Shown here in pieces: positions 1 to 64,000 of a stretch of DNA of 64,000 bases. This stretch comes from Polyangiaceae bacterium. GTDB taxonomy: Bacteria; Myxococcota_A; Polyangia; Polyangiales; Polyangiaceae. Both the position numbers and the translations under genes were made by a program. Location of the stretch: positions 1 to 64,000 of the forward strand of contig WQZB01000004.1 of NCBI GenBank assembly GCA_009780955.1. The letters are read 5' to 3'. How positions within the stretch are numbered: the first letter of the stretch is position 1; each line of letters opens with the position of its first letter. The notes beneath the pieces were generated by a model that was not told the origin of the DNA, ran no database searches, and was given only the letters and a program-made list of their open reading frames with translations.

Positions 1-55
1 GCCCGAAATCCGTGGCTCACGCTCCGCTTCTATTCGAGAGCCACGGCCTTCGGGC
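1..55. repeat. Intergenic hairpin at the window edge
   Basis: Two arms pair across a 21-base loop: GCCCGAAATCCGTGGCT (1-17) with AGCCACGGCCTTCGGGC (39-55), with two internal mismatches. It lies upstream of the first gene and could be the terminator of a gene left of the window or a dispersed hairpin. No T-run follows on the + strand. Confidence 0.45.
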
Positions 56-137
56 TCAACGGAGCGCGACGTGTGCGCATCGCCTTGGATTTTCAAATTC
101 AGCGCAACTGAGTTGCGCTGTAACGTCGGAAGGAGAC

Positions 138-926
138 ATGCTGCTAGTCTTCGGAATCTTCCAGGCTGTCATCGGACTCCTGCTCATCATTGCGCACTAT
201 AAGAATTGGCAAAAACGCAAACGCATCCTCGCAACACCCACGTCACCCATTCGCCAAGCGCCGGGCATCGGGCCCGTCGGGATCAAGGGGCGTATCCTGC
301 CGAGCGAGCAAGGGCTTCTCCAAGCACCATTCAGTGGTCGTCCGGCCGTGTGGTACCGAGTCACCGTGGACGAGCTCCGCGAAGGCTACGTAAGCAACAG
401 CTATTGGAAACAGGTCTTTCATGAGTTCGACAAGCGAGCATTCGTCGTCGACGACGGTTCAGGGCAGGTCGCGCGCGTCATCCCGAATGTTGTAACCTGC
501 GTCGTCAATCTCCGGGAAGTTGCCACGAGCGGCACATTCCACGACGCGACACCCCAGCTCGAAGCGTTCCTCGCGTCACACGGATTGCAGAGCAGAGGCT
601 TTTTCGGCTTCAACAAAACGATGCGCTATCGAGAGGAGATCCTCGTGCCTGGCGACACCGTTTATGCGGTCGGCCCTTCGCGCAGGGATCCCGGCCCACC
701 CGTCAGCGACGGGTATCGCGAAGCGCCATCTACGCAACTCGTACTTTTCTCGGGTGATGGCCCCGATGGCGAGCTGATTCTGACCAACGAGAGCAAGAAG
801 CAGCTAATCCGAAAGGTCTCCTGGGAAGTCATGGTTGGCCTTGTATTTGTCGGCGTTGGGGCGATCATGAGCCTTGTTGCCGTTGTTATGCGGCTCTCTT
901 CCGCGATATTGCCCCATAGCCACTAA
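138..926 (+). CDS. Membrane-anchored GIDE-domain protein
   Basis: The 262-residue protein has a hydrophobic N-terminal segment (about residues 1-20), then a region resembling the GIDE domain of MULAN-type E3 ligases (glycine-rich start VGIKGRILPSEQGLL, then RPAVWYRV and VVDDGSGQVARV). A second hydrophobic segment lies near the C-terminus (about 225-250). No RING finger is visible, so a ligase activity is not supported; bacterial GIDE proteins have no settled role. I chose the ATG at 138 because AGGAG stands 2-7 bases upstream and the membrane segment then begins at residue 1; an open frame extends further upstream to 12. The 3' end overlaps the convergent ATPase gene by 4 bases. Confidence 0.6.
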   Translation: MLLVFGIFQAVIGLLLIIAHYKNWQKRKRILATPTSPIRQAPGIGPVGIKGRILPSEQGLLQAPFSGRPAVWYRVTVDELREGYVSNSYWKQVFHEFDKRAFVVDDGSGQVARVIPNVVTCVVNLREVATSGTFHDATPQLEAFLASHGLQSRGFFGFNKTMRYREEILVPGDTVYAVGPSRRDPGPPVSDGYREAPSTQLVLFSGDGPDGELILTNESKKQLIRKVSWEVMVGLVFVGVGAIMSLVAVVMRLSSAILPHSH

Positions 927-3787
927 GCGGATCGCGCGAAGTATTTTCCAAAAACGCCCGCGCGCACGAACGCCTTCATCAATTCAATCATCGGCACGAT
1001 CGACGCCGAGAGCAGAACGAGCACGAGCCACTCCGTGCCGGAGAGAGCATACGTTCGAAACACCTCGCGAAGGCTGGGAACAAGCACCGCGACAAGGTGA
1101 ATGGCCGCACTCATGACGATCGAAACAAGAAGCGTCAACGGTAAAATTGGCCGCAGCGAGAACATCGACGCCGTGGTTGAGCGGCAGTTCATGGCGTGAA
1201 ACAGCGGCGAGAGCGCGAGCAGCGAGAACGCCACCGCGCGCCCATAGCGAAAGCGATCGGTCGGGATGCCAGATTGCCCCCACGGCCAGTAGTAGCAGCC
1301 AATGGCAAGTGCACCCATGAGAATGCCGATGACCGCGATGCCGAGGTAGTCGCGCATGGCTAGCAAGCTTGACGTGGCCTTGCGCGGCGGTTCATGCATC
1401 TGTGTTGGATCGGGCGGATCGATGCCGAGCGCCAACGCGGGTAAACCGTTGGTGACAAGGTTGATCCAGAGAATCATCAGCGGGCGCAGGCTTGGCAAAC
1501 CCGGCAGCACACTCGCGACGAAAACCGTGACGAGCAACCCCGCGTTCGACGACAGAAGGAAAAAAATGAACTTCTGGATGTTACGCCAAATCGCTCTCCC
1601 CTCGCGCACCGCATCGACGATGGTGGCGAAGTTGTCATCGGCAAGCACCATGTCGGCAGCCTCGCGCGCCACGTCGGTACCTTGCTCGCCCATCGCAATG
1701 CCAATGTGAGCTTCGCGTAGCGCTGGGGCGTCGTTGACGCCGTCGCCGGTCATCGCAACGATGTGGCCGCGCGCCTTCAGGGCCCTGACGATACGCAGCT
1801 TCTGCTCCGCCGTGACGCGCGCGAAAACACACACATGATCGACCTGCTCTTCGAGTGCATCATCCGAGAGTTTCTCGAGCTCGGCGCCCGTCAGCGCGAT
1901 CGCGTCCTTTTCCCAGAGACCGAGCTCCTCGGCAATGGAAACGGCCGTGAGCTTGTGATCGCCGGTGATCATGACGGCGCGAACGCCCGCTTCGTGGCAT
2001 GCCTTGACGGCTTCTTTCACGCCAACGCGCGGCGGATCGATCATGCCAACGAGCCCGACGAACGTGAGACGCTCTTCGATCTCGATGTTGGGTGAACCGC
2101 CAGCCCGAGTCGACTCGGGCTCGCATTCGCCGCGCGTTGCGCTGGTTGACAGCTCGCGGCGGCAAACGGCGAGCACACGCAGCGATGCGCGGCTCATTCG
2201 CTCGGCCTCATCGAGAATGGCTTTCTTGCCCTTGTCGTCGAGCAAACTTACGCCTCGTGCCGTGCGCTGCGAAACGCATAGGGGAACGAGCACATCGGCG
2301 CTGCCTTTCGTGTGCGCAACCTCGCATCCACTCTGGTCGAGCGTCACAATCGTCATACGCTTGCGATCGCTGTCGAAGGGGATCTCTTTGAGTACGCGGT
2401 GCGACGGTACAATCGACTCTTTTGGTGTGCCGCCTTTTGCGGCGAGCGTGAGCAACGCACCCTCGGTTGGGTCGCCGATCACACGCCAAGCGCCGTTTTT
2501 CTGTTCCAGCACGGCATTGTTCGCGAGTGCAATGGTGGCAAGCAAATCCGACAACGCGGTATGATCGGCTCGGCCGAAATCCGCTCGCTCGCAACTCTCG
2601 TTAGCAGTGATTTCGCCCTTCGGATCGTACCCCGTGCCCGTCACACGGTACGACGTGCCACCCGCGAAAATCTCACGCACGGTCATCTCGTTCTGCGTGA
2701 GCGTGCCCGTTTTGTCGGAGCAGATGACCGTTGCCGCGCCAAGTGTTTCAACAGCAGCAAGCTTTCGAACGATGGCGCCCTTCTTCGCCATGCGTTGCAT
2801 GCCAAGGCCAAGGGTAATCGTGGTGATGGCCGGCAAACCTTCGGGAATGGCGGCCACGGCGAGGCTTACGGCTTCGAGCAAAAGCACGTGCCAGCTGTCC
2901 TCACCGCGAATCATTCCCCAAACGAAAAGACCCAGACTGATTCCAAGGCACGCCCAGAGCACGCGCTTGCCAAAGTGATCGAGCTTGTCTTCGAGCGGCG
3001 TTTTTTTCTGCTCCTGCGCGCTCATCAGGGCACTCAACTTGCCAAGCTCGGTGTCTTTGCCCGTTGCCACGACGAGCGCGCGACCTTTGCCGCGAACGAT
3101 CGACGTCCCCCAAAAAAGCATGGTTTGGCGATCGCCGATGGGCGCATCATCAGGCAGTTGTGCGCGCGCATCTTTGGTGACAGGCAACGACTCGCCCGTG
3201 AGCGATGCCTCTTCGGTCGCAAGGTTGATGGTTTGCAGAAGCCGCGCGTCAGCGGGTACGGCGTCACCGGCTTCGATCTCGAGCACATCGCCGGGCACAA
3301 CCGCGCTGGCGGCGATCACCTTGACCTCGTCGCTGCGGCGCACGCGTGCCGTCGGCGTTTGCATGTTCTTGAGTGCGTCGAGCGCCTCTTCGGCCTTGTG
3401 CTCTTGGTAGTAGCCGAGCACCGCGTTCAATACGACGATGAGTGCAATGGCAATCGCATCGCTGTAGCGCATGAAAAAGCCCATGTTCCCGAGCCTGCCT
3501 GCGCCGCTAAACGTCGCGATGACCGCCGCACCAAGGAGCGTGAGCACAATCGGGTTTGCGAACTGCGCGACAAAGCGCTTGAAGCGACTTGCAGGAGCCG
3601 TGACAGGGAGCTCGTTCGGACCGTATTTTGCGAGGCGCGTGGCAGCGTCGTCGTCCGTCAAGCCGTGGACAGCATTGGCGTCGAAGCGCGCGATCAGCGC
3701 TTCGCACACACCTGTGTGCCACACATTGACCTGCGCAACGTCACGAATGGACGTATCCTTCGTATGGCTCGCCGACGTCATCTGCAT
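923..3787 (-). CDS. P2-type cation-transporting ATPase (calcium-ATPase-like)
   Basis: A 954-residue P-type ATPase of the inner membrane, which uses ATP to pump a cation. Visible in order are the N-terminal cation-ATPase domain, TGES (about 197-200, actuator), PEGLP in M4 (315-319), the phosphorylated Asp in DKTGT (about 358), MITGDH, TGDGVNDAP (hinge) and the C-terminal membrane segments. The architecture fits the P2A (SERCA-like) group. However, M5 reads SSNAGLL where SERCA has a Glu ligand, and M6 reads NLVTNGLP where SERCA has NLVTDGLP, so two carboxylate ligands are replaced. The ion is therefore uncertain (Ca, Mn or a monovalent cation). The start is ATG 3787 or the second Met at 3781; the ribosome site is weak. 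A 123-bp repeat separates it from the co-directional pspA. Confidence 0.88.
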   Translation of the reverse strand: MQMTSASHTKDTSIRDVAQVNVWHTGVCEALIARFDANAVHGLTDDDAATRLAKYGPNELPVTAPASRFKRFVAQFANPIVLTLLGAAVIATFSGAGRLGNMGFFMRYSDAIAIALIVVLNAVLGYYQEHKAEEALDALKNMQTPTARVRRSDEVKVIAASAVVPGDVLEIEAGDAVPADARLLQTINLATEEASLTGESLPVTKDARAQLPDDAPIGDRQTMLFWGTSIVRGKGRALVVATGKDTELGKLSALMSAQEQKKTPLEDKLDHFGKRVLWACLGISLGLFVWGMIRGEDSWHVLLLEAVSLAVAAIPEGLPAITTITLGLGMQRMAKKGAIVRKLAAVETLGAATVICSDKTGTLTQNEMTVREIFAGGTSYRVTGTGYDPKGEITANESCERADFGRADHTALSDLLATIALANNAVLEQKNGAWRVIGDPTEGALLTLAAKGGTPKESIVPSHRVLKEIPFDSDRKRMTIVTLDQSGCEVAHTKGSADVLVPLCVSQRTARGVSLLDDKGKKAILDEAERMSRASLRVLAVCRRELSTSATRGECEPESTRAGGSPNIEIEERLTFVGLVGMIDPPRVGVKEAVKACHEAGVRAVMITGDHKLTAVSIAEELGLWEKDAIALTGAELEKLSDDALEEQVDHVCVFARVTAEQKLRIVRALKARGHIVAMTGDGVNDAPALREAHIGIAMGEQGTDVAREAADMVLADDNFATIVDAVREGRAIWRNIQKFIFFLLSSNAGLLVTVFVASVLPGLPSLRPLMILWINLVTNGLPALALGIDPPDPTQMHEPPRKATSSLLAMRDYLGIAVIGILMGALAIGCYYWPWGQSGIPTDRFRYGRAVAFSLLALSPLFHAMNCRSTTASMFSLRPILPLTLLVSIVMSAAIHLVAVLVPSLREVFRTYALSGTEWLVLVLLSASIVPMIELMKAFVRAGVFGKYFARSA

Positions 3788-3825
3788 GCAATTTCGGGTT
3801 AGAGCACGAAACAGGTTACGCGCCA

Positions 3826-3948
3826 GACCGCTTTCAAGTTGGCGCGAGGTCGAGGCGGCGGCGAGGACCGGACCGGAATAGCCTCCTTGCGCTTTGAGGA
3901 CCGGACCGGAGCCGCCAACGAAGAGATCGCGCCAAATCGAAAGCGGTC
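3826..3948 (-). repeat. 123-bp stop-codon-anchored repeat, copy A
   Basis: Full copy, read on the minus strand. It begins GACCGCTTTCGATTTGGCGC and ends CAACTTGAAAGCGGTC, so the ends are inverted repeats of about 23 bases (GACCGCTTTC, three variable bases, TTGGCGCGA). The first GA forms the TGA stop of the pspA-like gene (stop at 3949-3947). It fills the gap before the ATPase gene. Confidence 0.9.
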
Positions 3949-4804
3949 ACCGGCCGGCTTTGCGCTGCTGGTCCTGTGATTGTTCTGCCTCGAGCTCTTC
4001 GAGTGCAGCGGCAAGTTCATCTTGCTCGGCGCGCGACGACGGCGGACCCGAAGCCTCCGCCGCCTCGGCCGGCGCAGACACCCGCGTTGGCACTTCCGCG
4101 GCTTGGGCTGGCGCGCCCTCTTCCAGCGCCGGCAGCATACCCATTTTGCGTTTGAGTGCGACGAGATCATCGTCCGCTCCGGCCGTGCGTTCGAGCTGCT
4201 GAAAGCGAGTCGCGAGGCTGTCGCCCGTGTACTCTTCTTGAATCTCGCCCGCAGCTTCTGCCTCGGCTTCGATCTGGTCGATTTTGCCTTCCATTCGGTC
4301 GAAGGTTTCGAACGCGCTTTGATCGCGTAGACCATGCATCGTTTCCTGAATCGCCTTTTGCGCTTCGGCGCGCTTTTTCCGGGCGATAAGGACATTCTTT
4401 TTGCGCTTGGCCTCCTCGATCTTGTCGTTCAGCATTCGAAGGGCGCGCTTCAGCTGATCGACCGATGTCTTCTGCTTCGTCCACTGATCTTTAAAGGTCG
4501 CGGAGAGCTGGTCGTGCTCCTTTTTGCGCGCCAGCGCTTCTCTGGCGAGCTCCTCGTTGCCGGCGCGCAAAGCCATCATCGCCTTGCGCTCCCACTCCGC
4601 TGCCTGCGCCATTTCTTGTTCGCACTGCTTGGCGAGGCGCTTCTCGTCCGCGATCGAAGCAGCGACTTGCTTTTTTGCTTCGACGAGCTGGTTGTTCATA
4701 TCCAAAACGATTTGATTCAGCATTTTCTCCGGGTCTTCGGATTTGCTGATCAGATCGTTGATGTTCGACTTAATGAGCTGAGCGAGGCGGCTGAAAATCC
4801 CCAT
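3947..4804 (-). CDS. pspA: PspA/IM30 family membrane-stress protein
   Basis: A 285-residue, strongly helical protein. It starts MGIFSRLAQLIKSNINDLI and continues EDPEKMLNQIVLDMNNQL, the hallmark N-terminus of PspA/Vipp1. Long charged coiled-coil segments follow to about residue 220, then an Ala/Glu/Pro-rich tail. Family members are ESCRT-III-like proteins that bind damaged inner membrane and preserve the proton gradient; that role is from family knowledge. The tail after residue 220 is longer than in E. coli PspA (222 residues). It lies 3 bases downstream of the YbjN-like gene, so the two are probably one transcript. Its TGA stop is completed by repeat copy A. No PspF-type regulator is nearby. 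Confidence 0.9.
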   Translation of the reverse strand: MGIFSRLAQLIKSNINDLISKSEDPEKMLNQIVLDMNNQLVEAKKQVAASIADEKRLAKQCEQEMAQAAEWERKAMMALRAGNEELAREALARKKEHDQLSATFKDQWTKQKTSVDQLKRALRMLNDKIEEAKRKKNVLIARKKRAEAQKAIQETMHGLRDQSAFETFDRMEGKIDQIEAEAEAAGEIQEEYTGDSLATRFQQLERTAGADDDLVALKRKMGMLPALEEGAPAQAAEVPTRVSAPAEAAEASGPPSSRAEQDELAAALEELEAEQSQDQQRKAGR

Positions 4805-4807
4805 GGG

Positions 4808-5260
4808 TTAGGCATTCCTTTGCGAAGACTGCGAAGAGTGGGAACCGCGGAGGCTTGCTTTGGATAGCTCGGCGAGCTTCGGAACCTGCGCCGCGAGCGT
4901 TACGTCGATTTCGTCGAGCGTTGCAGCAAGCTCATTGAAGTCGAGGTTCTCGAGCTCCAAGGCGCTCGCAAGGACGATTCTGCCGTCCTCGAGACCAAAG
5001 GCCGTGTGTACGAGCGATTTCGCATTGAGACTGAGAAGCTTTTCGTAGAGAACGCCGTTCACCGACGCATCACCGACGACATTGCCAATGTGGACTCTCA
5101 ATAAAACAATGGGCGGGTCAACCCGCATGGCAACGGGCGGCATATGGCCGCCGCCGCGAACGACGAACGTGCCAGGCTGGTCTTCGACCTGCGTGTAGTG
5201 ACGGCTCATTTTTTCGAGGTAGGCCTCGACATCGTGGACGGTGCGCATGGACGATTGCAC
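4808..5260 (-). CDS. YbjN-like (type III chaperone fold) small protein
   Basis: A 150-residue soluble protein. The N-terminal helix (VEAYLEKM) and the alternating strands GTFVVRGG, VAMRVDPPIVLLRVHIG and FGLEDGRIVLAS, followed by ELENLDFNELAATLDEI, resemble YbjN/CesT-like domains that bind other proteins. The exact function is unknown. The gene is 3 bases from pspA on the same strand, suggesting a partner or modulator of the membrane-stress response. Met5 (MRTVHDVE, at 5248) is an alternative start. It is divergent from the kinase gene, with about 50 bases of shared upstream DNA. Confidence 0.55.
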   Translation of the reverse strand: MQSSMRTVHDVEAYLEKMSRHYTQVEDQPGTFVVRGGGHMPPVAMRVDPPIVLLRVHIGNVVGDASVNGVLYEKLLSLNAKSLVHTAFGLEDGRIVLASALELENLDFNELAATLDEIDVTLAAQVPKLAELSKASLRGSHSSQSSQRNA

Positions 5261-5311
5261 CCTAACCCGGGCTTTTGCTCGTCGCTACGTCTTCGTGCTA
5301 ACATTGTCTCA

Positions 5312-6355
5312 ATGGCGTTGTCGCCTGGCCTTGCGCCGGGTTCAGTAATCGGAGGAATCTACACGATTCGCCAGCTGATCGGTCAGGGAGGCATGGGTGG
5401 GGTTTACGCGGCTTCCGCGCGCGGCGGCAAAGAGGTTGCCATCAAAATTCTCCACGAGCGTGCTGCACAAGACCCTGATTTGGTAGCGCGGTTTGCCCGC
5501 GAGGCAAGCATCGCCAAGGAAATTGCATCGCCGTTCGTTGCCGCCATCCTTGGCGCTGGCAAAGAAAAAGACGGCCGATTATGGATTGCCTTCGAGCGAC
5601 TCGTCGGCGAAGGGCTCGATGCACGCCTGCGAAGAGAGCAATACTTATCGTTTGCTGACGTTGCGCCCGTCATCGAAGACGCGCTCCAAGGGCTTCACGA
5701 CGCCCACAGCGCGCACGTCGTCCATCGCGACATCAAGCCCGCCAACCTTTACATCGAGAAGCGCTCTCTCACCCCAGAAGAGATCGCTGCCGGCGAGCAC
5801 GACGAGCGCACACGCATCCTCGATTTCGGCGTGTCGAAGATGAAAGCCGGTGCAAAGCATCGGGCCGAGCCATCGTTGACGGCGTTCGACGCAACCCTCG
5901 GAAGCTTTGCGTACATGGCGCCTGAGCAAGTGCGCGGCTCGGCACGCGTCGACGAGCGCGCCGATTTGTATGCGCTCGGTGCTGTCGCATTCCGCGCACT
6001 GACAGGGCGGCTACCTTTCGAAGGCGCGAACGCGGCCGTCCTGATTGCCCTCAAGCTCGATCGAGATCCGCCAACGCTCGCGCAAGCAACGGGCGAGGTG
6101 TGGCCCGTATCGATTGAGCAATTTCTCGCCAAGATCATGGCGCGCGAAAGAGACAAGCGATTCGGTTCGGCCACTGAAGCGCTCGAGGCATGGCGAAACG
6201 TGTGCGTTATCATGGGCAATGCGCCAAGGCACAAACACGCTGTTTTGCCGCATATCTCTTCGATGCACGACGCGCACGACGACCGTACGGACGTGACCGA
6301 CACCACCTACACCGACTCGGGGGCATTAACCCCGCTCTCCACTCGCCGCCGCTAA
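5312..6355 (+). CDS. Eukaryote-like serine/threonine protein kinase
   Basis: A 347-residue Hanks-type kinase. The ATP loop GQGGMGGVY (about 25-32), catalytic Lys in VAIKIL (K45), HRDIKPANL (catalytic D140, N145), DFG (D171) and MAPEQVRG (activation-loop end) are all present, so it should be active. The kinase domain fills nearly the whole protein; I see no transmembrane segment and no sensor domain, only a short Thr/Asp-rich tail, so it is probably cytoplasmic. An acidic insert (TPEEIAAGEHDER) sits between HRD and DFG. The start at 5312 places the domain directly after ten residues; an upstream open frame from 5144 runs antisense through the neighbour and is unlikely. Such kinases are abundant in Myxococcota. 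It overlaps the convergent next gene by 4 bases. Confidence 0.9.
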   Translation: MALSPGLAPGSVIGGIYTIRQLIGQGGMGGVYAASARGGKEVAIKILHERAAQDPDLVARFAREASIAKEIASPFVAAILGAGKEKDGRLWIAFERLVGEGLDARLRREQYLSFADVAPVIEDALQGLHDAHSAHVVHRDIKPANLYIEKRSLTPEEIAAGEHDERTRILDFGVSKMKAGAKHRAEPSLTAFDATLGSFAYMAPEQVRGSARVDERADLYALGAVAFRALTGRLPFEGANAAVLIALKLDRDPPTLAQATGEVWPVSIEQFLAKIMARERDKRFGSATEALEAWRNVCVIMGNAPRHKHAVLPHISSMHDAHDDRTDVTDTTYTDSGALTPLSTRRR

Positions 6356-7215
6356 AGCGCGAGGCGATAGCCAATCGTTAAGCCAAATTCGATGGCGGCC
6401 ACGGCGCCCGTGAGCGTTGCGCAGTCGCCGATCGCAGTACACCGTGGCGACTCGGGGAGAAACCAAGCCAAGCCTCGCAGGTTGACGCCGGCTATCCAGT
6501 TCTCGCTCAAGTAGTAGCTGCCGCCGACTTGCCCGCCGATGGCAAGACCTTCGGAACGCACCGTGACCTCGGATGTACCGAGAATGGTGGGCACCGCGGG
6601 CGCTGACTCGTTGGTGAAGCGATCGGCAATGACGACGCCGCCAACGGTCATGCCTACCCAAGCCTCGACATACTTGTAGTGAAGGGGGATAAAGCGCGCC
6701 TCCGTTCCCATGAAAAGGTAGCTTCGCGCATGCGATCGCTTCACCCCCGTTAGACCACCGTATTCGCTGTCGGATGTCGGGCTTGGCGCGAAGAACGCGC
6801 CCGCGCCAACCGCAAACAACCGATTCCACCGATAAAGAATGTGCAACCCAACTTGCAACGTTGCATCTCCTCGCCCGATTTTGCCAACGAACGGCGTGTC
6901 GCCGCCGCGTTGCCCGGGCGAGATCGGCGCGGTTGGAAGAGCAACGACGCCCGCCTGGAGTTCGGCAATGGTATGCGGCCTGTCGATGATGCGAGAGAGC
7001 GCCGCGTCTGCGCCGCGGGCAGTCTCGCCCGCACGCGCGACGGCTACCATGCGAGCTTCAGCCTTCTCTTCTTTCGACGCATCAGCGGGAACTTCCGGCG
7101 TTGGCTCGGGCGGCGGCAGCTCGGCGCGAGCAGGAATCGCAACCAGCAAGACAGTCATGCCAAAAACCCCATACAACAGGGCAATTCGCGCAGTTCGAGT
7201 GCAAATTGCATTCAT
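6352..7215 (-). CDS. Predicted outer-membrane beta-barrel protein
   Basis: A 287-residue protein with a signal peptide (about residues 1-31, hydrophobic stretch IALLYGVFGMTVLLVAIPARA and an AxA site) and a Pro/Glu-rich linker (LPPPEPTPEVP). A series of alternating amphipathic strands follows (for example ATLQVGLHILYRW, LFAVGAGAFFAP, SYLFMGTEARFIPL, EGLAIGGQVGGSYYL) and it ends in an aromatic/Leu strand (IEFGLTIGYRLAL), typical of small outer-membrane barrels. No specific family is recognised. It is convergent with the kinase gene (4-base overlap) and divergent from scpA. Confidence 0.55.
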   Translation of the reverse strand: MNAICTRTARIALLYGVFGMTVLLVAIPARAELPPPEPTPEVPADASKEEKAEARMVAVARAGETARGADAALSRIIDRPHTIAELQAGVVALPTAPISPGQRGGDTPFVGKIGRGDATLQVGLHILYRWNRLFAVGAGAFFAPSPTSDSEYGGLTGVKRSHARSYLFMGTEARFIPLHYKYVEAWVGMTVGGVVIADRFTNESAPAVPTILGTSEVTVRSEGLAIGGQVGGSYYLSENWIAGVNLRGLAWFLPESPRCTAIGDCATLTGAVAAIEFGLTIGYRLAL

Positions 7216-7277
7216 TCGCGATCAGCCTCTTGAAGCCGCGCGCCGGCTCCTCTACATCGTGTCTTTGGGCGAGGCCA

Positions 7278-8084
7278 GTGTCGAACCTCGAGCTAGGTGA
7301 ATCACAAACGGGCGGGTATTCCGTTAATTTGCCTATGTTCGAAGGTCCGCTCGACCTTTTGCTTCATCTTTGTCAAAAGCACGAGATCAACATTCTTGAC
7401 ATACCCATTGGCTTCGTCACCGAAAAGTACCTTGCCTACCTCGCGGTAATGAAGCTCATGGACCTCGACATCGCGAGCGAGTACCTCGTTATGGCAGCGA
7501 CGCTTGCGCACATCAAATCGAAAATGCTGCTGCCGGCGCCGCCGCCAGGACAAAAAGACGACGCCCCCGTAGAAGAAGAGGAAGATCCGCGCGAAGCCCT
7601 TATCCGGCGTTTGCTCAACTACCAGAAGTACAAACAAGCAGCGGCCGACTTGTCTGCTCGCGGGGTTTTTGGGTGCGACATTTTCTTGCGCGGCACCAAG
7701 GTCGAACAGGCCGTGCCAACTGGACCGTCTCCGCTTGCCGAGGTGCCGCTTTTCTCGCTCGTCGAGGCATTTCAAAATGTCCTGTCGCGAAGCAAGGTGA
7801 GACTCTCGCACGACGTCGTTCATGAACACGTCACGCTCACCGACCGCATCAACGAACTCGCCCATCGGCTACGCGGAGGCCATCGCTGCACGTTCGACGA
7901 GCTATTCGACGGGCTTGTCACGAGGTTCGATCTCGTCATCACATTCCTCGCGCTGCTCGAGATGACGAGACTTCGCATGACAAGGCTTTTTCAGGCCGAT
8001 CCAGATTCGCCGATCGAAGTCGAGTTCTTCGCGCAAGTGACGGAAGACGCCACGAGCGAGCTTGGCAGCGAGGACAAAACGTGA
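7278..8084 (+). CDS. scpA: Segregation and condensation protein A
   Basis: The kleisin subunit of the SMC-ScpAB condensin, which bridges SMC heads during chromosome organisation. The N-terminus carries the family signature FEGPLDLLLHL then INILDIPI and SEYLVMAATLAHIKSKMLL. An acidic linker (about residues 92-105) and the C-terminal winged helix (VITFLALLEMTRLRMTRLFQ) follow. I place the start at GTG 7278 (268 residues), with a GAGG close upstream, because the family has about 20 residues before FEGPLDLL; ATG 7335 is an internal alternative. It overlaps scpB by 4 bases (GTGA), indicating translational coupling. Confidence 0.93.
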   Translation: MSNLELGESQTGGYSVNLPMFEGPLDLLLHLCQKHEINILDIPIGFVTEKYLAYLAVMKLMDLDIASEYLVMAATLAHIKSKMLLPAPPPGQKDDAPVEEEEDPREALIRRLLNYQKYKQAAADLSARGVFGCDIFLRGTKVEQAVPTGPSPLAEVPLFSLVEAFQNVLSRSKVRLSHDVVHEHVTLTDRINELAHRLRGGHRCTFDELFDGLVTRFDLVITFLALLEMTRLRMTRLFQADPDSPIEVEFFAQVTEDATSELGSEDKT

Positions 8085-8719
8085 CCGAGAAGGGCGACGC
8101 CGAAGAGACTAGCCGTGCGCACCTGCGCGGATTGATCGAGGCGCTAATCTTCGCGAGCGACGCGCCCATCACCACGAAGAATCTTGCCAAGCTCGCATCT
8201 GCTTCGGTCGAGCAAGTGTGCAACATCGTGGACGAGCTCCGGCACGATTACCACGGGCGCGGCTTTCATCTCGACGAGGTTGGGGGTGGCCTCGTGTTTC
8301 GCACGAACGTGGCATATGCACCATTCATCCGCGATCTCACGAACGATAAACCCGCGCGCCTTTCGCGCGCACAGATCGAAACGCTGGCCATCGTCGCCTA
8401 CCGGCAGCCAATCACACGCCCCGAGATCGACGACGTGCGCGGCGTCGACAGTGGGCCGGTACTCAAGGTGCTGCTCGAGCGCGATCTGGTGCGCATCCTC
8501 GGCAAGCGCGACGAACCTGGGCGACCCATCATTTACGGCACCACGAACGCTTTCCTCGAGTTCTTCGGCCTTGGCTCACTCAAAGATCTACCCACGTTGC
8601 GCGAGTTCACCGAGCTCACCGACGAATCGCGCCGCCAATACGAAGACGAACTCGGAGATTCCCCCAACGACGACGCGGCAGATCCCGGCAGCGACGACGC
8701 GGGCTCGCACGAGCCGTGA
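8081..8719 (+). CDS. scpB: Segregation and condensation protein B
   Basis: A 212-residue partner of ScpA in the condensin complex, with two winged-helix domains. Signature stretches are LIEALIFASDAPI, ALAIVAYRQPITRPEID (here TLAIVAYRQ), VRGVDS and GRPIIYGTTNAFLEFFGL. The GTG start at 8081 overlaps the scpA stop. The C-terminal tail after about residue 175 is Asp/Asn-rich and probably disordered. The two genes form a compact two-gene operon that ends before the convergent XRE gene. Confidence 0.95.
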   Translation: MTEKGDAEETSRAHLRGLIEALIFASDAPITTKNLAKLASASVEQVCNIVDELRHDYHGRGFHLDEVGGGLVFRTNVAYAPFIRDLTNDKPARLSRAQIETLAIVAYRQPITRPEIDDVRGVDSGPVLKVLLERDLVRILGKRDEPGRPIIYGTTNAFLEFFGLGSLKDLPTLREFTELTDESRRQYEDELGDSPNDDAADPGSDDAGSHEP

Positions 8720-8725
8720 TCGCGT

Positions 8726-9055
8726 TCAGGTATCATGGGCAGGATCTGGGTACGATGCCGCAAGTTTCGCGACTTCGTCGCGGAGCTTCTTGTTCGCCAC
8801 GAGCTTGCGCACGATTTGCCACAATGCCGGATCGGCAAGCACCTTCATGGCATTTTCACCCTTCGACTTCTTCGGAATGGCGGCGGCGCCGCGCTCGCGG
8901 AGTTGCTCCATCGCGTCGATGTACGGTTTGGTTGGGAATTGCTCGCCATTCTCCCAAGCGAGAACCGTTGCCTGTTCCATGCCAAGCGCTTGCGCAAGCT
9001 CTTTGGCTGTACACGCGAGCTCCTTGCGGAGCGCCTTGAGATCATCGGGAGTCAC
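8726..9055 (-). CDS. XRE-family helix-turn-helix regulator
   Basis: A 109-residue protein with an N-terminal HTH (LRKELACTAKELAQALGMEQATVLAWENGEQFP is read in pieces: two helices ending in VLAWENG, the usual recognition helix). A helical C-terminal part follows (LRDEVAKLAASY). I chose GTG 9055: upstream of it the frame runs back through a perfect 16-bp hairpin (9069-9105) that is very unlikely to be coding. Only 6 bases separate its stop from scpB, with which it converges. The target is unknown; the hairpin just upstream of its start may affect its expression. Confidence 0.7.
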   Translation of the reverse strand: MTPDDLKALRKELACTAKELAQALGMEQATVLAWENGEQFPTKPYIDAMEQLRERGAAAIPKKSKGENAMKVLADPALWQIVRKLVANKKLRDEVAKLAASYPDPAHDT

Positions 9056-9068
9056 AGGTGTGACTTTA

Positions 9069-9105
9069 CTAGCAGGCTGCTGAAAAGGGTTCAGCAGCCT
9101 GCTAG
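9069..9105. repeat. Perfect 16-bp-stem hairpin between two start codons
   Basis: CTAGCAGGCTGCTGAA (9069-9084) pairs perfectly with TTCAGCAGCCTGCTAG (9090-9105) across a 5-base loop. It lies between the divergent starts of the XRE gene (9055) and the DUF5924 gene (9115). One arm recurs at 50435-50449, so it is a dispersed sequence rather than a gene-specific operator. Confidence 0.85.
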
Positions 9106-9114
9106 GTTCCTTCC

Positions 9115-10242
9115 GTGCGCTCCGACGATGGGCCCCCGAACCGCGCCGCCCTGCCCTCGAACATTCGCGTTGTCGAGCCCGTTCCATATGCGCCAACCAT
9201 ACGTGATCGCGCGCGCAAATTTATGAAGCGTAACGGGCGAAAGCTTTGGTGGATTCACTCCGCCTACGCTCTTGGGCTTGGCGCCACCGTGGTCGCCTTT
9301 GCGCAGAAAGGCTTTGACCACGCGCGCTGGCTTGCCATTTCGGTCGGCGCCGCGTGGCTGCTTGTCGTTCTTTTCTTTCGCGTTCACGGCTCTGGCAAGC
9401 AGCAGGCACACCTTCACACGTCGGGCAAAACGAAAAACAAGGTCGTTTTTTTCGCAATGACCTATGCCCTGAAAAATCTCTATCAAGGAATGCTTTTTTT
9501 CCTTTTGCCCTTTTATTGGAAGTCAACGACATTCTGGGCAAAAAATTCGTGGTTTGTCTGCCTGCTCGGCGCGTGCGCACTGCTCTCCACACTCGATATC
9601 GTTTTCGATCGCATCCTTTTTCGCTTTCGATCGCTCGCAGGGGTATTCCACGCCGTCGCGCTCTTCGGTTGCCTGAACCTCGTCGTGCCCGCGCTTTTTC
9701 CCGACACACGCACGCTTACCTCGCTTCTTGTCGCAAGCGCGATTGCGACCGTGGGCTTTTTTACGATTCACGTCAACCTTCGGGCCCTCGGCGATCGACG
9801 CTGGCTTGCCCTTGCAACCGCGTGCCTCATCGCCGCAGTAGGACTTGCGTACGCTGGGCGGCGCGCAATTCCTCCCGTGCCAATGTACGTTTCCCACGGT
9901 GCAGTTGGCACAATCATCTTGGCTGATGGGCGGCTCGGCATGGAGGTGCGCGAGCTACACCCCGATGTCATCGACAAGCTCGTGGCGATTACCGACGTTG
10001 TGGTCCCCGGTGGCAAGGGCGACCGGCTCATTCACGTGTGGCGTCACGATGGTCACGAGGTTCACCGCGCAACCGAGGACACTTCGCGCGTCATCGCACC
10101 TTCCGAAAAGGGCACAGTGCGGCTTCAATCTGCTCTTGGCGATCGGCAATTGCCGTCGTTTCTTTCAGGCATGTGGAACGTCGACGTCGAAACGCAAGAC
10201 GGCCAGCTCGTAGGTCGCGCGGCCTTCACCGTCACGAATTGA
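9115..10242 (+). CDS. DUF5924/DUF2914 membrane protein
   Basis: A 375-residue integral membrane protein. About seven hydrophobic segments fill residues 45-250 (for example WLAISVGAAWLLVVLFF, GMLFFLLPFYW, LLGACALLSTLDIVF, LALATACLIAAVGLAYAG). A soluble C-terminal domain follows, with HVWRHDGHEVHR, then GTVRLQSAL and GMWNVDVETQDGQLVGRAAF, the DUF2914 pattern. The two-part organisation matches DUF5924 family proteins, whose function is not established. The start is GTG 9115, with only a weak ribosome site. A decayed fragment of the 123-bp repeat begins at its stop codon. Confidence 0.65.
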   Translation: MRSDDGPPNRAALPSNIRVVEPVPYAPTIRDRARKFMKRNGRKLWWIHSAYALGLGATVVAFAQKGFDHARWLAISVGAAWLLVVLFFRVHGSGKQQAHLHTSGKTKNKVVFFAMTYALKNLYQGMLFFLLPFYWKSTTFWAKNSWFVCLLGACALLSTLDIVFDRILFRFRSLAGVFHAVALFGCLNLVVPALFPDTRTLTSLLVASAIATVGFFTIHVNLRALGDRRWLALATACLIAAVGLAYAGRRAIPPVPMYVSHGAVGTIILADGRLGMEVRELHPDVIDKLVAITDVVVPGGKGDRLIHVWRHDGHEVHRATEDTSRVIAPSEKGTVRLQSALGDRQLPSFLSGMWNVDVETQDGQLVGRAAFTVTN

Positions 10243-10245
10243 TCG

Positions 10246-10311
10246 AGATCGCTTTCACGAGGACCGCATCGCAGGCCCAACGAAGAGATCGCGTCAACTT
10301 GAAAGCAATCT
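10246..10311 (+). repeat. Decayed, internally deleted copy of the 123-bp repeat
   Basis: The left-end remnant GATCGCTTTCACGAGGACCG follows the TGA of the upstream gene (10240-10242). It is joined to AACGAAGAGATCGCGTCAACTTGAAAGCAATC, which shares blocks with the element interior and right end (AACGAAGAGATCGCG, CAACTTGAAAGC). The middle is missing. It again sits at the 3' end of a gene. Confidence 0.6.
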
Positions 10312-10333
10312 AAGGTACTGTGCGCGCCTGCTC

Positions 10334-11338
10334 ATGGCTCACACGATCACGCTCATTCCCGGCGACGGCATCGGCCCCGAAGTCTCGAACGCCACCATGC
10401 GAGTGCTCGCCGCTGCGGAAGTAGACATCCATTGGGACGTTCAAGAGGCGGGCGCTGCCGTCGCAGAAAAACGCGGAATCACATTGCCCGACGAAGTTCT
10501 CGCTTCGATCCGAAAAAACAAGATCGCGCTGAAGGGGCCCATTGGTACGCCGATCGGAAAAGGGTTTCGCTCGGTGAACGTGACTCTGCGCCAGGCGCTC
10601 GACCTTTATGCGAACGTCCGCCCCGTCAGAAGCCTTCCAGGCGTCGAGCCCCGCTTCGAGGGCACCGACGTCGTCATCGTCCGTGAGAACACCGAGGATC
10701 TCTACTCAGGCCTCGAGCTCATGATCATGCCTGGCATCGCTCAGTCGATGAAGATCATCACCGAGCGCGCCAGCATCCGCATCTGCGAATACGCCTTCGA
10801 TTACGCTGAGCGCCTCGGGCGAAAGCGCGTCACCGTGGTGCACAAAGCAAACATCATGAAGCTTTCCGACGGTCTGCTTCTCGAGTGCTTCCGCAAGGTC
10901 GCGCAGAAGCACCCACGCATCGAACCGGCCGAGGTCATCGTCGATGCGTGCGCAATGCAAATGGTTAAAAATGCCAACCGCCTCGACGTCATCGTCACCG
11001 AAAACCTTTATGGCGACATTCTGTCGGATCTCGGCGCGGGCCTCGTTGGAGGCCTTGGGATTATTCCGGGTGCGAACATTGGAAGCGAGGCAGCCGTGTT
11101 CGAGGCCGTTCACGGCAGTGCGCCAGACATCGCTGGCAAAGGCATCGCGAACCCCACGGCGCTCATTCAAAGCGCAGTCATGATGCTTCAGCATATCGGC
11201 GAGCACTCGGCGGCGCGCAAAATCGAGCGCGGTTTGCTCACCACGATGGAATGCGGCACGCGCACTGTGGATCTCGGAGGCAGCGCAAGCACCGAAGAAT
11301 TCACCCGCACGCTTTGCGACGCCGTGAGTCGGGCGTAG
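10334..11338 (+). CDS. NAD-dependent isocitrate dehydrogenase (IDH/IPMDH family)
   Basis: A 334-residue beta-decarboxylating dehydrogenase of the TCA cycle (isocitrate to 2-oxoglutarate). The motifs are the N-terminal LIPGDGIGPEV, the substrate loop SVNVTLRQALDLYANVRP (Ser and Asn at the isocitrate-binding positions, typical of IDH rather than IPMDH), VIVRENTEDLYSG, VVHKANIMKLSDGLLLE, ENLYGDILSDLGAGLVGGLG and the cofactor segment HGSAPDIAGKGIANPTA (the Asp-Ile pattern suggests NAD). The length matches mitochondrial-type NAD-IDH subunits. Homoisocitrate dehydrogenase is the main alternative. ATG 10334 is the first Met before the fold. Confidence 0.82.
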   Translation: MAHTITLIPGDGIGPEVSNATMRVLAAAEVDIHWDVQEAGAAVAEKRGITLPDEVLASIRKNKIALKGPIGTPIGKGFRSVNVTLRQALDLYANVRPVRSLPGVEPRFEGTDVVIVRENTEDLYSGLELMIMPGIAQSMKIITERASIRICEYAFDYAERLGRKRVTVVHKANIMKLSDGLLLECFRKVAQKHPRIEPAEVIVDACAMQMVKNANRLDVIVTENLYGDILSDLGAGLVGGLGIIPGANIGSEAAVFEAVHGSAPDIAGKGIANPTALIQSAVMMLQHIGEHSAARKIERGLLTTMECGTRTVDLGGSASTEEFTRTLCDAVSRA

Positions 11339-11396
11339 CCCATCGGCCCTCGACCAAAGTCCAAACAAGCACGAACATGAGTGCTAGGGACGACTC

Positions 11397-13157
11397 GTGA
11401 GCGAGCACGACAGCGTCGTTTTCCTTCTTTCCATCGCCACACTGCTCGGCGTGGCGCGCCTGCTCGGCGAGCTCGCCCGCGTCCTCGGGCTGCCCGCGGT
11501 CGTCGGCGAGCTCACCGCAGGCCTCTTGCTCGGCAAGACCGCGCTCGGCCGCGCATCGCCACGCCTCTTCGACTTCCTCTTCCCCATGGGCGAACCCATG
11601 GTGATGCTCACGGCGTACACGTCGATCGCCGTCGTGCTTCTGCTCGTTGTCGCAGGCCTCGAGGTCGATCTGCGCATCGTGACACAGCGATGGAAAACAG
11701 CCGCTCTGGTCTCGCTGCTCGGGATCATCCTTCCGCTCGCGGGCGGAGTTCTGCTTGGCTACCTGCTGCCCGACTCGCTCATTCTCCGCCCTCACCACCG
11801 CGGGCTCTTCGCGCTGTTTCTCGGCGTTGCCCTTTCGATCTCGGCGTTGCCTGTCATCGCCAAAACCCTGCTCGATTTGGGTCTTTTCAGGACAGATATC
11901 GGCCTGCTCGTGATGACGGCAGCCACGCTCAACGACGTCGTCGGCTGGATCGCATTCAGTGTGCTGGCCACCCCCATGCTCGGCGGCGTCGTCAACTTGA
12001 CGCAAGTTGCACTCACCGTTGGCATCGCCGCGCTCTTTGTTGGCGCAAGCCTCACTTTCGGACGTCGAGCGGCCGATCAAGCGCTCGAGAGGCTCGATAG
12101 ACACGCCGAGTTTGCACCTGGGCGCGTTCTGTCGCTACTCATCGTGCTTGCCATTCTTGGCGCCGCGCTCATGCAAGCCGTGGGCATTCACGCGGCTCTC
12201 GGAGGCTTCATCGTCGGTGTTGCCGTGGGCGATTCCCCTCGCCTGCGCGAGCACACACGTCAGACCATCCAGCAATTCGTCACGAACATCTTCGCACCCG
12301 TGTTCTTCGCGTCCGCGGCGCTGCGCGTGGACTTCGTTGCGAATTTTTCACCGGGGCCATGCTTCGCCATTTTTTTCGTCGCGACAGGCGCAAAATTGAT
12401 CGGCTGCACTCTTGGTGCGCGCCTTACCGGTCTGTCGTCGCGCGAAGCGTTCGCGGTCGGCTTCGGCCTGAACGCGCGCGGCGCCATGGAGATTATCCTC
12501 GCGCTGCTCGCTCGCGACGCCGGGCTCATCGACGATCGCATCTTCGTGGCTCTCGTTGCGATGGCGATAGGCACGTCGCTACTCGCCGGCCCCACGATGA
12601 AACGACTGCTTTATGCGCCGAGCCATGCGACAGGTCCTGATGACCTCACCGACGACGCGGCATTGCTCGTGCGCGCCGGAGCCTTTGTCCCGAAGCTTGT
12701 CAGCGCAACTTCGGCACGCGCGATCGAGGAGCTCGGGCGCGCGCTCGGGGCAACCCTTGGCGATCTGGTCGAGCCTGCGCTCATCGCCGTACTCGCACGC
12801 GAGCTCATCGCACCAACGGGCTTCGGCGATGAAGTTGCGATCCCCCACGCGGCGGTCGAGGGATTGAGCCGCCCGACCGTTGCGCTCGGTCTGTCGCACG
12901 AAGGCATCGACTTCGATGCACCCGATGGTCGACCTGCACGCATCGTGTTTCTGCTCCTTCTTCCGCCCAAGGAATTCGAACGCGAAGTCCGCGTGCTCGG
13001 CTCTCTTACTCGCGCCGTTTTCGATGCGCAGGCGCGCGAGGCGCTGCTCCAGGCAACCACGCTCGAGCAAGCCGTACGCATCCTCGACGAACACGGCCAG
13101 CGAATCGCACGCGCGTCGAGCTTTGGACGGCGGATGACAAGCTTGGCAGATATGTGA
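11397..13157 (+). CDS. CPA2-type cation:proton antiporter fused to a PTS EIIA domain
   Basis: A 586-residue protein. Residues 1-400 are a Kef/NapA-like antiporter with about 12 membrane segments (LPAVVGELTAGLLLGKTALG, SALPVIAKTLLDLGL, TLNDVVGWIAFSVL, GAALMQAVGIHAALGGFIVG, GFGLNARGAMEIILALLA). After a linker, residues about 420-580 form a PTS EIIA-2 (fructose/Ntr) domain with DEVAIPHAAV, whose His (about residue 484) is the phosphorylation position. GTG 11397 has AGGGA 6 bases upstream. The C-terminal domain suggests that PTS-Ntr phosphorylation or a partner controls ion exchange. No EI or HPr gene lies in this window. The xthA start follows 1 base after its stop. Confidence 0.85.
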   Translation: MSEHDSVVFLLSIATLLGVARLLGELARVLGLPAVVGELTAGLLLGKTALGRASPRLFDFLFPMGEPMVMLTAYTSIAVVLLLVVAGLEVDLRIVTQRWKTAALVSLLGIILPLAGGVLLGYLLPDSLILRPHHRGLFALFLGVALSISALPVIAKTLLDLGLFRTDIGLLVMTAATLNDVVGWIAFSVLATPMLGGVVNLTQVALTVGIAALFVGASLTFGRRAADQALERLDRHAEFAPGRVLSLLIVLAILGAALMQAVGIHAALGGFIVGVAVGDSPRLREHTRQTIQQFVTNIFAPVFFASAALRVDFVANFSPGPCFAIFFVATGAKLIGCTLGARLTGLSSREAFAVGFGLNARGAMEIILALLARDAGLIDDRIFVALVAMAIGTSLLAGPTMKRLLYAPSHATGPDDLTDDAALLVRAGAFVPKLVSATSARAIEELGRALGATLGDLVEPALIAVLARELIAPTGFGDEVAIPHAAVEGLSRPTVALGLSHEGIDFDAPDGRPARIVFLLLLPPKEFEREVRVLGSLTRAVFDAQAREALLQATTLEQAVRILDEHGQRIARASSFGRRMTSLADM

Positions 13158-13158
13158 G

Positions 13159-13947
13159 ATGGGTGACCCCATGCTGCTTGCAACTTGGAACGTGAACGGA
13201 ATCCGCGCGCGCTCGCAGCTTTTGGCCGAGTGGCTGGCCGATCGCAAGCCCGATGTCGTTTGCTTGCAGGAGCTCAAGATCACAAGCGAGAATTTTCCTC
13301 ATCTCGAGCTACGCGCCGCCGGCTACCACGCGGTGGTTGCTGGGCAACCTGGCTTCAATGGTGTTGCGATCCTCGCGCGTGAAACGCCGTCGCTCGTCAT
13401 GCGCGAGCTGCCCGGCGCGCCGAGTGCGGGCGCGCGCTTCCTCGTCGCGAACGTGGCCGGCCTCGAGATCGCAACCGTCTACGTACCGAACGGCAAGACC
13501 GTCATGCATGCAGATTACACAATGAAGCTCCAATGGCTCGAGAGCCTTGCCGCATTCGGTGCGTCTCGCGCTCGCGACAGCGCGCCGCTCGTCGTCGGCG
13601 GCGACTTCAATGTGTGTGCAGCCGATCTCGATTCGTACGGCGGCAGTCGGTTCCAAGGCCAAATCTTCCACACCGATCAAGAACGTGCACTCATCACGCG
13701 AATGACGGCCTCAGGCCTCATCGACTTGTATCGTCAGAAATACCCCGATGCTCCCGGCTATTCGTGGTGGGACTACCGCGCAGGAGCATTTCATAAAAAC
13801 TGCGGCATGCGCCTCGACCTTTTGCTTGCCACGGCGCCTGTTGCCGCGCGCGTCAAGGATGTTTACGTCGATCGCGAGTACCGCAAGAAAAGCAAGACTG
13901 GCGCGGTTCCGTCGGACCACGCACCGGTCATCGCCGAACTCGATTGA
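13159..13947 (+). CDS. xth: Exodeoxyribonuclease III (AP endonuclease)
   Basis: A 262-residue Mg-dependent AP endonuclease and 3'-5' exonuclease of base-excision repair. It shows WNVNGIRAR, DVVCLQELK (metal Glu), ATVYVPNGK, GGDFNVCAADLD (Asp/Asn of the active site), the YSWWDYRAGAF loop, NCGMRLDLLL and SDHAPVIAELD (catalytic His). ATG 13159 lies one base after the antiporter stop; Met5 (13171) is possible. Its TGA stop uses the first two bases of repeat copy B. Confidence 0.95.
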   Translation: MGDPMLLATWNVNGIRARSQLLAEWLADRKPDVVCLQELKITSENFPHLELRAAGYHAVVAGQPGFNGVAILARETPSLVMRELPGAPSAGARFLVANVAGLEIATVYVPNGKTVMHADYTMKLQWLESLAAFGASRARDSAPLVVGGDFNVCAADLDSYGGSRFQGQIFHTDQERALITRMTASGLIDLYRQKYPDAPGYSWWDYRAGAFHKNCGMRLDLLLATAPVAARVKDVYVDREYRKKSKTGAVPSDHAPVIAELD

Positions 13948-14068
13948 CCGCTTTCGATTTGCCGCGATCTCTTCGTTGGAGCCTGCGGTGCGGTCCTCAA
14001 AGCCGAAGCAGGCTGTTCCGGTCCGCTCCTCGACTCCGCCTCGACCTCGCGGCAACTTGAAAGCGGTC
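13946..14068 (+). repeat. 123-bp stop-codon-anchored repeat, copy B
   Basis: Full copy. It begins GACCGCTTTCGATTTGCCGC and ends CGGCAACTTGAAAGCGGTC. GA at 13946-13947 completes the xth stop TGA. Both arms carry the copy-specific variant TTGCCGCGA. The far end stops 6 bases before the stop codon of the convergent lipoprotein gene. Confidence 0.92.
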
Positions 14069-14074
14069 TGTGAA

Positions 14075-14830
14075 TCAGTAGCGATCTTTGGGCTCCTCCG
14101 TTGCCGTCACCACAACATGCGGAAATACCTCGGTGACGAAGCGATCGCGCACGTCTCGGGCGCGCGCTTCGTCGTTGCCCACGGCAACGGCTACGCCGAC
14201 GATGAGGCACGCCTTGTCCCACGCTGGATACGCCACCCACGCCGCGGCGTACGACTCGCGCGAAAGAACCGTGGCGGTGTTTGCAAAGAGCGCATCGACG
14301 TCGACGATCGCTATGGTGCTTGCGCTCGGCTGCGCGCCGGGCGGCGGCTTTGGTTGAGGCATGGTCCACGAGAACGCGTGCGGTGGATCGTGATGGAGCT
14401 GAACCTCGAAGGCTTCAACCCAAGGATTGGCCCACATTTCGAAGCTTTTGTTGCAGGCGTCGAACGCCATGTTGTCGCCCACGTGCGTGACAAAGGCTGC
14501 AACCACCGCGTGGTGCTCTTTCCCATAACGGAAGCCAACGAGGCTCGGCACCGTGAGAAACTTCACGCGCGTCCAATTCGCAGCGTCAGGCAACGGCACA
14601 AGCACACTGCGTTGGTTGTCGTTCCTCGGCGTGATGCGGGCAATCTTCAGCTGCTCGAGCGCGGCGGAGTGCAACTCACCAAACCCGTCACCTTCTGCGC
14701 CTTGTGCCGGTTTGCCATCGTCTTTCGGCGGAGACGCAGCGACAACGGGATGCACGAGGGTGGGCGCGGGCACTCCCTTGGAACATGCAAACAAGAGTAG
14801 GGAAAGCGCACACGTACATCGCGCAACCAT
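14075..14830 (-). CDS. Lipoprotein of unknown function
   Basis: A 251-residue protein with a lipoprotein signal (MVARCTCALSLLLFAC, Cys16). The start at 14830 gives a proper signal peptide; the frame is open further but would overlap the PEPCK coding region. The mature part contains VKFLTVPSLVGFRYG, VEAFEVQLHHDPPHAFSW and a C-terminal segment with a conserved-looking YAAAWVAYPAWDKACLIVG. I do not recognise a family. It is divergent from PEPCK with 49 bases between the starts, and convergent with xth across repeat copy B. Confidence 0.6.
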   Translation of the reverse strand: MVARCTCALSLLLFACSKGVPAPTLVHPVVAASPPKDDGKPAQGAEGDGFGELHSAALEQLKIARITPRNDNQRSVLVPLPDAANWTRVKFLTVPSLVGFRYGKEHHAVVAAFVTHVGDNMAFDACNKSFEMWANPWVEAFEVQLHHDPPHAFSWTMPQPKPPPGAQPSASTIAIVDVDALFANTATVLSRESYAAAWVAYPAWDKACLIVGVAVAVGNDEARARDVRDRFVTEVFPHVVVTATEEPKDRY

Positions 14831-14879
14831 CGTGGCTTTCCAGATGCGCCCTGGTGCAAGCTGGGGTAAATGGGACCCC

Positions 14880-16682
14880 ATGAGTTTTTCTCCTCCAGTT
14901 GATGCTTCCGGCAAGCCACTAACTAGCAACGAGCAACTCATCAAGTGGGTCGCAAACCTCGCGCAGCTCACCAAACCCGACCATGTCGTTTGGTGCAACG
15001 GTTCCGAGGACGAAAAGAAGCGCCTCACCGAAGAGGCCGTAGCGCAGAAAATTCTCGAACCGCTCAACCAAGAGAAGCTCCCTGGCTGCTATCTCCATCG
15101 TTCAAACCCCAACGACGTTGCGCGCGTTGAACAGCTCACGTTCATATGCACGCCCACAAAAGACGAGGCCGGCCCAACCAACAACTGGATGGATCCAAAA
15201 GAGGCCTACGCCAAACTTACCAAGCTTTTCGACGGGTCGATGAAGGGCCGCACGATGTACGTCGTGCCGTACATCATGGGACCGGTTGGCTCGAAGATGT
15301 CGAAGATTGGCGTCGAGCTGACCGACAGCCTCTACGTCGTGCTCAACATGCGCATCATGACGCGCATGGGCCAAGTCGCCCTCGACATGCTCGGCGCGTC
15401 GAACGACTTCAATCGCGGGTTGCACTCTACACTCGACTGCAATCCTGAGCGACGCTACATCTGCCATTTCCCGCAAGACAACACGATTTGGTCCATTGGC
15501 TCGGGCTATGGCGGAAATGTGCTTCTGGGGAAAAAGTGCCTCGCCTTGCGCATTGGCAGTTACCTTGGCAAAAAAGAAGGTTGGCTTGCCGAGCACATGC
15601 TCATTCTCGGTGTTGAAAGCCCCGAAGGCGAAATGACCTATGTAGCCGCTGCGTTCCCAAGCGCATGCGGCAAAACAAATTTCGCCATGATGATTCCGCC
15701 AAAGAGATTCAAAGGCTGGAAGATTTGGACTGTAGGCGACGACATCGCGTGGATGCGCGTTGGCGAAGACGGCAGGCTTTATGCGGTCAATCCAGAATCT
15801 GGTTATTTCGGTGTCGCGCCGGGTACGAGCTACGACTCCAACCCGACCGCGATGAAAACCGTCGCACACGACTCGATCTTCACGAACGTTGCGCGCACGC
15901 CCGACGGCGACGTGTGGTGGGAAGGGAAGGACGGTCCCATTCCACCCGAGCTCATCGACTGGAAGGGCAATCCGTGGAATCCGAAGTCGACCGAAAAAGC
16001 GGCGCACCCGAACGCGCGTTTCACCGCGCCGGCAACGAATAACCCTGGCTTATCAAGGTATTACGACGACCCGGCCGGCGTGCCCATTAGCGCCATCATC
16101 TTCGGCGGGCGCCGCGCGTCCACGGTTCCCCTCGTGATGCAGGCATTCAATTGGCTCAATGGCGTCTTTTTCGGTGCCACGATGGGCTCCGAAACAACGG
16201 CTGCGGCGGCCGGCAAAGTCGGTGTCGTGCGTCGCGACCCATTCGCCATGCTTCCCTTCTGCGGATACAACATGGGCGAGTATTTCCAGCATTGGATTGA
16301 AATGCAGGCGCAGATTACGAATCCTCCTAAGATATTTATGGTTAATTGGTTTCGCAAAGACAAAGCGGGCAAGTTTCTTTGGCCAGGCTTTGGTGAAAAC
16401 ATGCGTGTGCTCAAGTGGATTGTCGATCGCGCGCGCCTGCGGGTTGGCGGTCAGGAAACGCTTTTTGGTTGGGTGCCCAAGGCGGGGGATCTCGATTTGT
16501 CTGGCTTTGACGTCCCGCCTGAAAGGGTTGACGAAGCGACGGCTATCGATGTCAACGAATGGAAGATCGAACTCGAGTCGTACGCTGACTTCTTCAAATC
16601 GATCGGCTCCACCATGCCGCGGGCTCTCGAGCTCCAACGCGATCTACTTCTCGCTCGCGTCAATGCGATGAAGAACACCTAG
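14880..16682 (+). CDS. pckG: Phosphoenolpyruvate carboxykinase (GTP)
   Basis: A 600-residue GTP-type PEPCK that converts oxaloacetate and GTP to PEP, the entry step of gluconeogenesis. Signatures are VVWCNGSEDEKKRL near the N-terminus, RTMYVVPYIMGP, the P-loop-like FPSACGKTNFAMM (kinase-1a with the hyperreactive Cys), VGDDIAWMR (kinase-2) and GNPWNPKS and FGGRRASTVPLV. ATG 14880 gives the usual length; the frame extends upstream to 14553 but only across the divergent lipoprotein gene. Together with acs and aconitase in this window it supports growth on acetate-like carbon. Confidence 0.95.
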   Translation: MSFSPPVDASGKPLTSNEQLIKWVANLAQLTKPDHVVWCNGSEDEKKRLTEEAVAQKILEPLNQEKLPGCYLHRSNPNDVARVEQLTFICTPTKDEAGPTNNWMDPKEAYAKLTKLFDGSMKGRTMYVVPYIMGPVGSKMSKIGVELTDSLYVVLNMRIMTRMGQVALDMLGASNDFNRGLHSTLDCNPERRYICHFPQDNTIWSIGSGYGGNVLLGKKCLALRIGSYLGKKEGWLAEHMLILGVESPEGEMTYVAAAFPSACGKTNFAMMIPPKRFKGWKIWTVGDDIAWMRVGEDGRLYAVNPESGYFGVAPGTSYDSNPTAMKTVAHDSIFTNVARTPDGDVWWEGKDGPIPPELIDWKGNPWNPKSTEKAAHPNARFTAPATNNPGLSRYYDDPAGVPISAIIFGGRRASTVPLVMQAFNWLNGVFFGATMGSETTAAAAGKVGVVRRDPFAMLPFCGYNMGEYFQHWIEMQAQITNPPKIFMVNWFRKDKAGKFLWPGFGENMRVLKWIVDRARLRVGGQETLFGWVPKAGDLDLSGFDVPPERVDEATAIDVNEWKIELESYADFFKSIGSTMPRALELQRDLLLARVNAMKNT

Positions 16683-16684
16683 TA

Positions 16685-16746
16685 GACCTGTTCCTCCAAT
16701 AATTGGTGACAGGTCTTGCGCGAACAGCATAAAACCTGTCACCAAT
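16685..16746 (+). promoter_or_regulatory. Leader with two mutually exclusive hairpins over a start codon
   Basis: Three arms are seen: GACCTGT (16685-16691), ACAGGTC (16709-16715) and ACCTGTC (16734-16740). Arm 2 can pair with arm 1 or, with a longer 13-bp perfect stem (ATTGGTGACAGGT 16702-16714 with ACCTGTCACCAAT 16734-16746), with arm 3. The second hairpin covers the AT of the ATG at 16745. It could alternatively be a dispersed palindrome that landed here. Confidence 0.5.
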
Positions 16747-17674
16747 GCAAAAACGATCCCTTAAAAACGCTCCGGTTTTCGCACTGTGCGCGGCCGGAGC
16801 GTTTGCCATGGCGTGCAACAAAATCCCCGGGTTTGCCAAAAGCGACGCCGGGGACGAAACGGGGGCAACAAACAGCGGCATTCTCTCGTCGTTTCAGACC
16901 TTCGAAGGCGAAATCACCATACAGGTCACGATGACGCCCGATGCGTCTGCTACGAAGGTTGGTTCAAGAATCCCGGAAGGCCCCAAAACGCTTGTAGTCG
17001 GCATTAAGTCGCCGAAAGCCCGCGTTGACTTGGCAGGCGATGTGTCACCGGGCGATCCAGTGCTCGGCCAAGGCGTTGGGCTCATCGTCGATCCGCCTGC
17101 GAAAAAGGCCTATGCGCTAATAACCGCGCAGAGAAATGCCATTGTCGTCGATTTCGAAAAGATCAAGGACATGGCGGAGCAAATGCGCACCACGATGAGA
17201 CCGCAAGCACCAGCCATGCGTGGCGCACCATCCGCACCACCTGCGCCAAGCGAACTACCGAAGATCGACAAAACGGGCAAAAAAGATAAGGTAGCTGGCT
17301 ACGAGTGCGAAGAGTGGAAAATCACCACGAAGGACACGCACGTCGACGTGTGCATGGCAGGCATAAGTTGGATAGACTTGACCCCTCTCGGTACCGCATC
17401 TCCCGAGCTTGCATTCGCGGCAGTGGCCGCTGACGGCGCGCATTTCCCTTTGCGTGTCGCCTTTTTTGACGAAAAAGGCAAATTGGCCATGCGTGCCGAG
17501 GCCACGAAAATCGACAAGAAAAAGCTCGATAATGCAAACTTCGTAGTTCCACCCGGTTTTACGGTCGTCGAATTATCGGATATGCTCCGTAATATGGGAA
17601 TGGGCGGACTCCCCAACCGCGGCATACTGGGAATGCCGCCGCGCAAGGCGCCTCCCGTCACACCTCCCCGCTAG
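16745..17674 (+). CDS. DUF4412-like lipoprotein
   Basis: A 309-residue protein with a lipoprotein signal ending in FAMAC (Cys24). The mature part starts with a Gly/Asp/Asn linker, then [11 protein letters not shown]. Further on, [18 protein letters not shown] and VDVCMAG match the DUF4412 pattern (glycine, then a GyxC..w motif), followed by a basic C-terminal tail. These proteins are envelope-associated and have no assigned function. There is no Shine-Dalgarno sequence before ATG 16745; instead a 13-bp hairpin arm overlaps it. The acs gene follows after 271 bases. Confidence 0.62.
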
Positions 17675-17702
17675 GGCGAGTCTGCAACCCTGCTGCGCGC
17701 CA

Positions 17703-17780
17703 CGATCTCTTCGTTTTTTCCTGCGGTGCGTGCTCATGTACTTCAAGTACGCGCCGCGCGCTCCTCGGAAAAAACTCGAT
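17703..17780. repeat. Long imperfect hairpin, possibly related to the 123-bp repeat
   Basis: The arm GTTTTTTCC (17713-17721) pairs with GGAAAAAAC (17767-17775), flanked by GATCTCTTC and TCGATC. The centre is GTACTT-C-AAGTAC (17738-17750). The left side shares CGATCTCTTCGTT and CCTGCGGTGCG with the 123-bp element, so it may be a diverged relative or a terminator behind the DUF4412 gene. The remainder of 17675-17945 holds nothing else I can name. Confidence 0.45.
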
Positions 17781-17945
17781 CCCGTGTCGCTCGCGACGGT
17801 TTGCAGACTCGCCGTACGACTGCCTTCGATTTTGACGCGTCGCTCTCTCATTGGGAACGAAGGGGGCGGATGTGGCGCACTGTGTTATGAAAAGATGCTT
17901 GGCGGGACGCGTGATGCGATGTATCCGTTTATAATGAGGACTCCA

Positions 17946-19922
17946 ATGAGCGACAGCATTGAATCGAGATTAAAGGAAGATCGCCGCTTCCCGCCGTCTG
18001 CCGAATTTCGCACGAGGGCGCGCGTCCAATCACATGCAGAGTACACATCTCTCTACCAACTTTCGCTCGATGATCCAGAAACGTTCTGGCGCGAGCAAAC
18101 CACCGAGCTCGTCTTCCGATCCGCTCCCACGAAATTCCTCGATTGGCGCCCGCCGAAGGCGAAATTCTTTGTCGGCGCCATGCTCAATATCACCGAAACA
18201 TGCCTCGATCGGCATCTCGATTCGGGCACACGCATGCGCGCCGCCATCGTGTGGGAGGGTGAGCGAGGCGATTTACGCACGCTCACGTATCTCGAGCTTC
18301 ATCGCGAAGTGGTGAAGTTCACGGCGGCGCTCGCTGATCTCGGCGTAAAGGCGGGCGATCGCGTTGCAATCTACATGGGAATGGTGCCCGAGGCAGTCGT
18401 TGCCATGCTCGCATGCGCACGTCTCGGCGCGACGCACTCGGTTATTTTTGGCGGCTTCAGCGCCGACGCGCTTCGCGAACGCATCGTCGATTGCGGCGCG
18501 AAAGTTTTGCTCACACAAGACGGCGCATGGCGGCGAGGCAACGTAATCCCATTGAAAAAGATGGCCGACGAAGCGCTCGAGAGAACGCCTTCGATCCAGA
18601 AGGTCGTTGTGCTGCGCCGGGTGGGGCCCGATCTCGCGCATTCTTCCATGATGGAAGGGCGCGACGTGTGGTGGAGCGACCTTCTCGATCGCAAACCACG
18701 CAACGAAAGTCTAGCGCTCGCCAGAAAGCCCGCTGCATTTGACGCCGAGCACCCGCTTTTCATCCTTTACACGTCGGGTTCAACCGGTAAGCCAAAAGGC
18801 GTTATGCACACAACCGCCGGGTTTCTGGCGGGGGTTCACGTGTCAACGAAATACGTTTTCGATCTGCGCGAGAGCGATCTGTTTTGGTGCACTGCCGACA
18901 TTGGTTGGGTAACCGGTCATAGTTACCTCGTGTACGGTCCGCTTTCGTGCGGCGCGAGCATTATGATGTACGAAGGCGCGCCAAATTTTCCAGACTGGGG
19001 CAGGTTTTGGCACATCATCGAGAAACACGGCGTAAACATCCTTTACACGTCGCCAACGGCCATTCGCTCGTTCATTCGCGCCGGTGACGAGTGGCCACAA
19101 AAATACGATTTATCAAGCTTGCGCCTGCTTGGTTCCGTTGGCGAGCCCATCAACGCAGAAGCTTGGACATGGTATCACAGCGTGATTGGCGCTGGGCGCT
19201 GCCCAATTGTCGACACATGGTGGCAAACCGAAACCGGATCCATCATGCTGACCACACTGCCAGGCGCAACCTATTCGAAGCCGGGCTCGACGGGGCTGCC
19301 GTTTTTCGGTGTCGATATTGCCGTTGTCAAGAACGCCGGTGACACGTGCGCGCCCGACGAAGGCGGCAAGCTTGTCATCAAGCGGCCGTGGCCGGCCATG
19401 GCGCGTACGCTGTGGGGCGACGACGACCGCTATCGGAAAACATATTGGGAAGTGCTGCCAAACGTGTATTTTACAGGCGATGGCGCGCGGCAAGACGAAG
19501 ACGCGTATTTCTGGGTCGTCGGGCGCATCGACGACGTGCTCAACGTGGCCGGCCACCGAATTGGTACGGCGGAAATCGAGAGCGCGCTTGCAAGCCACCC
19601 CGCGGTTGCGGAGGCCGCAGCCGTTGGTCGGCCCGACGAAATGAAGGGCCAGGCGCTCGTGGTGTTCGTCACGCTCAAAGAAGGCAACGACCCCAAGAAC
19701 CTCAAGTTGAAGGTCGCTGAGCACATCGAAAAAGAGATCGGCAAATTTGCTCGCCCCGATGCGGTGCGCTTCACCGATGCGCTGCCGAAAACTCGGTCGG
19801 GCAAGATCATGCGGCGCCTGCTCAAGGAAATCGCCGCGGGCGCCGAATCCCCCTCGGGCGACACGTCAACCCTCGAAGATTTCTCTGTTCTGGCGCAGCT
19901 CAAGGCGGACGACGAGGATTGA
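17946..19922 (+). CDS. acs: Acetyl-CoA synthetase
   Basis: A 658-residue AMP-forming ligase that activates acetate to acetyl-CoA. Motifs in order are [32 protein letters not shown], the adenylation P-loop [51 protein letters not shown] (core hinge) and [15 protein letters not shown], whose Lys is the usual acetylation site. ATG 17946 has GAGGA 5 bases upstream (17936-17940). The frame is open earlier but runs through the hairpin region. The TGA stop uses the first two bases of repeat copy C. Confidence 0.96.
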
Positions 19923-20043
19923 CCGCTTTCGATTTGACGCGATCTCTTCGTTGGTGCCTGCGGTGCGGTCCTCAAAGCCGCAGCAGGCTGTTCCGGTCCG
20001 CTCCTCGGCCCCGCCTCGACCTCGCGTCAACTTGAAAGCGGTC
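19921..20043 (+). repeat. 123-bp stop-codon-anchored repeat, copy C
   Basis: Full copy. It begins GACCGCTTTCGATTTGACGC and ends GTCAACTTGAAAGCGGTC. GA at 19921-19922 completes the acs TGA. Both arms carry TTGACGCGA. The convergent PLP-enzyme gene reads into the far end and takes its last 23 codons and its stop from the element. Confidence 0.93.
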
Positions 20044-21045
20044 TCCATCTGCGCCCCGGAAAAGGCGAATGAGGTTTGGCGGAATTCCGACGCTCGGGTC
20101 GACAAGTGGCTCGAGCGCCGCCGCCGACAACGTGTGCCAATAGAGAATGGTCTCGCGGCGTGCCGAGGCTTCACGAGCAAGCTGCAATGCGCAAGCGAAT
20201 GCTTTCGCAGTGTACGTTGGGTCGAGCGTCAGCCCTATTGCCGTTGCCTCGGCCGTCGCCGCCTGACCATCGCGTGTAGAATACCCGTAACCGCGTCCCA
20301 CCCAGCGGCGCACCACTTCGATGCGCCTCGCCGCGGCAAGGCGAGCAGCCAAGGGCATTCCCATCCACGCGGCCGTGCGCGCGGCCAAGCTGCGCGCCAT
20401 GGCTGCAAGTGCAGCCGTTGGATGCGAAATCGCCACGCCAACCACTCGGGTGCGCATGCCAAGCTTCTCGAAACCCGCAGCAAGCCCCGCAGCCGTGCCG
20501 CCGGAGCCAAGGGCGAGCACCACGGCGTCGGGTTCGGGCATTGCCCCACGCGCGATCTGCGCTGCTAGCTCCTTGGCGGCCTCGACGAAGCCAAGCGATC
20601 CGAGCACACTCGAGCCGCCAAACGGAATGAAATACGTATCGCGACGCATGCGCGCGAGGCGCGCGATCACCAGAGCCGGCGCTGCCGCCCACGCCGGGGC
20701 GGCGACGGCCGACAGACCATGCGCAAGCGCCACGCGCAAATTAGTAGCTGCGTGATCGGTCGCTGGCTGCGCAACGAGCACGGCCTCAACCTCAAAGCCG
20801 TGTTGCGCGCCAAAAAGCGCCGTTGCAACCACGTGGTGACTACCAACGGCCCCCAGTGTTAGAAGCCGACTTCGACCAAGATCTTTCGCTGCGCCGAGCA
20901 GGAATTCAAGTTTCCTAACTTTGTTGCCGCCGTAAAGGGAACTCGACTGATCGTCGCGCTTGACAAACAGTGTGGCTGTGCCATCGCCTGCTAGCGATGC
21001 AGGGGCAACAGGCGTTGGGAAGCTACCAAGAACGAGCCTCGTCAT
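19972..21045 (-). CDS. PLP-dependent D-cysteine desulfhydrase / ACC deaminase family
   Basis: A 357-residue fold-type II PLP enzyme. It shows VKRDDQSSSLYGGNKVRKLEF, with the Schiff-base Lys in GGNKVRKLE, then TLGAVGSHHVVATAL, FIPFGGSSVLGSLGFVEAA, a phosphate-binding glycine loop LALGSGGTAAGLAAG, and TLDPTYTAKAFA near the end. D-cysteine desulfhydrase and ACC deaminase are the main activities in the family, and the sequence alone does not decide between them. The last 23 residues (from DRFQVDARSRR) are encoded by repeat copy C, so the native C-terminus was apparently replaced when the element arrived. It is divergent from glnB, with 21 bases between the starts. Confidence 0.82.
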   Translation of the reverse strand: MTRLVLGSFPTPVAPASLAGDGTATLFVKRDDQSSSLYGGNKVRKLEFLLGAAKDLGRSRLLTLGAVGSHHVVATALFGAQHGFEVEAVLVAQPATDHAATNLRVALAHGLSAVAAPAWAAAPALVIARLARMRRDTYFIPFGGSSVLGSLGFVEAAKELAAQIARGAMPEPDAVVLALGSGGTAAGLAAGFEKLGMRTRVVGVAISHPTAALAAMARSLAARTAAWMGMPLAARLAAARRIEVVRRWVGRGYGYSTRDGQAATAEATAIGLTLDPTYTAKAFACALQLAREASARRETILYWHTLSAAALEPLVDPSVGIPPNLIRLFRGADGDRFQVDARSRRGRGADRNSLLRL

Positions 21046-21051
21046 CGATGA

Positions 21052-21405
<354 letters not shown>

Positions 21406-21477
21406 GCGGCCTTCGCATCGCCCGCTTGAACGAACACGACGTGGAGTCCACGCGAGTCACAAGAAAAAGGAATCGTC

Positions 21478-22893
21478 ATGAAGCCGAAGGAAGTCATCGA
21501 GTTCGCGCAGAAAAATGATGTAAAGTTCATCGATCTCAAGTTCATCGACTTCCCGGGGATCTGGCAGCACACCACCCTGCCCATCCACCGGTTGGACGAG
21601 GTCTTGTTCGAAGACGGCATTCAATTCGACGGGTCGTCGGTGCGCGGTTGGCAACCCATCAATGCATCCGACATGACGATGATTCCGGATCCCAAGAGCG
21701 CCTTGCTCGATCCCTTCTTTTCGCATTCCACGCTGTCACTCATTTGCTCGGTCTTCGATCCGATTACCAAGCAACCGTACTCGCGTGATCCACGTTACAT
21801 CGCGAAAAAGGCCGAAGCGTATTTGCGCCAAACCGGCATCGCCGACACATCCTTCATGGGTCCCGAGGCCGAGTTCTTCCTCTTCGACGACGTGCGCTTC
21901 GATCAGTCGAAACCGAATGAAGGATATTACTTCCTCGACAGCGCGGAAGGCGCGTGGAACTCGGGTCGCGAAGAGTATCCAAATTTAGGCTACAAAACAC
22001 GCACCAAGGAAGGCTACTTTCCCGTTCCGCCAACCGACACGCTGGCGAATGCCCGTATGGAAATGATGCTTGCGCTCGAAGCGTCGGGCATCGAAGTCGA
22101 AGTTGGCCACCACGAAGTGGCCTCGGGCGGCCAATGCGAGATTGGTATAAAATACAATACGCTGCTCGCCTGCGCCGATCAGCTTATGTGGTTCAAATAC
22201 GTTGTAAAAAACGTCGCCCGTAAGCATGGCAAAGCGGCTACGTTCATGCCAAAGCCGCTCTTCGGTGACAACGGCTCGGGCATGCACGTTCACCAATCAC
22301 TGTGGAAAGAAGGCAAGCCTCTGTTCGCGGGCGATGGTTACGCGGGCCTCTCTGAGCATGCGCTTCATTACATTGGCGGTATCATCAAACACGCCAAGTC
22401 GCTTGCCGCATTCACCAACCCAACGACGAACAGTTACCGGCGTCTCGTTCCAGGCTTCGAAGCACCGGTAAACCTTGCTTACTCGAGCCGAAACCGTTCG
22501 GCCTCGGTCCGCATCCCCATCACGGGGCCGTCGCCGAAAACGCGCCGCGTTGAAATCCGTTTCCCCGACCCGAGCTGCAACCCGTACCTCGCGTTCAGCG
22601 CCATGATGCTCGCAGGCATCGATGGCATACAGAACAAGATTGATCCGGGTGATCCGCTCGACAAAGACATTTACGCGCTGTCGCCCGAAGAGCTCACGCA
22701 TGTCCCGCACATGCCAGGCAGCCTTGAAGAAGCCCTCGATGCCCTCGATCGCGATCATGAGTTTCTCCTCCGCGGCGACGTGTTTACGAAAGACTCGATT
22801 GTGGAGTGGCTCGATTACAAGCGCACGAAAGAACTCACGCCCATTCGCATGAGGCCTACTCCGCACGAGTTTTCGCTCTATTTCGATATTTGA
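21478..22893 (+). CDS. glnA: Glutamine synthetase type I
   Basis: A 471-residue GSI enzyme (glutamate + ammonia + ATP to glutamine). It has the beta-grasp N-terminus with [10 protein letters not shown] and [19 protein letters not shown] (metal Glu), the catalytic [33 protein letters not shown] and [33 protein letters not shown] contains the Tyr at the adenylylation position, so it belongs to the adenylylated (GSI-beta) type. AAGGA lies 8 bases before ATG 21478. A stem-loop follows the stop. Confidence 0.97.
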
Positions 22894-22904
22894 TTCGAAT
22901 TCTT

Positions 22905-22930
22905 GGGTGCAAAGTGTTTGCTTTGCGCCC
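22905..22930 (+). terminator. Stem-loop downstream of glnA
   Basis: GGGTGCAAAG (22905-22914) pairs with CTTTGCGCCC (22921-22930), with one G-T wobble and a 6-base loop. It starts 11 bases after the glnA stop and only TT follows. It fits a terminator without a strong U-tract, next to repeat copy D. Confidence 0.55.
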
Positions 22931-22934
22931 TTCA

Positions 22935-23057
22935 GACCGCTTTCAAGTTGACACGAGGTCGAGGCGGCGGCGAGGAGCGGACCGGAACAGCCTCTTCCGG
23001 CTTTGAGGACCGCACCGGAGCCGCCAACGAAGAGATCGTGTCAAATCGAAAGCGGTC
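22935..23057 (-). repeat. 123-bp stop-codon-anchored repeat, copy D
   Basis: Full copy, read on the minus strand. It begins GACCGCTTTCGATTTGACAC; its first GA forms the TGA stop of norD (23058-23056). Both arms carry TTGACACGA, a variant absent from copies A-C. The far end is 5 bases from the glnA terminator stem. Confidence 0.93.
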
Positions 23058-24954
23058 ACGAGCAAAGCTGCTCATAGGTCATGGTCAGCGCTGAAACGAG
23101 CTCGTCGACCTTCAAAAGCACATGATAGCGGCCGGGGCCCAACATGGCGGGCATCATTTCGCCGGCACGCGGATCGATCGTCAGCCCATGAATGCGCACG
23201 CCGACACGATCGGCCTCGCGTACCGCTTGGCGCACATCGGCGATGCCATGCCGTCCTTCGTACCTGTCGTAATCGGTCGGCTTGCCGTCGCCGATCATGA
23301 GAAGAAGCTTGTGGCGCTCGGGCTGGCGAGCAAGCTCGCTCGTTGCATGTCGCAACGCCGGGCCAATGCGCGTGTATCCTTGCGGTTGTAGGGCTCCGAG
23401 ACGCGCACGAGCGACGGGCCACGGCGTCCCGCGTCCCATAATCTCGAAAACACGGCATGTGGTTCGCGTGTGCGAGGCGAATGCGAAGATGGAAATTGCA
23501 TCACCAAGCGAGGCCGTCACTTCGCCGAGAACGAGAACGGCCTCGCGAGCGACATCGAGCACACGCCGATCGGCGACCCACGCATCGCTCGAAAGCGAAA
23601 CGTCGAGGAGCACGAGCAACGCAACGTCTCGCTCCCTTTTTCGCTTTTGCCGGTAAAGCCGTGGCGCACCATATTCGTCTGCGCGCAGCGAAGAGAGATG
23701 ATGAACCACGGCGTCGAGATCGATCGATTCGCCATCGCGTTGCCTTTGCACAACGGCGCGCCGCGTGCGCGCCACTTCGATGCGCCTGCGAAGCTCGTCG
23801 ATCTTCCGCCGATGCTGGGCGAGAGGCTCTAAGTGCCACACGAGGTCCGCGGCACGCACTTGGGTCGGGTAAACCGTGCACCATGCATGCAAATAATCGT
23901 GCCGTTTCCCGTCCCACTCGTCGTAGGGAATGCCTCGCTCGCCGGGTAGCACGGTTTCGACATCGGGAATGTCGGCGGAGACCGAAACATCGGCGGAGAG
24001 AACCGCGTGGACCGGATCGCTCGATCGAACGACTTTGCCGAGATCGAGCTCTTCGGAAGCCTCGGCGTGCTCGTCGAGCTGGTCGGAGCCGTCGAGATCT
24101 CGCGCACCACCATGGTAGTCGTCGGCGGTTTCCACCTTTTCGAACGAATGCTGAACCACGTTGGTCTCAAGCTCTTTTTCATCGAGCTTGACGAGCTCAA
24201 TGGTGTCGACCGTTTTAACCTTGCGCTGCCGCGCATTTCTCTCTGGCGGATTTGCCGCGTCATCGGTCAGATCTTCATCGAGCACCACCTCATTCGGCCG
24301 CAAGCTGCCCCAAAGCACCACCGGCGGCGAACGCCGATCAGCGGGCGCCTTTGCCAAGACATGCACCTCGCAGTCAGCGCCTTGCACAAGTATTTCTTGA
24401 CGAAGCCGCTCTATCTCGCCTTCCTCGCGTGCAAGCATTCGAGGATCGGGACGCCCGGCAAGCACGCACGTGCAGACTGCCTGCCACCGATCAAAAAAAC
24501 CTGGCCACGACTGCCGAAGCATCTCGAGTGCCGTGCGAACGCTCGCTGTCTCGGCGCGTGCTGCATCGAGTCGGCTTTGCGCACCAGCGGTAGCATGCTG
24601 AAGAAACAGCATGCTCGATAGCGCCGTGCGCAGAACGTACACGTCGACGTTACGCGCTAGCACATCGGCGACTGCAATCGTCGTAGGCAGAAGGAGTGTT
24701 CGCCCGACAACGCCCCCTTCAGCCTTTGCAGGTCGAATGCGCACTTCACTTTCTGTGAGAACGCGCGCAAGCACCGTGAGGCGTGGTTCGACCGCAGCGA
24801 GGTGCGCCGCATTGGGATCGGCTGCACCTTGCGCACCACGACGAAGCAACGCCCGCGCGATCCCGCGGAGCGCACGATACGCAGACAATTCCCAATCGAA
24901 GTCGAGCGACGGCCCTTGCGACGGATCTACGCGCTTGCCATGGGATTGGGGCAT
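23056..24954 (-). CDS. norD: Nitric oxide reductase activation protein NorD
   Basis: A 632-residue protein with a C-terminal von Willebrand A domain (from about residue 430): LLVLLDVSLSSDAWVAD holds the MIDAS Asp-x-Ser-x-Ser, and RHKLLLMIGDGKPTDYDRYEGRHGIADV is split by the second MIDAS loop. The N-terminal two-thirds is helical and acidic, as in NorD. NorD works with the AAA+ NorQ to mature cytochrome c-dependent NO reductase, probably by metal insertion. It is the last gene of norCBQD, starting 3 bases after norQ, and its stop is completed by repeat copy D. Confidence 0.88.
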   Translation of the reverse strand: MPQSHGKRVDPSQGPSLDFDWELSAYRALRGIARALLRRGAQGAADPNAAHLAAVEPRLTVLARVLTESEVRIRPAKAEGGVVGRTLLLPTTIAVADVLARNVDVYVLRTALSSMLFLQHATAGAQSRLDAARAETASVRTALEMLRQSWPGFFDRWQAVCTCVLAGRPDPRMLAREEGEIERLRQEILVQGADCEVHVLAKAPADRRSPPVVLWGSLRPNEVVLDEDLTDDAANPPERNARQRKVKTVDTIELVKLDEKELETNVVQHSFEKVETADDYHGGARDLDGSDQLDEHAEASEELDLGKVVRSSDPVHAVLSADVSVSADIPDVETVLPGERGIPYDEWDGKRHDYLHAWCTVYPTQVRAADLVWHLEPLAQHRRKIDELRRRIEVARTRRAVVQRQRDGESIDLDAVVHHLSSLRADEYGAPRLYRQKRKRERDVALLVLLDVSLSSDAWVADRRVLDVAREAVLVLGEVTASLGDAISIFAFASHTRTTCRVFEIMGRGTPWPVARARLGALQPQGYTRIGPALRHATSELARQPERHKLLLMIGDGKPTDYDRYEGRHGIADVRQAVREADRVGVRIHGLTIDPRAGEMMPAMLGPGRYHVLLKVDELVSALTMTYEQLCS

Positions 24955-24957
24955 AAT

Positions 24958-25731
24958 TCAAAATGCGAGCGCGATGGCTTCGTTGAGACCGTCGCGCACG
25001 TCGGGATCGTCGGTGAGCGACTCGACGATGGCTACCTGACATGCGCGGCGCGGCTCAAGCCCCGCACGAACAAGCTTTGCCGCGTCGACAAGCAAGCGGG
25101 TCGAAGGGAGCTCGCCGAGCCCAAGGTGATCGAGCTTGCGAATCTTGTGCGCAAGCACGCTGAGTCGCCTTGCGATTTTCTTGTCTACGCCGGTCTCGCC
25201 AACCACGATGTCGGTCTCAATCTCCACGTCGGGGTAGTTGAAAGCAAGCGACACGAACCGCTGGCGCGTCGACGCCTTCAGCTCTTTGAGGCCGCGCTGA
25301 TAACCTGGATTGAAGCTAATCACCAGGTGAAATCCGTTGGCCGCAGGCACGGCCTCGTCGCGCTGCTCGATGTAAAGTACACGCCTGTGATCGCTGAGCG
25401 GATGAAGAACGACGATGACGTCGGGGCGCGCCTCGGCGATCTCGTCGAGGTAAAGAACGGCACCTGCGCGAACGGCGCGTGTGACCGGACCGTCTTGCCA
25501 CACGGTTTCACCACCGCGAATCAAATACCGCCCAACGAGGTCCACGGCGCTCGTTTCGTCGTGGCATGCCACGGTGACCAGAGGGCGCCCGAGCCGCTCC
25601 GCCATGGCTTCGACGAAACGGCTCTTGCCGGTGCCTGTTGGGCCTTTCAGGCAAAGCGGAAGGTGCTCTTCGAAAGCGTGATGGAAAACCGTGCACTCAT
25701 CAGCTACCGGCCGGTAGAACGTAGGCGTCAT
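24958..25731 (-). CDS. norQ: NorQ/CbbQ-type AAA+ ATPase
   Basis: A 257-residue MoxR-class AAA+ protein. It shows HLPLCLKGPTGTGKSRFVEA (Walker A), TVACHDETSAVDLVGRYLI, GAVLYLDEIAEARPDV (Walker B), HLVISFNPGYQ (sensor 1) and STRQRFVSLAF (arginine finger), then the CbbQ-type C-terminal domain. It is the motor partner of NorD in activating NorB. The ATG at 25731 overlaps the norB stop by one base (TAATG); an in-frame upstream extension lies inside norB and is rejected. Confidence 0.93.
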   Translation of the reverse strand: MTPTFYRPVADECTVFHHAFEEHLPLCLKGPTGTGKSRFVEAMAERLGRPLVTVACHDETSAVDLVGRYLIRGGETVWQDGPVTRAVRAGAVLYLDEIAEARPDVIVVLHPLSDHRRVLYIEQRDEAVPAANGFHLVISFNPGYQRGLKELKASTRQRFVSLAFNYPDVEIETDIVVGETGVDKKIARRLSVLAHKIRKLDHLGLGELPSTRLLVDAAKLVRAGLEPRRACQVAIVESLTDDPDVRDGLNEAIALAF

Positions 25732-27101
25732 TACTCTGCGGCGGCCGGCTCGGCCTGGGCAACCACGGAGGAATTGCCCTCGACATTTGCTTGCGGCAAG
25801 CCATACTGAATGAAATTCCAAATGTAAAGACTGATGCCAACTGCAAAAAGAGAGGCAGCAAGCACGAGTCCCACGAAGTGGACCTCAATTGCTTTTTGCA
25901 CCGCAAGGAAATCCATTCCTGATTTGCGCTCGAGATAGACCTGCGACACACCGGCTACTGCGAAGGCGCCCGTCATACCGAGTATACCGACGTTGGATAT
26001 CCAAAATGCCCAGGTGCTAGACCAATGCTTGTATGCCTGGCGACCCGTTAGCCCCGGCATCGCGTACGCAATAACCCCCAAAACAATGGTTGCGTACGCA
26101 CCCCAGAATGCGAGATGCCCGTGCATGGCCGTCACGAGCGTTCCGTGGGTCCACAGGTTGACTTGCGGAATGGTATGAGCAAAGCCAAGGAACCCCGCCC
26201 CTACGAAGCTCATGATACCACAACCAACGGTCCAAAAAAGCGCATTCTTGTTCGGATGTTTCCGGCCACCTCGCAACATCATGGTAACTGCATATGCGGC
26301 CATGCCAAGAAACGCGAGAGGTTCAAGAGCGGAGAAAATGCCACCAATGGGAAGCCAATAGGCCGGTGTGCCAACGTAATAATAGTGATGCCCGGTTCCA
26401 AGAATTCCGGAAAGGAACGTCAAGCCAACGATCACGTAAAGCCATTTCTCGATCACTTCGCGGTCAACGCCCGTAAGCTTGATGAGAAGGAACGAGAGAA
26501 TCGATCCCATAATGAGTTCCCAAACGCCCTCGACCCAGAGATGGACAACCCACCAGCGAAAAAACGAATCGTGTACATGGTTGTCGAACGTGTACATTCC
26601 AGGCAAATAGAGCAGCGCCGCGGAAAGAAGCCCGCCAAAAAGAACGGCACCCGTCGTGCTGAGTCGTCGCGCCGTCCACGCGGTCATGCCAATATTGAAG
26701 AGAAATGCGAGCACATCGACCACGACCAGGTAATCGAGCTCACGTGGGATCTCGAGGAATTTCCGACCTTCCCACCAATTGAGGTGAAAGCCGATAATGG
26801 CAATCACTCCCACCACCACGAGAGCGCCCCACTGCACGACCGCGAGCTTCGGACTATAGAGCTCGCGCTCGGCCTCTTCCGGAATGATGTAATAGGCCGC
26901 GCCCATGAACCCCGAGAGAAGCCATACGACCAAAAGATTGATGTGCGTGGCGCGCGCCGCGTTGAATGGGATGACGGGGTGAAGCACGTCATAGCCCAAG
27001 TGCGCAAACGCCATAATGAAACCGTAGACGATCTGCAGCGAAAGCAGCAGCATCGACGTCGCAAAGAACAAATACGCGACGCGTTGACTCTTGTACTTCA
27101 T
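25731..27101 (-). CDS. norB: Nitric oxide reductase, cytochrome b subunit
   Basis: A 456-residue catalytic subunit of cNOR (2 NO + 2 e- + 2 H+ to N2O) with 12 membrane segments in the inner membrane. Heme b and heme b3/FeB ligands are visible: His53 (ATHINLL), His187 and Glu191 in VVHLWVEGVWE (FeB site), His238-His239 in GTGHHYY, and His327/His329 in AMHGHLAFWG. The FeB-site glutamate and the absence of a fused quinol-oxidising N-terminal extension mark the cytochrome c-dependent form. The tail is Ala/Glu-rich. It overlaps norC by 4 bases. Confidence 0.96.
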   Translation of the reverse strand: MKYKSQRVAYLFFATSMLLLSLQIVYGFIMAFAHLGYDVLHPVIPFNAARATHINLLVVWLLSGFMGAAYYIIPEEAERELYSPKLAVVQWGALVVVGVIAIIGFHLNWWEGRKFLEIPRELDYLVVVDVLAFLFNIGMTAWTARRLSTTGAVLFGGLLSAALLYLPGMYTFDNHVHDSFFRWWVVHLWVEGVWELIMGSILSFLLIKLTGVDREVIEKWLYVIVGLTFLSGILGTGHHYYYVGTPAYWLPIGGIFSALEPLAFLGMAAYAVTMMLRGGRKHPNKNALFWTVGCGIMSFVGAGFLGFAHTIPQVNLWTHGTLVTAMHGHLAFWGAYATIVLGVIAYAMPGLTGRQAYKHWSSTWAFWISNVGILGMTGAFAVAGVSQVYLERKSGMDFLAVQKAIEVHFVGLVLAASLFAVGISLYIWNFIQYGLPQANVEGNSSVVAQAEPAAAE

Positions 27102-27841
27102 CGTACGCCTCCCTGCGGGCCACCATGCGAAAGAAGGAAAGATGCAATCTCTTTACGTTCCTCGAGCGACACGCCCAAATCTTTCGGATTGGGCATGGCT
27201 GTTCCGGATTTCTCCGCCTGGGGATCGGAAAGCCACTTATCCAAATATTCTGGTGTAAACTCCTTGCCAGTCACAGACTCCCTCCCGGAAAGGTTGTCGA
27301 GAGCCGGTCCCACACTCGCCCCTTGACCATCGAGCGAATGACAAGACATGCAAACGACCTTGAATTTTGGCGGCGCGGAGGCAAGCTTGCCGCCCGCCGC
27401 TCCCGCGGTCTTCACTTGGGCTGGTGCGAGATCGGGCTTCGCAGGGAAACCATTCGTGTCGACGTTTTGAATCCACTCAAGAAACGCGATCACATCTTCA
27501 ATTTGATCTTTGTCAAAGCCATAATTGACCATTTGTCGCTGATTAGGAAACACTTTTGCCGGATCGTGCAAAAACAACCGAATCCAATCTTTGCCACGGC
27601 GCTCCACGACCCTCGTTAACTCGGGTGCGTAATAAGCACCTTCGCCAAAGATGGTATGACACCCCATGCAGTTGTTCTTGTCCCAAATGCGTCGGCCGCG
27701 AAGGACTTCTTGGGTCAACGCGTCTGCGTGAGAGCGAGCCGGCACCTGCCGGAGAGTGTCGACCGTGAGTCCAAGGAAAACGACGGAGAATCCAATCGTC
27801 CCACCGAGGAAGAATTTCTTTGCTTGAGACTTCGCGAGCAT
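27098..27841 (-). CDS. norC: Nitric oxide reductase subunit C, diheme form
   Basis: A 247-residue membrane-anchored cytochrome c that feeds electrons to NorB. Residues 9-27 form the membrane anchor. The NorC domain follows with CMGCHTIFGEGAYYAPEL (Cys58, Cys61, His62) and QMVNYGF (Met104). After a Pro/Ala linker a second cytochrome c domain appears with CMSCHSLDGQG (Cys164, Cys167, His168) and GTAMPNP (Met216). Standard NorC has about 150 residues and one heme, so this is a fusion with an extra c domain. I start at ATG 27841, right before the anchor; upstream in-frame codons have no signal features. It is the first gene of norCBQD. Confidence 0.9.
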   Translation of the reverse strand: MLAKSQAKKFFLGGTIGFSVVFLGLTVDTLRQVPARSHADALTQEVLRGRRIWDKNNCMGCHTIFGEGAYYAPELTRVVERRGKDWIRLFLHDPAKVFPNQRQMVNYGFDKDQIEDVIAFLEWIQNVDTNGFPAKPDLAPAQVKTAGAAGGKLASAPPKFKVVCMSCHSLDGQGASVGPALDNLSGRESVTGKEFTPEYLDKWLSDPQAEKSGTAMPNPKDLGVSLEERKEIASFLLSHGGPQGGVR

Positions 27842-27999
27842 GCCATTCCTTCCGGGCCTAGCCCCAGCCCGCGCGTCGCAACGCTTCCACATTCGAATTC
27901 GAAAACGACGCGATTTGTGGCCCTCGTGCAAGGCATATGCCGCGTTGGGAAATGGCGAATCCGATCAACAGCCATTCATCACCGAGCGCATTGATTGCG

Positions 28000-28028
28000 A
28001 TTATAGCGCAAGACGTGCGCATCAAATG
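28000..28028 (-). promoter_or_regulatory. Possible promoter of norCBQD
   Basis: On the minus strand a perfect TATAAT lies at 28005-28000. At the right distance upstream there is only a poor -35 (CATTTG at 28028-28023, spacer 17), so an activator would be needed. The -10 sits inside TTGCG-N7-CGCAA (27995-28011 region). I see no good FNR or NorR site in 27842-28096; the rest of this gap holds nothing recognisable. Confidence 0.35.
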
Positions 28029-28096
28029 CTCTCAGGAATGAGAGAGTCGATGGTTTACCGACTACAAATTGGCTTTCATGCCTCCGGCGCACAGAG

Positions 28097-29848
28097 CTAC
28101 TCGGCCCACTCGGCAAAATCGTCGGGCAGCGGCCCAGGCAGTGTTGGCTGCGCCGTACGCTCGAGCAGCTGAAAATCGTGGTGTACCATGAGATCGAGTG
28201 GCAACCCTTGGTTTGGCCCACCCTGCTTGAACCACGCGCGCGCACGATTGACATTTTCGACAAGGACCCGGTGCTGCGGATCGCTCTGCGCTGCGCGCAT
28301 GAACCAATTCATCATTTCGTCGAGATTGCCGCGCGCCTTCGCAATACAGGCAAGGTGGTTGTAGCAAAGGCCTGGCGCTGGGTAGCCGAGTTCTAGCGCA
28401 CGCTGAATGTGATGCTCGGCACGATCGAACTTGCCCTCATGGTAATAGGCGGCACCAACGTCCATATGCGCGGCGTGGTAATCGCCAAGACGATCGAGGA
28501 TACGCTCGAAGTCGGCCCTCGTCTCGCGATAGCCAACTTGCAAGCCACGATGGGCATGGAACCACGCATCGAGCATGTGCGTGGTGTCTTCGTCGGCGTC
28601 GAAAGACGTTTTGTATTCTTGGAAATCGCTGTCAAAATAGACATTTTGGTCGAGCCAACCAGCCTTTTCCGCGTCGCGAAAATCGCGCGTCCCAGGATAA
28701 ATGGACAGGCACGAAAAGATGTATTCGTGGGGCTTCGCGCGCTCGAGAAACTTCAGCGTTTCGGCGAAAGTTTCGCGCGTTTCTCCGCGATTTCCGAGCA
28801 TCATGTAATAACGAACTTTGATACCATAATTTTTAGCGAGCTCGGTCGATTCAATGATTTCTTGTATGGTAATTTTCTTGTCAATCTTGTCGAGGATGGT
28901 TTGCGAGCCGCTCTCGACGCCGAACGAGAGGCGCTGGCAGCCGGCAAGGCGCATTTCGCGGATCAACTCACCGGTGAGCACGTCCACGCGCGTGTCGCAA
29001 CTCCACAAGAAATTGAGATTGCGTTCGCGTATGCCGCGGCACAATTCGAAAGTACGCTGCTTGTGCGTGGTAAATGTGTCGTCCTTGATCTGGATCATTT
29101 TCACACGAAGACGGGAAGTCACCTTCTCGAGTGCCGAAAGCACGGAATCGATCGAGTGCGCTCGATAACCACGCCCCCATGTCATGTCGGCACCGCAAAA
29201 CGTGCATGTCCACGGGCAGCCGCGCGCGGTCATCATGACGTGCGTGTCGAAGTAGTCTTGCGGCCACGCAAGCTCGTCGAGATCGCGAATGTTCTGGCGC
29301 CGAGGAGCCACCACGACGCGCGCGCCATCGCGATACACTGTGCCAGCGATGCTGCGCGCAGGCTCACCACGAGCAAGGCAATGAGCGAGCTCGAGGAATG
29401 TGATGTCGCTTTCGCCCAAGCAAACCGTGTCGACATGCGCGAAGCGTGACAAAAGCTCGGATCCAAGGGCAGTAGCGTGCGGGCCGCCAACCACCACGTG
29501 CGTTTTCGGATGATGACGCTTGATGCACTCCGCAAGAAGGCGCACGCCGCGCCGGTTCGCCGTCCAGCACGACAAGCCCCACAGATCGGCGTCGAGTTTC
29601 GCAACGATCGTTTCAACTCGGCTCCACGCATACGCCGAAAGGTTGATCACCTTGACTTGATGACCGGCGCGAATGGCCTGTGCGCCAAGTGCGAAAAGGC
29701 CATAAGGTGTTTGATAAAAGTCGGCGTCGAGATCACCTTCGCAATAGCCTTTGGGCGGCCCGTCGTTTTCGCCTCCGCCCTTTTCGTAAGCGGACTCGCC
29801 TCGATCCGCGATTTTCCACGGCGGCGGATACAGGAGCACAATGCGCAT
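28097..29848 (-). CDS. B12-binding radical SAM protein with TPR tail
   Basis: A 583-residue protein. The N-terminal B12-binding Rossmann domain includes MRIVLLYPPP, GLSCWTANRRG and VVVGGPHATALG. The radical SAM core has CPWTCTFCG (Cys211, Cys215, Cys218 for the 4Fe-4S cluster), then IQIKDDTFT, LSFGVESGSQTILDKIDK and YYMMLGNRGET. From about residue 450 it carries TPR-like helices (AHMDVGAAYYHEGKFDRAEHHI and the repeat NHLACIAKARGNLDEMM). B12-rSAM enzymes methylate or rearrange unactivated carbons; the substrate is not evident and no biosynthetic cluster surrounds it. It is co-directional with norC but 255 bases away. Confidence 0.8.
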   Translation of the reverse strand: MRIVLLYPPPWKIADRGESAYEKGGGENDGPPKGYCEGDLDADFYQTPYGLFALGAQAIRAGHQVKVINLSAYAWSRVETIVAKLDADLWGLSCWTANRRGVRLLAECIKRHHPKTHVVVGGPHATALGSELLSRFAHVDTVCLGESDITFLELAHCLARGEPARSIAGTVYRDGARVVVAPRRQNIRDLDELAWPQDYFDTHVMMTARGCPWTCTFCGADMTWGRGYRAHSIDSVLSALEKVTSRLRVKMIQIKDDTFTTHKQRTFELCRGIRERNLNFLWSCDTRVDVLTGELIREMRLAGCQRLSFGVESGSQTILDKIDKKITIQEIIESTELAKNYGIKVRYYMMLGNRGETRETFAETLKFLERAKPHEYIFSCLSIYPGTRDFRDAEKAGWLDQNVYFDSDFQEYKTSFDADEDTTHMLDAWFHAHRGLQVGYRETRADFERILDRLGDYHAAHMDVGAAYYHEGKFDRAEHHIQRALELGYPAPGLCYNHLACIAKARGNLDEMMNWFMRAAQSDPQHRVLVENVNRARAWFKQGGPNQGLPLDLMVHHDFQLLERTAQPTLPGPLPDDFAEWAE

Positions 29849-29870
29849 GGGGTAACACTAACGCATATGC

Positions 29871-29999
29871 GTAGGGGCGGCCCTTGTGGCCGCCCCATAT
29901 TCGGTGTGCGATGCAGGGCACCCACAAGGGGTGCCCCTACGCACAATTCGCGTTTGGCGCGTTTGGTTGGTTGTAGGGGCGCGATTCATCGCGCCCTCA
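29871..29999. repeat. Cluster of three short GTAGGGGCG-type hairpins
   Basis: Three units are seen: 29871-29896 (GTAGGGGCGGCCC / GGCCGCCCC with a TTGT loop), 29916-29940 (GGGCACCC / GGGTGCCCCTAC) and 29973-29998 (GTAGGGGCGCGAT / ATCGCGCCC). The last one is identical over 32 bases to 37743-37774. Its final bases form the TGA stop of the SNF2 gene on the minus strand (29999-29997). Confidence 0.85.
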
Positions 30000-32303
30000 A
30001 GCGCTGAGAGGAGCGAAAAGCACATCGAGTTCATCTTCGGTCATGGCGCTGCCCACCGCAGCGGGATTACCGAGAATCGCGTCGGCCACGTGCTTTTTGC
30101 TTCGCTGAAGCCCAATGATACGCTCTTCGACACTACCGGCCGCGAAAAGCTGATAGCTAATGACCGGCTTGTGTTGACCGATGCGGTACGCGCGGTCCGT
30201 CGCCTGCGCTTGCACCGCCGGGTTCCACCACGGATCGTAATGGATGACCACGTCGGCGCTCGTCAGCGTGAGGCCCGTGCCGCCGGCGCGAAGGCTAATG
30301 AGAAAAACGCATGCCTGGCCGCTTTCGAACGCGCTCACGGCACTAGCTCGGTCGATCGTTTTGCCCGTGAGCTCGGCGAAAGCGATTTTGCGCTCTCTCA
30401 GGCCGCTCGCCAAAAGGGCAAGCATGCTCGTGAACTGCGAAAAAACGAGCACGCGATGCCCCCCTTCGAGCTCGGTTTCGAGCAGCTCGAAGAACATGTT
30501 GTACTTTGCACTTTCACGCACAGCGCCGACGGCGTTCATGCGCACCAGACGCGGATCGCAGCAAACCTGGCGAAGCTTGGTAAGTGCACCCAAAATCGGC
30601 ACCGTAGACGCCGCGAGCCCTTTTTTCTTGATGAGTCGCCGCACTTCGGCGTGCGCCGCCACACGAATGCTCTCGTAAAGCTCGCGTTGCCCACCGCGCA
30701 AATCGATGGGACGCATCACCTCGGTTTTCGGCGGTAGCTCTTTCGCAACCTCCTTTTTGACGCGGCGAAGGATGTAAGGTGCAACCATATCGCGCAAGGC
30801 GAGCAGGCGCTCTTCGTTTTTCCCCTTTTCGATCGGCACGCGATAAAAGCGCCCGAAGTGCATCTCGTCGCCGAGCAATCCGGGGTTCGCGAAGTCGACG
30901 AGCGCCCAGAGCTCGCCGAGGTGATTTTCAATCGGCGTTCCGGACAAGCAAAGGCGATGCTCGGCATCGATTGCGCGGGCTGCCGCGTGAGCGCGGGAGC
31001 GCAGATTTTTGATGGTTTGCGCTTCGTCGAGAACAACCATGGAATACGAATTGGTCGCAAGGAGCTCTTCGTCGCGACAAAGGATTGGATAACTTGTTAC
31101 GATAACGTCGCTATTTGGTGCATGGCCCCACGATGCATGGCGATCGGCGCCATGAAAGCAGTAGACGCTCAACTGGGGTGCGAATTTTTTGATCTCGTGA
31201 TCCCAATTCGGCACAAGCGAAGTTGGCGCAACGATGAGCGCTGGGCGCGTGAGCCTTCCTTCTTGTTTCTCTTTCAAGATGTGCGAAATGGTCTGAAGCG
31301 TCTTGCCAAGCCCCATATCGTCAGCAAGAATGCCGCCCACACCGCGCTCGCGCAGGTTCTGAAGCCAGCAAAGGCCTTCTACTTGGTAAGGGCGAAGTTC
31401 GGCAACGAGGCCTTCGGGGACTGCAACCGGAGGCGCCGGCCGAGTCAAGCGATCGGCCCACGCAAGCGCCCGCTGTCGCCCATCGCCTTGCACATCGAGC
31501 TCGGCGCCCTCCGAAAAAGCCTTTTTTAGCGTGAGAAGCGCAGGCGCACGAAGGGCCGGAAACTCGATTCTGCCTTTGGGTGCCGCGTGACCTTCCCAAA
31601 GCTCGGCGAGCACCCGTAAAATGGCGCGCGCCCGGTCGGCCGCAATGGGCAAGTAGAGGCCATCGCCAACCGGAAGCGCGAGGCACTTCTTCGTGCCCTC
31701 GGCGAGATCGGATAGGCTTTTCCCACTTTTCCCATTACCGCTGGTGCGATCGAGCAGCTCGAGAAGCGCGGGCAAAAGGTTGACGCGACGGCCTTCGAGA
31801 TCGACACCGAGCTCGAGCCCGAACCAATCGGGGCGATCCCCGCAACTGGGATTGCTAGATGCATTGTCGGCGTTCGCTTCGATGTTCGCGTACCAGCGAG
31901 GCTCCCAAGGAACGATGCGAAATGGGTAGTTGCGATCGATTTCGACTCGCCACCCAAGGGCGCGAAGCTGCGGAACGACATAGGCACTGAATGCGCAAAA
32001 GTCGTCCGCGCCACCCTCGACGCGAATGGCGTAATCGGCGGGCACTGAGCTTGCCCAATTTTCGAGGCAGTCGAGAGGCGCCGCACCGAAGCTTTCGAGC
32101 AAACGGCGAGCGTTGGCTTCGCCCGTGAGCTGGCGCACGCCGTCGTTGCTTTCGCTGTCGGAAGCGAGGACAACGCGATCGCCGTAGTCGAAAAAGAGCT
32201 CCAAAAGAGGGACTTTTTCGGTTTGAAAGACCGAACCAAGACCCTCAACACGGTGCATCACCACGTCATCGGCGAAGATGCGAATGCACGGAACGAAGCG
32301 CAT
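29997..32303 (-). CDS. SNF2-family helicase, apparently short at the N-terminus
   Basis: A 768-residue SWI2/SNF2 ATPase. The helicase part starts near residue 305 with LRPYQVEGLCWLQNL, then GGILADDMGLGKTLQT (Walker A), VVLDEAQTIKN (DEAQ box), CLSGTPIENHLGELW, VLVFSQFTSML, FLISLRAGGTGLTLTSADVV and DRAYRIGQHKPV. Residues 1-300 resemble the middle domain seen in larger bacterial homologues (1000 residues or more, with an N-terminal SWIM zinc finger); that first part is missing. An in-frame TAA lies 7 codons upstream of ATG 32303, so the short form is real in this sequence. A fragment of the 123-bp repeat lies just upstream, suggesting a deletion. It is predicted to remodel DNA-protein complexes. 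Confidence 0.85.
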   Translation of the reverse strand: MRFVPCIRIFADDVVMHRVEGLGSVFQTEKVPLLELFFDYGDRVVLASDSESNDGVRQLTGEANARRLLESFGAAPLDCLENWASSVPADYAIRVEGGADDFCAFSAYVVPQLRALGWRVEIDRNYPFRIVPWEPRWYANIEANADNASSNPSCGDRPDWFGLELGVDLEGRRVNLLPALLELLDRTSGNGKSGKSLSDLAEGTKKCLALPVGDGLYLPIAADRARAILRVLAELWEGHAAPKGRIEFPALRAPALLTLKKAFSEGAELDVQGDGRQRALAWADRLTRPAPPVAVPEGLVAELRPYQVEGLCWLQNLRERGVGGILADDMGLGKTLQTISHILKEKQEGRLTRPALIVAPTSLVPNWDHEIKKFAPQLSVYCFHGADRHASWGHAPNSDVIVTSYPILCRDEELLATNSYSMVVLDEAQTIKNLRSRAHAAARAIDAEHRLCLSGTPIENHLGELWALVDFANPGLLGDEMHFGRFYRVPIEKGKNEERLLALRDMVAPYILRRVKKEVAKELPPKTEVMRPIDLRGGQRELYESIRVAAHAEVRRLIKKKGLAASTVPILGALTKLRQVCCDPRLVRMNAVGAVRESAKYNMFFELLETELEGGHRVLVFSQFTSMLALLASGLRERKIAFAELTGKTIDRASAVSAFESGQACVFLISLRAGGTGLTLTSADVVIHYDPWWNPAVQAQATDRAYRIGQHKPVISYQLFAAGSVEERIIGLQRSKKHVADAILGNPAAVGSAMTEDELDVLFAPLSA

Positions 32304-32423
32304 GGAAACGTGAAACCTCTGTTATGCGCGCTTTTTCCACAACCAATCGCCAATGTCGAACTTGCAAAGAAAAAAAACTTTTCGACGCAGGTGCGCGAGG
32401 GTGCGCAGCCGCGAACGATGTGA

Positions 32424-32449
32424 GATCGGGTCAAATCGAAAGCGGGCTA
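32424..32449 (-). repeat. End fragment of the 123-bp repeat at a stop codon
   Basis: On the minus strand TAG-CCCGCTTTCGATTTGACC follows the lipoprotein coding frame: the left-end motif CGCTTTCGATTTGAC of the 123-bp element, again starting at a stop codon (here TAG, 32449-32447) and in the same orientation. The rest of the element is absent. Confidence 0.65.
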
Positions 32450-33424
32450 TGTTCCGGGCGTGTGTGTGGGCAGCGCTTGAAAAAACGTCCACGAATCTTG
32501 CGCGCCGTTCGGCCACCAGGGTACGTGCCCAATGCCTGGAATGAGCCAGAGTTCAACGGGAAAGTTCGGGTCACAACCGCTGAATACTATGTTTTTCGGC
32601 TGGTCGTTTGGTCCGGGAATGTCGGAAGCGTTGTAGTTGCGGCCGGCGTTCGTGCAACCGGATTGCTTGGCCCAATACTGCGCGTCCCACCAACCGCTAT
32701 CGAGATCGACCGTCTGGTCCGCCGGATCTTGCATCACAATCGCGGCAACGTTGCCTGCTGTGCAGGTTACGTCGCTTCCATCGCTGGTGTATGCCATGCC
32801 GCCTTCGCTTACGCCAATGGCCCGAAACAGGGGCATGACGCACGCAACGAAGTTGACCATAAACCCGCCACTGCTGTAGCCTGTGCCGAAAATACGATTC
32901 GAGTCGACATTATATTGTCCTTTTAATGTATTCACCAAATTACTTAAAAAGGTCATATCGTAATTCGATTTAACATCGAGCGTTCGGTACCACGTGCGCA
33001 TGCCGCTCGAGTCGACCAGGCCTGATGGGTAGGCAACGATGGCATCGTCGCCTGTCACGTTGTCGAACGGGTAGATGGCACGCATGCTTGGTCCGTCGCC
33101 GTAGTCGCCATGAAGAACGAGCATAAGTGGGTAAGTGCGCGTATTATCGTAGCTTTTCGGCACAGCCAAAACGTAGCTTCGGGTAGTGCCGCCAGACTGA
33201 ATGGTTTCGTTCGTGACATTGACCTGCGACGGTGGAGCCGATGGCGTATTGTCACCACTTGACCCGCCTGACCCATCGTTGCCGGACGGCGATGTCACAT
33301 CACTAGGATTGCCCGAGGGATTGCCGCTTGGACCGTTCTTTTGCGACGGTGCGCTCGAATTGCTTGTGCATGCACCTGCGGCAAGGGTGATGGCAAGAGC
33401 GATAAGGACCGAGAATCGAGTCAT
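32447..33424 (-). CDS. Lipoprotein esterase, PHB-depolymerase/LpqC-like
   Basis: A 325-residue secreted alpha/beta hydrolase. Its lipoprotein signal ends in AAGAC (Cys19), followed by a Ser/Asn/Gly/Pro-rich linker to about residue 65. The fold is marked by YPLMLVLHGDYGDG (oxyanion region), GDDAIVAYPSGL, DSNRIFGTGYSSGGFMVN (nucleophile Ser in GYSSG) and a late IPGIGHVPW (probable catalytic His). Relatives include LpqC, feruloyl esterases and poly-hydroxybutyrate depolymerases. It is a diverged paralogue of the gene at 37881-38915. It starts with an ATGA overlap with a small upstream ORF. Confidence 0.75.
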   Translation of the reverse strand: MTRFSVLIALAITLAAGACTSNSSAPSQKNGPSGNPSGNPSDVTSPSGNDGSGGSSGDNTPSAPPSQVNVTNETIQSGGTTRSYVLAVPKSYDNTRTYPLMLVLHGDYGDGPSMRAIYPFDNVTGDDAIVAYPSGLVDSSGMRTWYRTLDVKSNYDMTFLSNLVNTLKGQYNVDSNRIFGTGYSSGGFMVNFVACVMPLFRAIGVSEGGMAYTSDGSDVTCTAGNVAAIVMQDPADQTVDLDSGWWDAQYWAKQSGCTNAGRNYNASDIPGPNDQPKNIVFSGCDPNFPVELWLIPGIGHVPWWPNGAQDSWTFFQALPTHTPGT

Positions 33425-33621
33425 GGGTACAACTCGTAGGCGATTCCCGCGCCATCCGCACGTGCGACTTTGCGCGACACATCGAGTACCGTTTTGCAGA
33501 AATTCGGCGCAGGAATTAGCCAGAGGCCGAACGCGCGGCGAAGCAGCGCACGAACGGCACCAGTCTTTCCCATGACAGCAAAGTCATAGCGGCAACGAGC
33601 GATTCGCCCGTCGACCTTCAC
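33421..33621 (-). CDS. Small ORF coupled to the lipoprotein esterase
   Basis: A 66-residue frame (GTG 33621) that I do not recognise; it contains VRALLRRAFGLWLIPAPN and ends GIAYELYP. Its TGA overlaps the ATG of the esterase (ATGA), which suggests it could be translated. Its start coincides with the broken toxin-antitoxin junction at 33617-33682, so it may equally be the remaining 3' part of a disrupted gene. Confidence 0.3.
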   Translation of the reverse strand: MKVDGRIARCRYDFAVMGKTGAVRALLRRAFGLWLIPAPNFCKTVLDVSRKVARADGAGIAYELYP

Positions 33622-33682
33622 GCGGTCTTGCGCCGCTGCGCCCTCGGCGAAAAGCGGGCTTTCACTTCATTGCCCGCAGATG
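33617..33682 (-). pseudogene. Remnant of an antitoxin/toxin gene junction
   Basis: This stretch repeats the junction at 35475-35530 almost exactly over a core of about 35 bases: the antitoxin end GCAATGAAGTGA and the toxin start GTGAAAGCCCGCTTTTCGCC (residues KARFSPRAQRR). After about 12 codons the toxin frame is broken by a small insertion and meets a stop. It shows that a second copy of the TA locus once stood here. Confidence 0.75.
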
Positions 33683-33706
33683 CGCACACGTCGCTCCGTC
33701 CCATAT

Positions 33707-34576
33707 TCACGTCTTCTGCGTTGCTTTGGCAAGTTGCGCTTCGAGCTCCGCAATGCGCGCCAACGCTGCTTCTTTGGCTTTCCGTTCCGCTACTTTTTCG
33801 GCTCGCTCGATAGCTTCGGATTCACACCTCACTTCCTCGCTGGTGGGCCACCACTGCAAACCGGCTTCGTCGTCGGAACTGCGCAATTTGAGGCCTTCGT
33901 CGACCACAACGAAGTACCCATTGAGCGTGGGCGAATACACTGGGCCATTGCCCGCATAAACGCGGTTGAATCCTCCGTTTGCGTCGTGCCGCCAAAGCTG
34001 CAAGCGATGCGGTCTGTGCTCATCAGAAGTGGGGCCATTGCGAAGGCGAGTGCGGCGAGGCCCGATAAGATAAGGATCGAAAATGCACAACTCCGGAATT
34101 CCGGCGCTCTCGCACTTTTTTGGCACAACGTCGTAGTCTTTGCGCGAGTTCGTTCTGCTCACTACCTCAATGGCCAATATCGGCACCGTATACCCCGGTT
34201 CCCACGAGTGTATGCTGGATTTATGCGAACTGTCCGGCGGCAAGGCCGGACGAAACACGGATACATCCGGATCGACACCAACCGTGGGGTGCGCTTCATC
34301 CCACCGAATGCCTATGTTGCGTTCCACCTGGGTACTGGGCTGTGAGCGCGCCCACCACGCGAGAATGGCTTCTATCAGGTTGATGGCTTTGGCGTGATCA
34401 GGAGACTCCGGCATGGTGTCCTCGGACAGCTCCCATTCACGCAAATCTCGCGGCAGCCGATTAACACTATGGTGTAAACCACGAGGATGCCATTCGCGCG
34501 CGCCATGATGCATGATTGAGGAGCGTAGCATCGGTTTGCCCTCAGCCCACAGCACATCGCGCGCCAATTGCCGCAT
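33707..34576 (-). CDS. Uma2-family (DUF820) endonuclease-like protein
   Basis: About 289 residues as drawn. The Uma2 restriction-endonuclease-like fold is suggested by SEDTMPESPDHAKAINLIEA, WDEAHPTVGVDPDVSVF (Asp) and PILAIEVVSRTNSRKDYD (Glu and Lys of the PD-ExK site). The C-terminus is a helical tail ALARIAELEAQLAKA, as in many Uma2 proteins. Biochemical activity is unproven for the family. The start is uncertain: ATG 34576 is used because the region upstream contains dispersed hairpins; ATG 34513 and 34414 are possible, the last probably too short. Confidence 0.6.
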   Translation of the reverse strand: MRQLARDVLWAEGKPMLRSSIMHHGAREWHPRGLHHSVNRLPRDLREWELSEDTMPESPDHAKAINLIEAILAWWARSQPSTQVERNIGIRWDEAHPTVGVDPDVSVFRPALPPDSSHKSSIHSWEPGYTVPILAIEVVSRTNSRKDYDVVPKKCESAGIPELCIFDPYLIGPRRTRLRNGPTSDEHRPHRLQLWRHDANGGFNRVYAGNGPVYSPTLNGYFVVVDEGLKLRSSDDEAGLQWWPTSEEVRCESEAIERAEKVAERKAKEAALARIAELEAQLAKATQKT

Positions 34577-34618
34577 GCCATGATTTGCCGGAAAAATTGG
34601 GGAATGCGTGTGCCTCCA

Positions 34619-34684
34619 CCTGTCGCCGACAGAATTTGGGGTGTCGGCGACAGGCGTTGGGACGGCCACATTGTGGTCGCCCCA
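34619..34684. repeat. Two adjacent dispersed hairpins
   Basis: CCTGTCGCCGACA (34619-34631) pairs perfectly with TGTCGGCGACAGG (34642-34654). Next to it 34661-34684 (GACGGCCACATTGTGGTCGC and CCC) is a degraded member of the GTAGGGGCGACC...GGTCGCCCC family. They precede the duplicated lipoprotein 3' end. Confidence 0.7.
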
Positions 34685-34698
34685 TATCGGGACATGCC

Positions 34699-34830
34699 CT
34701 AATTCCAAATGCGCGCCACAACGAGGTGCGTGACGCTATTACCGTCGGCGTTTTTTCCGCTTACACTGCCCACAACCATCGTGTACTTGCCGTCGGGCGT
34801 GTATACGGCGCGCAAGCCAATCCCAGTGGG
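34699..34830 (-). pseudogene. Duplicated 3' end of the delta-60 lipoprotein gene
   Basis: Reading the minus strand from the stop at 34699, the frame encodes the same C-terminus (VTHLVVARIWN) as the intact gene at 35877. The similarity is high by eye over about 125 bases plus the flanking hairpin. Upstream the homology ends abruptly near 34830, so it is a truncated duplicate. Confidence 0.8.
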
Positions 34831-34845
34831 ATTGGTCGATTCGTC

Positions 34846-35118
34846 CTACAGTCGATCGGCCCAATACATGGGACGCCGCTTCCAATGAGCAACTTTGAGC
34901 TCGGCGCGAAGTTCGCCGATGACGTCGCGCCACGGGCGGCCCTCCGTGGTGCCAGCCAGCGCCTCATCGGCACGATGCCGAAGCTCGCCCATGAACGCCG
35001 GATCTTGCTCGAGCTCCGACGCGGTGACCGCATCGAAAAGTGCGTCAAGAACGCGAGCGCGCTCCCCATCTGGAAGCGCAAGAACCTCATCGATGATCGC
35101 TTCGGCAGTTCGCGCCAT
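34846..35118 (-). CDS. Addiction-module antitoxin-like protein
   Basis: A 90-residue protein. MARTAEAIIDEVLALPDGERARVLDALF matches (read in pieces: EAIIDEVLALP and ERARVLDALF) the TIGR02574/PF09720 putative addiction-module component, with RPWRDVIGELRAEL near the end. The C-terminal KVAHWKRRPMYWADRL is an unusual extension. ATG 35118 begins the domain; an upstream frame (MSDEVPLPRGF, part of a 34-base direct repeat) could add residues. A toxin of the RelE/ParE type is encoded 100 bases upstream on the same strand, but that toxin already overlaps another antitoxin gene. Confidence 0.6.
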   Translation of the reverse strand: MARTAEAIIDEVLALPDGERARVLDALFDAVTASELEQDPAFMGELRHRADEALAGTTEGRPWRDVIGELRAELKVAHWKRRPMYWADRL

Positions 35119-35156
35119 GACCTGAAAGTAGCACGCGAAGCCTTCATGTGCTCTTC

Positions 35157-35190
35157 CGAAACCTCGCGGTAGCGGCACCTCGTCGCTCAT
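35157..35190. repeat. 34-bp direct repeat, copy 1
   Basis: Identical to 35797-35830. Read on the minus strand it would encode MSDEVPLPRGF, upstream of the addiction-module gene; the second copy stands in the same position upstream of the antitoxin at 35514-35765. Confidence 0.9.
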
Positions 35191-35217
35191 CGGGCACGAG
35201 GCCTGGCCCACGTTCGA

Positions 35218-35517
35218 CTACAGCTTTGGTGTTCGACCTCGACGAGCGCCCCACACCGTATAAATAACGATTACCTCGCGTTCGCTGTCCACAACGTAGT
35301 AGACGTGCTGTGCGCTTGCTGGCAGCAGAATCCGGCGCACAGTTTTGCCGTCAATGCATTCGTACTCGAGCCCCAGTGTTGGGTGGACCTTCAACTGCTC
35401 AATTGCGGCTTGCAGCTCGTCGTCGAAGAGTGTTGGCGCGGCAGGTCGGTTTTTCCGCCACCATTGCGCCACCACCTTCACACGCCGCTGGGCCCTCGGC
35501 GAAAAGCGGGCTTTCAC
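35218..35517 (-). CDS. RelE/ParE-family toxin
   Basis: A 99-residue small basic protein with the RelE/ParE pattern: N-terminal helix pair (QRRVKVVAQWWRKNRP, LFDDELQAAIEQLKVHPTLG), strands VRRILLPASAQHVYYVVD and REVIVIYTVWGARRG. Members act as mRNA interferases or gyrase poisons; the sequence does not tell which. The GTG at 35517 overlaps the antitoxin stop by 4 bases (GTGA). A broken copy of its start is found at 33617-33682. Confidence 0.8.
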   Translation of the reverse strand: MKARFSPRAQRRVKVVAQWWRKNRPAAPTLFDDELQAAIEQLKVHPTLGLEYECIDGKTVRRILLPASAQHVYYVVDSEREVIVIYTVWGARRGRTPKL

Positions 35518-35765
35518 TTCATTGCCCGCAATTCGGCGAAGATCGCGTCCGCATCGACGAGTTCACCAGACTTTGCCTCGGCAATGGAGGCCTCTAGCTC
35601 CGCGTGCAGCGCGGCGCGCTCCTCGTCGTCGAGATCATCTCCCCCGTTTGCCAGCACCTCATCGAGCGGAACGAGCTCGATCACCTCTCCTTCAGGCAAG
35701 TCCGTTGGCTCATCGAGCACGAGGCGGCCTTTTTTCACGTGAGCTTTCAGCGGCTGCATGGTCAT
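35514..35765 (-). CDS. Antitoxin of the RelE/ParE-type toxin
   Basis: An 83-residue acidic protein. The N-terminal strands KAHVKKGRLVLDEPTDLPEG look like a swapped-hairpin or AbrB-like DNA-binding part, followed by an acidic helical toxin-binding tail (DDEERAALHAELEASIAEAK). It is placed directly before the toxin with a 4-base overlap, the usual antitoxin-first order. GGAG lies about 10 bases before the ATG. Confidence 0.72.
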   Translation of the reverse strand: MTMQPLKAHVKKGRLVLDEPTDLPEGEVIELVPLDEVLANGGDDLDDEERAALHAELEASIAEAKSGELVDADAIFAELRAMK

Positions 35766-35796
35766 TGAAGTCTACTCCGTGATTCTCGTTGCTGCT

Positions 35797-35830
35797 CGAA
35801 ACCTCGCGGTAGCGGCACCTCGTCGCTCAT
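35797..35830. repeat. 34-bp direct repeat, copy 2
   Basis: Second copy of the sequence at 35157-35190, again coding MSDEVPLPRGF on the minus strand, here running into a stop after about 22 codons (EQQRESRSRLQ). It lies just upstream of the antitoxin gene and next to the hairpin at 35837. Confidence 0.9.
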
Positions 35831-35836
35831 CATTTC

Positions 35837-35862
35837 GTAGGGGCGACCCTTGTGGTCGCCCC
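35837..35862. repeat. GTAGGGGCGACC-type hairpin
   Basis: GTAGGGGCGACC (35837-35848) pairs with GGTCGCCCC (35854-35862). It lies 14 bases beyond the stop of the delta-60 lipoprotein and could act as a terminator for it. A degraded copy stands at the same place beyond the duplicated 3' end at 34661-34684. Confidence 0.85.
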
Positions 35863-35876
35863 ATATCGTGCACGCC

Positions 35877-37577
35877 CTAATTCCAAATGCGCGCCACAAC
35901 CAGGTGCGTGACGCTATTGCCGTCGGCGTTTTTACCACTTACGCTGCCCACAACCACTGTGCGCGAGTTGTCGGGCATGTACACGGCGCGCAAGCCAGTC
36001 ACATTGGAACCGGTCAAGTTGGTGGTGACGGGAATGGTCACGATGCCGTTTTGATCGCCAATGGTCGTATCGATCGTCAAACCAGAATTGTAATAGACAA
36101 TGGCCATGGAAGTGTTTCCTGTCGTCGAGTCCTCATACTGACCTGCAATAAGGTAGCGACCGTTGGACGTACGAGTGATGCCATTGCCATTATAAAGCGG
36201 CAAATCCACATAGGTTGCTTGCTGGCCGTCTTTGGAGATGCGAACAAGCGAACGGGCACTGGTACTTGTGCCTGCAAGCAAATCAACGCTTCCATCGGTC
36301 TCGAACAAGACATCGCTCAAGTATTTCCAGTCCGTCGAGTACCATGTCCCTTTGTTTTCGGCGTTGTTTCCGTAGTTCGGGTCAAGAGTACAAGACGATG
36401 GCTGTTTGTACCGACCGACACCTATGCCTTTGCCGCTACCGAGACCATTCATAACGGCGGTACCTGCAAAAGCAAGCGACCCAGCAAATGCTCCAGTTGG
36501 AAGCAGAAACAGCTTCCTAATGAAGTTAAGATCCTGGTCATTATTCCAAACCCCCGTGCAACCTGGCACGCCATCGGCTGGGAATTGGCGGAATGCATAT
36601 GGGAAGGAATTGCCGGGCTTATTCCAGTTAAAATAAATGACTCCACCGGCGTAGATACTGTCATTTGGTCCTAAAGCGATGGTACTCAAAGAAACTACAT
36701 CCCAACCGGTCGGGGGTGATGCAGTCGTCACAACGGAGCTGAATGTTGGGTCGGGGACGCCGGCGGCCGTGTAACGGTCGATGGTCCCCACCCTCAACGT
36801 TAAAATACGGCCGTCTGGGTATGCGGCCACGCCACCAAGGATCCCAGAAATCTTTTGTATTGGTGTATCGGTAAGCGTTGAATCGACCAAGCCATCGGCG
36901 TTCAGACGAATAACTGCGCTTGTACCCCCGTTTCCTCCGTTTGCACCAATAAGGATTTTCCCATCGCTTTGCGGAACAATGTCGCCTATGGAAAAATAAT
37001 CATTTAACGTGTTTTCAATAACACCCCCAGGCGCAAATGTGGTATCGAGTGCGCCGGGTTTGCCACGGACGAAAAGCTGGAGATCCATGGTTACCGGGAT
37101 AGTTGCGCCGTCCGCCAAGCCCCGAAGTTTCACGGTCACGTCGCCTTGAGGGCTGGTCGCGCCAACGGATAATAGCAAGGAGCCGGTGTTCGAGCCCGGT
37201 AGAATGGTGAGCGTGCCTACAGGGGAAATGCCATCGGGCGCACTTGTTATATCGATTTTGATGTTCGTTCCGGGCGTTATGCCTCGGTGGATGGCAATGG
37301 GTATAGTGGCGGGTTGTTCTTGCACAACAACTTGCACCGGGCCATCGGCTGGCACGAACGAGAATGTTGGGCCGGGGTCAACGGACCCGCCGTCGAGGTT
37401 GCTAACCCCGCCGCCCGAGTCGGTGTCACCATTGGTTCCCGACCCGCCATTGGTTTGACCTGACCCGCCGTCGGATGAACCCGCCCCGCTTGAGCCCGGG
37501 GCATCGCCGAACGAGCCGCCGCACGCCGCGAGGCAGCCAACAGCAACGAGTAATCCAGCGAAAGAATAATTTTTCAT
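35877..37577 (-). CDS. Lipoprotein with delta-60 repeats (beta-propeller-like)
   Basis: A 566-residue surface lipoprotein. The signal ends in CLAAC (Cys19), followed by a Gly/Ser/Asp/Asn-rich linker (about 20-70) and an Ig/Calx-like segment (residues 75-170, VVVQEQPATIPIAI, VTVKLRGLADGATIPV). From about residue 175 there are delta-60-type repeats, such as GALDTTFAPGGV, DGKILIGANGGNGG, VIRLNADGLVDSTL, VPDPTF, NGRYLIAGQYED and IDTTIGDQNGIVTI. These repeats are common in Myxococcota surface proteins of unknown role. Its 3' end is duplicated at 34699-34830. Confidence 0.8.
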   Translation of the reverse strand: MKNYSFAGLLVAVGCLAACGGSFGDAPGSSGAGSSDGGSGQTNGGSGTNGDTDSGGGVSNLDGGSVDPGPTFSFVPADGPVQVVVQEQPATIPIAIHRGITPGTNIKIDITSAPDGISPVGTLTILPGSNTGSLLLSVGATSPQGDVTVKLRGLADGATIPVTMDLQLFVRGKPGALDTTFAPGGVIENTLNDYFSIGDIVPQSDGKILIGANGGNGGTSAVIRLNADGLVDSTLTDTPIQKISGILGGVAAYPDGRILTLRVGTIDRYTAAGVPDPTFSSVVTTASPPTGWDVVSLSTIALGPNDSIYAGGVIYFNWNKPGNSFPYAFRQFPADGVPGCTGVWNNDQDLNFIRKLFLLPTGAFAGSLAFAGTAVMNGLGSGKGIGVGRYKQPSSCTLDPNYGNNAENKGTWYSTDWKYLSDVLFETDGSVDLLAGTSTSARSLVRISKDGQQATYVDLPLYNGNGITRTSNGRYLIAGQYEDSTTGNTSMAIVYYNSGLTIDTTIGDQNGIVTIPVTTNLTGSNVTGLRAVYMPDNSRTVVVGSVSGKNADGNSVTHLVVARIWN

Positions 37578-37742
37578 AGGAAATCCCTTTCAACACTGCG
37601 GCCACAAATCGACCGCTGTTGTCTATGTCGACCGCTCCGCCACGAAAGTTGCTTCGATGCTCAAAAAAAGATCGGATGAGCTCTTTTCCAGGTCAAGGCG
37701 CCCATGCCTGCCCGGCGGCGCGAGGTACGGTAATGCGTTTTT

Positions 37743-37835
37743 TTGGTTGTAGGGGCGCGATTCATCGCGCCCTCGGAATCGGCCAATGGATGGATTCCAA
37801 AAGGCCACGATTGGGCGCCATGAATGGCGCCCTAC
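37743..37835. repeat. Two short hairpins in a 303-base gene-free gap
   Basis: The gap 37578-37880 holds no gene. It contains the 32-base unit at 37743-37774 (identical to 29967-29998; stem GGGGCGCGAT / ATCGCGCCC), the partial palindrome CGGAATCGG...GGATTCC between the units, and GGGCGCCATGAATGGCGCCC at 37813-37832. Nothing else is recognisable. Confidence 0.8.
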
Positions 37836-37880
37836 GAATGGGTGCCTGTCAAGATACCCGCACGCAGCCACGCAGCAAAG

Positions 37881-38915
37881 TCAGGGGAGATTCTTCATGA
37901 CATCCTGGAAGAACGCCCACGCAGGCACCGGCGACATGGCCCGGTGGTCGGTGCAAGGCATGACTCCCAGTCTGACTGGATATGCGGTCGGACAATCGAA
38001 GTCCTTCCACAGCGCGTCACCGTAGTCCCCGGGAATTTCGGAGTCGTTCCAATCGTCCTTGCAGCCGTTACGTTCGGCCCAAAACTGCGCTTCCCATATG
38101 CCGCCGGGGAGCCCGACGGCGTTGTCATCCACGCCCTGCATGACAAAGGCGGCAACAGGATTGCAAAAAGTCGGAACATCTTGGTCACCTCCTTGGCCAT
38201 TGAGACTCGGTGCACCACCCGAGTTGCCGGCAATGGCCCTGAACATGGTGGTCACGCACGCAACCTGGTTGACCATGAAAGCGCCTTTGCTGTACCCAGC
38301 GCCGAAAACGCGGTTTGAATCAATATTGTAATTGCCACTCACGTCATCGATGACAGCCTGTAGAAAGACTATGTCGGAGTTGCCTGGATCGAGCGGCCAC
38401 AGCTGCCAACCGTCGCCGACGCGGTCGGGTGGGGGGCCGGACGGATACACGACAAAGGCATCTTCGCCCGACGCCTCCGTTGCCGCGTGGAACGGATACC
38501 ATTGACTAATCATCTCAGCGGTGTCGTCATCTCCATGGAGAACGAGAACGAGCGGATACGACTTCGCGGCGTTGTAGTTCGCTGGTACGGCAAGGATGTA
38601 ATAACCTTTGCCCAGGGTCACAGTGGAAATGGTGGCATTTGATTGTGACGGATACTGCGCTGCATCCGGCGGCATCGTGCATGCTTGATTGCCCCCCCCG
38701 GTGTCGCCGTCAGGAGGCGGCGTTACGTCGCCAGAATCGCCTGATGAATTGCCGTTCCCGCTGTTGTCACCGGTAACGCCCGAAGAATTGCCGCTGTTAC
38801 CAGAAGAATTGCCGGAATTACCAGTACTTTGCGACGACGAGCTGCTGTTACTACCGCCGCATGCGGCAACCTGAGCAAGCAATGCGGCAATACCAAGAAA
38901 TAAGATTCGCTTCAT
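37881..38915 (-). CDS. Lipoprotein esterase, paralogue of 32447-33424
   Basis: A 344-residue secreted alpha/beta hydrolase. The signal ends in QVAAC (Cys19), then a very repetitive Ser/Asn/Gly linker (about 20-75) and the catalytic domain with YPLVLVLHGDDD, GEDAFVVYPSGP, DSNRVFGAGYSKGAFMVN (nucleophile Ser in GYSKG) and VMPCTDHRAMS (likely His). The same order of motifs, and the shared words NIDSNR/NVDSNR and FMVN, show that it is a paralogue of the gene 5 kb away. The substrate is unknown; carbohydrate esters or polyesters are plausible from the family. Confidence 0.75.
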   Translation of the reverse strand: MKRILFLGIAALLAQVAACGGSNSSSSSQSTGNSGNSSGNSGNSSGVTGDNSGNGNSSGDSGDVTPPPDGDTGGGNQACTMPPDAAQYPSQSNATISTVTLGKGYYILAVPANYNAAKSYPLVLVLHGDDDTAEMISQWYPFHAATEASGEDAFVVYPSGPPPDRVGDGWQLWPLDPGNSDIVFLQAVIDDVSGNYNIDSNRVFGAGYSKGAFMVNQVACVTTMFRAIAGNSGGAPSLNGQGGDQDVPTFCNPVAAFVMQGVDDNAVGLPGGIWEAQFWAERNGCKDDWNDSEIPGDYGDALWKDFDCPTAYPVRLGVMPCTDHRAMSPVPAWAFFQDVMKNLP

Positions 38916-38933
38916 AATGCCGCATTATAGCAG

Positions 38934-38983
38934 CCGCGCTCCTCGCCGGCTGCCTCGAACTCGCGTTCAACTTGAAAGCGGTC
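38934..38983 (+). repeat. Right-half fragment of the 123-bp repeat
   Basis: GCGCTCCTCG, CTGCCTCGA and CTCGCGTTCAACTTGAAAGCGGTC match the last 50 bases of the element. The left half is absent. It lies between the divergent starts of the esterase and the SUMF1 lipoprotein, so this fragment is not at a stop codon. Confidence 0.8.
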
Positions 38984-38996
38984 TAAAAAGTGTGGC

Positions 38997-40295
38997 TTGA
39001 GCTTCTTTCTTGGTAGCAAATCCCATTGGCTACGCATCGCACCTTCCGCGTTTCGCGCGCTTGATGTGTTCGGCATGGTCAGCGCGGCAGTTTTTTTGGG
39101 CGCGTGCGCGGCCACGCCGCAAGTAGGGGTACAGCATGCTGCACCCCTACCGCGCGCACCACAACACGCTGAGCAAAACGCAGTCGCGCAGAACAGTCCC
39201 AACAGCGCGCCCAACAATGAGGGCAATCCCGCGACGACTCAAGACGCAAGCGCGAATGATGATGACGACGAAGACACCGACGAAAGCGACGAGTCGCCAT
39301 GCAGCGACGACATGGTGCTGCTCGACGACGACGCTCGCCGCTTCTGCATCGACCGCTATGAAGCGTCACTCGTTGAAGTGCTCGACGATGGAACCGAAGC
39401 GCCCTACCCGCATTACATGCCTGTCGACGGCCATGTCGTTCGCGCCAAGAGCGAGCCTGGCGTTTTCCCGCAAGGCTACATCAGCGAGGTGCAAGCAGCC
39501 GATGCCTGCGCCGCATCGGGCAAGCGCCTCTGCAATTACGACGAATGGCAAATGGCCTGCATGGGGCCATCGAAAACAACGTTCCCCTACGGCAACGATC
39601 GCCAACCGGGCGTGTGCCACGATACCGGCAAAAGCGCAGTCGGCGCCGTGTTCGGAGCCAAAGCTCTCGCGTCATCGCCTTCGTCGTCGCCGCAAGAGCG
39701 CTCAGCATCTCGTGCGCCATCCAACAAGGGCAAGGGAAAGCATGCAGATCGCACGAAAGTTCGGGCAGCCGAATCCAAGAAAAAGCGGGTGTCACGTGCT
39801 GAATCGCATGCCCCATCGCGTACGAAGAGCCCACAACTCAAGGCTGCATCGCAGGCAATGAAGTCGCCTTCTGGATCTTCTGACAAGACCAGGCACACCA
39901 GCCAAGCCAGGCAGACCAGCCAAACCAACAAAAAGGCTAACGTGCATGATACACGCAAGCCTGTGAAAGCTGCGAAGCTGAGCGTGCGTCCTCTGTCGGT
40001 CGATCCTTCGGTGTGGGCGCACCTCAACGATCCCGCGCTTGGCCAGGTCGAAGGCGCGCTCGCTCGCACCGGTGAGCATGACGAGTGCATCAGCGGCTAC
40101 GGCGTCTACGACATGGTCGGCAACATCCACGAATGGGTGGCAACCGATCCCCGGTTGTTGTACGGCACATTCGCTGGCGGCTATTACCTCGATACAACGC
40201 AAAACGGCCCGGGCTGCCGCTACAAAACCCGAGCGCACGGCCACGACTACCACGACTATTCAACCGGCTTTCGCTGCTGCGCTGACGCGCGGTAG
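38997..40295 (+). CDS. SUMF1/FGE-domain lipoprotein with a basic insert
   Basis: 432 residues from TTG 38997. A lipoprotein-like signal ends in FLGAC (Cys37); other starts (GTG 39066, ATG 39075) make it too short. Then come a linker and an acidic patch (DDDDEDTDESDES). The SUMF1-like domain is seen in two parts: RFCIDRYEASLVEV...GKRLCNYDEWQMAC (about 115-190) and GYGVYDMVGNIHEWVA...TGFRCC (about 365-430). Between them lies a Lys/Ser/Arg-rich low-complexity insert of about 120 residues. The catalytic Cys pair of formylglycine-generating enzyme is not seen, so it is probably a binding or structural member. A 28-base palindrome is embedded in frame near the N-terminus (39123-39150). Confidence 0.7.
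   Translation: MSFFLGSKSHWLRIAPSAFRALDVFGMVSAAVFLGACAATPQVGVQHAAPLPRAPQHAEQNAVAQNSPNSAPNNEGNPATTQDASANDDDDEDTDESDESPCSDDMVLLDDDARRFCIDRYEASLVEVLDDGTEAPYPHYMPVDGHVVRAKSEPGVFPQGYISEVQAADACAASGKRLCNYDEWQMACMGPSKTTFPYGNDRQPGVCHDTGKSAVGAVFGAKALASSPSSSPQERSASRAPSNKGKGKHADRTKVRAAESKKKRVSRAESHAPSRTKSPQLKAASQAMKSPSGSSDKTRHTSQARQTSQTNKKANVHDTRKPVKAAKLSVRPLSVDPSVWAHLNDPALGQVEGALARTGEHDECISGYGVYDMVGNIHEWVATDPRLLYGTFAGGYYLDTTQNGPGCRYKTRAHGHDYHDYSTGFRCCADAR
39123..39150. repeat. Palindromic repeat inside a coding sequence
   Basis: GTAGGGGTACAGC (39123-39135) mirrors GCTGCACCCCTAC (39138-39150), with one mismatch over the 28 bases. It belongs to the GTAGGGG hairpin family found between genes, but here is read in frame as VGVQHAAPLP, just after the lipobox of the SUMF1 lipoprotein. 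Confidence 0.85.
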
Positions 40296-40322
40296 GTGCG
40301 GCGCTTGCACAATTTTCATTGC

Positions 40323-42116
40323 ATGGCATGCCGAATCGAAGACTACGCGCTCATCGGCGACTGCCAGAGCTGCGCGCTCGTGGGCAAAAGCGGTTCGATC
40401 GACTGGCTGTGCCTTCCGCGATTCGATTCCGACGCGTGCATGGCCGCGCTGCTCGGCGATGAAAACAATGGATTCTGGCGCATCGCGCCTGCATGCAAAG
40501 TGCACTCGGTCCGACGTGCATACCGCGATGCAACGCTCACGCTCGAGACGGAATTCGAGACGAGCGAGGGGAAAGTTACGCTCATCGATTTCATGCCTGC
40601 GGGCGATCCAACATCGGATGTCGTGCGCATCGTCGCCTGCAGCGAGGGCGCGGTTCCCATGCGCTCCGAGCTTGTCATTCGATGCGGCTACGGCGTCGAC
40701 GTTCCATGGGTTCAGCACATTGACGGCGGCATCACGGCAATCCAAGGGCCCGACTGCTTCCGCGTGCTTTCGCCCGCTCTGATGCGCGGCGAGAACTTTC
40801 GCACGTACTCCGATTTTACGATTCACAAAGGCGAGCGTGTTCCTTTCGTCTTTGGTTGGTGGCCATCGAACAGCGCGATGCCAAAGCCGATCGATCCAGA
40901 ACGAGCGCTCGTAGCCAACGATGCATTCTGGACGGCGTGGAGCTGTCGGTGCGAGATAGGTGGCGATTACTCTGCCCAAGTCAAGCGATCGCTCATCACG
41001 CTCAAAGCCCTTACCTACGCTCCAACCGGAGGCCTCGTTGCAGCACCAACCACTTCATTGCCCGAGCAGATCGGCGGCGTGCGCAATTGGGACTACCGCT
41101 TCTGCTGGCTGCGCGATGCAACCATGAGCCTGCGTTCGCTCGTCGTGTGCGGCCACGAGAGCGAGGCGCGCGCATTTCGCGATTGGATCCTCCGTGCTGC
41201 TGCGGGCATGCCCTCGCAGCTGCAAATCATGTATGGAATTGCCGGCGAGCGGCGCCTCATCGAGCTCGAACTCGACTGGCTAAAAGGCTACGAAAATAGC
41301 CTTCCTGTACGCATTGGCAACGCCGCTTCGAAGCAATTGCAACTCGATGTTTACGGCGAACTCGTCAACACATGGTACCTGGGCGTCGAGCACGGCTTCG
41401 GACACACGCGCGAGGGCTGGAGAATGCTCTGCGCGCTCGTGCGCCATCTCGAGCAAGCATGGAAGGAGCCCGACTTCGGCATTTGGGAGGTGCGCGGCGA
41501 GCCGCGTCACTTCACCTATTCGAAAGTGATGTGCTGGGTTGCCTTTTCGCGCGCCGTTGAAGCCATCGAGAAATACGGCCTGCCTGGGCCATTGGAACGG
41601 TGGCGCGCAATTCGCGATGAAATCCATTCTCGCGTCTGTAGCGATGCGTTCGACGCCAAGCTAGGCTCGTTCGTACAAACCCCAGGCTCGTGCGAACCGG
41701 ACGCGAGCCTCTTGCTCATGCTGCGTGTTGGTTTTTTGCCTCCAACCGATCCCCGCATCGTCGGAACGGTGCGCGCTATCGAGCGCATTCTCCTTCGCGA
41801 TGGGCTCGTCATGCGCTACCTCACCCAGCCTGCGATTGACGCACTTCCGAGCGGTGAAGGCGCGTTTGTTCCGTGTTCGTTCTGGCTTGCTGACGCGTAC
41901 ATCGAGCTCGGTCGCTACGACGAGGCACGAGCGCTTTTCGACCGCTTGCTCGGCTTGTGCAACGACGTAGGCCTTCTGTCAGAAGAATTCGACCCCAAAG
42001 GCTTTCGCATGCTCGGCAACTTCCCTCAAGCGCTGTCGCACGTTGCTCTTGTCAACACAGCGATTCGCCTTGCGCGGGCCGCATCAAGCGCCGCCCACGC
42101 CCGAAAAGGACGATGA
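40323..42116 (+). CDS. Glycoside hydrolase family 15 (glucoamylase/trehalase-like)
   Basis: A 597-residue protein with the GH15 layout: an N-terminal beta-sandwich starting MACRIEDYALIGDCQSCALV, then GSIDWLCLPRFDSDACMAALLG, a linker, and the (alpha/alpha)6 barrel with EQIGGVRNWDYRFCWLRDA, LDVYGELVNTWYLG, WEVRGEPRHFTYSKVMCWVA (catalytic Glu expected here) and EEFDPKGFRMLGNFPQALSHVAL. No signal peptide, so it is cytoplasmic. Such enzymes hydrolyse trehalose or alpha-glucans. ATG 40323 matches the family N-terminus; GTG 40296, directly after the previous stop, is possible. It lies between two SUMF1 genes. Confidence 0.85.
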   Translation: MACRIEDYALIGDCQSCALVGKSGSIDWLCLPRFDSDACMAALLGDENNGFWRIAPACKVHSVRRAYRDATLTLETEFETSEGKVTLIDFMPAGDPTSDVVRIVACSEGAVPMRSELVIRCGYGVDVPWVQHIDGGITAIQGPDCFRVLSPALMRGENFRTYSDFTIHKGERVPFVFGWWPSNSAMPKPIDPERALVANDAFWTAWSCRCEIGGDYSAQVKRSLITLKALTYAPTGGLVAAPTTSLPEQIGGVRNWDYRFCWLRDATMSLRSLVVCGHESEARAFRDWILRAAAGMPSQLQIMYGIAGERRLIELELDWLKGYENSLPVRIGNAASKQLQLDVYGELVNTWYLGVEHGFGHTREGWRMLCALVRHLEQAWKEPDFGIWEVRGEPRHFTYSKVMCWVAFSRAVEAIEKYGLPGPLERWRAIRDEIHSRVCSDAFDAKLGSFVQTPGSCEPDASLLLMLRVGFLPPTDPRIVGTVRAIERILLRDGLVMRYLTQPAIDALPSGEGAFVPCSFWLADAYIELGRYDEARALFDRLLGLCNDVGLLSEEFDPKGFRMLGNFPQALSHVALVNTAIRLARAASSAAHARKGR

Positions 42117-42119
42117 GCC

Positions 42120-42899
42120 ATGCTCTTCGGGCATTCGCTCGGGAAGCTACTTCCCATCGGTGCACTCGTTGGCGTTGGCATAGCCCTTATGCCAGAGACC
42201 GGAGCCAGCGCCGAATCTTCTTCTGCTGCCAGCGCGTGTCCGTCGGGCATGCTGCTCATCGAAGGGCAGCATTGCCCGGACGCGGTTCAGAAGTGCCTCG
42301 AGTGGAACGATCCGCCGCATTACCATCACTATCGCTGTGCACGCTACCAAAAGCCTGCAACATGCATCTCCGTCCGCAAACATCTGCGCTTTTGCATCGA
42401 CCGCGACGAGTACGCCGAACCAGGCAAACCAGACAAACCAGGCAAGAGCAACGATGCCATGCCGCTGGTCAACAAGACTTGGAACGAGGCAAAGGCCATA
42501 TGCCGGGCACGTGGCGCACGCCTCTGCAAAGACGCGGAGTGGGAGTTCGCATGCGAAGGCCCTGACATGAGTCCCTACCCTTACGGATTCGAGCGCGACT
42601 CCTCGCTATGCAACATCGACCGCAGCGAGGATCTCGGCGAACCCGGCACCAAGCGCGTCGATCATCGTGCCCCTGTCTCGGCATACCCCGAATGCACAAG
42701 CTCCTTCGGCGTGCACAACATGGTAGGCAATGTCGACGAATGGGTCGAACGCGAAGATCCATCGTTGCCGAATCGCGCGGCCCTGCGCGGTGGGTGGTGG
42801 GCGCCCGGCCGCAACCGATGCCGCGCCGCCACCACCTCGCATGCCGAAACCTATTCGGGCAAACAGGTAGGCTTTCGTTGCTGCAAAAATGCGCGCTGA
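42120..42899 (+). CDS. Secreted SUMF1/FGE-domain protein
   Basis: A 259-residue protein with a signal peptide (about 1-30, GALVGVGIALMPETGASA). The first part is Cys/His-rich (CPSGMLLIEGQHCPD, HYHHYRCARYQ). The SUMF1 fold follows: RFCIDRDEYAEPG, NEAKAICRARGARLCKDAEWEFACEG, PYPYGFERDSSLCN, SFGVHNMVGNVDEWVE, ALRGGWWAPGRNRCRAAT, GFRCCKNAR. Catalytic FGE cysteines are not in their usual place, so enzyme activity is doubtful. It starts 3 bases after the GH15 stop and is likely co-transcribed with it. It shares short motifs with the SUMF1 lipoprotein at 38997. Confidence 0.78.
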   Translation: MLFGHSLGKLLPIGALVGVGIALMPETGASAESSSAASACPSGMLLIEGQHCPDAVQKCLEWNDPPHYHHYRCARYQKPATCISVRKHLRFCIDRDEYAEPGKPDKPGKSNDAMPLVNKTWNEAKAICRARGARLCKDAEWEFACEGPDMSPYPYGFERDSSLCNIDRSEDLGEPGTKRVDHRAPVSAYPECTSSFGVHNMVGNVDEWVEREDPSLPNRAALRGGWWAPGRNRCRAATTSHAETYSGKQVGFRCCKNAR

Positions 42900-42907
42900 C
42901 GATTCAA

Positions 42908-42929
42908 AGGGCGCAGCATGCTGCGCCCT
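42908..42929. terminator. Palindrome between convergent genes
   Basis: AGGGCGCAGCATGCTGCGCCCT is a perfect 22-base palindrome (42908-42929), a member of the short-hairpin family. It starts 8 bases after the SUMF1 stop and lies between convergent genes, where it could stop transcription from both sides. Confidence 0.6.
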
Positions 42930-43002
42930 CATAAATGGGTGGCTGTCCGAGGCTCATGGGGCATATCGAGGATGCATCTTGGCCTGTGGGGGCGCGATGC
43001 GG

Positions 43003-45711
43003 TCAGAGCAACTGGCGCAGCACGTACGGGAGAATCCCTCCGTGCTTGTAGTAAAGAACCTCTTGCGGTGTGTCGATGCGCACCGTGGCTCGGAACTGCT
43101 TTTTGGTTCCGTCCGCGGCCTTTGCCGTCACCGTTACATCGCGGCCGTTTTTGAAGCCCGCATCGAGCAATTCGGCAAGACCGTCGACATCGAAAACTTC
43201 TTCGCCGGAGAGACCAATTGACGCGGCATTGTCGCCCGCCTTGAACTGGAGAGGAAGAATGCCCATGCCAACGAGGTTCGAGCGGTGAATTCGCTCATAG
43301 CTTTCGGCAAGCACCGCGCGCACACCAAGAAGCTTTGGCCCTTTCGCGGCCCAGTCGCGCGACGAGCCCGAGCCGTACTCTTTGCCAGCAATGACGAAGA
43401 GCGGAACCTTGTCGGCCGCATACTTCACCGAGGCGTCGAAGATGGACATGACTTCGCCGCTTGGTAGATGGCGCGTGAAACCACCTTCGGTACCAGGAGC
43501 AAGCTGGTTACGGAGGCGCACGTTGGCAAACGTACCGCGCACCATGACTTCGTGGTTGCCGCGACGCGAGCCGAGTGAATTGAAATCTTCTTTTTTCACT
43601 CCGTGAGACATTAGGTATTTGCCAGCCGGCGAATCGGCTTTGATGGAACCGGCAGGCGAGATGTGATCGGTTGTGATGCTGTCACCAAGCACCGCAAGAA
43701 CGCGTGCCGCACGGATGGGCGAAAGCGGCGCGGGCTCTTTACCCATGCCTTCGAAATACGGTGGGTGCTTGACGTACGTGCTCTTGTCGTCCCACGCGAA
43801 CAAATCACCCGCCGGGATCGCAAGCGACTGCCACGCGGCGTCGCCCGCGTACACGTCGGCATATACCTTTTTGAACATTTCGGGCGCTACAGACTTTTCG
43901 ACGGCATCGGCAACTTCTTTTTGCGTTGGCCAAATGTCTTTGAGAAAAACGGGCTTGCCGTCTTTGCCCGTGCCAAGCGGCTCGGTTACGAGATCGAGAT
44001 CGGCACGGCCCGCGATGGCGTAGGCAACCACGAGCGGCGGCGACGCAAGGTAGTTGCCACGCACCTCGGCATGAACGCGCCCCTCGAAATTGCGGTTTCC
44101 AGAAAGCACTGACACAACGTAAAGGTCACGCTCATCAATCGCCTTTGAAATCGCGGGCGGCAGCGGCCCCGAGTTGCCAATGCAAGTCGTGCAGCCGTAG
44201 CCAACGACATAGAAATTGAGCTTCTCGAGTGGCTCGAGAAGACCCGCAGCCTCGAGATACTCGGTGACGACCTTGGACCCAGGACCAAGGCTTGGCTTGA
44301 CCCATGGCTTCGCGGTTAGGCCCTTTTCCACGGCCTTTTTCGCGAGAAGACCCGCGGCCATGAGCACGCTGGGGTTCGACGTGTTCGTGCAGCTCGTGAT
44401 GGCCGCAATGACCACGCTGCCGTTGTCGACCTGCTTGTCAGCCACGACCGACGAATCGGACGCGGCACTCTTTTTCGCCGCCTTCGCACGCGATTTGTAG
44501 GTTGCATACGCGTCTTGGTAAGACTTTTTCACGCTGCCAAGGGCCACGCGATCTTGTGGGCGTGCAGGCCCGGCAAGGCTTGGCTCCACGGACGCGAGAT
44601 CGAGCGAGAGCACATCGGTGTAGTTGGCTTCTGGCGAGCCGTTGTCTCGCCATAGGCCTTGCTCTTTCGCGTACGCCTCGACGAGCGCAAGTTGCGCATC
44701 CGAGCGACCTGTAAAACGCAGGTACCGAATGGTTTCAGCATCGATCGGGAAGATGCCGCAGGTCGCGCCGTATTCGGGCGCCATGTTGGCAATGGTGGCG
44801 CGGTCGGCGAGTGGAAGATCGCTCAGGCCTGGTCCGAAAAACTCGACGAACTTACCAACCACGCCGCGCTTGCGCAGCATTTGCGTGACCGTGAGCACGA
44901 GATCGGTGGCCGTTGCGCCTTCTTTCAGCTTACCCGTGATGCGCACACCAATGACCTGCGGAAGAAGCATGCTGACCGGCTGCCCGAGCATGGCCGCCTC
45001 GGCCTCGATGCCGCCAACGCCCCATCCAAGAACGCCAACGCCGTTGACCATGGTCGTGTGCGAATCGGTGCCAACCACCGTATCGAGGTACGCGAGCGCA
45101 CCGCTCGAGTCGCTTGAGCCCGCTGCTGGCGCGGTCATGACGACGCGCGCGAGGTATTCGAGATTCACCTGATGAACGATGCCCGTGTCAGGCGGCACGG
45201 CCTTGAAGTTGCGAAAGCCCTGCTGCCCCCATTTGAGGAAGCGATAGCGCTCTTGGTTTCGTTCGAATTCGAGCGCGGCGTTCTTGTCGAACGCTTTCTT
45301 GCTGCCGAATTCGTCGACTTGGACGGAGTGATCGATGACGAGCTCGACGGGCTGAAGCGGATTGATCTTCTTGGGATCGCCGCCCATGCGCTTCATTGCG
45401 TCGCGCATGGCAGCGAGGTCCACAACCGCAGGAACGCCCGTGAAATCCTGAAGGAGCACGCGGCTCGGCGTAAAGGCAATTTCCTGCGTTGGCTCGGCCT
45501 TCGCGTCCCAATTGGCAACGGCGACGATGTCGTCGTGATCGACGGAAACGCCGTTTTCGGTGCGGAGGAGATTCTCGAGAAGAATTTTTAGCGAAAAGGG
45601 CAGCTTCGCGGCTTCGGGGTGTTTTTTGTAGACCGCATCGAGTCGGTAGATGGCAAACGAGTCGGCACCGACCTTGATGGTCGCCTGGCTTCCGAAGGTG
45701 TTTTTCGACAT
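43003..45711 (-). CDS. acnA: Aconitate hydratase A
   Basis: A 902-residue aconitase that isomerises citrate to isocitrate through a 4Fe-4S cluster. Visible are [54 protein letters not shown] (in pieces), [15 protein letters not shown] with the first cluster Cys, [13 protein letters not shown] with the other two, and [17 protein letters not shown] of the swivel domain. ATG 45711 gives the standard length; GAGG lies 9 bases upstream. The longer frame to 45930 enters dispersed hairpins. It is convergent with the SUMF1 gene. Confidence 0.96.
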
Positions 45712-45832
45712 GGTAGAGACCTCAGAGCGCGGGGTGTGGGACCCGCTGGAAGAGAAACGAGGGGCAAGAGAATACGGCGGCTCTTGCCGTACGGCAACCA
45801 TCTGATCACGACGAGACCGCCAACAAAACGTC

Positions 45833-45941
45833 GTAGGGGCGGCCCCCCGTGGCCGCCCCACGATTAGAGAGCACCCACAAGGGGTGCCCCCACATCCAAA
45901 CAACGCATATTTCGTAAGGGCGCCATTCATGGCGCCCTTAC
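45833..45941. repeat. Three short hairpins upstream of acnA
   Basis: The units are 45833-45859 (GTAGGGGCGGCC / GGCCGCCCC), 45872-45891 (CACCC / GGGTGCCCCC) and 45914-45941, a palindrome GTAAGGGCGCCAT / ATGGCGCCCTTAC. The last lies 22 bases after the stop of the barrel-protein gene and may terminate it. They occupy most of 45712-45963. Confidence 0.85.
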
Positions 45942-45963
45942 GCGCTACGCACCGCAGCGAGGT

Positions 45964-47028
45964 CTAGAACGAGACAGGAATGTCGACGAATATGATATTG
46001 AACGGCGCTTGATCCGGACTGGTTGCTGCAAGAAGCCCCTTCGACATGGGCTTGTCGAGACCGCGGATGTAAGCGACGCCAGGACGGGCAACGACCGTTT
46101 CGGAAAAACTGATTTTGGTGCGCAAACCAAGGGCGCCGGAGAACTGATCTTGCTTGGTGGTGTCCGCCTTAGTGGGCGCGGCATTCGACAGCCAGCGTTG
46201 GTAACGAAGTTCTGCACTGACCGTGAGGGCTTGGATGATCGCGTAACCAACATGTACGCCATAGGTTGAATTCCAACGTACATTATCGGCCTCGTAGGCG
46301 CTGCCACGCGTTCGCTTAAGGTAAGTAAGCGTTGCTTCTCCCTGCAACGTCAGACCGTGTTGAATGTATGCGAGACCCGCGCCCACCATGGGAGTCACGA
46401 AATTGACTCCGAAAAGCGCGTTATCGAGTCCTGACCGGGCGTAAATGGCGTTGGTCGTCGAGGCGTATTCAGGAGTCTTGGTACTTCCGCCGCCGCCGGA
46501 GCCCATCGGAATGTTCGTCCCCACAAAGAGAGGCAAACGTATTCCTTGGGCGAGCTGGGGCGTGTAAGTCAGCCCAACTACCGGATTGTAAAATGCACTT
46601 GTAGAATCGGTGCCCTTTGCCTTGTCGTAGGCATAGGAAGCCTTTACCAACACCGCGAGATCAGGAACAAACTTGTACGATGCCGTGAGAACCCCGGGAA
46701 CGGTCAAGCCTTTGTCGTGGAAGGCAACCGCTGCATCGAGACGAATCGACGTACCCGCAACGGCACCGCGAAGACTCCACGGAAGGGAATACGGGGCAGG
46801 CTTTTTCTTTGGTGCCTCCTCTGGAGGTGGGGCTGGCGTCGCAACGTCGGCGGCTGGACCGCCAGTCGAGTCGGGTGCCATGTCGCCAGCGGGCTCCGTT
46901 GTAGCCGGTGCTGCAGCACCGGCTGGCTGTGGCTGTGCCGTGGGTGGAGGTGCAGTCTGCGCAGCCGCCTGCGCGGTGAACGCAAATACGATACCCAAAA
47001 CACTCGGTGCGATGATTCTAATTTTCAT
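45964..47028 (-). CDS. Outer-membrane beta-barrel protein
   Basis: A 354-residue protein with a signal peptide (MKIRIIAPSVLGIVFAFTAQ, cleavage near AQA), then a Pro/Ala/Thr-rich linker (about 25-80) and a series of amphipathic strands with aromatic belts (TSIRLDAAVAFHDKGL, VLVKASYAYDKAKG, GLTLQGEATLTYLKR, VHVGYAIIQALTVSAELRYQRWL). It ends in IIFVDIPVSF, a C-terminal Phe typical of BAM substrates. The ligand is unknown. It follows sco1 by 74 bases on the same strand and might be part of the nirK transcript. ATG 47028 has an AGGAT about 10 bases upstream. Confidence 0.65.
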   Translation of the reverse strand: MKIRIIAPSVLGIVFAFTAQAAAQTAPPPTAQPQPAGAAAPATTEPAGDMAPDSTGGPAADVATPAPPPEEAPKKKPAPYSLPWSLRGAVAGTSIRLDAAVAFHDKGLTVPGVLTASYKFVPDLAVLVKASYAYDKAKGTDSTSAFYNPVVGLTYTPQLAQGIRLPLFVGTNIPMGSGGGGSTKTPEYASTTNAIYARSGLDNALFGVNFVTPMVGAGLAYIQHGLTLQGEATLTYLKRTRGSAYEADNVRWNSTYGVHVGYAIIQALTVSAELRYQRWLSNAAPTKADTTKQDQFSGALGLRTKISFSETVVARPGVAYIRGLDKPMSKGLLAATSPDQAPFNIIFVDIPVSF

Positions 47029-47102
47029 AACATGATCCTTCCATGAAATTTGGAAACTGGACAACGCAATTCATGCACTTCGGAACCGAACGATGTCCCA
47101 CT

Positions 47103-47789
47103 TCAATGAACCGGTTGAACCGGTTTCCGCCGCTCGATTTCGGGCAGCAAGTCCGTGTTCGCCTGCCCGAGAGTATCGGCTTGGCCCACGACGACGCCGT
47201 TTTCGTCGAGGAGCGTGATCCGCGCCGAATGACTGAATTCGCCGTCTGGGAGCTGCCGGAATTGGTAGCCGAGAACAGCCGCGAGTTCTCGCGCTGCATC
47301 GTCAGACGGCGCCGCCGCCATCTTCCAGCGCGAAAGATCAATTTTGTGCTTTTGCACCATTTCCATAAGCTTCGCAGGAGTATCCCGCTTGGGGTCAAAG
47401 CTAACAAACAGAATGCGCATGCGATCGCGCATTGTGGGGTCGACTTGTTCCTCGAGTGACTTGATGTCGCGAACCAAAAGCGGACACGCGGAACGACACG
47501 TTGCGTAAAACATGGTCACAATCGTGGGATGCCCACGAAACGTGTCAAACGGCACGATTTTACCATCCTGATCGGTGAGATTCATGTCGACCTGATAGAC
47601 AGATTCACCTTTTGGAAGGGAAGACGACGGCGTTGGCGGCATGACTATTGTGGTTGGCGTAACCGTAGACGCTGACGCAAGGCTTTCGCCACTGGACGCC
47701 GTGGTCTCACGCCGGGAACACGAAGCACCCACGAACAGTGAGAATAACCCGAATACCAAACGCTCTGCAAACCTTTTGGCGGGCGGCAT
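47103..47789 (-). CDS. SCO1/SenC-family copper chaperone lipoprotein
   Basis: A 228-residue lipoprotein (signal ends VGASC, Cys24) with a thioredoxin fold. The copper ligands are present: ATCRSACPL (Cys98, Cys102) and FSHSAR (His187), together with the redox-fold region VSFDPKRDTPAKL. SCO proteins deliver copper to oxidases; next to nirK it probably loads copper into the nitrite reductase. Its ATG follows the nirV stop directly (TAAATG), so it is translated from the same mRNA. Confidence 0.88.
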   Translation of the reverse strand: MPPAKRFAERLVFGLFSLFVGASCSRRETTASSGESLASASTVTPTTIVMPPTPSSSLPKGESVYQVDMNLTDQDGKIVPFDTFRGHPTIVTMFYATCRSACPLLVRDIKSLEEQVDPTMRDRMRILFVSFDPKRDTPAKLMEMVQKHKIDLSRWKMAAAPSDDAARELAAVLGYQFRQLPDGEFSHSARITLLDENGVVVGQADTLGQANTDLLPEIERRKPVQPVH

Positions 47790-48659
47790 TTAGAGCACCT
47801 CGCTCCTTGTTGGAACACGGCTTGCTCCGTCGTTCGCGCCATTTGCTCCGTTTGCGCCTTTCACGACGGCATCTCGGGCGCACCGGAAACCGAGGTTCGC
47901 AGTCGTGTAATTCCCTTGGAGGGAGCCGCGAAACGCGAAACGCATGAAGGATGCATAATCAGCTTTGTCGCTGCCTCGAAGGGAGCTACCGCCACAGACA
48001 AACGCTTCGTCGGTGCGCCGCCCGTCGCTGGAAGATCGGATGTTGAAATCGAACACCCACTCCCAGATGAGACCATGCATATCGTAAAGGCCCCAAAAAT
48101 TGGGTTTCTTCTGCGCCACTGCAGGCATGATCGTGGGTGTTGGTTTCGCGTACCATTCAAGCACCTCGGTGCGTCGCTTATCACGGTCTGCAATCGGCGA
48201 TTTTTCATCGGCAGCAGCGGCGAGCTCCCACTCGTTTTCGGTAGGGAGTCGAAGCCCACGCTCGGCACAATATGCCTTCGCGGCAAACCAACTCACGCGC
48301 ACAACCGGAGCCTTTTCCGGCGCGCGTAGGCCAGGCACTGTAGGCGATTCCCAATCTGCCAGATAATGATCGTCGGAAAACAGTTTCGAAACGACGTCGC
48401 GCTGCCACTTCGGGTGACGGATAACGAAGGCCAGGTAATCGCGATTCGTTACGGCTGTTTTGTCAAGGAAAAAACGCGCGACCATGACGGTTGCCTCTTC
48501 GGGTCGCGGCGGATCGAAAAGCTTTAGCGTAGCCGGCCCCACCGCAACCATGCCCGGAGGAGGCGGCTCGGGACGTGCGCCCGCCGCGCTTGCCGTCACC
48601 GCAGTGATGGCAAGCGCAAAACTGACCCCTTTTACCCGAGCGATGCTGCTCATCCGCAA
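47790..48659 (-). CDS. nirV: NirV-like SUMF1/FGE-domain protein
   Basis: A 289-residue exported protein (signal 1-28, ALAITAVTASAAGA). The SUMF1 fold is seen in PPGMVAVGPA, FFLDKTAVTNRDYLAFVIRHP, PVVRVSWFAAKAYCAERGLRLPTENEWELAA (in parts), GLYDMHGLIWEWVFDF and GNYTTANLGFRCA. Where FGE has its two catalytic cysteines after GGS, this protein has CGGSSLRGSDKADY, so it cannot be a classical formylglycine enzyme. NirV proteins encoded next to nirK in other denitrifiers are of this family and have no settled function. It lies between nirK (8-base gap) and sco1. Confidence 0.78.
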   Translation of the reverse strand: MRMSSIARVKGVSFALAITAVTASAAGARPEPPPPGMVAVGPATLKLFDPPRPEEATVMVARFFLDKTAVTNRDYLAFVIRHPKWQRDVVSKLFSDDHYLADWESPTVPGLRAPEKAPVVRVSWFAAKAYCAERGLRLPTENEWELAAAADEKSPIADRDKRRTEVLEWYAKPTPTIMPAVAQKKPNFWGLYDMHGLIWEWVFDFNIRSSSDGRRTDEAFVCGGSSLRGSDKADYASFMRFAFRGSLQGNYTTANLGFRCARDAVVKGANGANGANDGASRVPTRSEVL

Positions 48660-48667
48660 TTCCTAAT

Positions 48668-50191
48668 TCATTTGGGCGCACCTGGCGGCGCCTTCGCAGC
48701 CGCACGCACGGCGGCAACTTCGGCCTTCGTTACCACTCCACCGGGATTTCCCCAGCTATTGAGAACGTAGGTAAGAATATTCGCAATGTCATCGTCGGGC
48801 AGATTGCTAAGCGGTGGCATACTGGAGTCGTACGGGGCACCATTGACCGTCAGCTTGCCCGATAGTCCACTAACAACATTATGGATTGCCTTCGTCTTGC
48901 CGTCGGGCGCGGAAAGAAAGTCACTTTTCGCGAGCGGCGGAAACACGGTGGGAATGCCCTGCCCTTCGTTCTGGTGGCAGGCCGAGCACGTTCCAGCGAA
49001 CAGCTGCTTGCCAGCAGCAATCTGCAGCTCGCGCGTAAGCGTACCTTTCGCTTCGGCGTCCGCTGCGGCCTTGACCGCGCCCGTCGGCGCAGCCTTGTCG
49101 CTCAAATAAACAGAGTCGATTCCTCTGCCACCGTAGATGCTTTTGGCGATGCCCTCGTCTCCCTGGGGGTCGACCTTGAGAATGCCAAGGGCCCCCTTGT
49201 TGAACGCGCGGAAAATCGAGTGGTCAACGAGGACGTAGCTACCAGGCACCTCGACCTTGAACTCGACCATTACCGCGCCGCCCGCAGGGATCAGCGTGGT
49301 CTGCACTTGCTCATTCACTAATTTGCCACCCTCGACATAGACCTTGTCGAAGATCTCGCCGATGATGTGGAAGCTCGACACCATATTTGGGCCACCGTTG
49401 CCAACGAAGAGGCGAACGGTTTCACCCACCTTCGCTTTGAGCGGATCACGCACGAGCGATTCCTCGGAACCATTGAAGACGACGTAGGTAGGACGCTCTT
49501 CGATGGCCTTCTGCATGTCGAACTTTGCCAAGCCTTTTTCGCGATACTTGTCGACCGTGTAGAAGTCGTTCTGCATCACGTAGTACTCGTGGTCGACCTT
49601 AGGCAGACCCTCGGGCGGCTCGACGAGAATGAGGCCCGTCATGCCGTTCGCGATGTGCATGCCGACGGGCGCGGTCGCGCAGTGATAGACAAAAATGCCA
49701 GAAGCCAGTGCCTTGAAAGTAAATTGCGATGTGTGCCCAGGCGCCGTGGCCGTACTCGTCGCGCCGCCACCAGGACCTGTGACCGCGTGCATATCGATGT
49801 TGTGCGGCATTTTGTTGTCGGGGTGATTGCTAAGGTGAAATTCCACCGTATCACCCTGACGAATACGAATGAACTTGCCCGGAACACGCCCGCCGAATGT
49901 CCAAAACGGGTATTGTACGCCATCGGAAATCGGCAGCTCGACTTCTTTGACCTCGAGGTTGACGACTACCTTGGTTGGCGCCGTGCGCCCAGTGGGCGGC
50001 GGCACCTCGGGCGCGTGTGTAAGCTGCGCATCAACCGATCCACTCACTGGCACCTCGGCGGCCTTTGCCCCCGACGCGGTCGATGCTGGCGTTGACGTGG
50101 ACGACGACCCTGTTCCTTTTCCACTTTGTTCGCCGCAGCCCAGGAGACAGAGCCCGACCGCGATCGTTCCAAATCGTGCGAATGACCCCAT
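48668..50191 (-). CDS. nirK: Copper nitrite reductase fused to cytochrome c
   Basis: A 507-residue lipoprotein (signal ends LCLLGC, Cys19) reducing nitrite to NO. The two cupredoxin domains are of the AniA type. Ligands read directly: His130 (type 1), Asp133 and His135 (type 2) in PHNIDMHA; His170 (T2) and Cys171 (T1) in [10 protein letters not shown], His179 and Met184 (T1) in MHIANGM; His275 (T2) in SSFHIIG. After about residue 370 a linker leads to a class I cytochrome c with CSACH (402-406) and Met458 in SSMPPL. The fused heme should supply electrons intramolecularly. ATG 50191 has GGAG 7 bases upstream. It is the first gene of nirK-nirV-sco1, behind an FNR-type site. Confidence 0.93.
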
Positions 50192-50314
50192 GGGAATCTC
50201 CTGCTTCTGCAAAAAGCGAAAAGTCATGGAAACCGCGGTCGCGAAAATCACACCTTTCTGCAAGCGAATGCCGCGCGAAGTGCGAATTTTGACTCGCCCT
50301 GAATTGTGACAATC

Positions 50315-50356
50315 ATTTTACAAGGGTCGGTAGGCGGATGTGTTGACTCCGATCAA
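50315..50356 (-). promoter_or_regulatory. FNR/NNR-type operator and class II promoter of nirK
   Basis: TTGAC-TCCG-ATCAA (50343-50356) matches the FNR consensus TTGAT-N4-ATCAA at 9 of 10 positions. On the minus strand a -10 TAAAAT lies at 50320-50315, predicting a start near 50308. The operator centre is then at about -41.5, the exact class II activation position. The leader to the nirK ATG is about 117 bases. No FNR/Dnr-type regulator gene is in the window. Confidence 0.72.
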
Positions 50357-50410
50357 GTCATCAGAATCACACCAGAAACACGGCAGAACGCGACAGCGAA
50401 GCTTGCTTTG

Positions 50411-50449
50411 GCAAGCTGCTTCGAAACTTCGTTTTTCAGCAGCCTGCTA
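50411..50449 (-). terminator. Imperfect hairpin at the stop of the histidine kinase gene
   Basis: On the minus strand TAGCAGGCTGCTGAA begins with the TAG stop of the kinase and can pair with TTCGAAGCAGCTTGC further down (50425-50411), with some mismatches. The first arm is the same 15-base sequence as in the perfect hairpin at 9069-9105. Confidence 0.5.
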
Positions 50450-52210
50450 CGTTTCCACACCATGCATTTTGGCGCGCTCACGTGCCTCGCGTGCTGCCGC
50501 GGCGACCACAAGGAATCGCGCGCCCGGCAAATGCAGCACAAAGCGCGCGCCGCCAAGGCGATTGCTCTTCGTGACCTCGATTTCGCCTCCGTGCTCTACT
50601 ACGATTTTTTTCACAATCGCCAAGCCGAGTCCCGTGCCGTCAGCCTTCGTCGTGAAGTACGGGTCGAAAATCCGTCCGCGCATCGACTCGGCAATACCAG
50701 GGCCGTCGTCGTCAACCTCGATGCGCGCTCCTTCTTCTTCGCTCGTTGCGCTCACAATCACGTGCCCGAGCACATCGCTAGAAGCAGCGTCGCGGATGGC
50801 CACGTGCGTACGCTCATCGCGGATGGCCTGCACCGCATTGCGCACGAGATTCACGATAACGCGCCTTAGCATTTGCCGATCGATCGCCACGCGGATTGGC
50901 TCGCTTGGCACCTCCCAGCGGATCTCGACATTCGCGGCAGCTGCGATGGGCTCGGCATCTGCCGACCCTTCGCCAAGCGACGGATCTTCGAGGTGGCCAA
51001 GCTGATTCTCGCAATCGCGAAGAAAGTCCGAAAGGTTTGCCAGCGCGAGTTCGGCATTCGGCAAACGCGCAAAACTTGAAAAGTTTCCGACAAGCCTACG
51101 CAGCGTACCAACTTCCTCTTCGACGATCTCGAGCGTCGTATCGAGAAGCTGCCGATAGCGCACATCGTTGCCACTGTATTTTTGATGGCACTCTTCGACC
51201 GCGAGCTGGATCGGTGTGAGGGGATTTTTGATCTCGTGCGCGAGCTTCTGCGCCATCTCTTGCCAAGCACCCATGCGCTGGAGAAACTCGATACGCGCAC
51301 GCGACTGCGCCATCTCCGCGAGCATGCGGTTGAACGTGCGCGCCAAGTCCGTAAGCTCGTCAGACCCGGTCACTGGCACGCGCACCGACAAGTCGCCTTG
51401 CGCCACGACATTGATCGCCTCGCCGAGCCGGTTGATGCGCCTGGTGACGCCGCGCGCGAGTGTGATACCGATAGCAACACCAAGAATCGATGTTACGCCG
51501 AGCAGCACAAAAAATGCGTCGAGGTACCCATCGTAAAGCTGCGAGCGCGACGCCTCGAGCTGGTGATAACGAGCCACGATGGATCCGCCTGACTCGAGCT
51601 CATCGAGCCGTTGTCGTGGCACCGCGAAGTTGGCAATGAGCACAAGCCCGTTGTCGTCGTCGGTGAGCGGGCGCGCGACGTCCAGGCTTCGTTCGGTTGC
51701 CGCGTCAACGGGCCGACCGCGATCACGATAAGCAATCGTCTTGGTTGCGAGATCGCTCGCGTAATCGGGATCGTCCTTTGCCAAGAGCGGTGCGCGCAGC
51801 ACCGTGATCGACACAAGCTCCGGATAGCGAGCAAACGTTGCGGCAAGCTCGGTTTGAAGCGTAGCGCTGTTCTCTTTCGTGGCGGCATCACGAAGAGCGG
51901 GGGCGGACGCAATGGCCTCGGTTTGGTGGCGAAGATCGTCTTTGATTGCCTTGACGAGATCTTTGTAAACATGGACGCCCCGGTCGAGTTGCTCGCCGAT
52001 TTCGGGGTTGAACCAGATGGCCGACGCCTGGCGGAACATCGAGGTTGCGAGGTACAGAGCCGCCGCGAGCGGCACCATGGTCGACAGAAAGATGACCAGG
52101 GCAAGACGCTGCTCGGTCTTTCCCGTGAAGAATCGGCCAAGCGTACTTTTTACAATCGCCCCTAAAAACGATCGAACGACTCGCCGCTTCGGTCCGGAAT
52201 CCACGGACAC
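50447..52210 (-). CDS. NtrY-like sensor histidine kinase
   Basis: A 587-residue membrane histidine kinase. The first membrane segment is LALVIFLSTMVPLAAALYLA (about 36-55), then an extracytoplasmic sensor region to about 230, a second segment FVLLGVTSILGVAIGITLA, HAMP, and the dimerisation domain with LAHEIKNPLTPIQLAVEE (phosphorylated His). The ATPase domain shows NLVRNAVQAI, DDDGPGIAESM, GTGLGLAIVKKIV. The arrangement is that of NtrY. No response regulator gene is adjacent. It is upstream of and co-directional with nirK, but the FNR-type promoter lies between them, so a link to denitrification is only positional. Confidence 0.88.
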   Translation of the reverse strand: MSVDSGPKRRVVRSFLGAIVKSTLGRFFTGKTEQRLALVIFLSTMVPLAAALYLATSMFRQASAIWFNPEIGEQLDRGVHVYKDLVKAIKDDLRHQTEAIASAPALRDAATKENSATLQTELAATFARYPELVSITVLRAPLLAKDDPDYASDLATKTIAYRDRGRPVDAATERSLDVARPLTDDDNGLVLIANFAVPRQRLDELESGGSIVARYHQLEASRSQLYDGYLDAFFVLLGVTSILGVAIGITLARGVTRRINRLGEAINVVAQGDLSVRVPVTGSDELTDLARTFNRMLAEMAQSRARIEFLQRMGAWQEMAQKLAHEIKNPLTPIQLAVEECHQKYSGNDVRYRQLLDTTLEIVEEEVGTLRRLVGNFSSFARLPNAELALANLSDFLRDCENQLGHLEDPSLGEGSADAEPIAAAANVEIRWEVPSEPIRVAIDRQMLRRVIVNLVRNAVQAIRDERTHVAIRDAASSDVLGHVIVSATSEEEGARIEVDDDGPGIAESMRGRIFDPYFTTKADGTGLGLAIVKKIVVEHGGEIEVTKSNRLGGARFVLHLPGARFLVVAAAAREARERAKMHGVET

Positions 52211-52213
52211 GTT

Positions 52214-53170
52214 CTAAAGCCCCCAATAGAGAAGTTCGAACGATCGCAGCCGCCCGCCAACCGACATCATGACTTCGAGCTTGTCGCCTTCGGCTCTGCG
52301 AATCATGGGTGCAGGGACTGCGTCGCATGGCCAGAATGCGCTTTTCTCGAAGCCGCTGCGGGTCAACCAATAGGCGTGCAGGCCGTACGGCGTTGGCCCC
52401 GAGACAACAAGCATGCGCCCTCCGCCAACGAGCATGAACGACAAGTGCTTGAAGCCAAGCTCGTCGAAGCGCTCTTGGCTCGGGAAGTCTTTGCCAACGT
52501 CCTTGAGTTCAGGGAGGTTCGCCCGCAAATATTTGCAAAATACATCAAATCGAACGTTCGTTAGCTTTGGTAACTTGCGATCTTCGGGCGCGATGACAGG
52601 CAGTGCCAAAGGGGCAGCTCGGGGAACCTCCACGTGGGTCCGATAGCGATCGGCAAGAGTCGCGCGAGCGTCATCGGCAAGAGCCTTGAGCCACCAGTGG
52701 AAGATTGGAAGCTCGAGATCCCCGGCAGGGGTCGACAGCAGGGCGAGGCTTTCCCAAAGTGGGCGCCTTACAGCCCAGCGCCCGCCATGCCCATGCACAA
52801 TGCACGCACCAACGTACGCGGCGCCGTGCACGACGAAGTTGAAAAGCGCGCTGTCGGCAGTGCCCACCTGGCCTTCGGCGAGGAGCCGATCGCGCGCCTC
52901 TTTCGTGAGCTGCATGCTGAGCCGATGAATGCTTGCGTCGGTGGTGTCGAGCGTGAGATCTTCGGCGCGAAGGCCGAGCGCCAGAGGAGCCATGGCAACG
53001 AAAACTCGTGCCGCGTCGTCGAGATGCGCCTCGAGGTGCGGGTTGCGTGCAGGGTTCGCGTTGGTGCTGCGTGCGCGGCCAAGATCGGCCCGCGCGTCGT
53101 CAGGGTAGAGCGGCCAAAAGACCTCACGAAAGAGCGACTCAGCGGTGACGGCAGCGTTGGAAGCGGACAT
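52214..53170 (-). CDS. Conserved-looking protein of unknown function
   Basis: A 318-residue soluble protein that I do not recognise. It contains DDAARVFVAMAPLALGL, ALFNFVVHGAAYVGACIVHGHGGRWAVRRPLW, a central WWLKALADDA, and a C-terminal beta-rich part with HLSFMLVGGGRMLVVSGP and EVMMSVGGRLRSFELLYWG. No signal peptide or membrane segment is certain. It ends 3 bases before the histidine kinase gene (same strand, probable operon) and its start overlaps that of the divergent gene 53145. Confidence 0.55.
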   Translation of the reverse strand: MSASNAAVTAESLFREVFWPLYPDDARADLGRARSTNANPARNPHLEAHLDDAARVFVAMAPLALGLRAEDLTLDTTDASIHRLSMQLTKEARDRLLAEGQVGTADSALFNFVVHGAAYVGACIVHGHGGRWAVRRPLWESLALLSTPAGDLELPIFHWWLKALADDARATLADRYRTHVEVPRAAPLALPVIAPEDRKLPKLTNVRFDVFCKYLRANLPELKDVGKDFPSQERFDELGFKHLSFMLVGGGRMLVVSGPTPYGLHAYWLTRSGFEKSAFWPCDAVPAPMIRRAEGDKLEVMMSVGGRLRSFELLYWGL

Positions 53171-54134
53171 AGCTCTCGATAAGGATTACGGTGACATCGT
53201 GCTCACACCCGACATTCGCTTCGAGGGGTGGACGACCGAGACTTGGACGCGCTTCGTAACGCTACATCATTCGCATCAATCTGGGCCATTGCCCAATCGT
53301 GAACATTCGCGACCGCACGGTGGGGTCATCGCCATTCACGAGCGCGGCCGCCTCAAAAAGCTTTTTCACACGAGCATCGGGCGGCTCGATCCGCGTGCTA
53401 CGTGGCCCACGGATCTGCCCGGGCTTGCACGATCTCACCGTGCGCGCTGGGCGCTGTCAGCCGAGGCCGGCGCACTTGAAGAGTTGAGTGAGCGCTTCGG
53501 CGCGCGCCTAAAGCAATCGCACAACCTTACCGCGCAGGCGCTCCTCATTGTCACCATTGTGTGCGAGCTCATGGAAGAAGAAAAAATTGAATGCTGGCCA
53601 AGGTACCTTCACGACCTTCGCGGCGTAACCCCTCCCACCGAGCCAATGGTTCGCCACGCGCTCGATGCCATTTGCCCGAATGGATTCGCCATGGTGCTCG
53701 GGCTCTTTCACCACGGCGAGATCTGGACTGCGGCGGTCGCGCGTCGGCGTGGTGAGGGCTTCGATATGCTTGCTGGCCCCGAAGAACTTCGCCCGCGCGT
53801 GGGTGGTTTGTCGGGCGACTGGCAGCGGGACTCTCGCTATCTCGGTCGCGCGGTAGAAGAGCACTATGCGCCACTCGCACTTGGCTGCTTCTCCGAGGTC
53901 GATCGCTTCCGCGAGCTCTCGGCGAAGGCGCGGCCTAGTGCTTGGGTCCGCGCCGCAATCGCGCGCGATGTCGTGATCTCGCCCATGCCAAGGATCACGC
54001 GCTTTGCCATGGGCGTGGACGGCGCACGTTTCGCGTTCGACATTTTCCGGTCCGTCGCTCGCCAAAGCGAGTGGTTGGAGCGTCTCGATCCGGCTGGTGT
54101 ACTTGGCGCGCTTCGCGCGCTGCTTCGACGCTAA
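53145..54134 (+). CDS. Protein of unknown function, head-to-head with 52214-53170
   Basis: A 329-residue protein that I do not recognise. It contains DIRFEGWTTETWTRFVTLHH, HGGVIAIHERGRLKKLFHTSIGRL, a helical middle (LTAQALLIVTIVCELMEEEKIECWPRYL), CPNGFAMVLGLFHHGEIWTAAVARRRG and ARFAFDIFRSVARQSEWLERLDP. The His/Arg-rich N-terminal half hints at ligand or nucleotide binding but supports no function. GTG 53145 makes the 5' ends of the two genes overlap by 26 bases; a later GTG at 53199 would remove the overlap. Confidence 0.5.
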   Translation: MTAALEADIALDKDYGDIVLTPDIRFEGWTTETWTRFVTLHHSHQSGPLPNREHSRPHGGVIAIHERGRLKKLFHTSIGRLDPRATWPTDLPGLARSHRARWALSAEAGALEELSERFGARLKQSHNLTAQALLIVTIVCELMEEEKIECWPRYLHDLRGVTPPTEPMVRHALDAICPNGFAMVLGLFHHGEIWTAAVARRRGEGFDMLAGPEELRPRVGGLSGDWQRDSRYLGRAVEEHYAPLALGCFSEVDRFRELSAKARPSAWVRAAIARDVVISPMPRITRFAMGVDGARFAFDIFRSVARQSEWLERLDPAGVLGALRALLRR

Positions 54135-54193
54135 CGAATCGTTGCTAACGAAGTTGTATGTACCATCCCGCTTTCGATAAAGCGAGAGACAGG

Positions 54194-55072
54194 ATGGAAT
54201 TGCGATCGATGCGGCAACGGCCAAAGTACCTGTACATCGTGCTGGCGAGCTCGATTTTTTTCTTGCTCGCCACGTTGGGCGCGTGTTGGGTTGCAAAAAC
54301 CGCAGCCACGCCGCCGGCACCCGCGCCACTCGCGCATGGCATCGAGAGCAGCATTCACGTTGCGCTCGGCATCCCGAAAGACGCGGACGATTCCGACGAC
54401 TGGCTCATGGACAAAGAGGTTTTCGTTGTATCTTACAATCCGCAGCTCAACACACCAAACTGGGTCGCGTGGAACCTGAGCGATCGTTACCTTGGCTCCT
54501 CACCGCGCACGTCCGCCTTCCACTCGGACATGGCGCTGCCAACGTCGTTTTACGTTGTAAAAGACGAGGACTACGCGGGCAGCGGCTACGATCGCGGGCA
54601 CTTATGCCCCTCGGCCGATCGCAGCCTCGACAGCGCGATGAACAAGGCCACCTTCGTGCTGACCAACGCCCAGCCGCAGAATCATGGGCTCAATGCCGGG
54701 CCTTGGGAAAAACTCGAGACTCGCGAACGAGAGCTCGCTAAGGTCGGCAAGGAGCTCTACGTCGTGGCCGGCGGCATTTTCGACGCGGAGCCCGAACGGA
54801 TTGGCAAAGACAGCAATCGTGCACACCAGATTGCCGTTCCGCGTGCAAACTACAAAATTATCGTTGTCCTCGAACGTGGACAAGACGCGCGCTCGGTCGA
54901 GCCGAACACACCGGTCATCGCGGCCATCATGCCGAATAGCCGCGACGCGAGCCTGCACGACTGGCCCTTTTACCAGGTAAGTGTTCGCGCGATTGAAGAG
55001 GCGACGGGTTATGATTTCTTATCGCGTGTTCCGAAGAGTATTCAGAATATCATCGAAAACCGATCGCCATAG
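54194..55072 (+). CDS. Membrane-anchored DNA/RNA non-specific endonuclease (NUC1)
   Basis: A 292-residue protein with an N-terminal membrane anchor (YLYIVLASSIFFLLATLGACW). The NUC1/EndA-type beta-beta-alpha-metal nuclease domain shows FVVSYNPQLNTPNWVAWNL, GYDRGHLCPSADRS (DRGH, catalytic His) and LTNAQPQNHGLNAGPWEKLE (metal-binding Asn in this region). It likely degrades nucleic acid outside the inner membrane. ATG 54194 has GAGAG 5 bases upstream; ATG 54158 and 54209 are alternatives. Its last 23 bases overlap the convergent elbB gene. Confidence 0.85.
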   Translation: MELRSMRQRPKYLYIVLASSIFFLLATLGACWVAKTAATPPAPAPLAHGIESSIHVALGIPKDADDSDDWLMDKEVFVVSYNPQLNTPNWVAWNLSDRYLGSSPRTSAFHSDMALPTSFYVVKDEDYAGSGYDRGHLCPSADRSLDSAMNKATFVLTNAQPQNHGLNAGPWEKLETRERELAKVGKELYVVAGGIFDAEPERIGKDSNRAHQIAVPRANYKIIVVLERGQDARSVEPNTPVIAAIMPNSRDASLHDWPFYQVSVRAIEEATGYDFLSRVPKSIQNIIENRSP

Positions 55073-55733
55073 CAGCAACCATCCACTCGACGAGTTTGTC
55101 GATTCCAGCGGCAACGGGCGCGATGGATGGGCCCAGCATGTACGCCGGGGTGGAAACGAGCTTCAACCTTTCGTCGACGACAATTTCGTCGACCGGGCAG
55201 TCGACATGAACGCTGCCCATCGCCTCCAGAGCCGCCGCCGTCTCGCGATCATTGCCAATCGTGAGGCGCGGGTGATGGCTGCCAAGCACTTTCGCGGCGA
55301 TCACGGGAGCGATGCACATGAAACCCATTGGCTTATTTGCGGCTTGCATCTCGCGAATCAGCCGCGCCACGTGCGGCTCGACTTTCATCGCTTTGCCGTC
55401 GGTGGCGAAGGTGCACAGGTTCATGGCAGCCCCAAAACCACCCGTGAAAATGAGGGCATCGAGCTCCGTCGCATGAACGCCCGCAATCGCACGAATCTGC
55501 CCTCGAGCAATACGAGCCGCCTCAACGAGCACCCGGCGCTGCTCGACTTCGACCGGCTTGTTCGTGATGTGATCGATCACTTTCGCCTGCGCAACATCAG
55601 GGGCCATGGCGACCGCTGTGGCCCCGGCCCTATCGAGGGATAATAGCGTCAGGGTTGCCTCGTGAATTTCCGCGCCATCCAGATAGCCGCAACCGGCCAA
55701 TATCACTCCGACTTTCTTCTTTTCGGCAGACAT
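55050..55733 (-). CDS. elbB: ElbB-type glyoxalase (DJ-1/PfpI superfamily)
   Basis: A 227-residue protein of the DJ-1/PfpI fold. It begins KKVGVILAGCGYLDGAEIHEA, the ElbB signature. ALIFTGGFGAAMNLCTFA and MGFMCIAPVIAAKVLG (nucleophile-elbow Cys) follow, then LTIGNDRETAAALEAMG. E. coli ElbB has glyoxalase activity on glyoxal and was linked to isoprenoid output; the physiological role here is open. It lies 36 bases downstream of aspS on the same strand and overlaps the nuclease gene 3' end. Confidence 0.92.
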   Translation of the reverse strand: MSAEKKKVGVILAGCGYLDGAEIHEATLTLLSLDRAGATAVAMAPDVAQAKVIDHITNKPVEVEQRRVLVEAARIARGQIRAIAGVHATELDALIFTGGFGAAMNLCTFATDGKAMKVEPHVARLIREMQAANKPMGFMCIAPVIAAKVLGSHHPRLTIGNDRETAAALEAMGSVHVDCPVDEIVVDERLKLVSTPAYMLGPSIAPVAAGIDKLVEWMVAAMAIGFR

Positions 55734-55769
55734 CGCTTCCCTCCTCCAGTCAAAAATTCGATTCGGCTC

Positions 55770-57650
55770 CTATTGAGGCTCCACAATGCGGATATGCAAC
55801 TCCCGTAGCTGCTCGGCGTCGAGCCTGCTCGGCGCGTCGGTCATCGGATCGGTTCCACGCTGCGTTTTGGGGAACGGAATGACATCGCGAAGGCTCTGCG
55901 CGCCCGACAAGAGCATCGACAAGCGGTCCATACCAAGCGCAATGCCGCCGTGCGGTGGCGCGCCGAAACGCAAAGCGTCGAGCAAGAAGCCGAATTTCTC
56001 GCGCGCCTGTTCGTCGGAGATGCCTAGCGCGCGAAAAACTTTCGCTTGAATATTTGGATCGTGCAGGCGAATCGAGCCTCCGCCAATCTCGAAACCATTG
56101 AGCACCAGATCGTAGCGGTAGCAAAGGACCTTGCCCGGATCTTTTTCGAGCCAATCGATGCATTCATCGTGCGGGCGCGTGAACGCATGGTGGGCGGCTA
56201 CCCATGCTTTCGCCTCGTCGTCGTATTCGAACAAGGGAGGGTTGGTAACCCAAAGAAACTCGAAGTTGCCTCCATGGCCGCTTTCGGGAATGAGGCCCAG
56301 CTTCTTTGCAAGGTGAACGCGAAGATTCGCCATGACGGTTTGGACGGTTGATTCTTTTCCAAATTGAAAGAAAACCAAATCTCCCGTTTTCGCGCCGACG
56401 GCATGGTTTATTTCTTCGCGCGCTTCCGGAGCCACGGTTTTTCCGAGCGGAGACTGCGCCCATTGACCTGCCTCGTCGATTTTTGCGCGCGCAAGGCCTT
56501 TGGAGCCCATGCCTTTGACGAAATCTTCGAGCTTGTCGAGCTCGGCACGCGATAGCTTGCTCGCGAACTGGGCTGGAACGCGCATGGCTTTGATGATTTC
56601 CGCGGGCAGATCGGCGCGGTATTCGCCGCTCTTGAATTTGTCGGCAATCGGCGAAAAAAGTGCAACGTTCGCACCGCCATGCTTCACGACAATTTTGGTA
56701 ATGTCGGTGTGCAGCATTTCGAAGCGCATATCGGGCTTGTCGTTGCCATATTTTGCCATCGATTCTTCGAAAGGCATCTGCAAAAAACGCCCACTTGGAT
56801 ATTTTTGCTTCAAATCAATGCCAAGAACCTCTTTCCAAATCTTGAAAATAAGCCCCTCCATCACCTTGAACACATCGTCTTGGTTGATGAAGGACATCTC
56901 CACGTCAATCTGCGTAAACTCCGGTTGGCGATCGAGGCGCAAAGCCTCGTCGCGGAAGCATTTGACGATTTGAAAATATCGGTCGAAACCCGCCACCATA
57001 TAAAGCTGCTTGAAAAGCTGCGGGCTTTCGGCAAGCGCGTAGAACTTGCCGGCGCTCATGCGACTTGGCACAAGGAAGTTTCGCGCGCCTCCTGGTGTGT
57101 ATTTCACCATGAACGGTGTTTCGAGTTCGAGAAAGCCTTGCGCATCGAAGTAGCTTCGAACGGCTTGGTTGATCTTGTGGCGAATACGCAGCGTTTTTTG
57201 CAGCGGTGCGCGCCGCAAATCGAGGTAACGGTATTGAAGGCGCTTTTCTTCGCCGGTATCCACGGCGTCGGTGATTTCAAAAGGTGGGGTGTCGCTTTTG
57301 TTGAAAATGACGAGCTCAATCGCGTGAACCTCGATCTCGCCCGTATCGAGTCGCGGATTTTTGTTGGCACCTCGGCTTACAACCTTGCCGCGCACACCAA
57401 TCACCCATTCGCTGCGAAGGGCCCTGGCGCGCTCGTACGATTCCTTTGGCTGCGCGGCATGACCGGACAGATTGGGGTCGAAAACGATTTGCGTGATGCC
57501 ATCGCGGTCGCGAAGGTCAACGAAAACGCATCCGCCGTGGTCACGGTAACTTGCAACCCAACCAAAGAGAACAGTTTCCTTGCCTTCGTCTGCGGCACGA
57601 AGATCGTTACAACGGTGAGTGCGTTTGAGCTCGTCGATGAAGCGGGCCAT
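55770..57650 (-). CDS. aspS: Aspartyl-tRNA synthetase
   Basis: A 626-residue class IIb synthetase of the bacterial type. The N-terminal OB fold shows VLFGWVASYRDHGGCVFVDLRDRDG (in parts). Motif 1 region is RIRHKINQAVRSYFDAQGFLELETP, motif 2 FQIVKCFRDEALRLDRQPEFTQID, the GAD insertion spans about residues 310-420, and motif 3 is GGIALGMDRLSMLLSG. ATG 57650 gives the standard N-terminus. It may be discriminating or also charge tRNA-Asn; no gatCAB genes are in the window to help decide. Confidence 0.96.
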   Translation of the reverse strand: MARFIDELKRTHRCNDLRAADEGKETVLFGWVASYRDHGGCVFVDLRDRDGITQIVFDPNLSGHAAQPKESYERARALRSEWVIGVRGKVVSRGANKNPRLDTGEIEVHAIELVIFNKSDTPPFEITDAVDTGEEKRLQYRYLDLRRAPLQKTLRIRHKINQAVRSYFDAQGFLELETPFMVKYTPGGARNFLVPSRMSAGKFYALAESPQLFKQLYMVAGFDRYFQIVKCFRDEALRLDRQPEFTQIDVEMSFINQDDVFKVMEGLIFKIWKEVLGIDLKQKYPSGRFLQMPFEESMAKYGNDKPDMRFEMLHTDITKIVVKHGGANVALFSPIADKFKSGEYRADLPAEIIKAMRVPAQFASKLSRAELDKLEDFVKGMGSKGLARAKIDEAGQWAQSPLGKTVAPEAREEINHAVGAKTGDLVFFQFGKESTVQTVMANLRVHLAKKLGLIPESGHGGNFEFLWVTNPPLFEYDDEAKAWVAAHHAFTRPHDECIDWLEKDPGKVLCYRYDLVLNGFEIGGGSIRLHDPNIQAKVFRALGISDEQAREKFGFLLDALRFGAPPHGGIALGMDRLSMLLSGAQSLRDVIPFPKTQRGTDPMTDAPSRLDAEQLRELHIRIVEPQ

Positions 57651-57676
57651 GAGGGTTTCGGGATATAGCAGCGCCA

Positions 57677-59470
57677 ATGGGGAATAGAACTCGTTTTGAC
57701 AAACTTCTCCTCGCTGGCTCGGCGCTCGCGGCGGCGGCGTACGCAGCGCACGGCGCCAGGTCTGTCGCGCCCGCTTCCCACGACGAGGCAGTGATCCGTG
57801 TGGTCGGGCTCGGCTACACTGGGCCTTTTCGCGCACTTGACACGTTTGTCTCTTCGATCGCCATGCTGCTGCCAGTGGGCACGCGCGCACTGCGGGCAGG
57901 ACTTGCAAGCGCTGTCGTCACCGGGCTCGCCACAGCTGCAAGCTGCGAGGTAGCGCGCGCTGCCGTTGCCAAGGTGACCCAAGGCTCGAGCAAGCTCGGG
58001 TCAAGCGTTGCGGCGGCCATGGTGCTTGCAACAACGCTTGGCTCAACCTGGCAAACCGAGGGCAGCGCACCAGGAGGATCGGTCGTTGGGGCGCTTCTGG
58101 TTTTGCTGGCCCTCGCCACGAACATGTCAATGCGCCATGCACACGTCTCACCGGCCAAGGACGATCCGCGTGACCATGTGCATCATACACAATTCATGGC
58201 CCTACTTTTGGGCCTTTCCGCAAGCTACGAACCACTCGTCTTCGCTTCCGTGGCTGCTGCGTGCGCACCGTGGATCGCGCGGTTCGACAGGCGCGCAATC
58301 GTTCGCGTGCTCGTAACTTTCGCGCTCGGCCTTGCGCCGCTCGGGTTTGGTTTCGCGCTGTCGCGTCGCGATCCAGAAATGAGCCTTCTTCCCTCGGCCT
58401 TTGGCGGCGCACTACCCGAGCACGGGACTTCGTCTGGGCCGTCTGCACGCGAGGCGTTCGCATCGCTGGTGAGCTCGGAGGCCAGCACGGTGCTCGTCAT
58501 TGCAGCCGCGATTGGCGTGGTCATCGCAGCATCGAGCCCTCTGGCGCGGCGTAGTCTCATATCCCTCGTTAGCGTCATTGTCGTTGGGCTGCTTTGCGTG
58601 CTCGTGGCCCCGTCGTCCGCACACACGCTTGCCCCGGTTCTCGCTGCGCTCGTTGCCGTCAATGTCTTGGCGGCCATCGCTTTGGCAAGTGGCGTTATGT
58701 ACATCGCACGCGCCCGCATTCCGTTTGCACGGACGAGCGGCGCCCTAGCAGTGCTGCTCGTCCTCGTTTTGCCTGCTCGCGCCGCTGACGAATCCGCGGC
58801 TCGTCGTAAGGCTCGAATGCCGCGCGCCGAGGCGACGTGGAACGAGCTCGTGTGGGGACCTCTTGCGCCAAGCTCGGTTTTGCTCGTCTCAGATTCTTGC
58901 ACGTTGCGCCGTCTCACAGCGTCGCGCGCCACTGGCGAGCTTCGCCCGGACTTGTTGGTCGTACCAACGACCAACGTGCGCTCGCGTCGCGCTTCACATG
59001 CGCTTGCAGCCGAACCAAAGCTAACCCCGCTCTACCGCAATCTGGCGCTCGGCCTGTTTCCCGACGAGAGATCGCTCTCCGAAATCGCGTCGTCTCGCCC
59101 GCTGCTTCTAACGTTCGACCCGCGTTGGGATCGCGCGCTCGCACGACATCTGGTGCCGGTGGGTTTGATCTCGCGTTTCGAGATCGAGCCGCGCGCTGCG
59201 ATCGATCGAAGCCGTGCACTCGACAAACTTCGCCCGAGTCGCGAGCGCCTTGTGCACCTGACAGAGCACAATGCGGATCTCACCGCGGCTACGGCTTCGC
59301 TTCTTCGCGTGCGCGCCATTGCTGTCGCGGCGTGCGCAGAGCGCGAGGTTCTGTCGCTCGCGCTCGAGGATCTTCGACCATTTTCGCCCAACGACGCGGT
59401 AGCCAACACGCTCGTGCGGCGGATGGTGACGAGCAAAGGTCCCATCGAGGTGCGCGATCTTGCCCGGTAA
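57677..59470 (+). CDS. Polytopic membrane protein, DUF2723/GT117-like
   Basis: A 597-residue protein. The first part (HDEAVIRVVGLGYTGPFRALDTFVSS then IAMLLPVGTRALRAGLASAVVTGLATA) resembles the start of DUF2723 (GT117, O-mannosyltransferase-like) proteins, with the acidic HDE after the first membrane segment. About ten hydrophobic segments reach to residue 370, followed by a soluble C-terminal region (PSSVLLVSDSCTLRRLTASRA, LLVVPTTNVRSRRASHAL). The glycosyltransferase assignment is an inference from the N-terminus. It is divergent from aspS, with 26 bases between the starts. Confidence 0.55.
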   Translation: MGNRTRFDKLLLAGSALAAAAYAAHGARSVAPASHDEAVIRVVGLGYTGPFRALDTFVSSIAMLLPVGTRALRAGLASAVVTGLATAASCEVARAAVAKVTQGSSKLGSSVAAAMVLATTLGSTWQTEGSAPGGSVVGALLVLLALATNMSMRHAHVSPAKDDPRDHVHHTQFMALLLGLSASYEPLVFASVAAACAPWIARFDRRAIVRVLVTFALGLAPLGFGFALSRRDPEMSLLPSAFGGALPEHGTSSGPSAREAFASLVSSEASTVLVIAAAIGVVIAASSPLARRSLISLVSVIVVGLLCVLVAPSSAHTLAPVLAALVAVNVLAAIALASGVMYIARARIPFARTSGALAVLLVLVLPARAADESAARRKARMPRAEATWNELVWGPLAPSSVLLVSDSCTLRRLTASRATGELRPDLLVVPTTNVRSRRASHALAAEPKLTPLYRNLALGLFPDERSLSEIASSRPLLLTFDPRWDRALARHLVPVGLISRFEIEPRAAIDRSRALDKLRPSRERLVHLTEHNADLTAATASLLRVRAIAVAACAEREVLSLALEDLRPFSPNDAVANTLVRRMVTSKGPIEVRDLAR

Positions 59471-59481
59471 ACCCAGCGTAG

Positions 59482-59521
59482 ATTGACGAAGGTTGACGAA
59501 GTTGCTCTGCGATCTTACGGT
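59482..59521 (+). promoter_or_regulatory. Promoter and tandem operator of the RES/Xre locus
   Basis: Two 10-base units ATTGACGAAG (59482-59491) and GTTGACGAAG (59492-59501) stand in tandem. The second supplies a -35 TTGACG (59493-59498), 17 bases before TACGGT (59516-59521, weak -10). The direct repeats could be the autoregulatory operator of the antitoxin. Confidence 0.4.
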
Positions 59522-59538
59522 AACTTGGGTAAAGGTTC

Positions 59539-60162
59539 ATGATGCACTCCGCCGCTGCTGAAAAGTCTACGAATGAGTTCGCAACCATGACGCAGGATCC
59601 CGTGCGTGGATCTTTCGTTCAGCGCAGCTTCACGGCCATTCTCGACGTCGCGAAGCGCATGCAACCCAGCGAGCTGCGCGACGCAGCCGCGAGTTCAACG
59701 AACCTCGAAGCCTTGGTCTCGGGGTTGCTCAAACCGGCGTCAATCGGGCTTCTGCAAGCCATTGATCCGCTCGCTCCTGCAAAGCTTCGCGGGCTTCGTG
59801 CGCGCGACGAGCTTTTCGGGGCCGAGGGCGGCACGCTGAGCGCTGCCGAGGTCGCCGAGCTGCTCGGCATCACGCGCCAGGCAGTCAACAAGCGCCGCGA
59901 AGCCCGCAAGCTAATCGGCGTTGAAATCGGACGCCGCGGCTTCCGCTACCCTGCGTGGCAATTTGCGGCGGGCGCAACGCTTGCCGGTCTCGAAGACGTG
60001 CTCACAGCCCTTCGCAACGCGCCCGCGCTAGCGCAAATGCGCTTCTTTTTATCGGGCTCGCACCACCTTGGGGGCAAGCGCCCAATCGATCTGCTTCGGA
60101 AAAAGAGCACAGCTTCCGTTCTTTCCGCCGCGAAAGCGTTTGGCGAGCACGGCACCGCGTGA
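59539..60162 (+). CDS. Xre/ParS-type antitoxin
   Basis: A 207-residue protein. The N-terminal part (FTAILDVAKRMQPSELRDAA) is helical; the middle has a DNA-binding HTH (LSAAEVAELLGITRQAVNKRREARK). The C-terminal helical domain (GFRYPAWQFAAGATLAGLEDVLTAL) resembles the Xre/MbcA/ParS toxin-binding region. It overlaps the RES gene by 4 bases (GTGA). It should neutralise the RES toxin and repress its own promoter. ATG 59539 and the second ATG directly after are both possible. Confidence 0.8.
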   Translation: MMHSAAAEKSTNEFATMTQDPVRGSFVQRSFTAILDVAKRMQPSELRDAAASSTNLEALVSGLLKPASIGLLQAIDPLAPAKLRGLRARDELFGAEGGTLSAAEVAELLGITRQAVNKRREARKLIGVEIGRRGFRYPAWQFAAGATLAGLEDVLTALRNAPALAQMRFFLSGSHHLGGKRPIDLLRKKSTASVLSAAKAFGEHGTA

Positions 60163-60740
60163 CAAACCATCCCAATCCACCCGCCGATTTCGCACGCCGC
60201 AAGCTTCCGCTCGTGCGCTTGCGCGGAACGTTCTACCGCATCCACCGTGCTCACCGCGCCGCGCTCTACTTCGGCAAAGCAGGCACTTACCGCTTCGATG
60301 CACCAAGCAAAGAATTCGGCGTCCTCTACGCAGGTCGCGATATGTATTGTGCATTCATTGAAACCTTTGGGCACGCAACCGGTGTGCGGTTCGTCGATGC
60401 CACCGAGCTCGCGGCACGCGCGCTCGCTGAAATCCGCGTGCGCCGCCCTCTTCGCTTCGTTGATTTACGCGCTTCGGGGTTAGCCCGAGTAGGTGCTGAC
60501 GCGGAGTTGACTTCCGGCACCGATTACGCACTCGCGCATCGCTGGTCGCTCGCTTTTTATCGCCACCCGCAAAAACCAGACGGCATTGCGTACCGCGCGC
60601 GCCACGATCCATCGCGGGTGAGCGTGGCCATTTTCGATCGCGCCAAATCACTTTTGCGCGTAAAATCACGCACCCGGCTCGACGCTAACGCCGATAAGCT
60701 CGCTGACTTGCTCGATACCTACGATTTCGGCTTGGTATGA
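60159..60740 (+). CDS. RES-domain toxin
   Basis: A 193-residue RES protein. It shows VRLRGTFYRIHR (conserved Arg), FGVLYAGRDMYCAFIETFG (Tyr and Glu of the active site), SLAFYRHPQKPDGIAYRARHDPSRVSVAIFDR (in parts). RES toxins are ADP-ribosyltransferase-like enzymes that deplete NAD+. GTG 60159 overlaps the antitoxin stop; the frame is open upstream but only antisense-like codons are present there. The arrangement antitoxin-then-toxin is the normal one for RES-Xre systems. Confidence 0.88.
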   Translation: MTNHPNPPADFARRKLPLVRLRGTFYRIHRAHRAALYFGKAGTYRFDAPSKEFGVLYAGRDMYCAFIETFGHATGVRFVDATELAARALAEIRVRRPLRFVDLRASGLARVGADAELTSGTDYALAHRWSLAFYRHPQKPDGIAYRARHDPSRVSVAIFDRAKSLLRVKSRTRLDANADKLADLLDTYDFGLV

Positions 60741-60750
60741 ATCGCTGCCG

Positions 60751-63048
60751 CTAGGCACGTTTCAAGAATTTGACAAGCACCTTCTTCTCACCCCACCCAG
60801 GGAAAAACGCGACGACCGCTGGCTCGCTCGCATGAACGACATTCAGCACTTCGCCGCGCCCGAACTTCGGGTGCAGCACGTTCGTGCCGCGAGCAGGCGA
60901 CTCGACGTCATCGTATGGCTGGGAAGCTTCGGCATCGATCTCGATGTAGCGGTCGCCCGGATCATGCGCATCGTGCACAGCAGGCGCCGCCGCCTTTGGC
61001 GCACGGGTCCAATCGCGAACAAAATCATGATTGATACTGCGATCGATCCATCGTCCTCCTTCGCGCAGCCCACGCGCGGCCGGCGTTTCGTGTTGCTCGA
61101 TGCAGTGGGCCGGAAAATCACCAAGAAAGCGGCTTGGCACTTCGAGACGCGTCGTGCCGAAGATTTGCCGCGCTTTCGCGTGGGTTACAACGAGATGCTC
61201 GCGAGCACGCGTCACGGCAACGTAAGCAAGGCGCCTTTCTTCATCCATTTCCTCGTGGCCTAGCGGCTCCTGACGGCGGTAAGGGAAAATGCTTTCTTCC
61301 ATTCCTGTTAACAGGACAAGCCTATATTCAAGGCCTTTGGCGCTGTGCACGGTCATGAGCGTTACCTTGGAGGCTTCGCTCATGGAATCGGTGTCGCTTT
61401 GCAGCGTGACGCGCTCGAGAAATCCTTCCAGAGTTGGCTCTTCGCCGCGCGCTTCGGCCTCGACTGCGTAGTCGTGCATCGAGCCTTCGAGCTCGGCGAG
61501 GTTTTCGAGCCTTGCGTCGGCTTCGGCGGTGTTCTCGTCTTTGAGCGCAGATCGATAGCCGCTTTTCTCAAGCACCATGCGAAGCACTTCCGCGGGCGCC
61601 AGGCCCGTGCTCTCTGCGATAAGGCCGTTGATTAGCTCGCGGAATTGTCCGAGGCGCTTCCTCGGCGCCGTGCCGACAGAAAGACCCTCGAGATGCTCGA
61701 GATTTGCGAGAGCCTCGAAGATTGATGCATGACGCATCGATGCAACCGCTGCGATGCGCTCGACGGTCGTAGCTCCAATGCCGCGCGCCGGCGTGTTGAT
61801 GATGCGCATCATGTCGACATCGCTTTTCGGATTCACGAGCACTCGCAAATAAGCAATTATATCTTTGACTTCCGCGCGCTCGTAGAACTTCGCACCGCCA
61901 ATGATTTGATAAGGAATGTTGACCGAGCGCAGCGCCTCTTCGAGAACACGCGACTGGGCGTGCACGCGATAGAAAACGGCAATCTCGCGCCGGGCAATAC
62001 CGGCGTCGGCTGCATCGCGGATGGCGCGCACCACGCACGCCGCTTCGTCGCGCTCGTCGGCCGCTGCAATGACGCGAATGGGCGAGCCGTCGACGTTGCT
62101 CGTCCAGAGCTCTTTCGGCTCGCGCGTCCGCGATGGCGCGATCACCGCGAGCGCCGAGGCGACGATGCGTTTCGTCGAGCGGTAGTTCTGTTCGAGCTTG
62201 ATGACTTTCGCATCCGGGTAGTCGCGTCGAAAGCCGCGAATGTTGCGCACGTCGGCGCCACGCCACCGGTAAATACTTTGGTCGTCGTCGCCTACCACGC
62301 ACAAGTTTCGCGTGGTGCTCGTGAGCCGTTTCAAAAGCCGATATTGAATTGCGTTGGTGTCTTGAAATTCGTCGACGAGAACAAAATCGAATTTGCTTTC
62401 AAGCGCTTCTTTCGCGCGCAATGCGTCGGTAGAATCGCCACCATCGGCGCTGGCCTCGAGAATGCGCACCACGCCCACGATGAGATCTTCGAAATCGAAC
62501 GCGTTGGCTGCTTGCAGCGCAAGCTCGTAGCGCGCATAGGCGTCTTTGAACGGCTTGTCCCTCTCTTTATCGAGGCTTGGATCGTGCGGCCCACGTCCCT
62601 CTTGCTTCAATTTGTGGATGCGAGCGAGCACTTGCTTGGGCGGATAACTCCGGTCGTCCAACCCGAGATCACGCAAGGCGCGCGTGATGACAGCTTTTTG
62701 ATCGCTCGAATCGTAAATGACAAAGTTTTTGCTTCGACTCGTCGCTTCTGGATACAGCCGGAGAAATTTCGCGCATGTTGCGTGGAAAGTGCCAACCCAC
62801 AAATCGCGCGCCACACTGCCGAGCATTTCCTCGAGACGCGCGCGCATTTCGCCGGCGGCCTTGTTCGTGAAGGTGACCGCGAGGATCCGCCAAGGCATCA
62901 CACCTTCGTTCGCAACGAGGTTTGCGATTCGATACGTAATGACGCGCGTTTTCCCACTGCCAGCGCCTGCGAACACAAGCAACGGACCATGAACGTAGGC
63001 AACTGCCTCGGCTTGCGGTGGATTGAGCTCGGACTGCGCCATTGACAC
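60751..63048 (-). CDS. UvrD/PcrA-type DNA helicase
   Basis: A 765-residue superfamily 1A helicase in repair and replication restart. It shows VFAGAGSGKTRVITYR (Walker A), ILAVTFTNKAAGEMRARL, FDFVLVDEFQDTNAIQY (Walker B), VVGDDDQSIYRWRGAD, KLEQNYRSTKRI, VTLMTVHSAKGLEYRLV and RRLAYVAVTRAREHLVV. The C-terminus ends with a PcrA-type RNA-polymerase-binding Tudor-like part (VLHPKFGRGEVLNV, FPGWGEKKVLVKFL). I use GTG 63048 because GGGAGGG lies 9 bases upstream; ATG 63042 is equally plausible. It is divergent from grpE. Confidence 0.94.
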   Translation of the reverse strand: MSMAQSELNPPQAEAVAYVHGPLLVFAGAGSGKTRVITYRIANLVANEGVMPWRILAVTFTNKAAGEMRARLEEMLGSVARDLWVGTFHATCAKFLRLYPEATSRSKNFVIYDSSDQKAVITRALRDLGLDDRSYPPKQVLARIHKLKQEGRGPHDPSLDKERDKPFKDAYARYELALQAANAFDFEDLIVGVVRILEASADGGDSTDALRAKEALESKFDFVLVDEFQDTNAIQYRLLKRLTSTTRNLCVVGDDDQSIYRWRGADVRNIRGFRRDYPDAKVIKLEQNYRSTKRIVASALAVIAPSRTREPKELWTSNVDGSPIRVIAAADERDEAACVVRAIRDAADAGIARREIAVFYRVHAQSRVLEEALRSVNIPYQIIGGAKFYERAEVKDIIAYLRVLVNPKSDVDMMRIINTPARGIGATTVERIAAVASMRHASIFEALANLEHLEGLSVGTAPRKRLGQFRELINGLIAESTGLAPAEVLRMVLEKSGYRSALKDENTAEADARLENLAELEGSMHDYAVEAEARGEEPTLEGFLERVTLQSDTDSMSEASKVTLMTVHSAKGLEYRLVLLTGMEESIFPYRRQEPLGHEEMDEERRLAYVAVTRAREHLVVTHAKARQIFGTTRLEVPSRFLGDFPAHCIEQHETPAARGLREGGRWIDRSINHDFVRDWTRAPKAAAPAVHDAHDPGDRYIEIDAEASQPYDDVESPARGTNVLHPKFGRGEVLNVVHASEPAVVAFFPGWGEKKVLVKFLKRA

Positions 63049-63164
63049 GTCGTTTAGCCCTCCCATCCCGCGATCGCCAGCCTCGCCCTCGCCAGCTTTG
63101 GTCTCGCAAGCTGACCGCGCGTGACCACGCCACATGCCAAGAAACTTCGGCTATAGTCGGCGAC

Positions 63165-63815
63165 GTGCCCGGAACTAACGAACAGAACCACGACGAATCC
63201 GATCCAATCAGCTCGGCAAGCGCCGGCGAGCGTGACGAGCGCGACGAATACGACGAATGCGATGACGAAGCCGAAACCGAATCGGCGAAGGTGCCCGACG
63301 AACTTGTCGAGGCCAGAGCCGAAGCCGCCCGCATGAAAGATCAGTGGATGCGCTCGGCCGCCGACTTCGACAATTTCCGCAAACGCGCGCGACGCGAAAT
63401 CGATGACGCGCGAAAAGGCGGCCGCGAAGATCTTCTCAAAGACGTCTTGCCCGTTTTCGACAACCTCGAACGAGCCATTCAGAGCGCGCAGCACGCAACC
63501 GACGTGCAAGCCGTTACCGACGGCCTCAACTTGATCGTCCGCCAGCTCACCGACACACTTGGGCGAATCGGAATCACAAGGGTACAATCGGTTGGCCAAC
63601 CTTTCGATCCTGCTGTGCACGATGCCATTCAGCTGATCGAATCGGGCGATCACCCCGAAGGAACCGTGGTCGCCGAAGTTCGATCCGGCTACCTTCAGGG
63701 CGACAAGCTCGTTCGTGCAGCCATGGTGGTCGTTTCCAAAGCGCCATCGAAAAGCAGCGAAGTCAGCGATGATCGCGACGACGTGGATTCGGAATCATCC
63801 GATTCGGCACACTGA
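63165..63815 (+). CDS. grpE: GrpE nucleotide exchange factor
   Basis: A 216-residue cochaperone that drives ADP release from DnaK. It has an acidic disordered N-terminus (DERDEYDECDDEAETES), then the long helix ARAEAARMKDQWMRSAADFDNFRKRARRE and the beta-rich domain with FDPAVHDAIQLIESGDHPEGTVVAEVRSGYLQGDKLVRAAMVVV (in parts). An acidic tail ends the protein. The start is GTG 63165. dnaK is not adjacent in this window. Confidence 0.93.
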   Translation: MPGTNEQNHDESDPISSASAGERDERDEYDECDDEAETESAKVPDELVEARAEAARMKDQWMRSAADFDNFRKRARREIDDARKGGREDLLKDVLPVFDNLERAIQSAQHATDVQAVTDGLNLIVRQLTDTLGRIGITRVQSVGQPFDPAVHDAIQLIESGDHPEGTVVAEVRSGYLQGDKLVRAAMVVVSKAPSKSSEVSDDRDDVDSESSDSAH

Positions 63816-63820
63816 GCAAC

Positions 63821-64000
63821 ATGCCTGATTTCGTTACGGATTTCGTTACTGATCGCGATCGCGCAGCGCGTCTCATTTTTGACTGGAACGAAGTCAATCG
63901 CAAAAAGCAAATTTTGCCAGGCAATGCTTCCTTCGCCGATGAAACACTTCGCGATGGCCTGCAAAATCCGTCGGTCGTCGATCCAGACATCGACTCGAAA
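63821..64000 (+). CDS. DRE-TIM metallolyase N-terminus (isopropylmalate/homocitrate synthase-like), partial
   Basis: Only 60 codons are inside the window, starting 5 bases after the grpE stop. RLIFDWNEVNRK is followed by ADETLRDGLQNPSVVDP: DETLRDGLQ is the metal- and substrate-binding start of the HMGL-like TIM barrel used by 2-isopropylmalate, homocitrate and citramalate synthases. The gene runs off the right edge. Which of these enzymes it is cannot be told from this fragment. Confidence 0.72.
   Translation, partial: MPDFVTDFVTDRDRAARLIFDWNEVNRKKQILPGNASFADETLRDGLQNPSVVDPDIDSK

Follow-up and report, generated by a model that had tools for sequence, protein, structure and literature searches.

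The norC gene of the window (the whole stretch of DNA analysed here, 64,000 nucleotides) encodes a NorC with two cytochrome c domains in one polypeptide. The enzyme is a variant of the NO reductase cNOR rather than a standard cNOR: the description of the standard single-heme enzyme did not fit this NorC, which contains two CxxCH motifs and two candidate axial methionines. Judged by its architecture and conservation, the second cytochrome domain (domain 2) of this two-heme cNOR probably acts as a tethered entry point for electrons.

The norC gene and the nor operon

As shown in Table 1, norC was located on the reverse strand, as the first gene of a norCBQD operon. The ATG at position 27841 is its likely start, since the motif MLxKSxA opens nearly all relatives. 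Pfam searches placed Cytochrom_C at residues 48-123 and Cytochrome_CBB3 at residues 160-236, both above the curated cut-offs. By sequence, domain 1 is NorC: residues 3-134 matched chain C of the Pseudomonas aeruginosa cNOR structure 3o0r with an E value of 7e-31, and the match ended at the end of that 146-residue protein, before domain 2. The heme motif of domain 1, CMGCH, occupies residues 58-62 (27656-27670, reverse strand) and its axial methionine is Met104 (27530-27532, reverse strand). In domain 2 the heme motif is CMSCH at residues 164-168 (27338-27352, reverse strand), and the axial methionine is Met216 within GTAMPNP (27194-27196, reverse strand). The first-pass annotation had described a second complete c domain with these two motifs at the C-terminus of NorC, and the single frame with its two Pfam domains bears this out.

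Table 1. Features of the nor operon, parts of NorC, and nirK in the window.
Feature	Position	Strand	Basis or remark
norD-like VWA protein	23056..24954	(-)	Pfam VWA_2 and VWA_CoxE below cut-off; position
norQ-like AAA+ ATPase	24958..25821	(-)	Pfam AAA_5 and CbbQ_C
norB, catalytic subunit, 456 aa	25731..27101	(-)	4-base overlap with norC; 3o0r_B, E 7e-115
norC, two-heme variant, 247 aa	27098..27841	(-)	single open frame, no internal stop
N-terminal membrane anchor, ~residues 4-28	27758..27832	(-)	hydropathy, model helix, 3o0r NorC match
Cytochrome c domain 1 (NorC domain), ~residues 44-136	27434..27712	(-)	Pfam, 3o0r_C, VIA
Linker, ~residues 137-156	27374..27433	(-)	low model confidence; length varies among relatives
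Cytochrome c domain 2, ~residues 157-242	27116..27373	(-)	Pfam, VIA, invariant heme residues
nirK with fused C-terminal cytochrome c	48668..50263	(-)	outside the nor operon; Cytochrom_C ~415-504

NorB matched 4xyd (E 4e-112) in addition to 3o0r_B, and it matched cNOR structures much better than qNOR. The residues H53, H187, E191, H238, H239, H327 and H329, whose roles as ligands we take to be those in the structure of the P. aeruginosa enzyme, were all present and were invariant in 101 of 101 aligned NorB sequences. The partner of the two-heme NorC should therefore have the active site of a usual cNOR. The operon also differs in layout from qNOR, in which a single fused chain of about 750 aa lacks a heme c motif, whereas the window has separate norC and norB genes and two CxxCH motifs. 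The true start of the norQ-like gene is probably the ATG at 25731. The norD-like gene follows norQ in the same placing as in annotated nor operons; its identity is drawn from this position and from weak matches, since the VWA matches fell under the Pfam cut-off.

Structure model of NorC

NorC was modelled with AlphaFold2 from a 55-row alignment, and the model had a mean pLDDT of 84.8 and a pTM of 0.71. A single long helix at residues 4-36 formed the membrane anchor, and the hydropathy peak was at residues 9-30. Linker residues 141-148 had pLDDT values below 50. The relative placing of the two c domains is not fixed by the model because confidence in the linker was low and the model covered NorC alone. 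The best Foldseek matches of the model were 3o0r_C and 4xyd_B, and 2yev_B was also matched. VIA-align superposed residues 2-135 on 3o0r_C with a Z score of 10.2 and an rmsd of 3.6 over 127 aligned residues; residues 154-242 aligned with class I cytochromes c with Z of about 9 and rmsd of 2.6-2.8 (85-86 aligned). In the model, domain 2 has the fold of a class I cytochrome c.

Distribution of two-heme NorC

We counted two-heme NorC in a draw of 282 genomes from the phylum, 49 of which had a NorB match at 1e-40. One of these (G127) was set aside as qNOR-like, with 34% identity and a 917-residue frame. Domain 2 was present in 47 of the 48 genomes with a cNOR-type NorB. Both CxxCH motifs were found in one frame in 46 of the bearers; the remaining one (G122) is cut by the end of its contig, which starts there, so that domain 2 alone is seen. 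The sole genome with a single-heme cNOR, G193, has coordinates that fit the named locus L114.

A second count was made among the best 80 of 471 relatives, which are named loci. Two CxxCH motifs lay in one frame in 75 of these, a 76th (L111) had both domains in a broken frame, and a single CxxCH was found in four (L114, L118, L120 and L122). Because the 80 were chosen by similarity to a two-heme query, single-heme forms are under-counted among them, a bias from which the NorB-based phylum count is free. A NorB match accompanied 79 of the 80 loci, with none in the stretch examined for L077. By record title the bearers belong to Myxococcota, Verrucomicrobiota, Planctomycetota, Bdellovibrionota, Spirochaetota, Bacteroidota, Acidobacteriota and others; almost all are metagenome bins, whose names are at times unreliable, and Acanthopleuribacter pedis is a named strain. 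The first-pass annotation had attributed the fusions on NorC and NirK to this lineage. A lineage-specific origin was rejected, as nearly all cNOR genomes sampled in the phylum have a two-heme NorC, which also occurs in several other phyla, and the NirK fusion is of a known type.

A longer two-heme NorC of about 270-290 aa was encoded in some genomes of the draw (L038-L040, L042) and on plasmids of Eleftheria terrae (L123) and Aquabacterium olei (L124). Genome G334 (L035, L042) carries the compact and the long type together. The NorC of Thermus thermophilus (L135:1795-2460) reaches 221 residues through an N-terminal extension and has one CxxCH.

Conservation of the heme sites and selection on domain 2

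The closest relative, of the same genus, has an identical architecture at 72% identity. Residues C164, C167, H168, M216 and P217 of domain 2 were invariant in 23 of 23 sequences from the phylum (window included) and in 55 of 55 sequences of the wider alignment, which consisted of the window, L002 and 53 of the 80 named loci. C58, C61, H62 and M104 of domain 1 were likewise invariant in the 55. Between the window and its closest relative, the Nei-Gojobori method gave dN 0.202 and dS 1.371 for domain 2 (residues 157-243; dN/dS about 0.15) and dN 0.155 and dS 0.885 for domain 1 (residues 1-136; dN/dS about 0.18). The low ratios indicate that both domains are under purifying selection.

These data bear on whether norC and a neighbouring cytochrome gene were joined by an error of sequencing or assembly, which the first-pass annotation had named as a way in which its reading could fail. 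A frame broken between the heme domains does occur in one relative (L111:4947-5720), where both domains are present and the interruption reflects either a sequencing error or real decay; for the window itself nothing spoke in favour of such an error. Domain 2 is encoded in 76 of the best 80 named relatives as well as in 47 of the 48 cNOR genomes of the phylum draw. With the same architecture in relatives and purifying selection on domain 2, the sequencing-error reading was discarded, and an artefact is vanishingly improbable.

Domain 2 was also compared with other c domains of the organism in a phmmer search of a seven-sequence set. The best similarities, to a free cytochrome (6e-6) and to NorC domain 1 (7e-5), were ordinary for class I cytochromes, and the candidate origin of domain 2 as a copy of another c domain of the organism was rejected.

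Phylogeny of NorB

As the first-pass annotation had proposed, homologues of NorC with two CxxCH motifs were mapped on a tree of NorB. The tree comprised 101 rows, 85 with a two-heme and 16 with a single-heme NorC, and left out NorB frames shorter than 400 aa and most unnamed duplicates. The 85 two-heme rows stood apart from the single-heme group of Pseudomonadota, which was formed by eleven NorBs, and the compact and long two-heme types were placed together opposite that group with a support of 98. The heme-count label changed four times on the tree, and the number was the same without the long-branched Thermus row. Four single-heme rows (L114, L118, L120 and L122) nested within the compact two-heme type, and a single clade of all two-heme rows was rejected (p-AU 0.011).

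The tree is most simply explained by an early gain of domain 2 and about three later losses, although the single-heme sample is small and comes mainly from plasmids. The four nested single-heme NorCs look like later losses of domain 2. No convincing separate cytochrome gene was found within about 10 kb of these four loci. The nested losses indicate that the enzyme can do without domain 2.

Respiratory chain and NirK

The genome of the window is 4.2 Mb in size and 98.7% complete. A search for heme-copper enzymes found three, namely NorB, a caa3-like oxidase and a cbb3 oxidase. The caa3-like oxidase has a subunit II with a fused cytochrome c and adjoins a cluster for Alternative Complex III (ACIII; L217, G000:C50:6500-22000) that encodes ActD, NrfD/ActC, an Fe-S ActB-like protein, a multiheme ActA-like protein and an ActE-like cytochrome. 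Cytochrome b of the bc1 kind (PF00033) gave no match in the genome and matched in 8 of 14 control genomes. A search for NosZ with PF18764 gave zero matches, in the control as well. In the cbb3 oxidase (L218:2460-5625, G000:C26), CcoN and CcoO are encoded in one 796-residue frame, and the FixP/CcoP protein at the same locus has 197 residues and a single CxxCH where two are usual. Elsewhere in the genome (L220:276-2768, G000:C16) an 830-residue protein combines VIT, VWA, FixP N-terminal and cytochrome c domains.

The first-pass annotation had also reported a NirK-cytochrome fusion in the window, and this was confirmed. In this protein a cytochrome c domain follows the NirK core at the C-terminus, as in cytochrome-fused NirK, with Cytochrom_C at about residues 415-504. 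Its best match was 3ziy, which we take to be the NirK of Ralstonia pickettii; the match covered residues 76-526 of 531 and took in the cytochrome domain. Cytochrome-fused NirKs of the Ralstonia pickettii type are well known, with many solved structures. Domain 2 of NorC was not especially close to the cytochrome of NirK, with a blastp E value of 0.011 over 23 residues. Downstream of nirK, at 47103-48659 on the reverse strand, the window encodes SCO1/SenC-type and formylglycine-generating-enzyme-like proteins. With fused c domains on caa3 subunit II, NirK and NorC, tethered cytochromes recur on the terminal enzymes of this cell.

In the phylum draw, fused NirK was found in 29 of 47 genomes with a two-heme NorC and in 14 of the 235 others. 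This co-occurrence shows only that NirK and cNOR travel together, since the single-heme genome G193 also has a fused NirK. Strong matches to cytochrome b were present in 10 of 47 two-heme genomes versus 72 of 235 others (p 0.22), and all matches in 14 of 47 versus 107 of 235 (p 0.053); both counts are given because the line between strong and weak matches, at about E 1e-24, was drawn post hoc from the table. The idea that two-heme NorC tracks the absence of bc1 was unsupported by either count.

Proposed role of domain 2

In cNOR, a cytochrome reduces the heme c of NorC, from which electrons reach the heme b3-FeB centre (PMC10256718). Given this path, domain 2 is most simply a tethered cytochrome ahead of the NorC heme. 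Domain 2 would bind heme with His/Met ligation and would sit in the periplasm beside domain 1 on a flexible linker. Electrons would run from a donor to the heme of domain 2, then to the heme of domain 1, the low-spin heme b and heme b3/FeB, where NO would become N2O. A soluble donor, or an intermediate between a quinol-oxidising complex and NorC, would in this way have been tethered onto cNOR, and domain 2 would serve it as the fused cytochromes serve caa3 oxidase and cytochrome-fused NirK. The wording of the first-pass annotation, that the enzymes had their own electron donors wired on, may be taken as a fair reading of such a mechanism.

It is rather unlikely, as an alternative, that domain 2 docks one particular quinol-oxidising complex, here ACIII, by a direct contact that makes free cytochrome c unneeded. 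The ACIII cluster in the organism's own genome and the unmatched PF00033 at this completeness would suit such docking, as would the like fusions on caa3 subunit II, NirK and NorC and the few free cytochrome candidates that PF13442 gave. But there is one such candidate (L219) in the genome, domain 2 was lost in the nested lineages, and strong cytochrome b matches in 10 of 47 two-heme genomes leave the association with its absence non-significant. A broader form of the idea is distinctly unlikely. In it, two-heme cNOR would be the usual form beyond the classical Pseudomonadota denitrifiers, domain 2 would serve specifically to plug the enzyme into a quinol-oxidising complex (ACIII here), and NO respiration in this organism would need no diffusing cytochrome c.

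The dispensability of domain 2 in four nested lineages might instead mean that it lies off the main electron path, as an electron reservoir, a stabiliser or a feed to another acceptor. This is very unlikely, since its heme-binding residues are invariant across several phyla and selection on it is as strong as on domain 1. A tethered electron-entry point is the reading that we prefer.

To our knowledge, all cNORs studied by biochemistry or structure are single-heme enzymes, and most of them are from Pseudomonadota. Should electrons enter through an extra tethered heme in most cNORs of Myxococcota, and in many from Verrucomicrobiota, Planctomycetota and Bdellovibrionota, the donor specificity, midpoint potentials and rates of the model enzymes may not transfer to them, and this mismatch could extend to much of the N2O-producing diversity of soils and sediments. 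Lineages in which domain 2 was lost naturally lend themselves to comparison.

Comparison with known systems

The closest known systems are the cNOR NorBC enzymes of Pseudomonas aeruginosa (3o0r) and Roseobacter denitrificans (4xyd). They resemble the window enzyme in NorC domain 1 (E 7e-31 and 1e-19, respectively), in NorB with its cofactor ligands and in a norCBQD-type operon. Their NorC chains differ in having 146-150 residues and one heme c, and they end where domain 2 of the window begins.

Among the possible refutations named in the first-pass annotation was that identical NorCs are widespread and already characterised. They proved to be widespread, and one has been named in print; no biochemical characterisation of them was found. 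No description of the breadth, structure or function of two-heme NorCs was found in the open-licence papers of PubMed Central, a collection outside which most subscription journals lie. A paper by Murali and colleagues on the diversity of NO reductases, which is cited in PMC12569097, may treat two-heme NorC. The protein named in print is Tbd_0822 of Thiobacillus denitrificans, called a 'non-canonical norC (diheme)' in the available text of a later paper, which credits the label to the genome paper of Beller et al. 2006 (PMC3753534). It is a second norC alongside the canonical Tbd_0562, and its likeness to the NorC of the window is one of description alone. In that text the diheme label comes without a structure or a NO-reductase function, and the mutant assay is of Fe(II) oxidation only, with 5.2 +/- 0.12 for the Tbd_0822 mutant versus 3.3 +/- 0.52 for the wild type (PMC3753534). 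Tbd_0822 may belong to the longer type of 270-290 residues seen on the two Burkholderiales plasmids.

That long type (L124, L123, L038-L040, L042) shares with the window a NorC with a C-terminal c domain and an adjoining NorB, and on the two plasmids also a NorQ and a VWA protein nearby. It differs in its length of about 270-290 residues, a first motif of the CxNCH type, a long insert in domain 2 and a separate NorB sub-lineage. An extra tethered cytochrome c on the electron-receiving subunit is likewise found in subunit II of caa3 (2yev_B) and in CcoP of cbb3, although these are oxygen reductases with other subunits. The Ralstonia pickettii NirK (3ziy) resembles the two-heme NorC in carrying a C-terminal cytochrome c on a denitrification enzyme, but the enzyme itself is different. 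Set beside these systems, two-heme NorC is a variant form of a known enzyme; it is widespread and conserved, appears to be uncharacterised, and is neither a new system nor private to one lineage.
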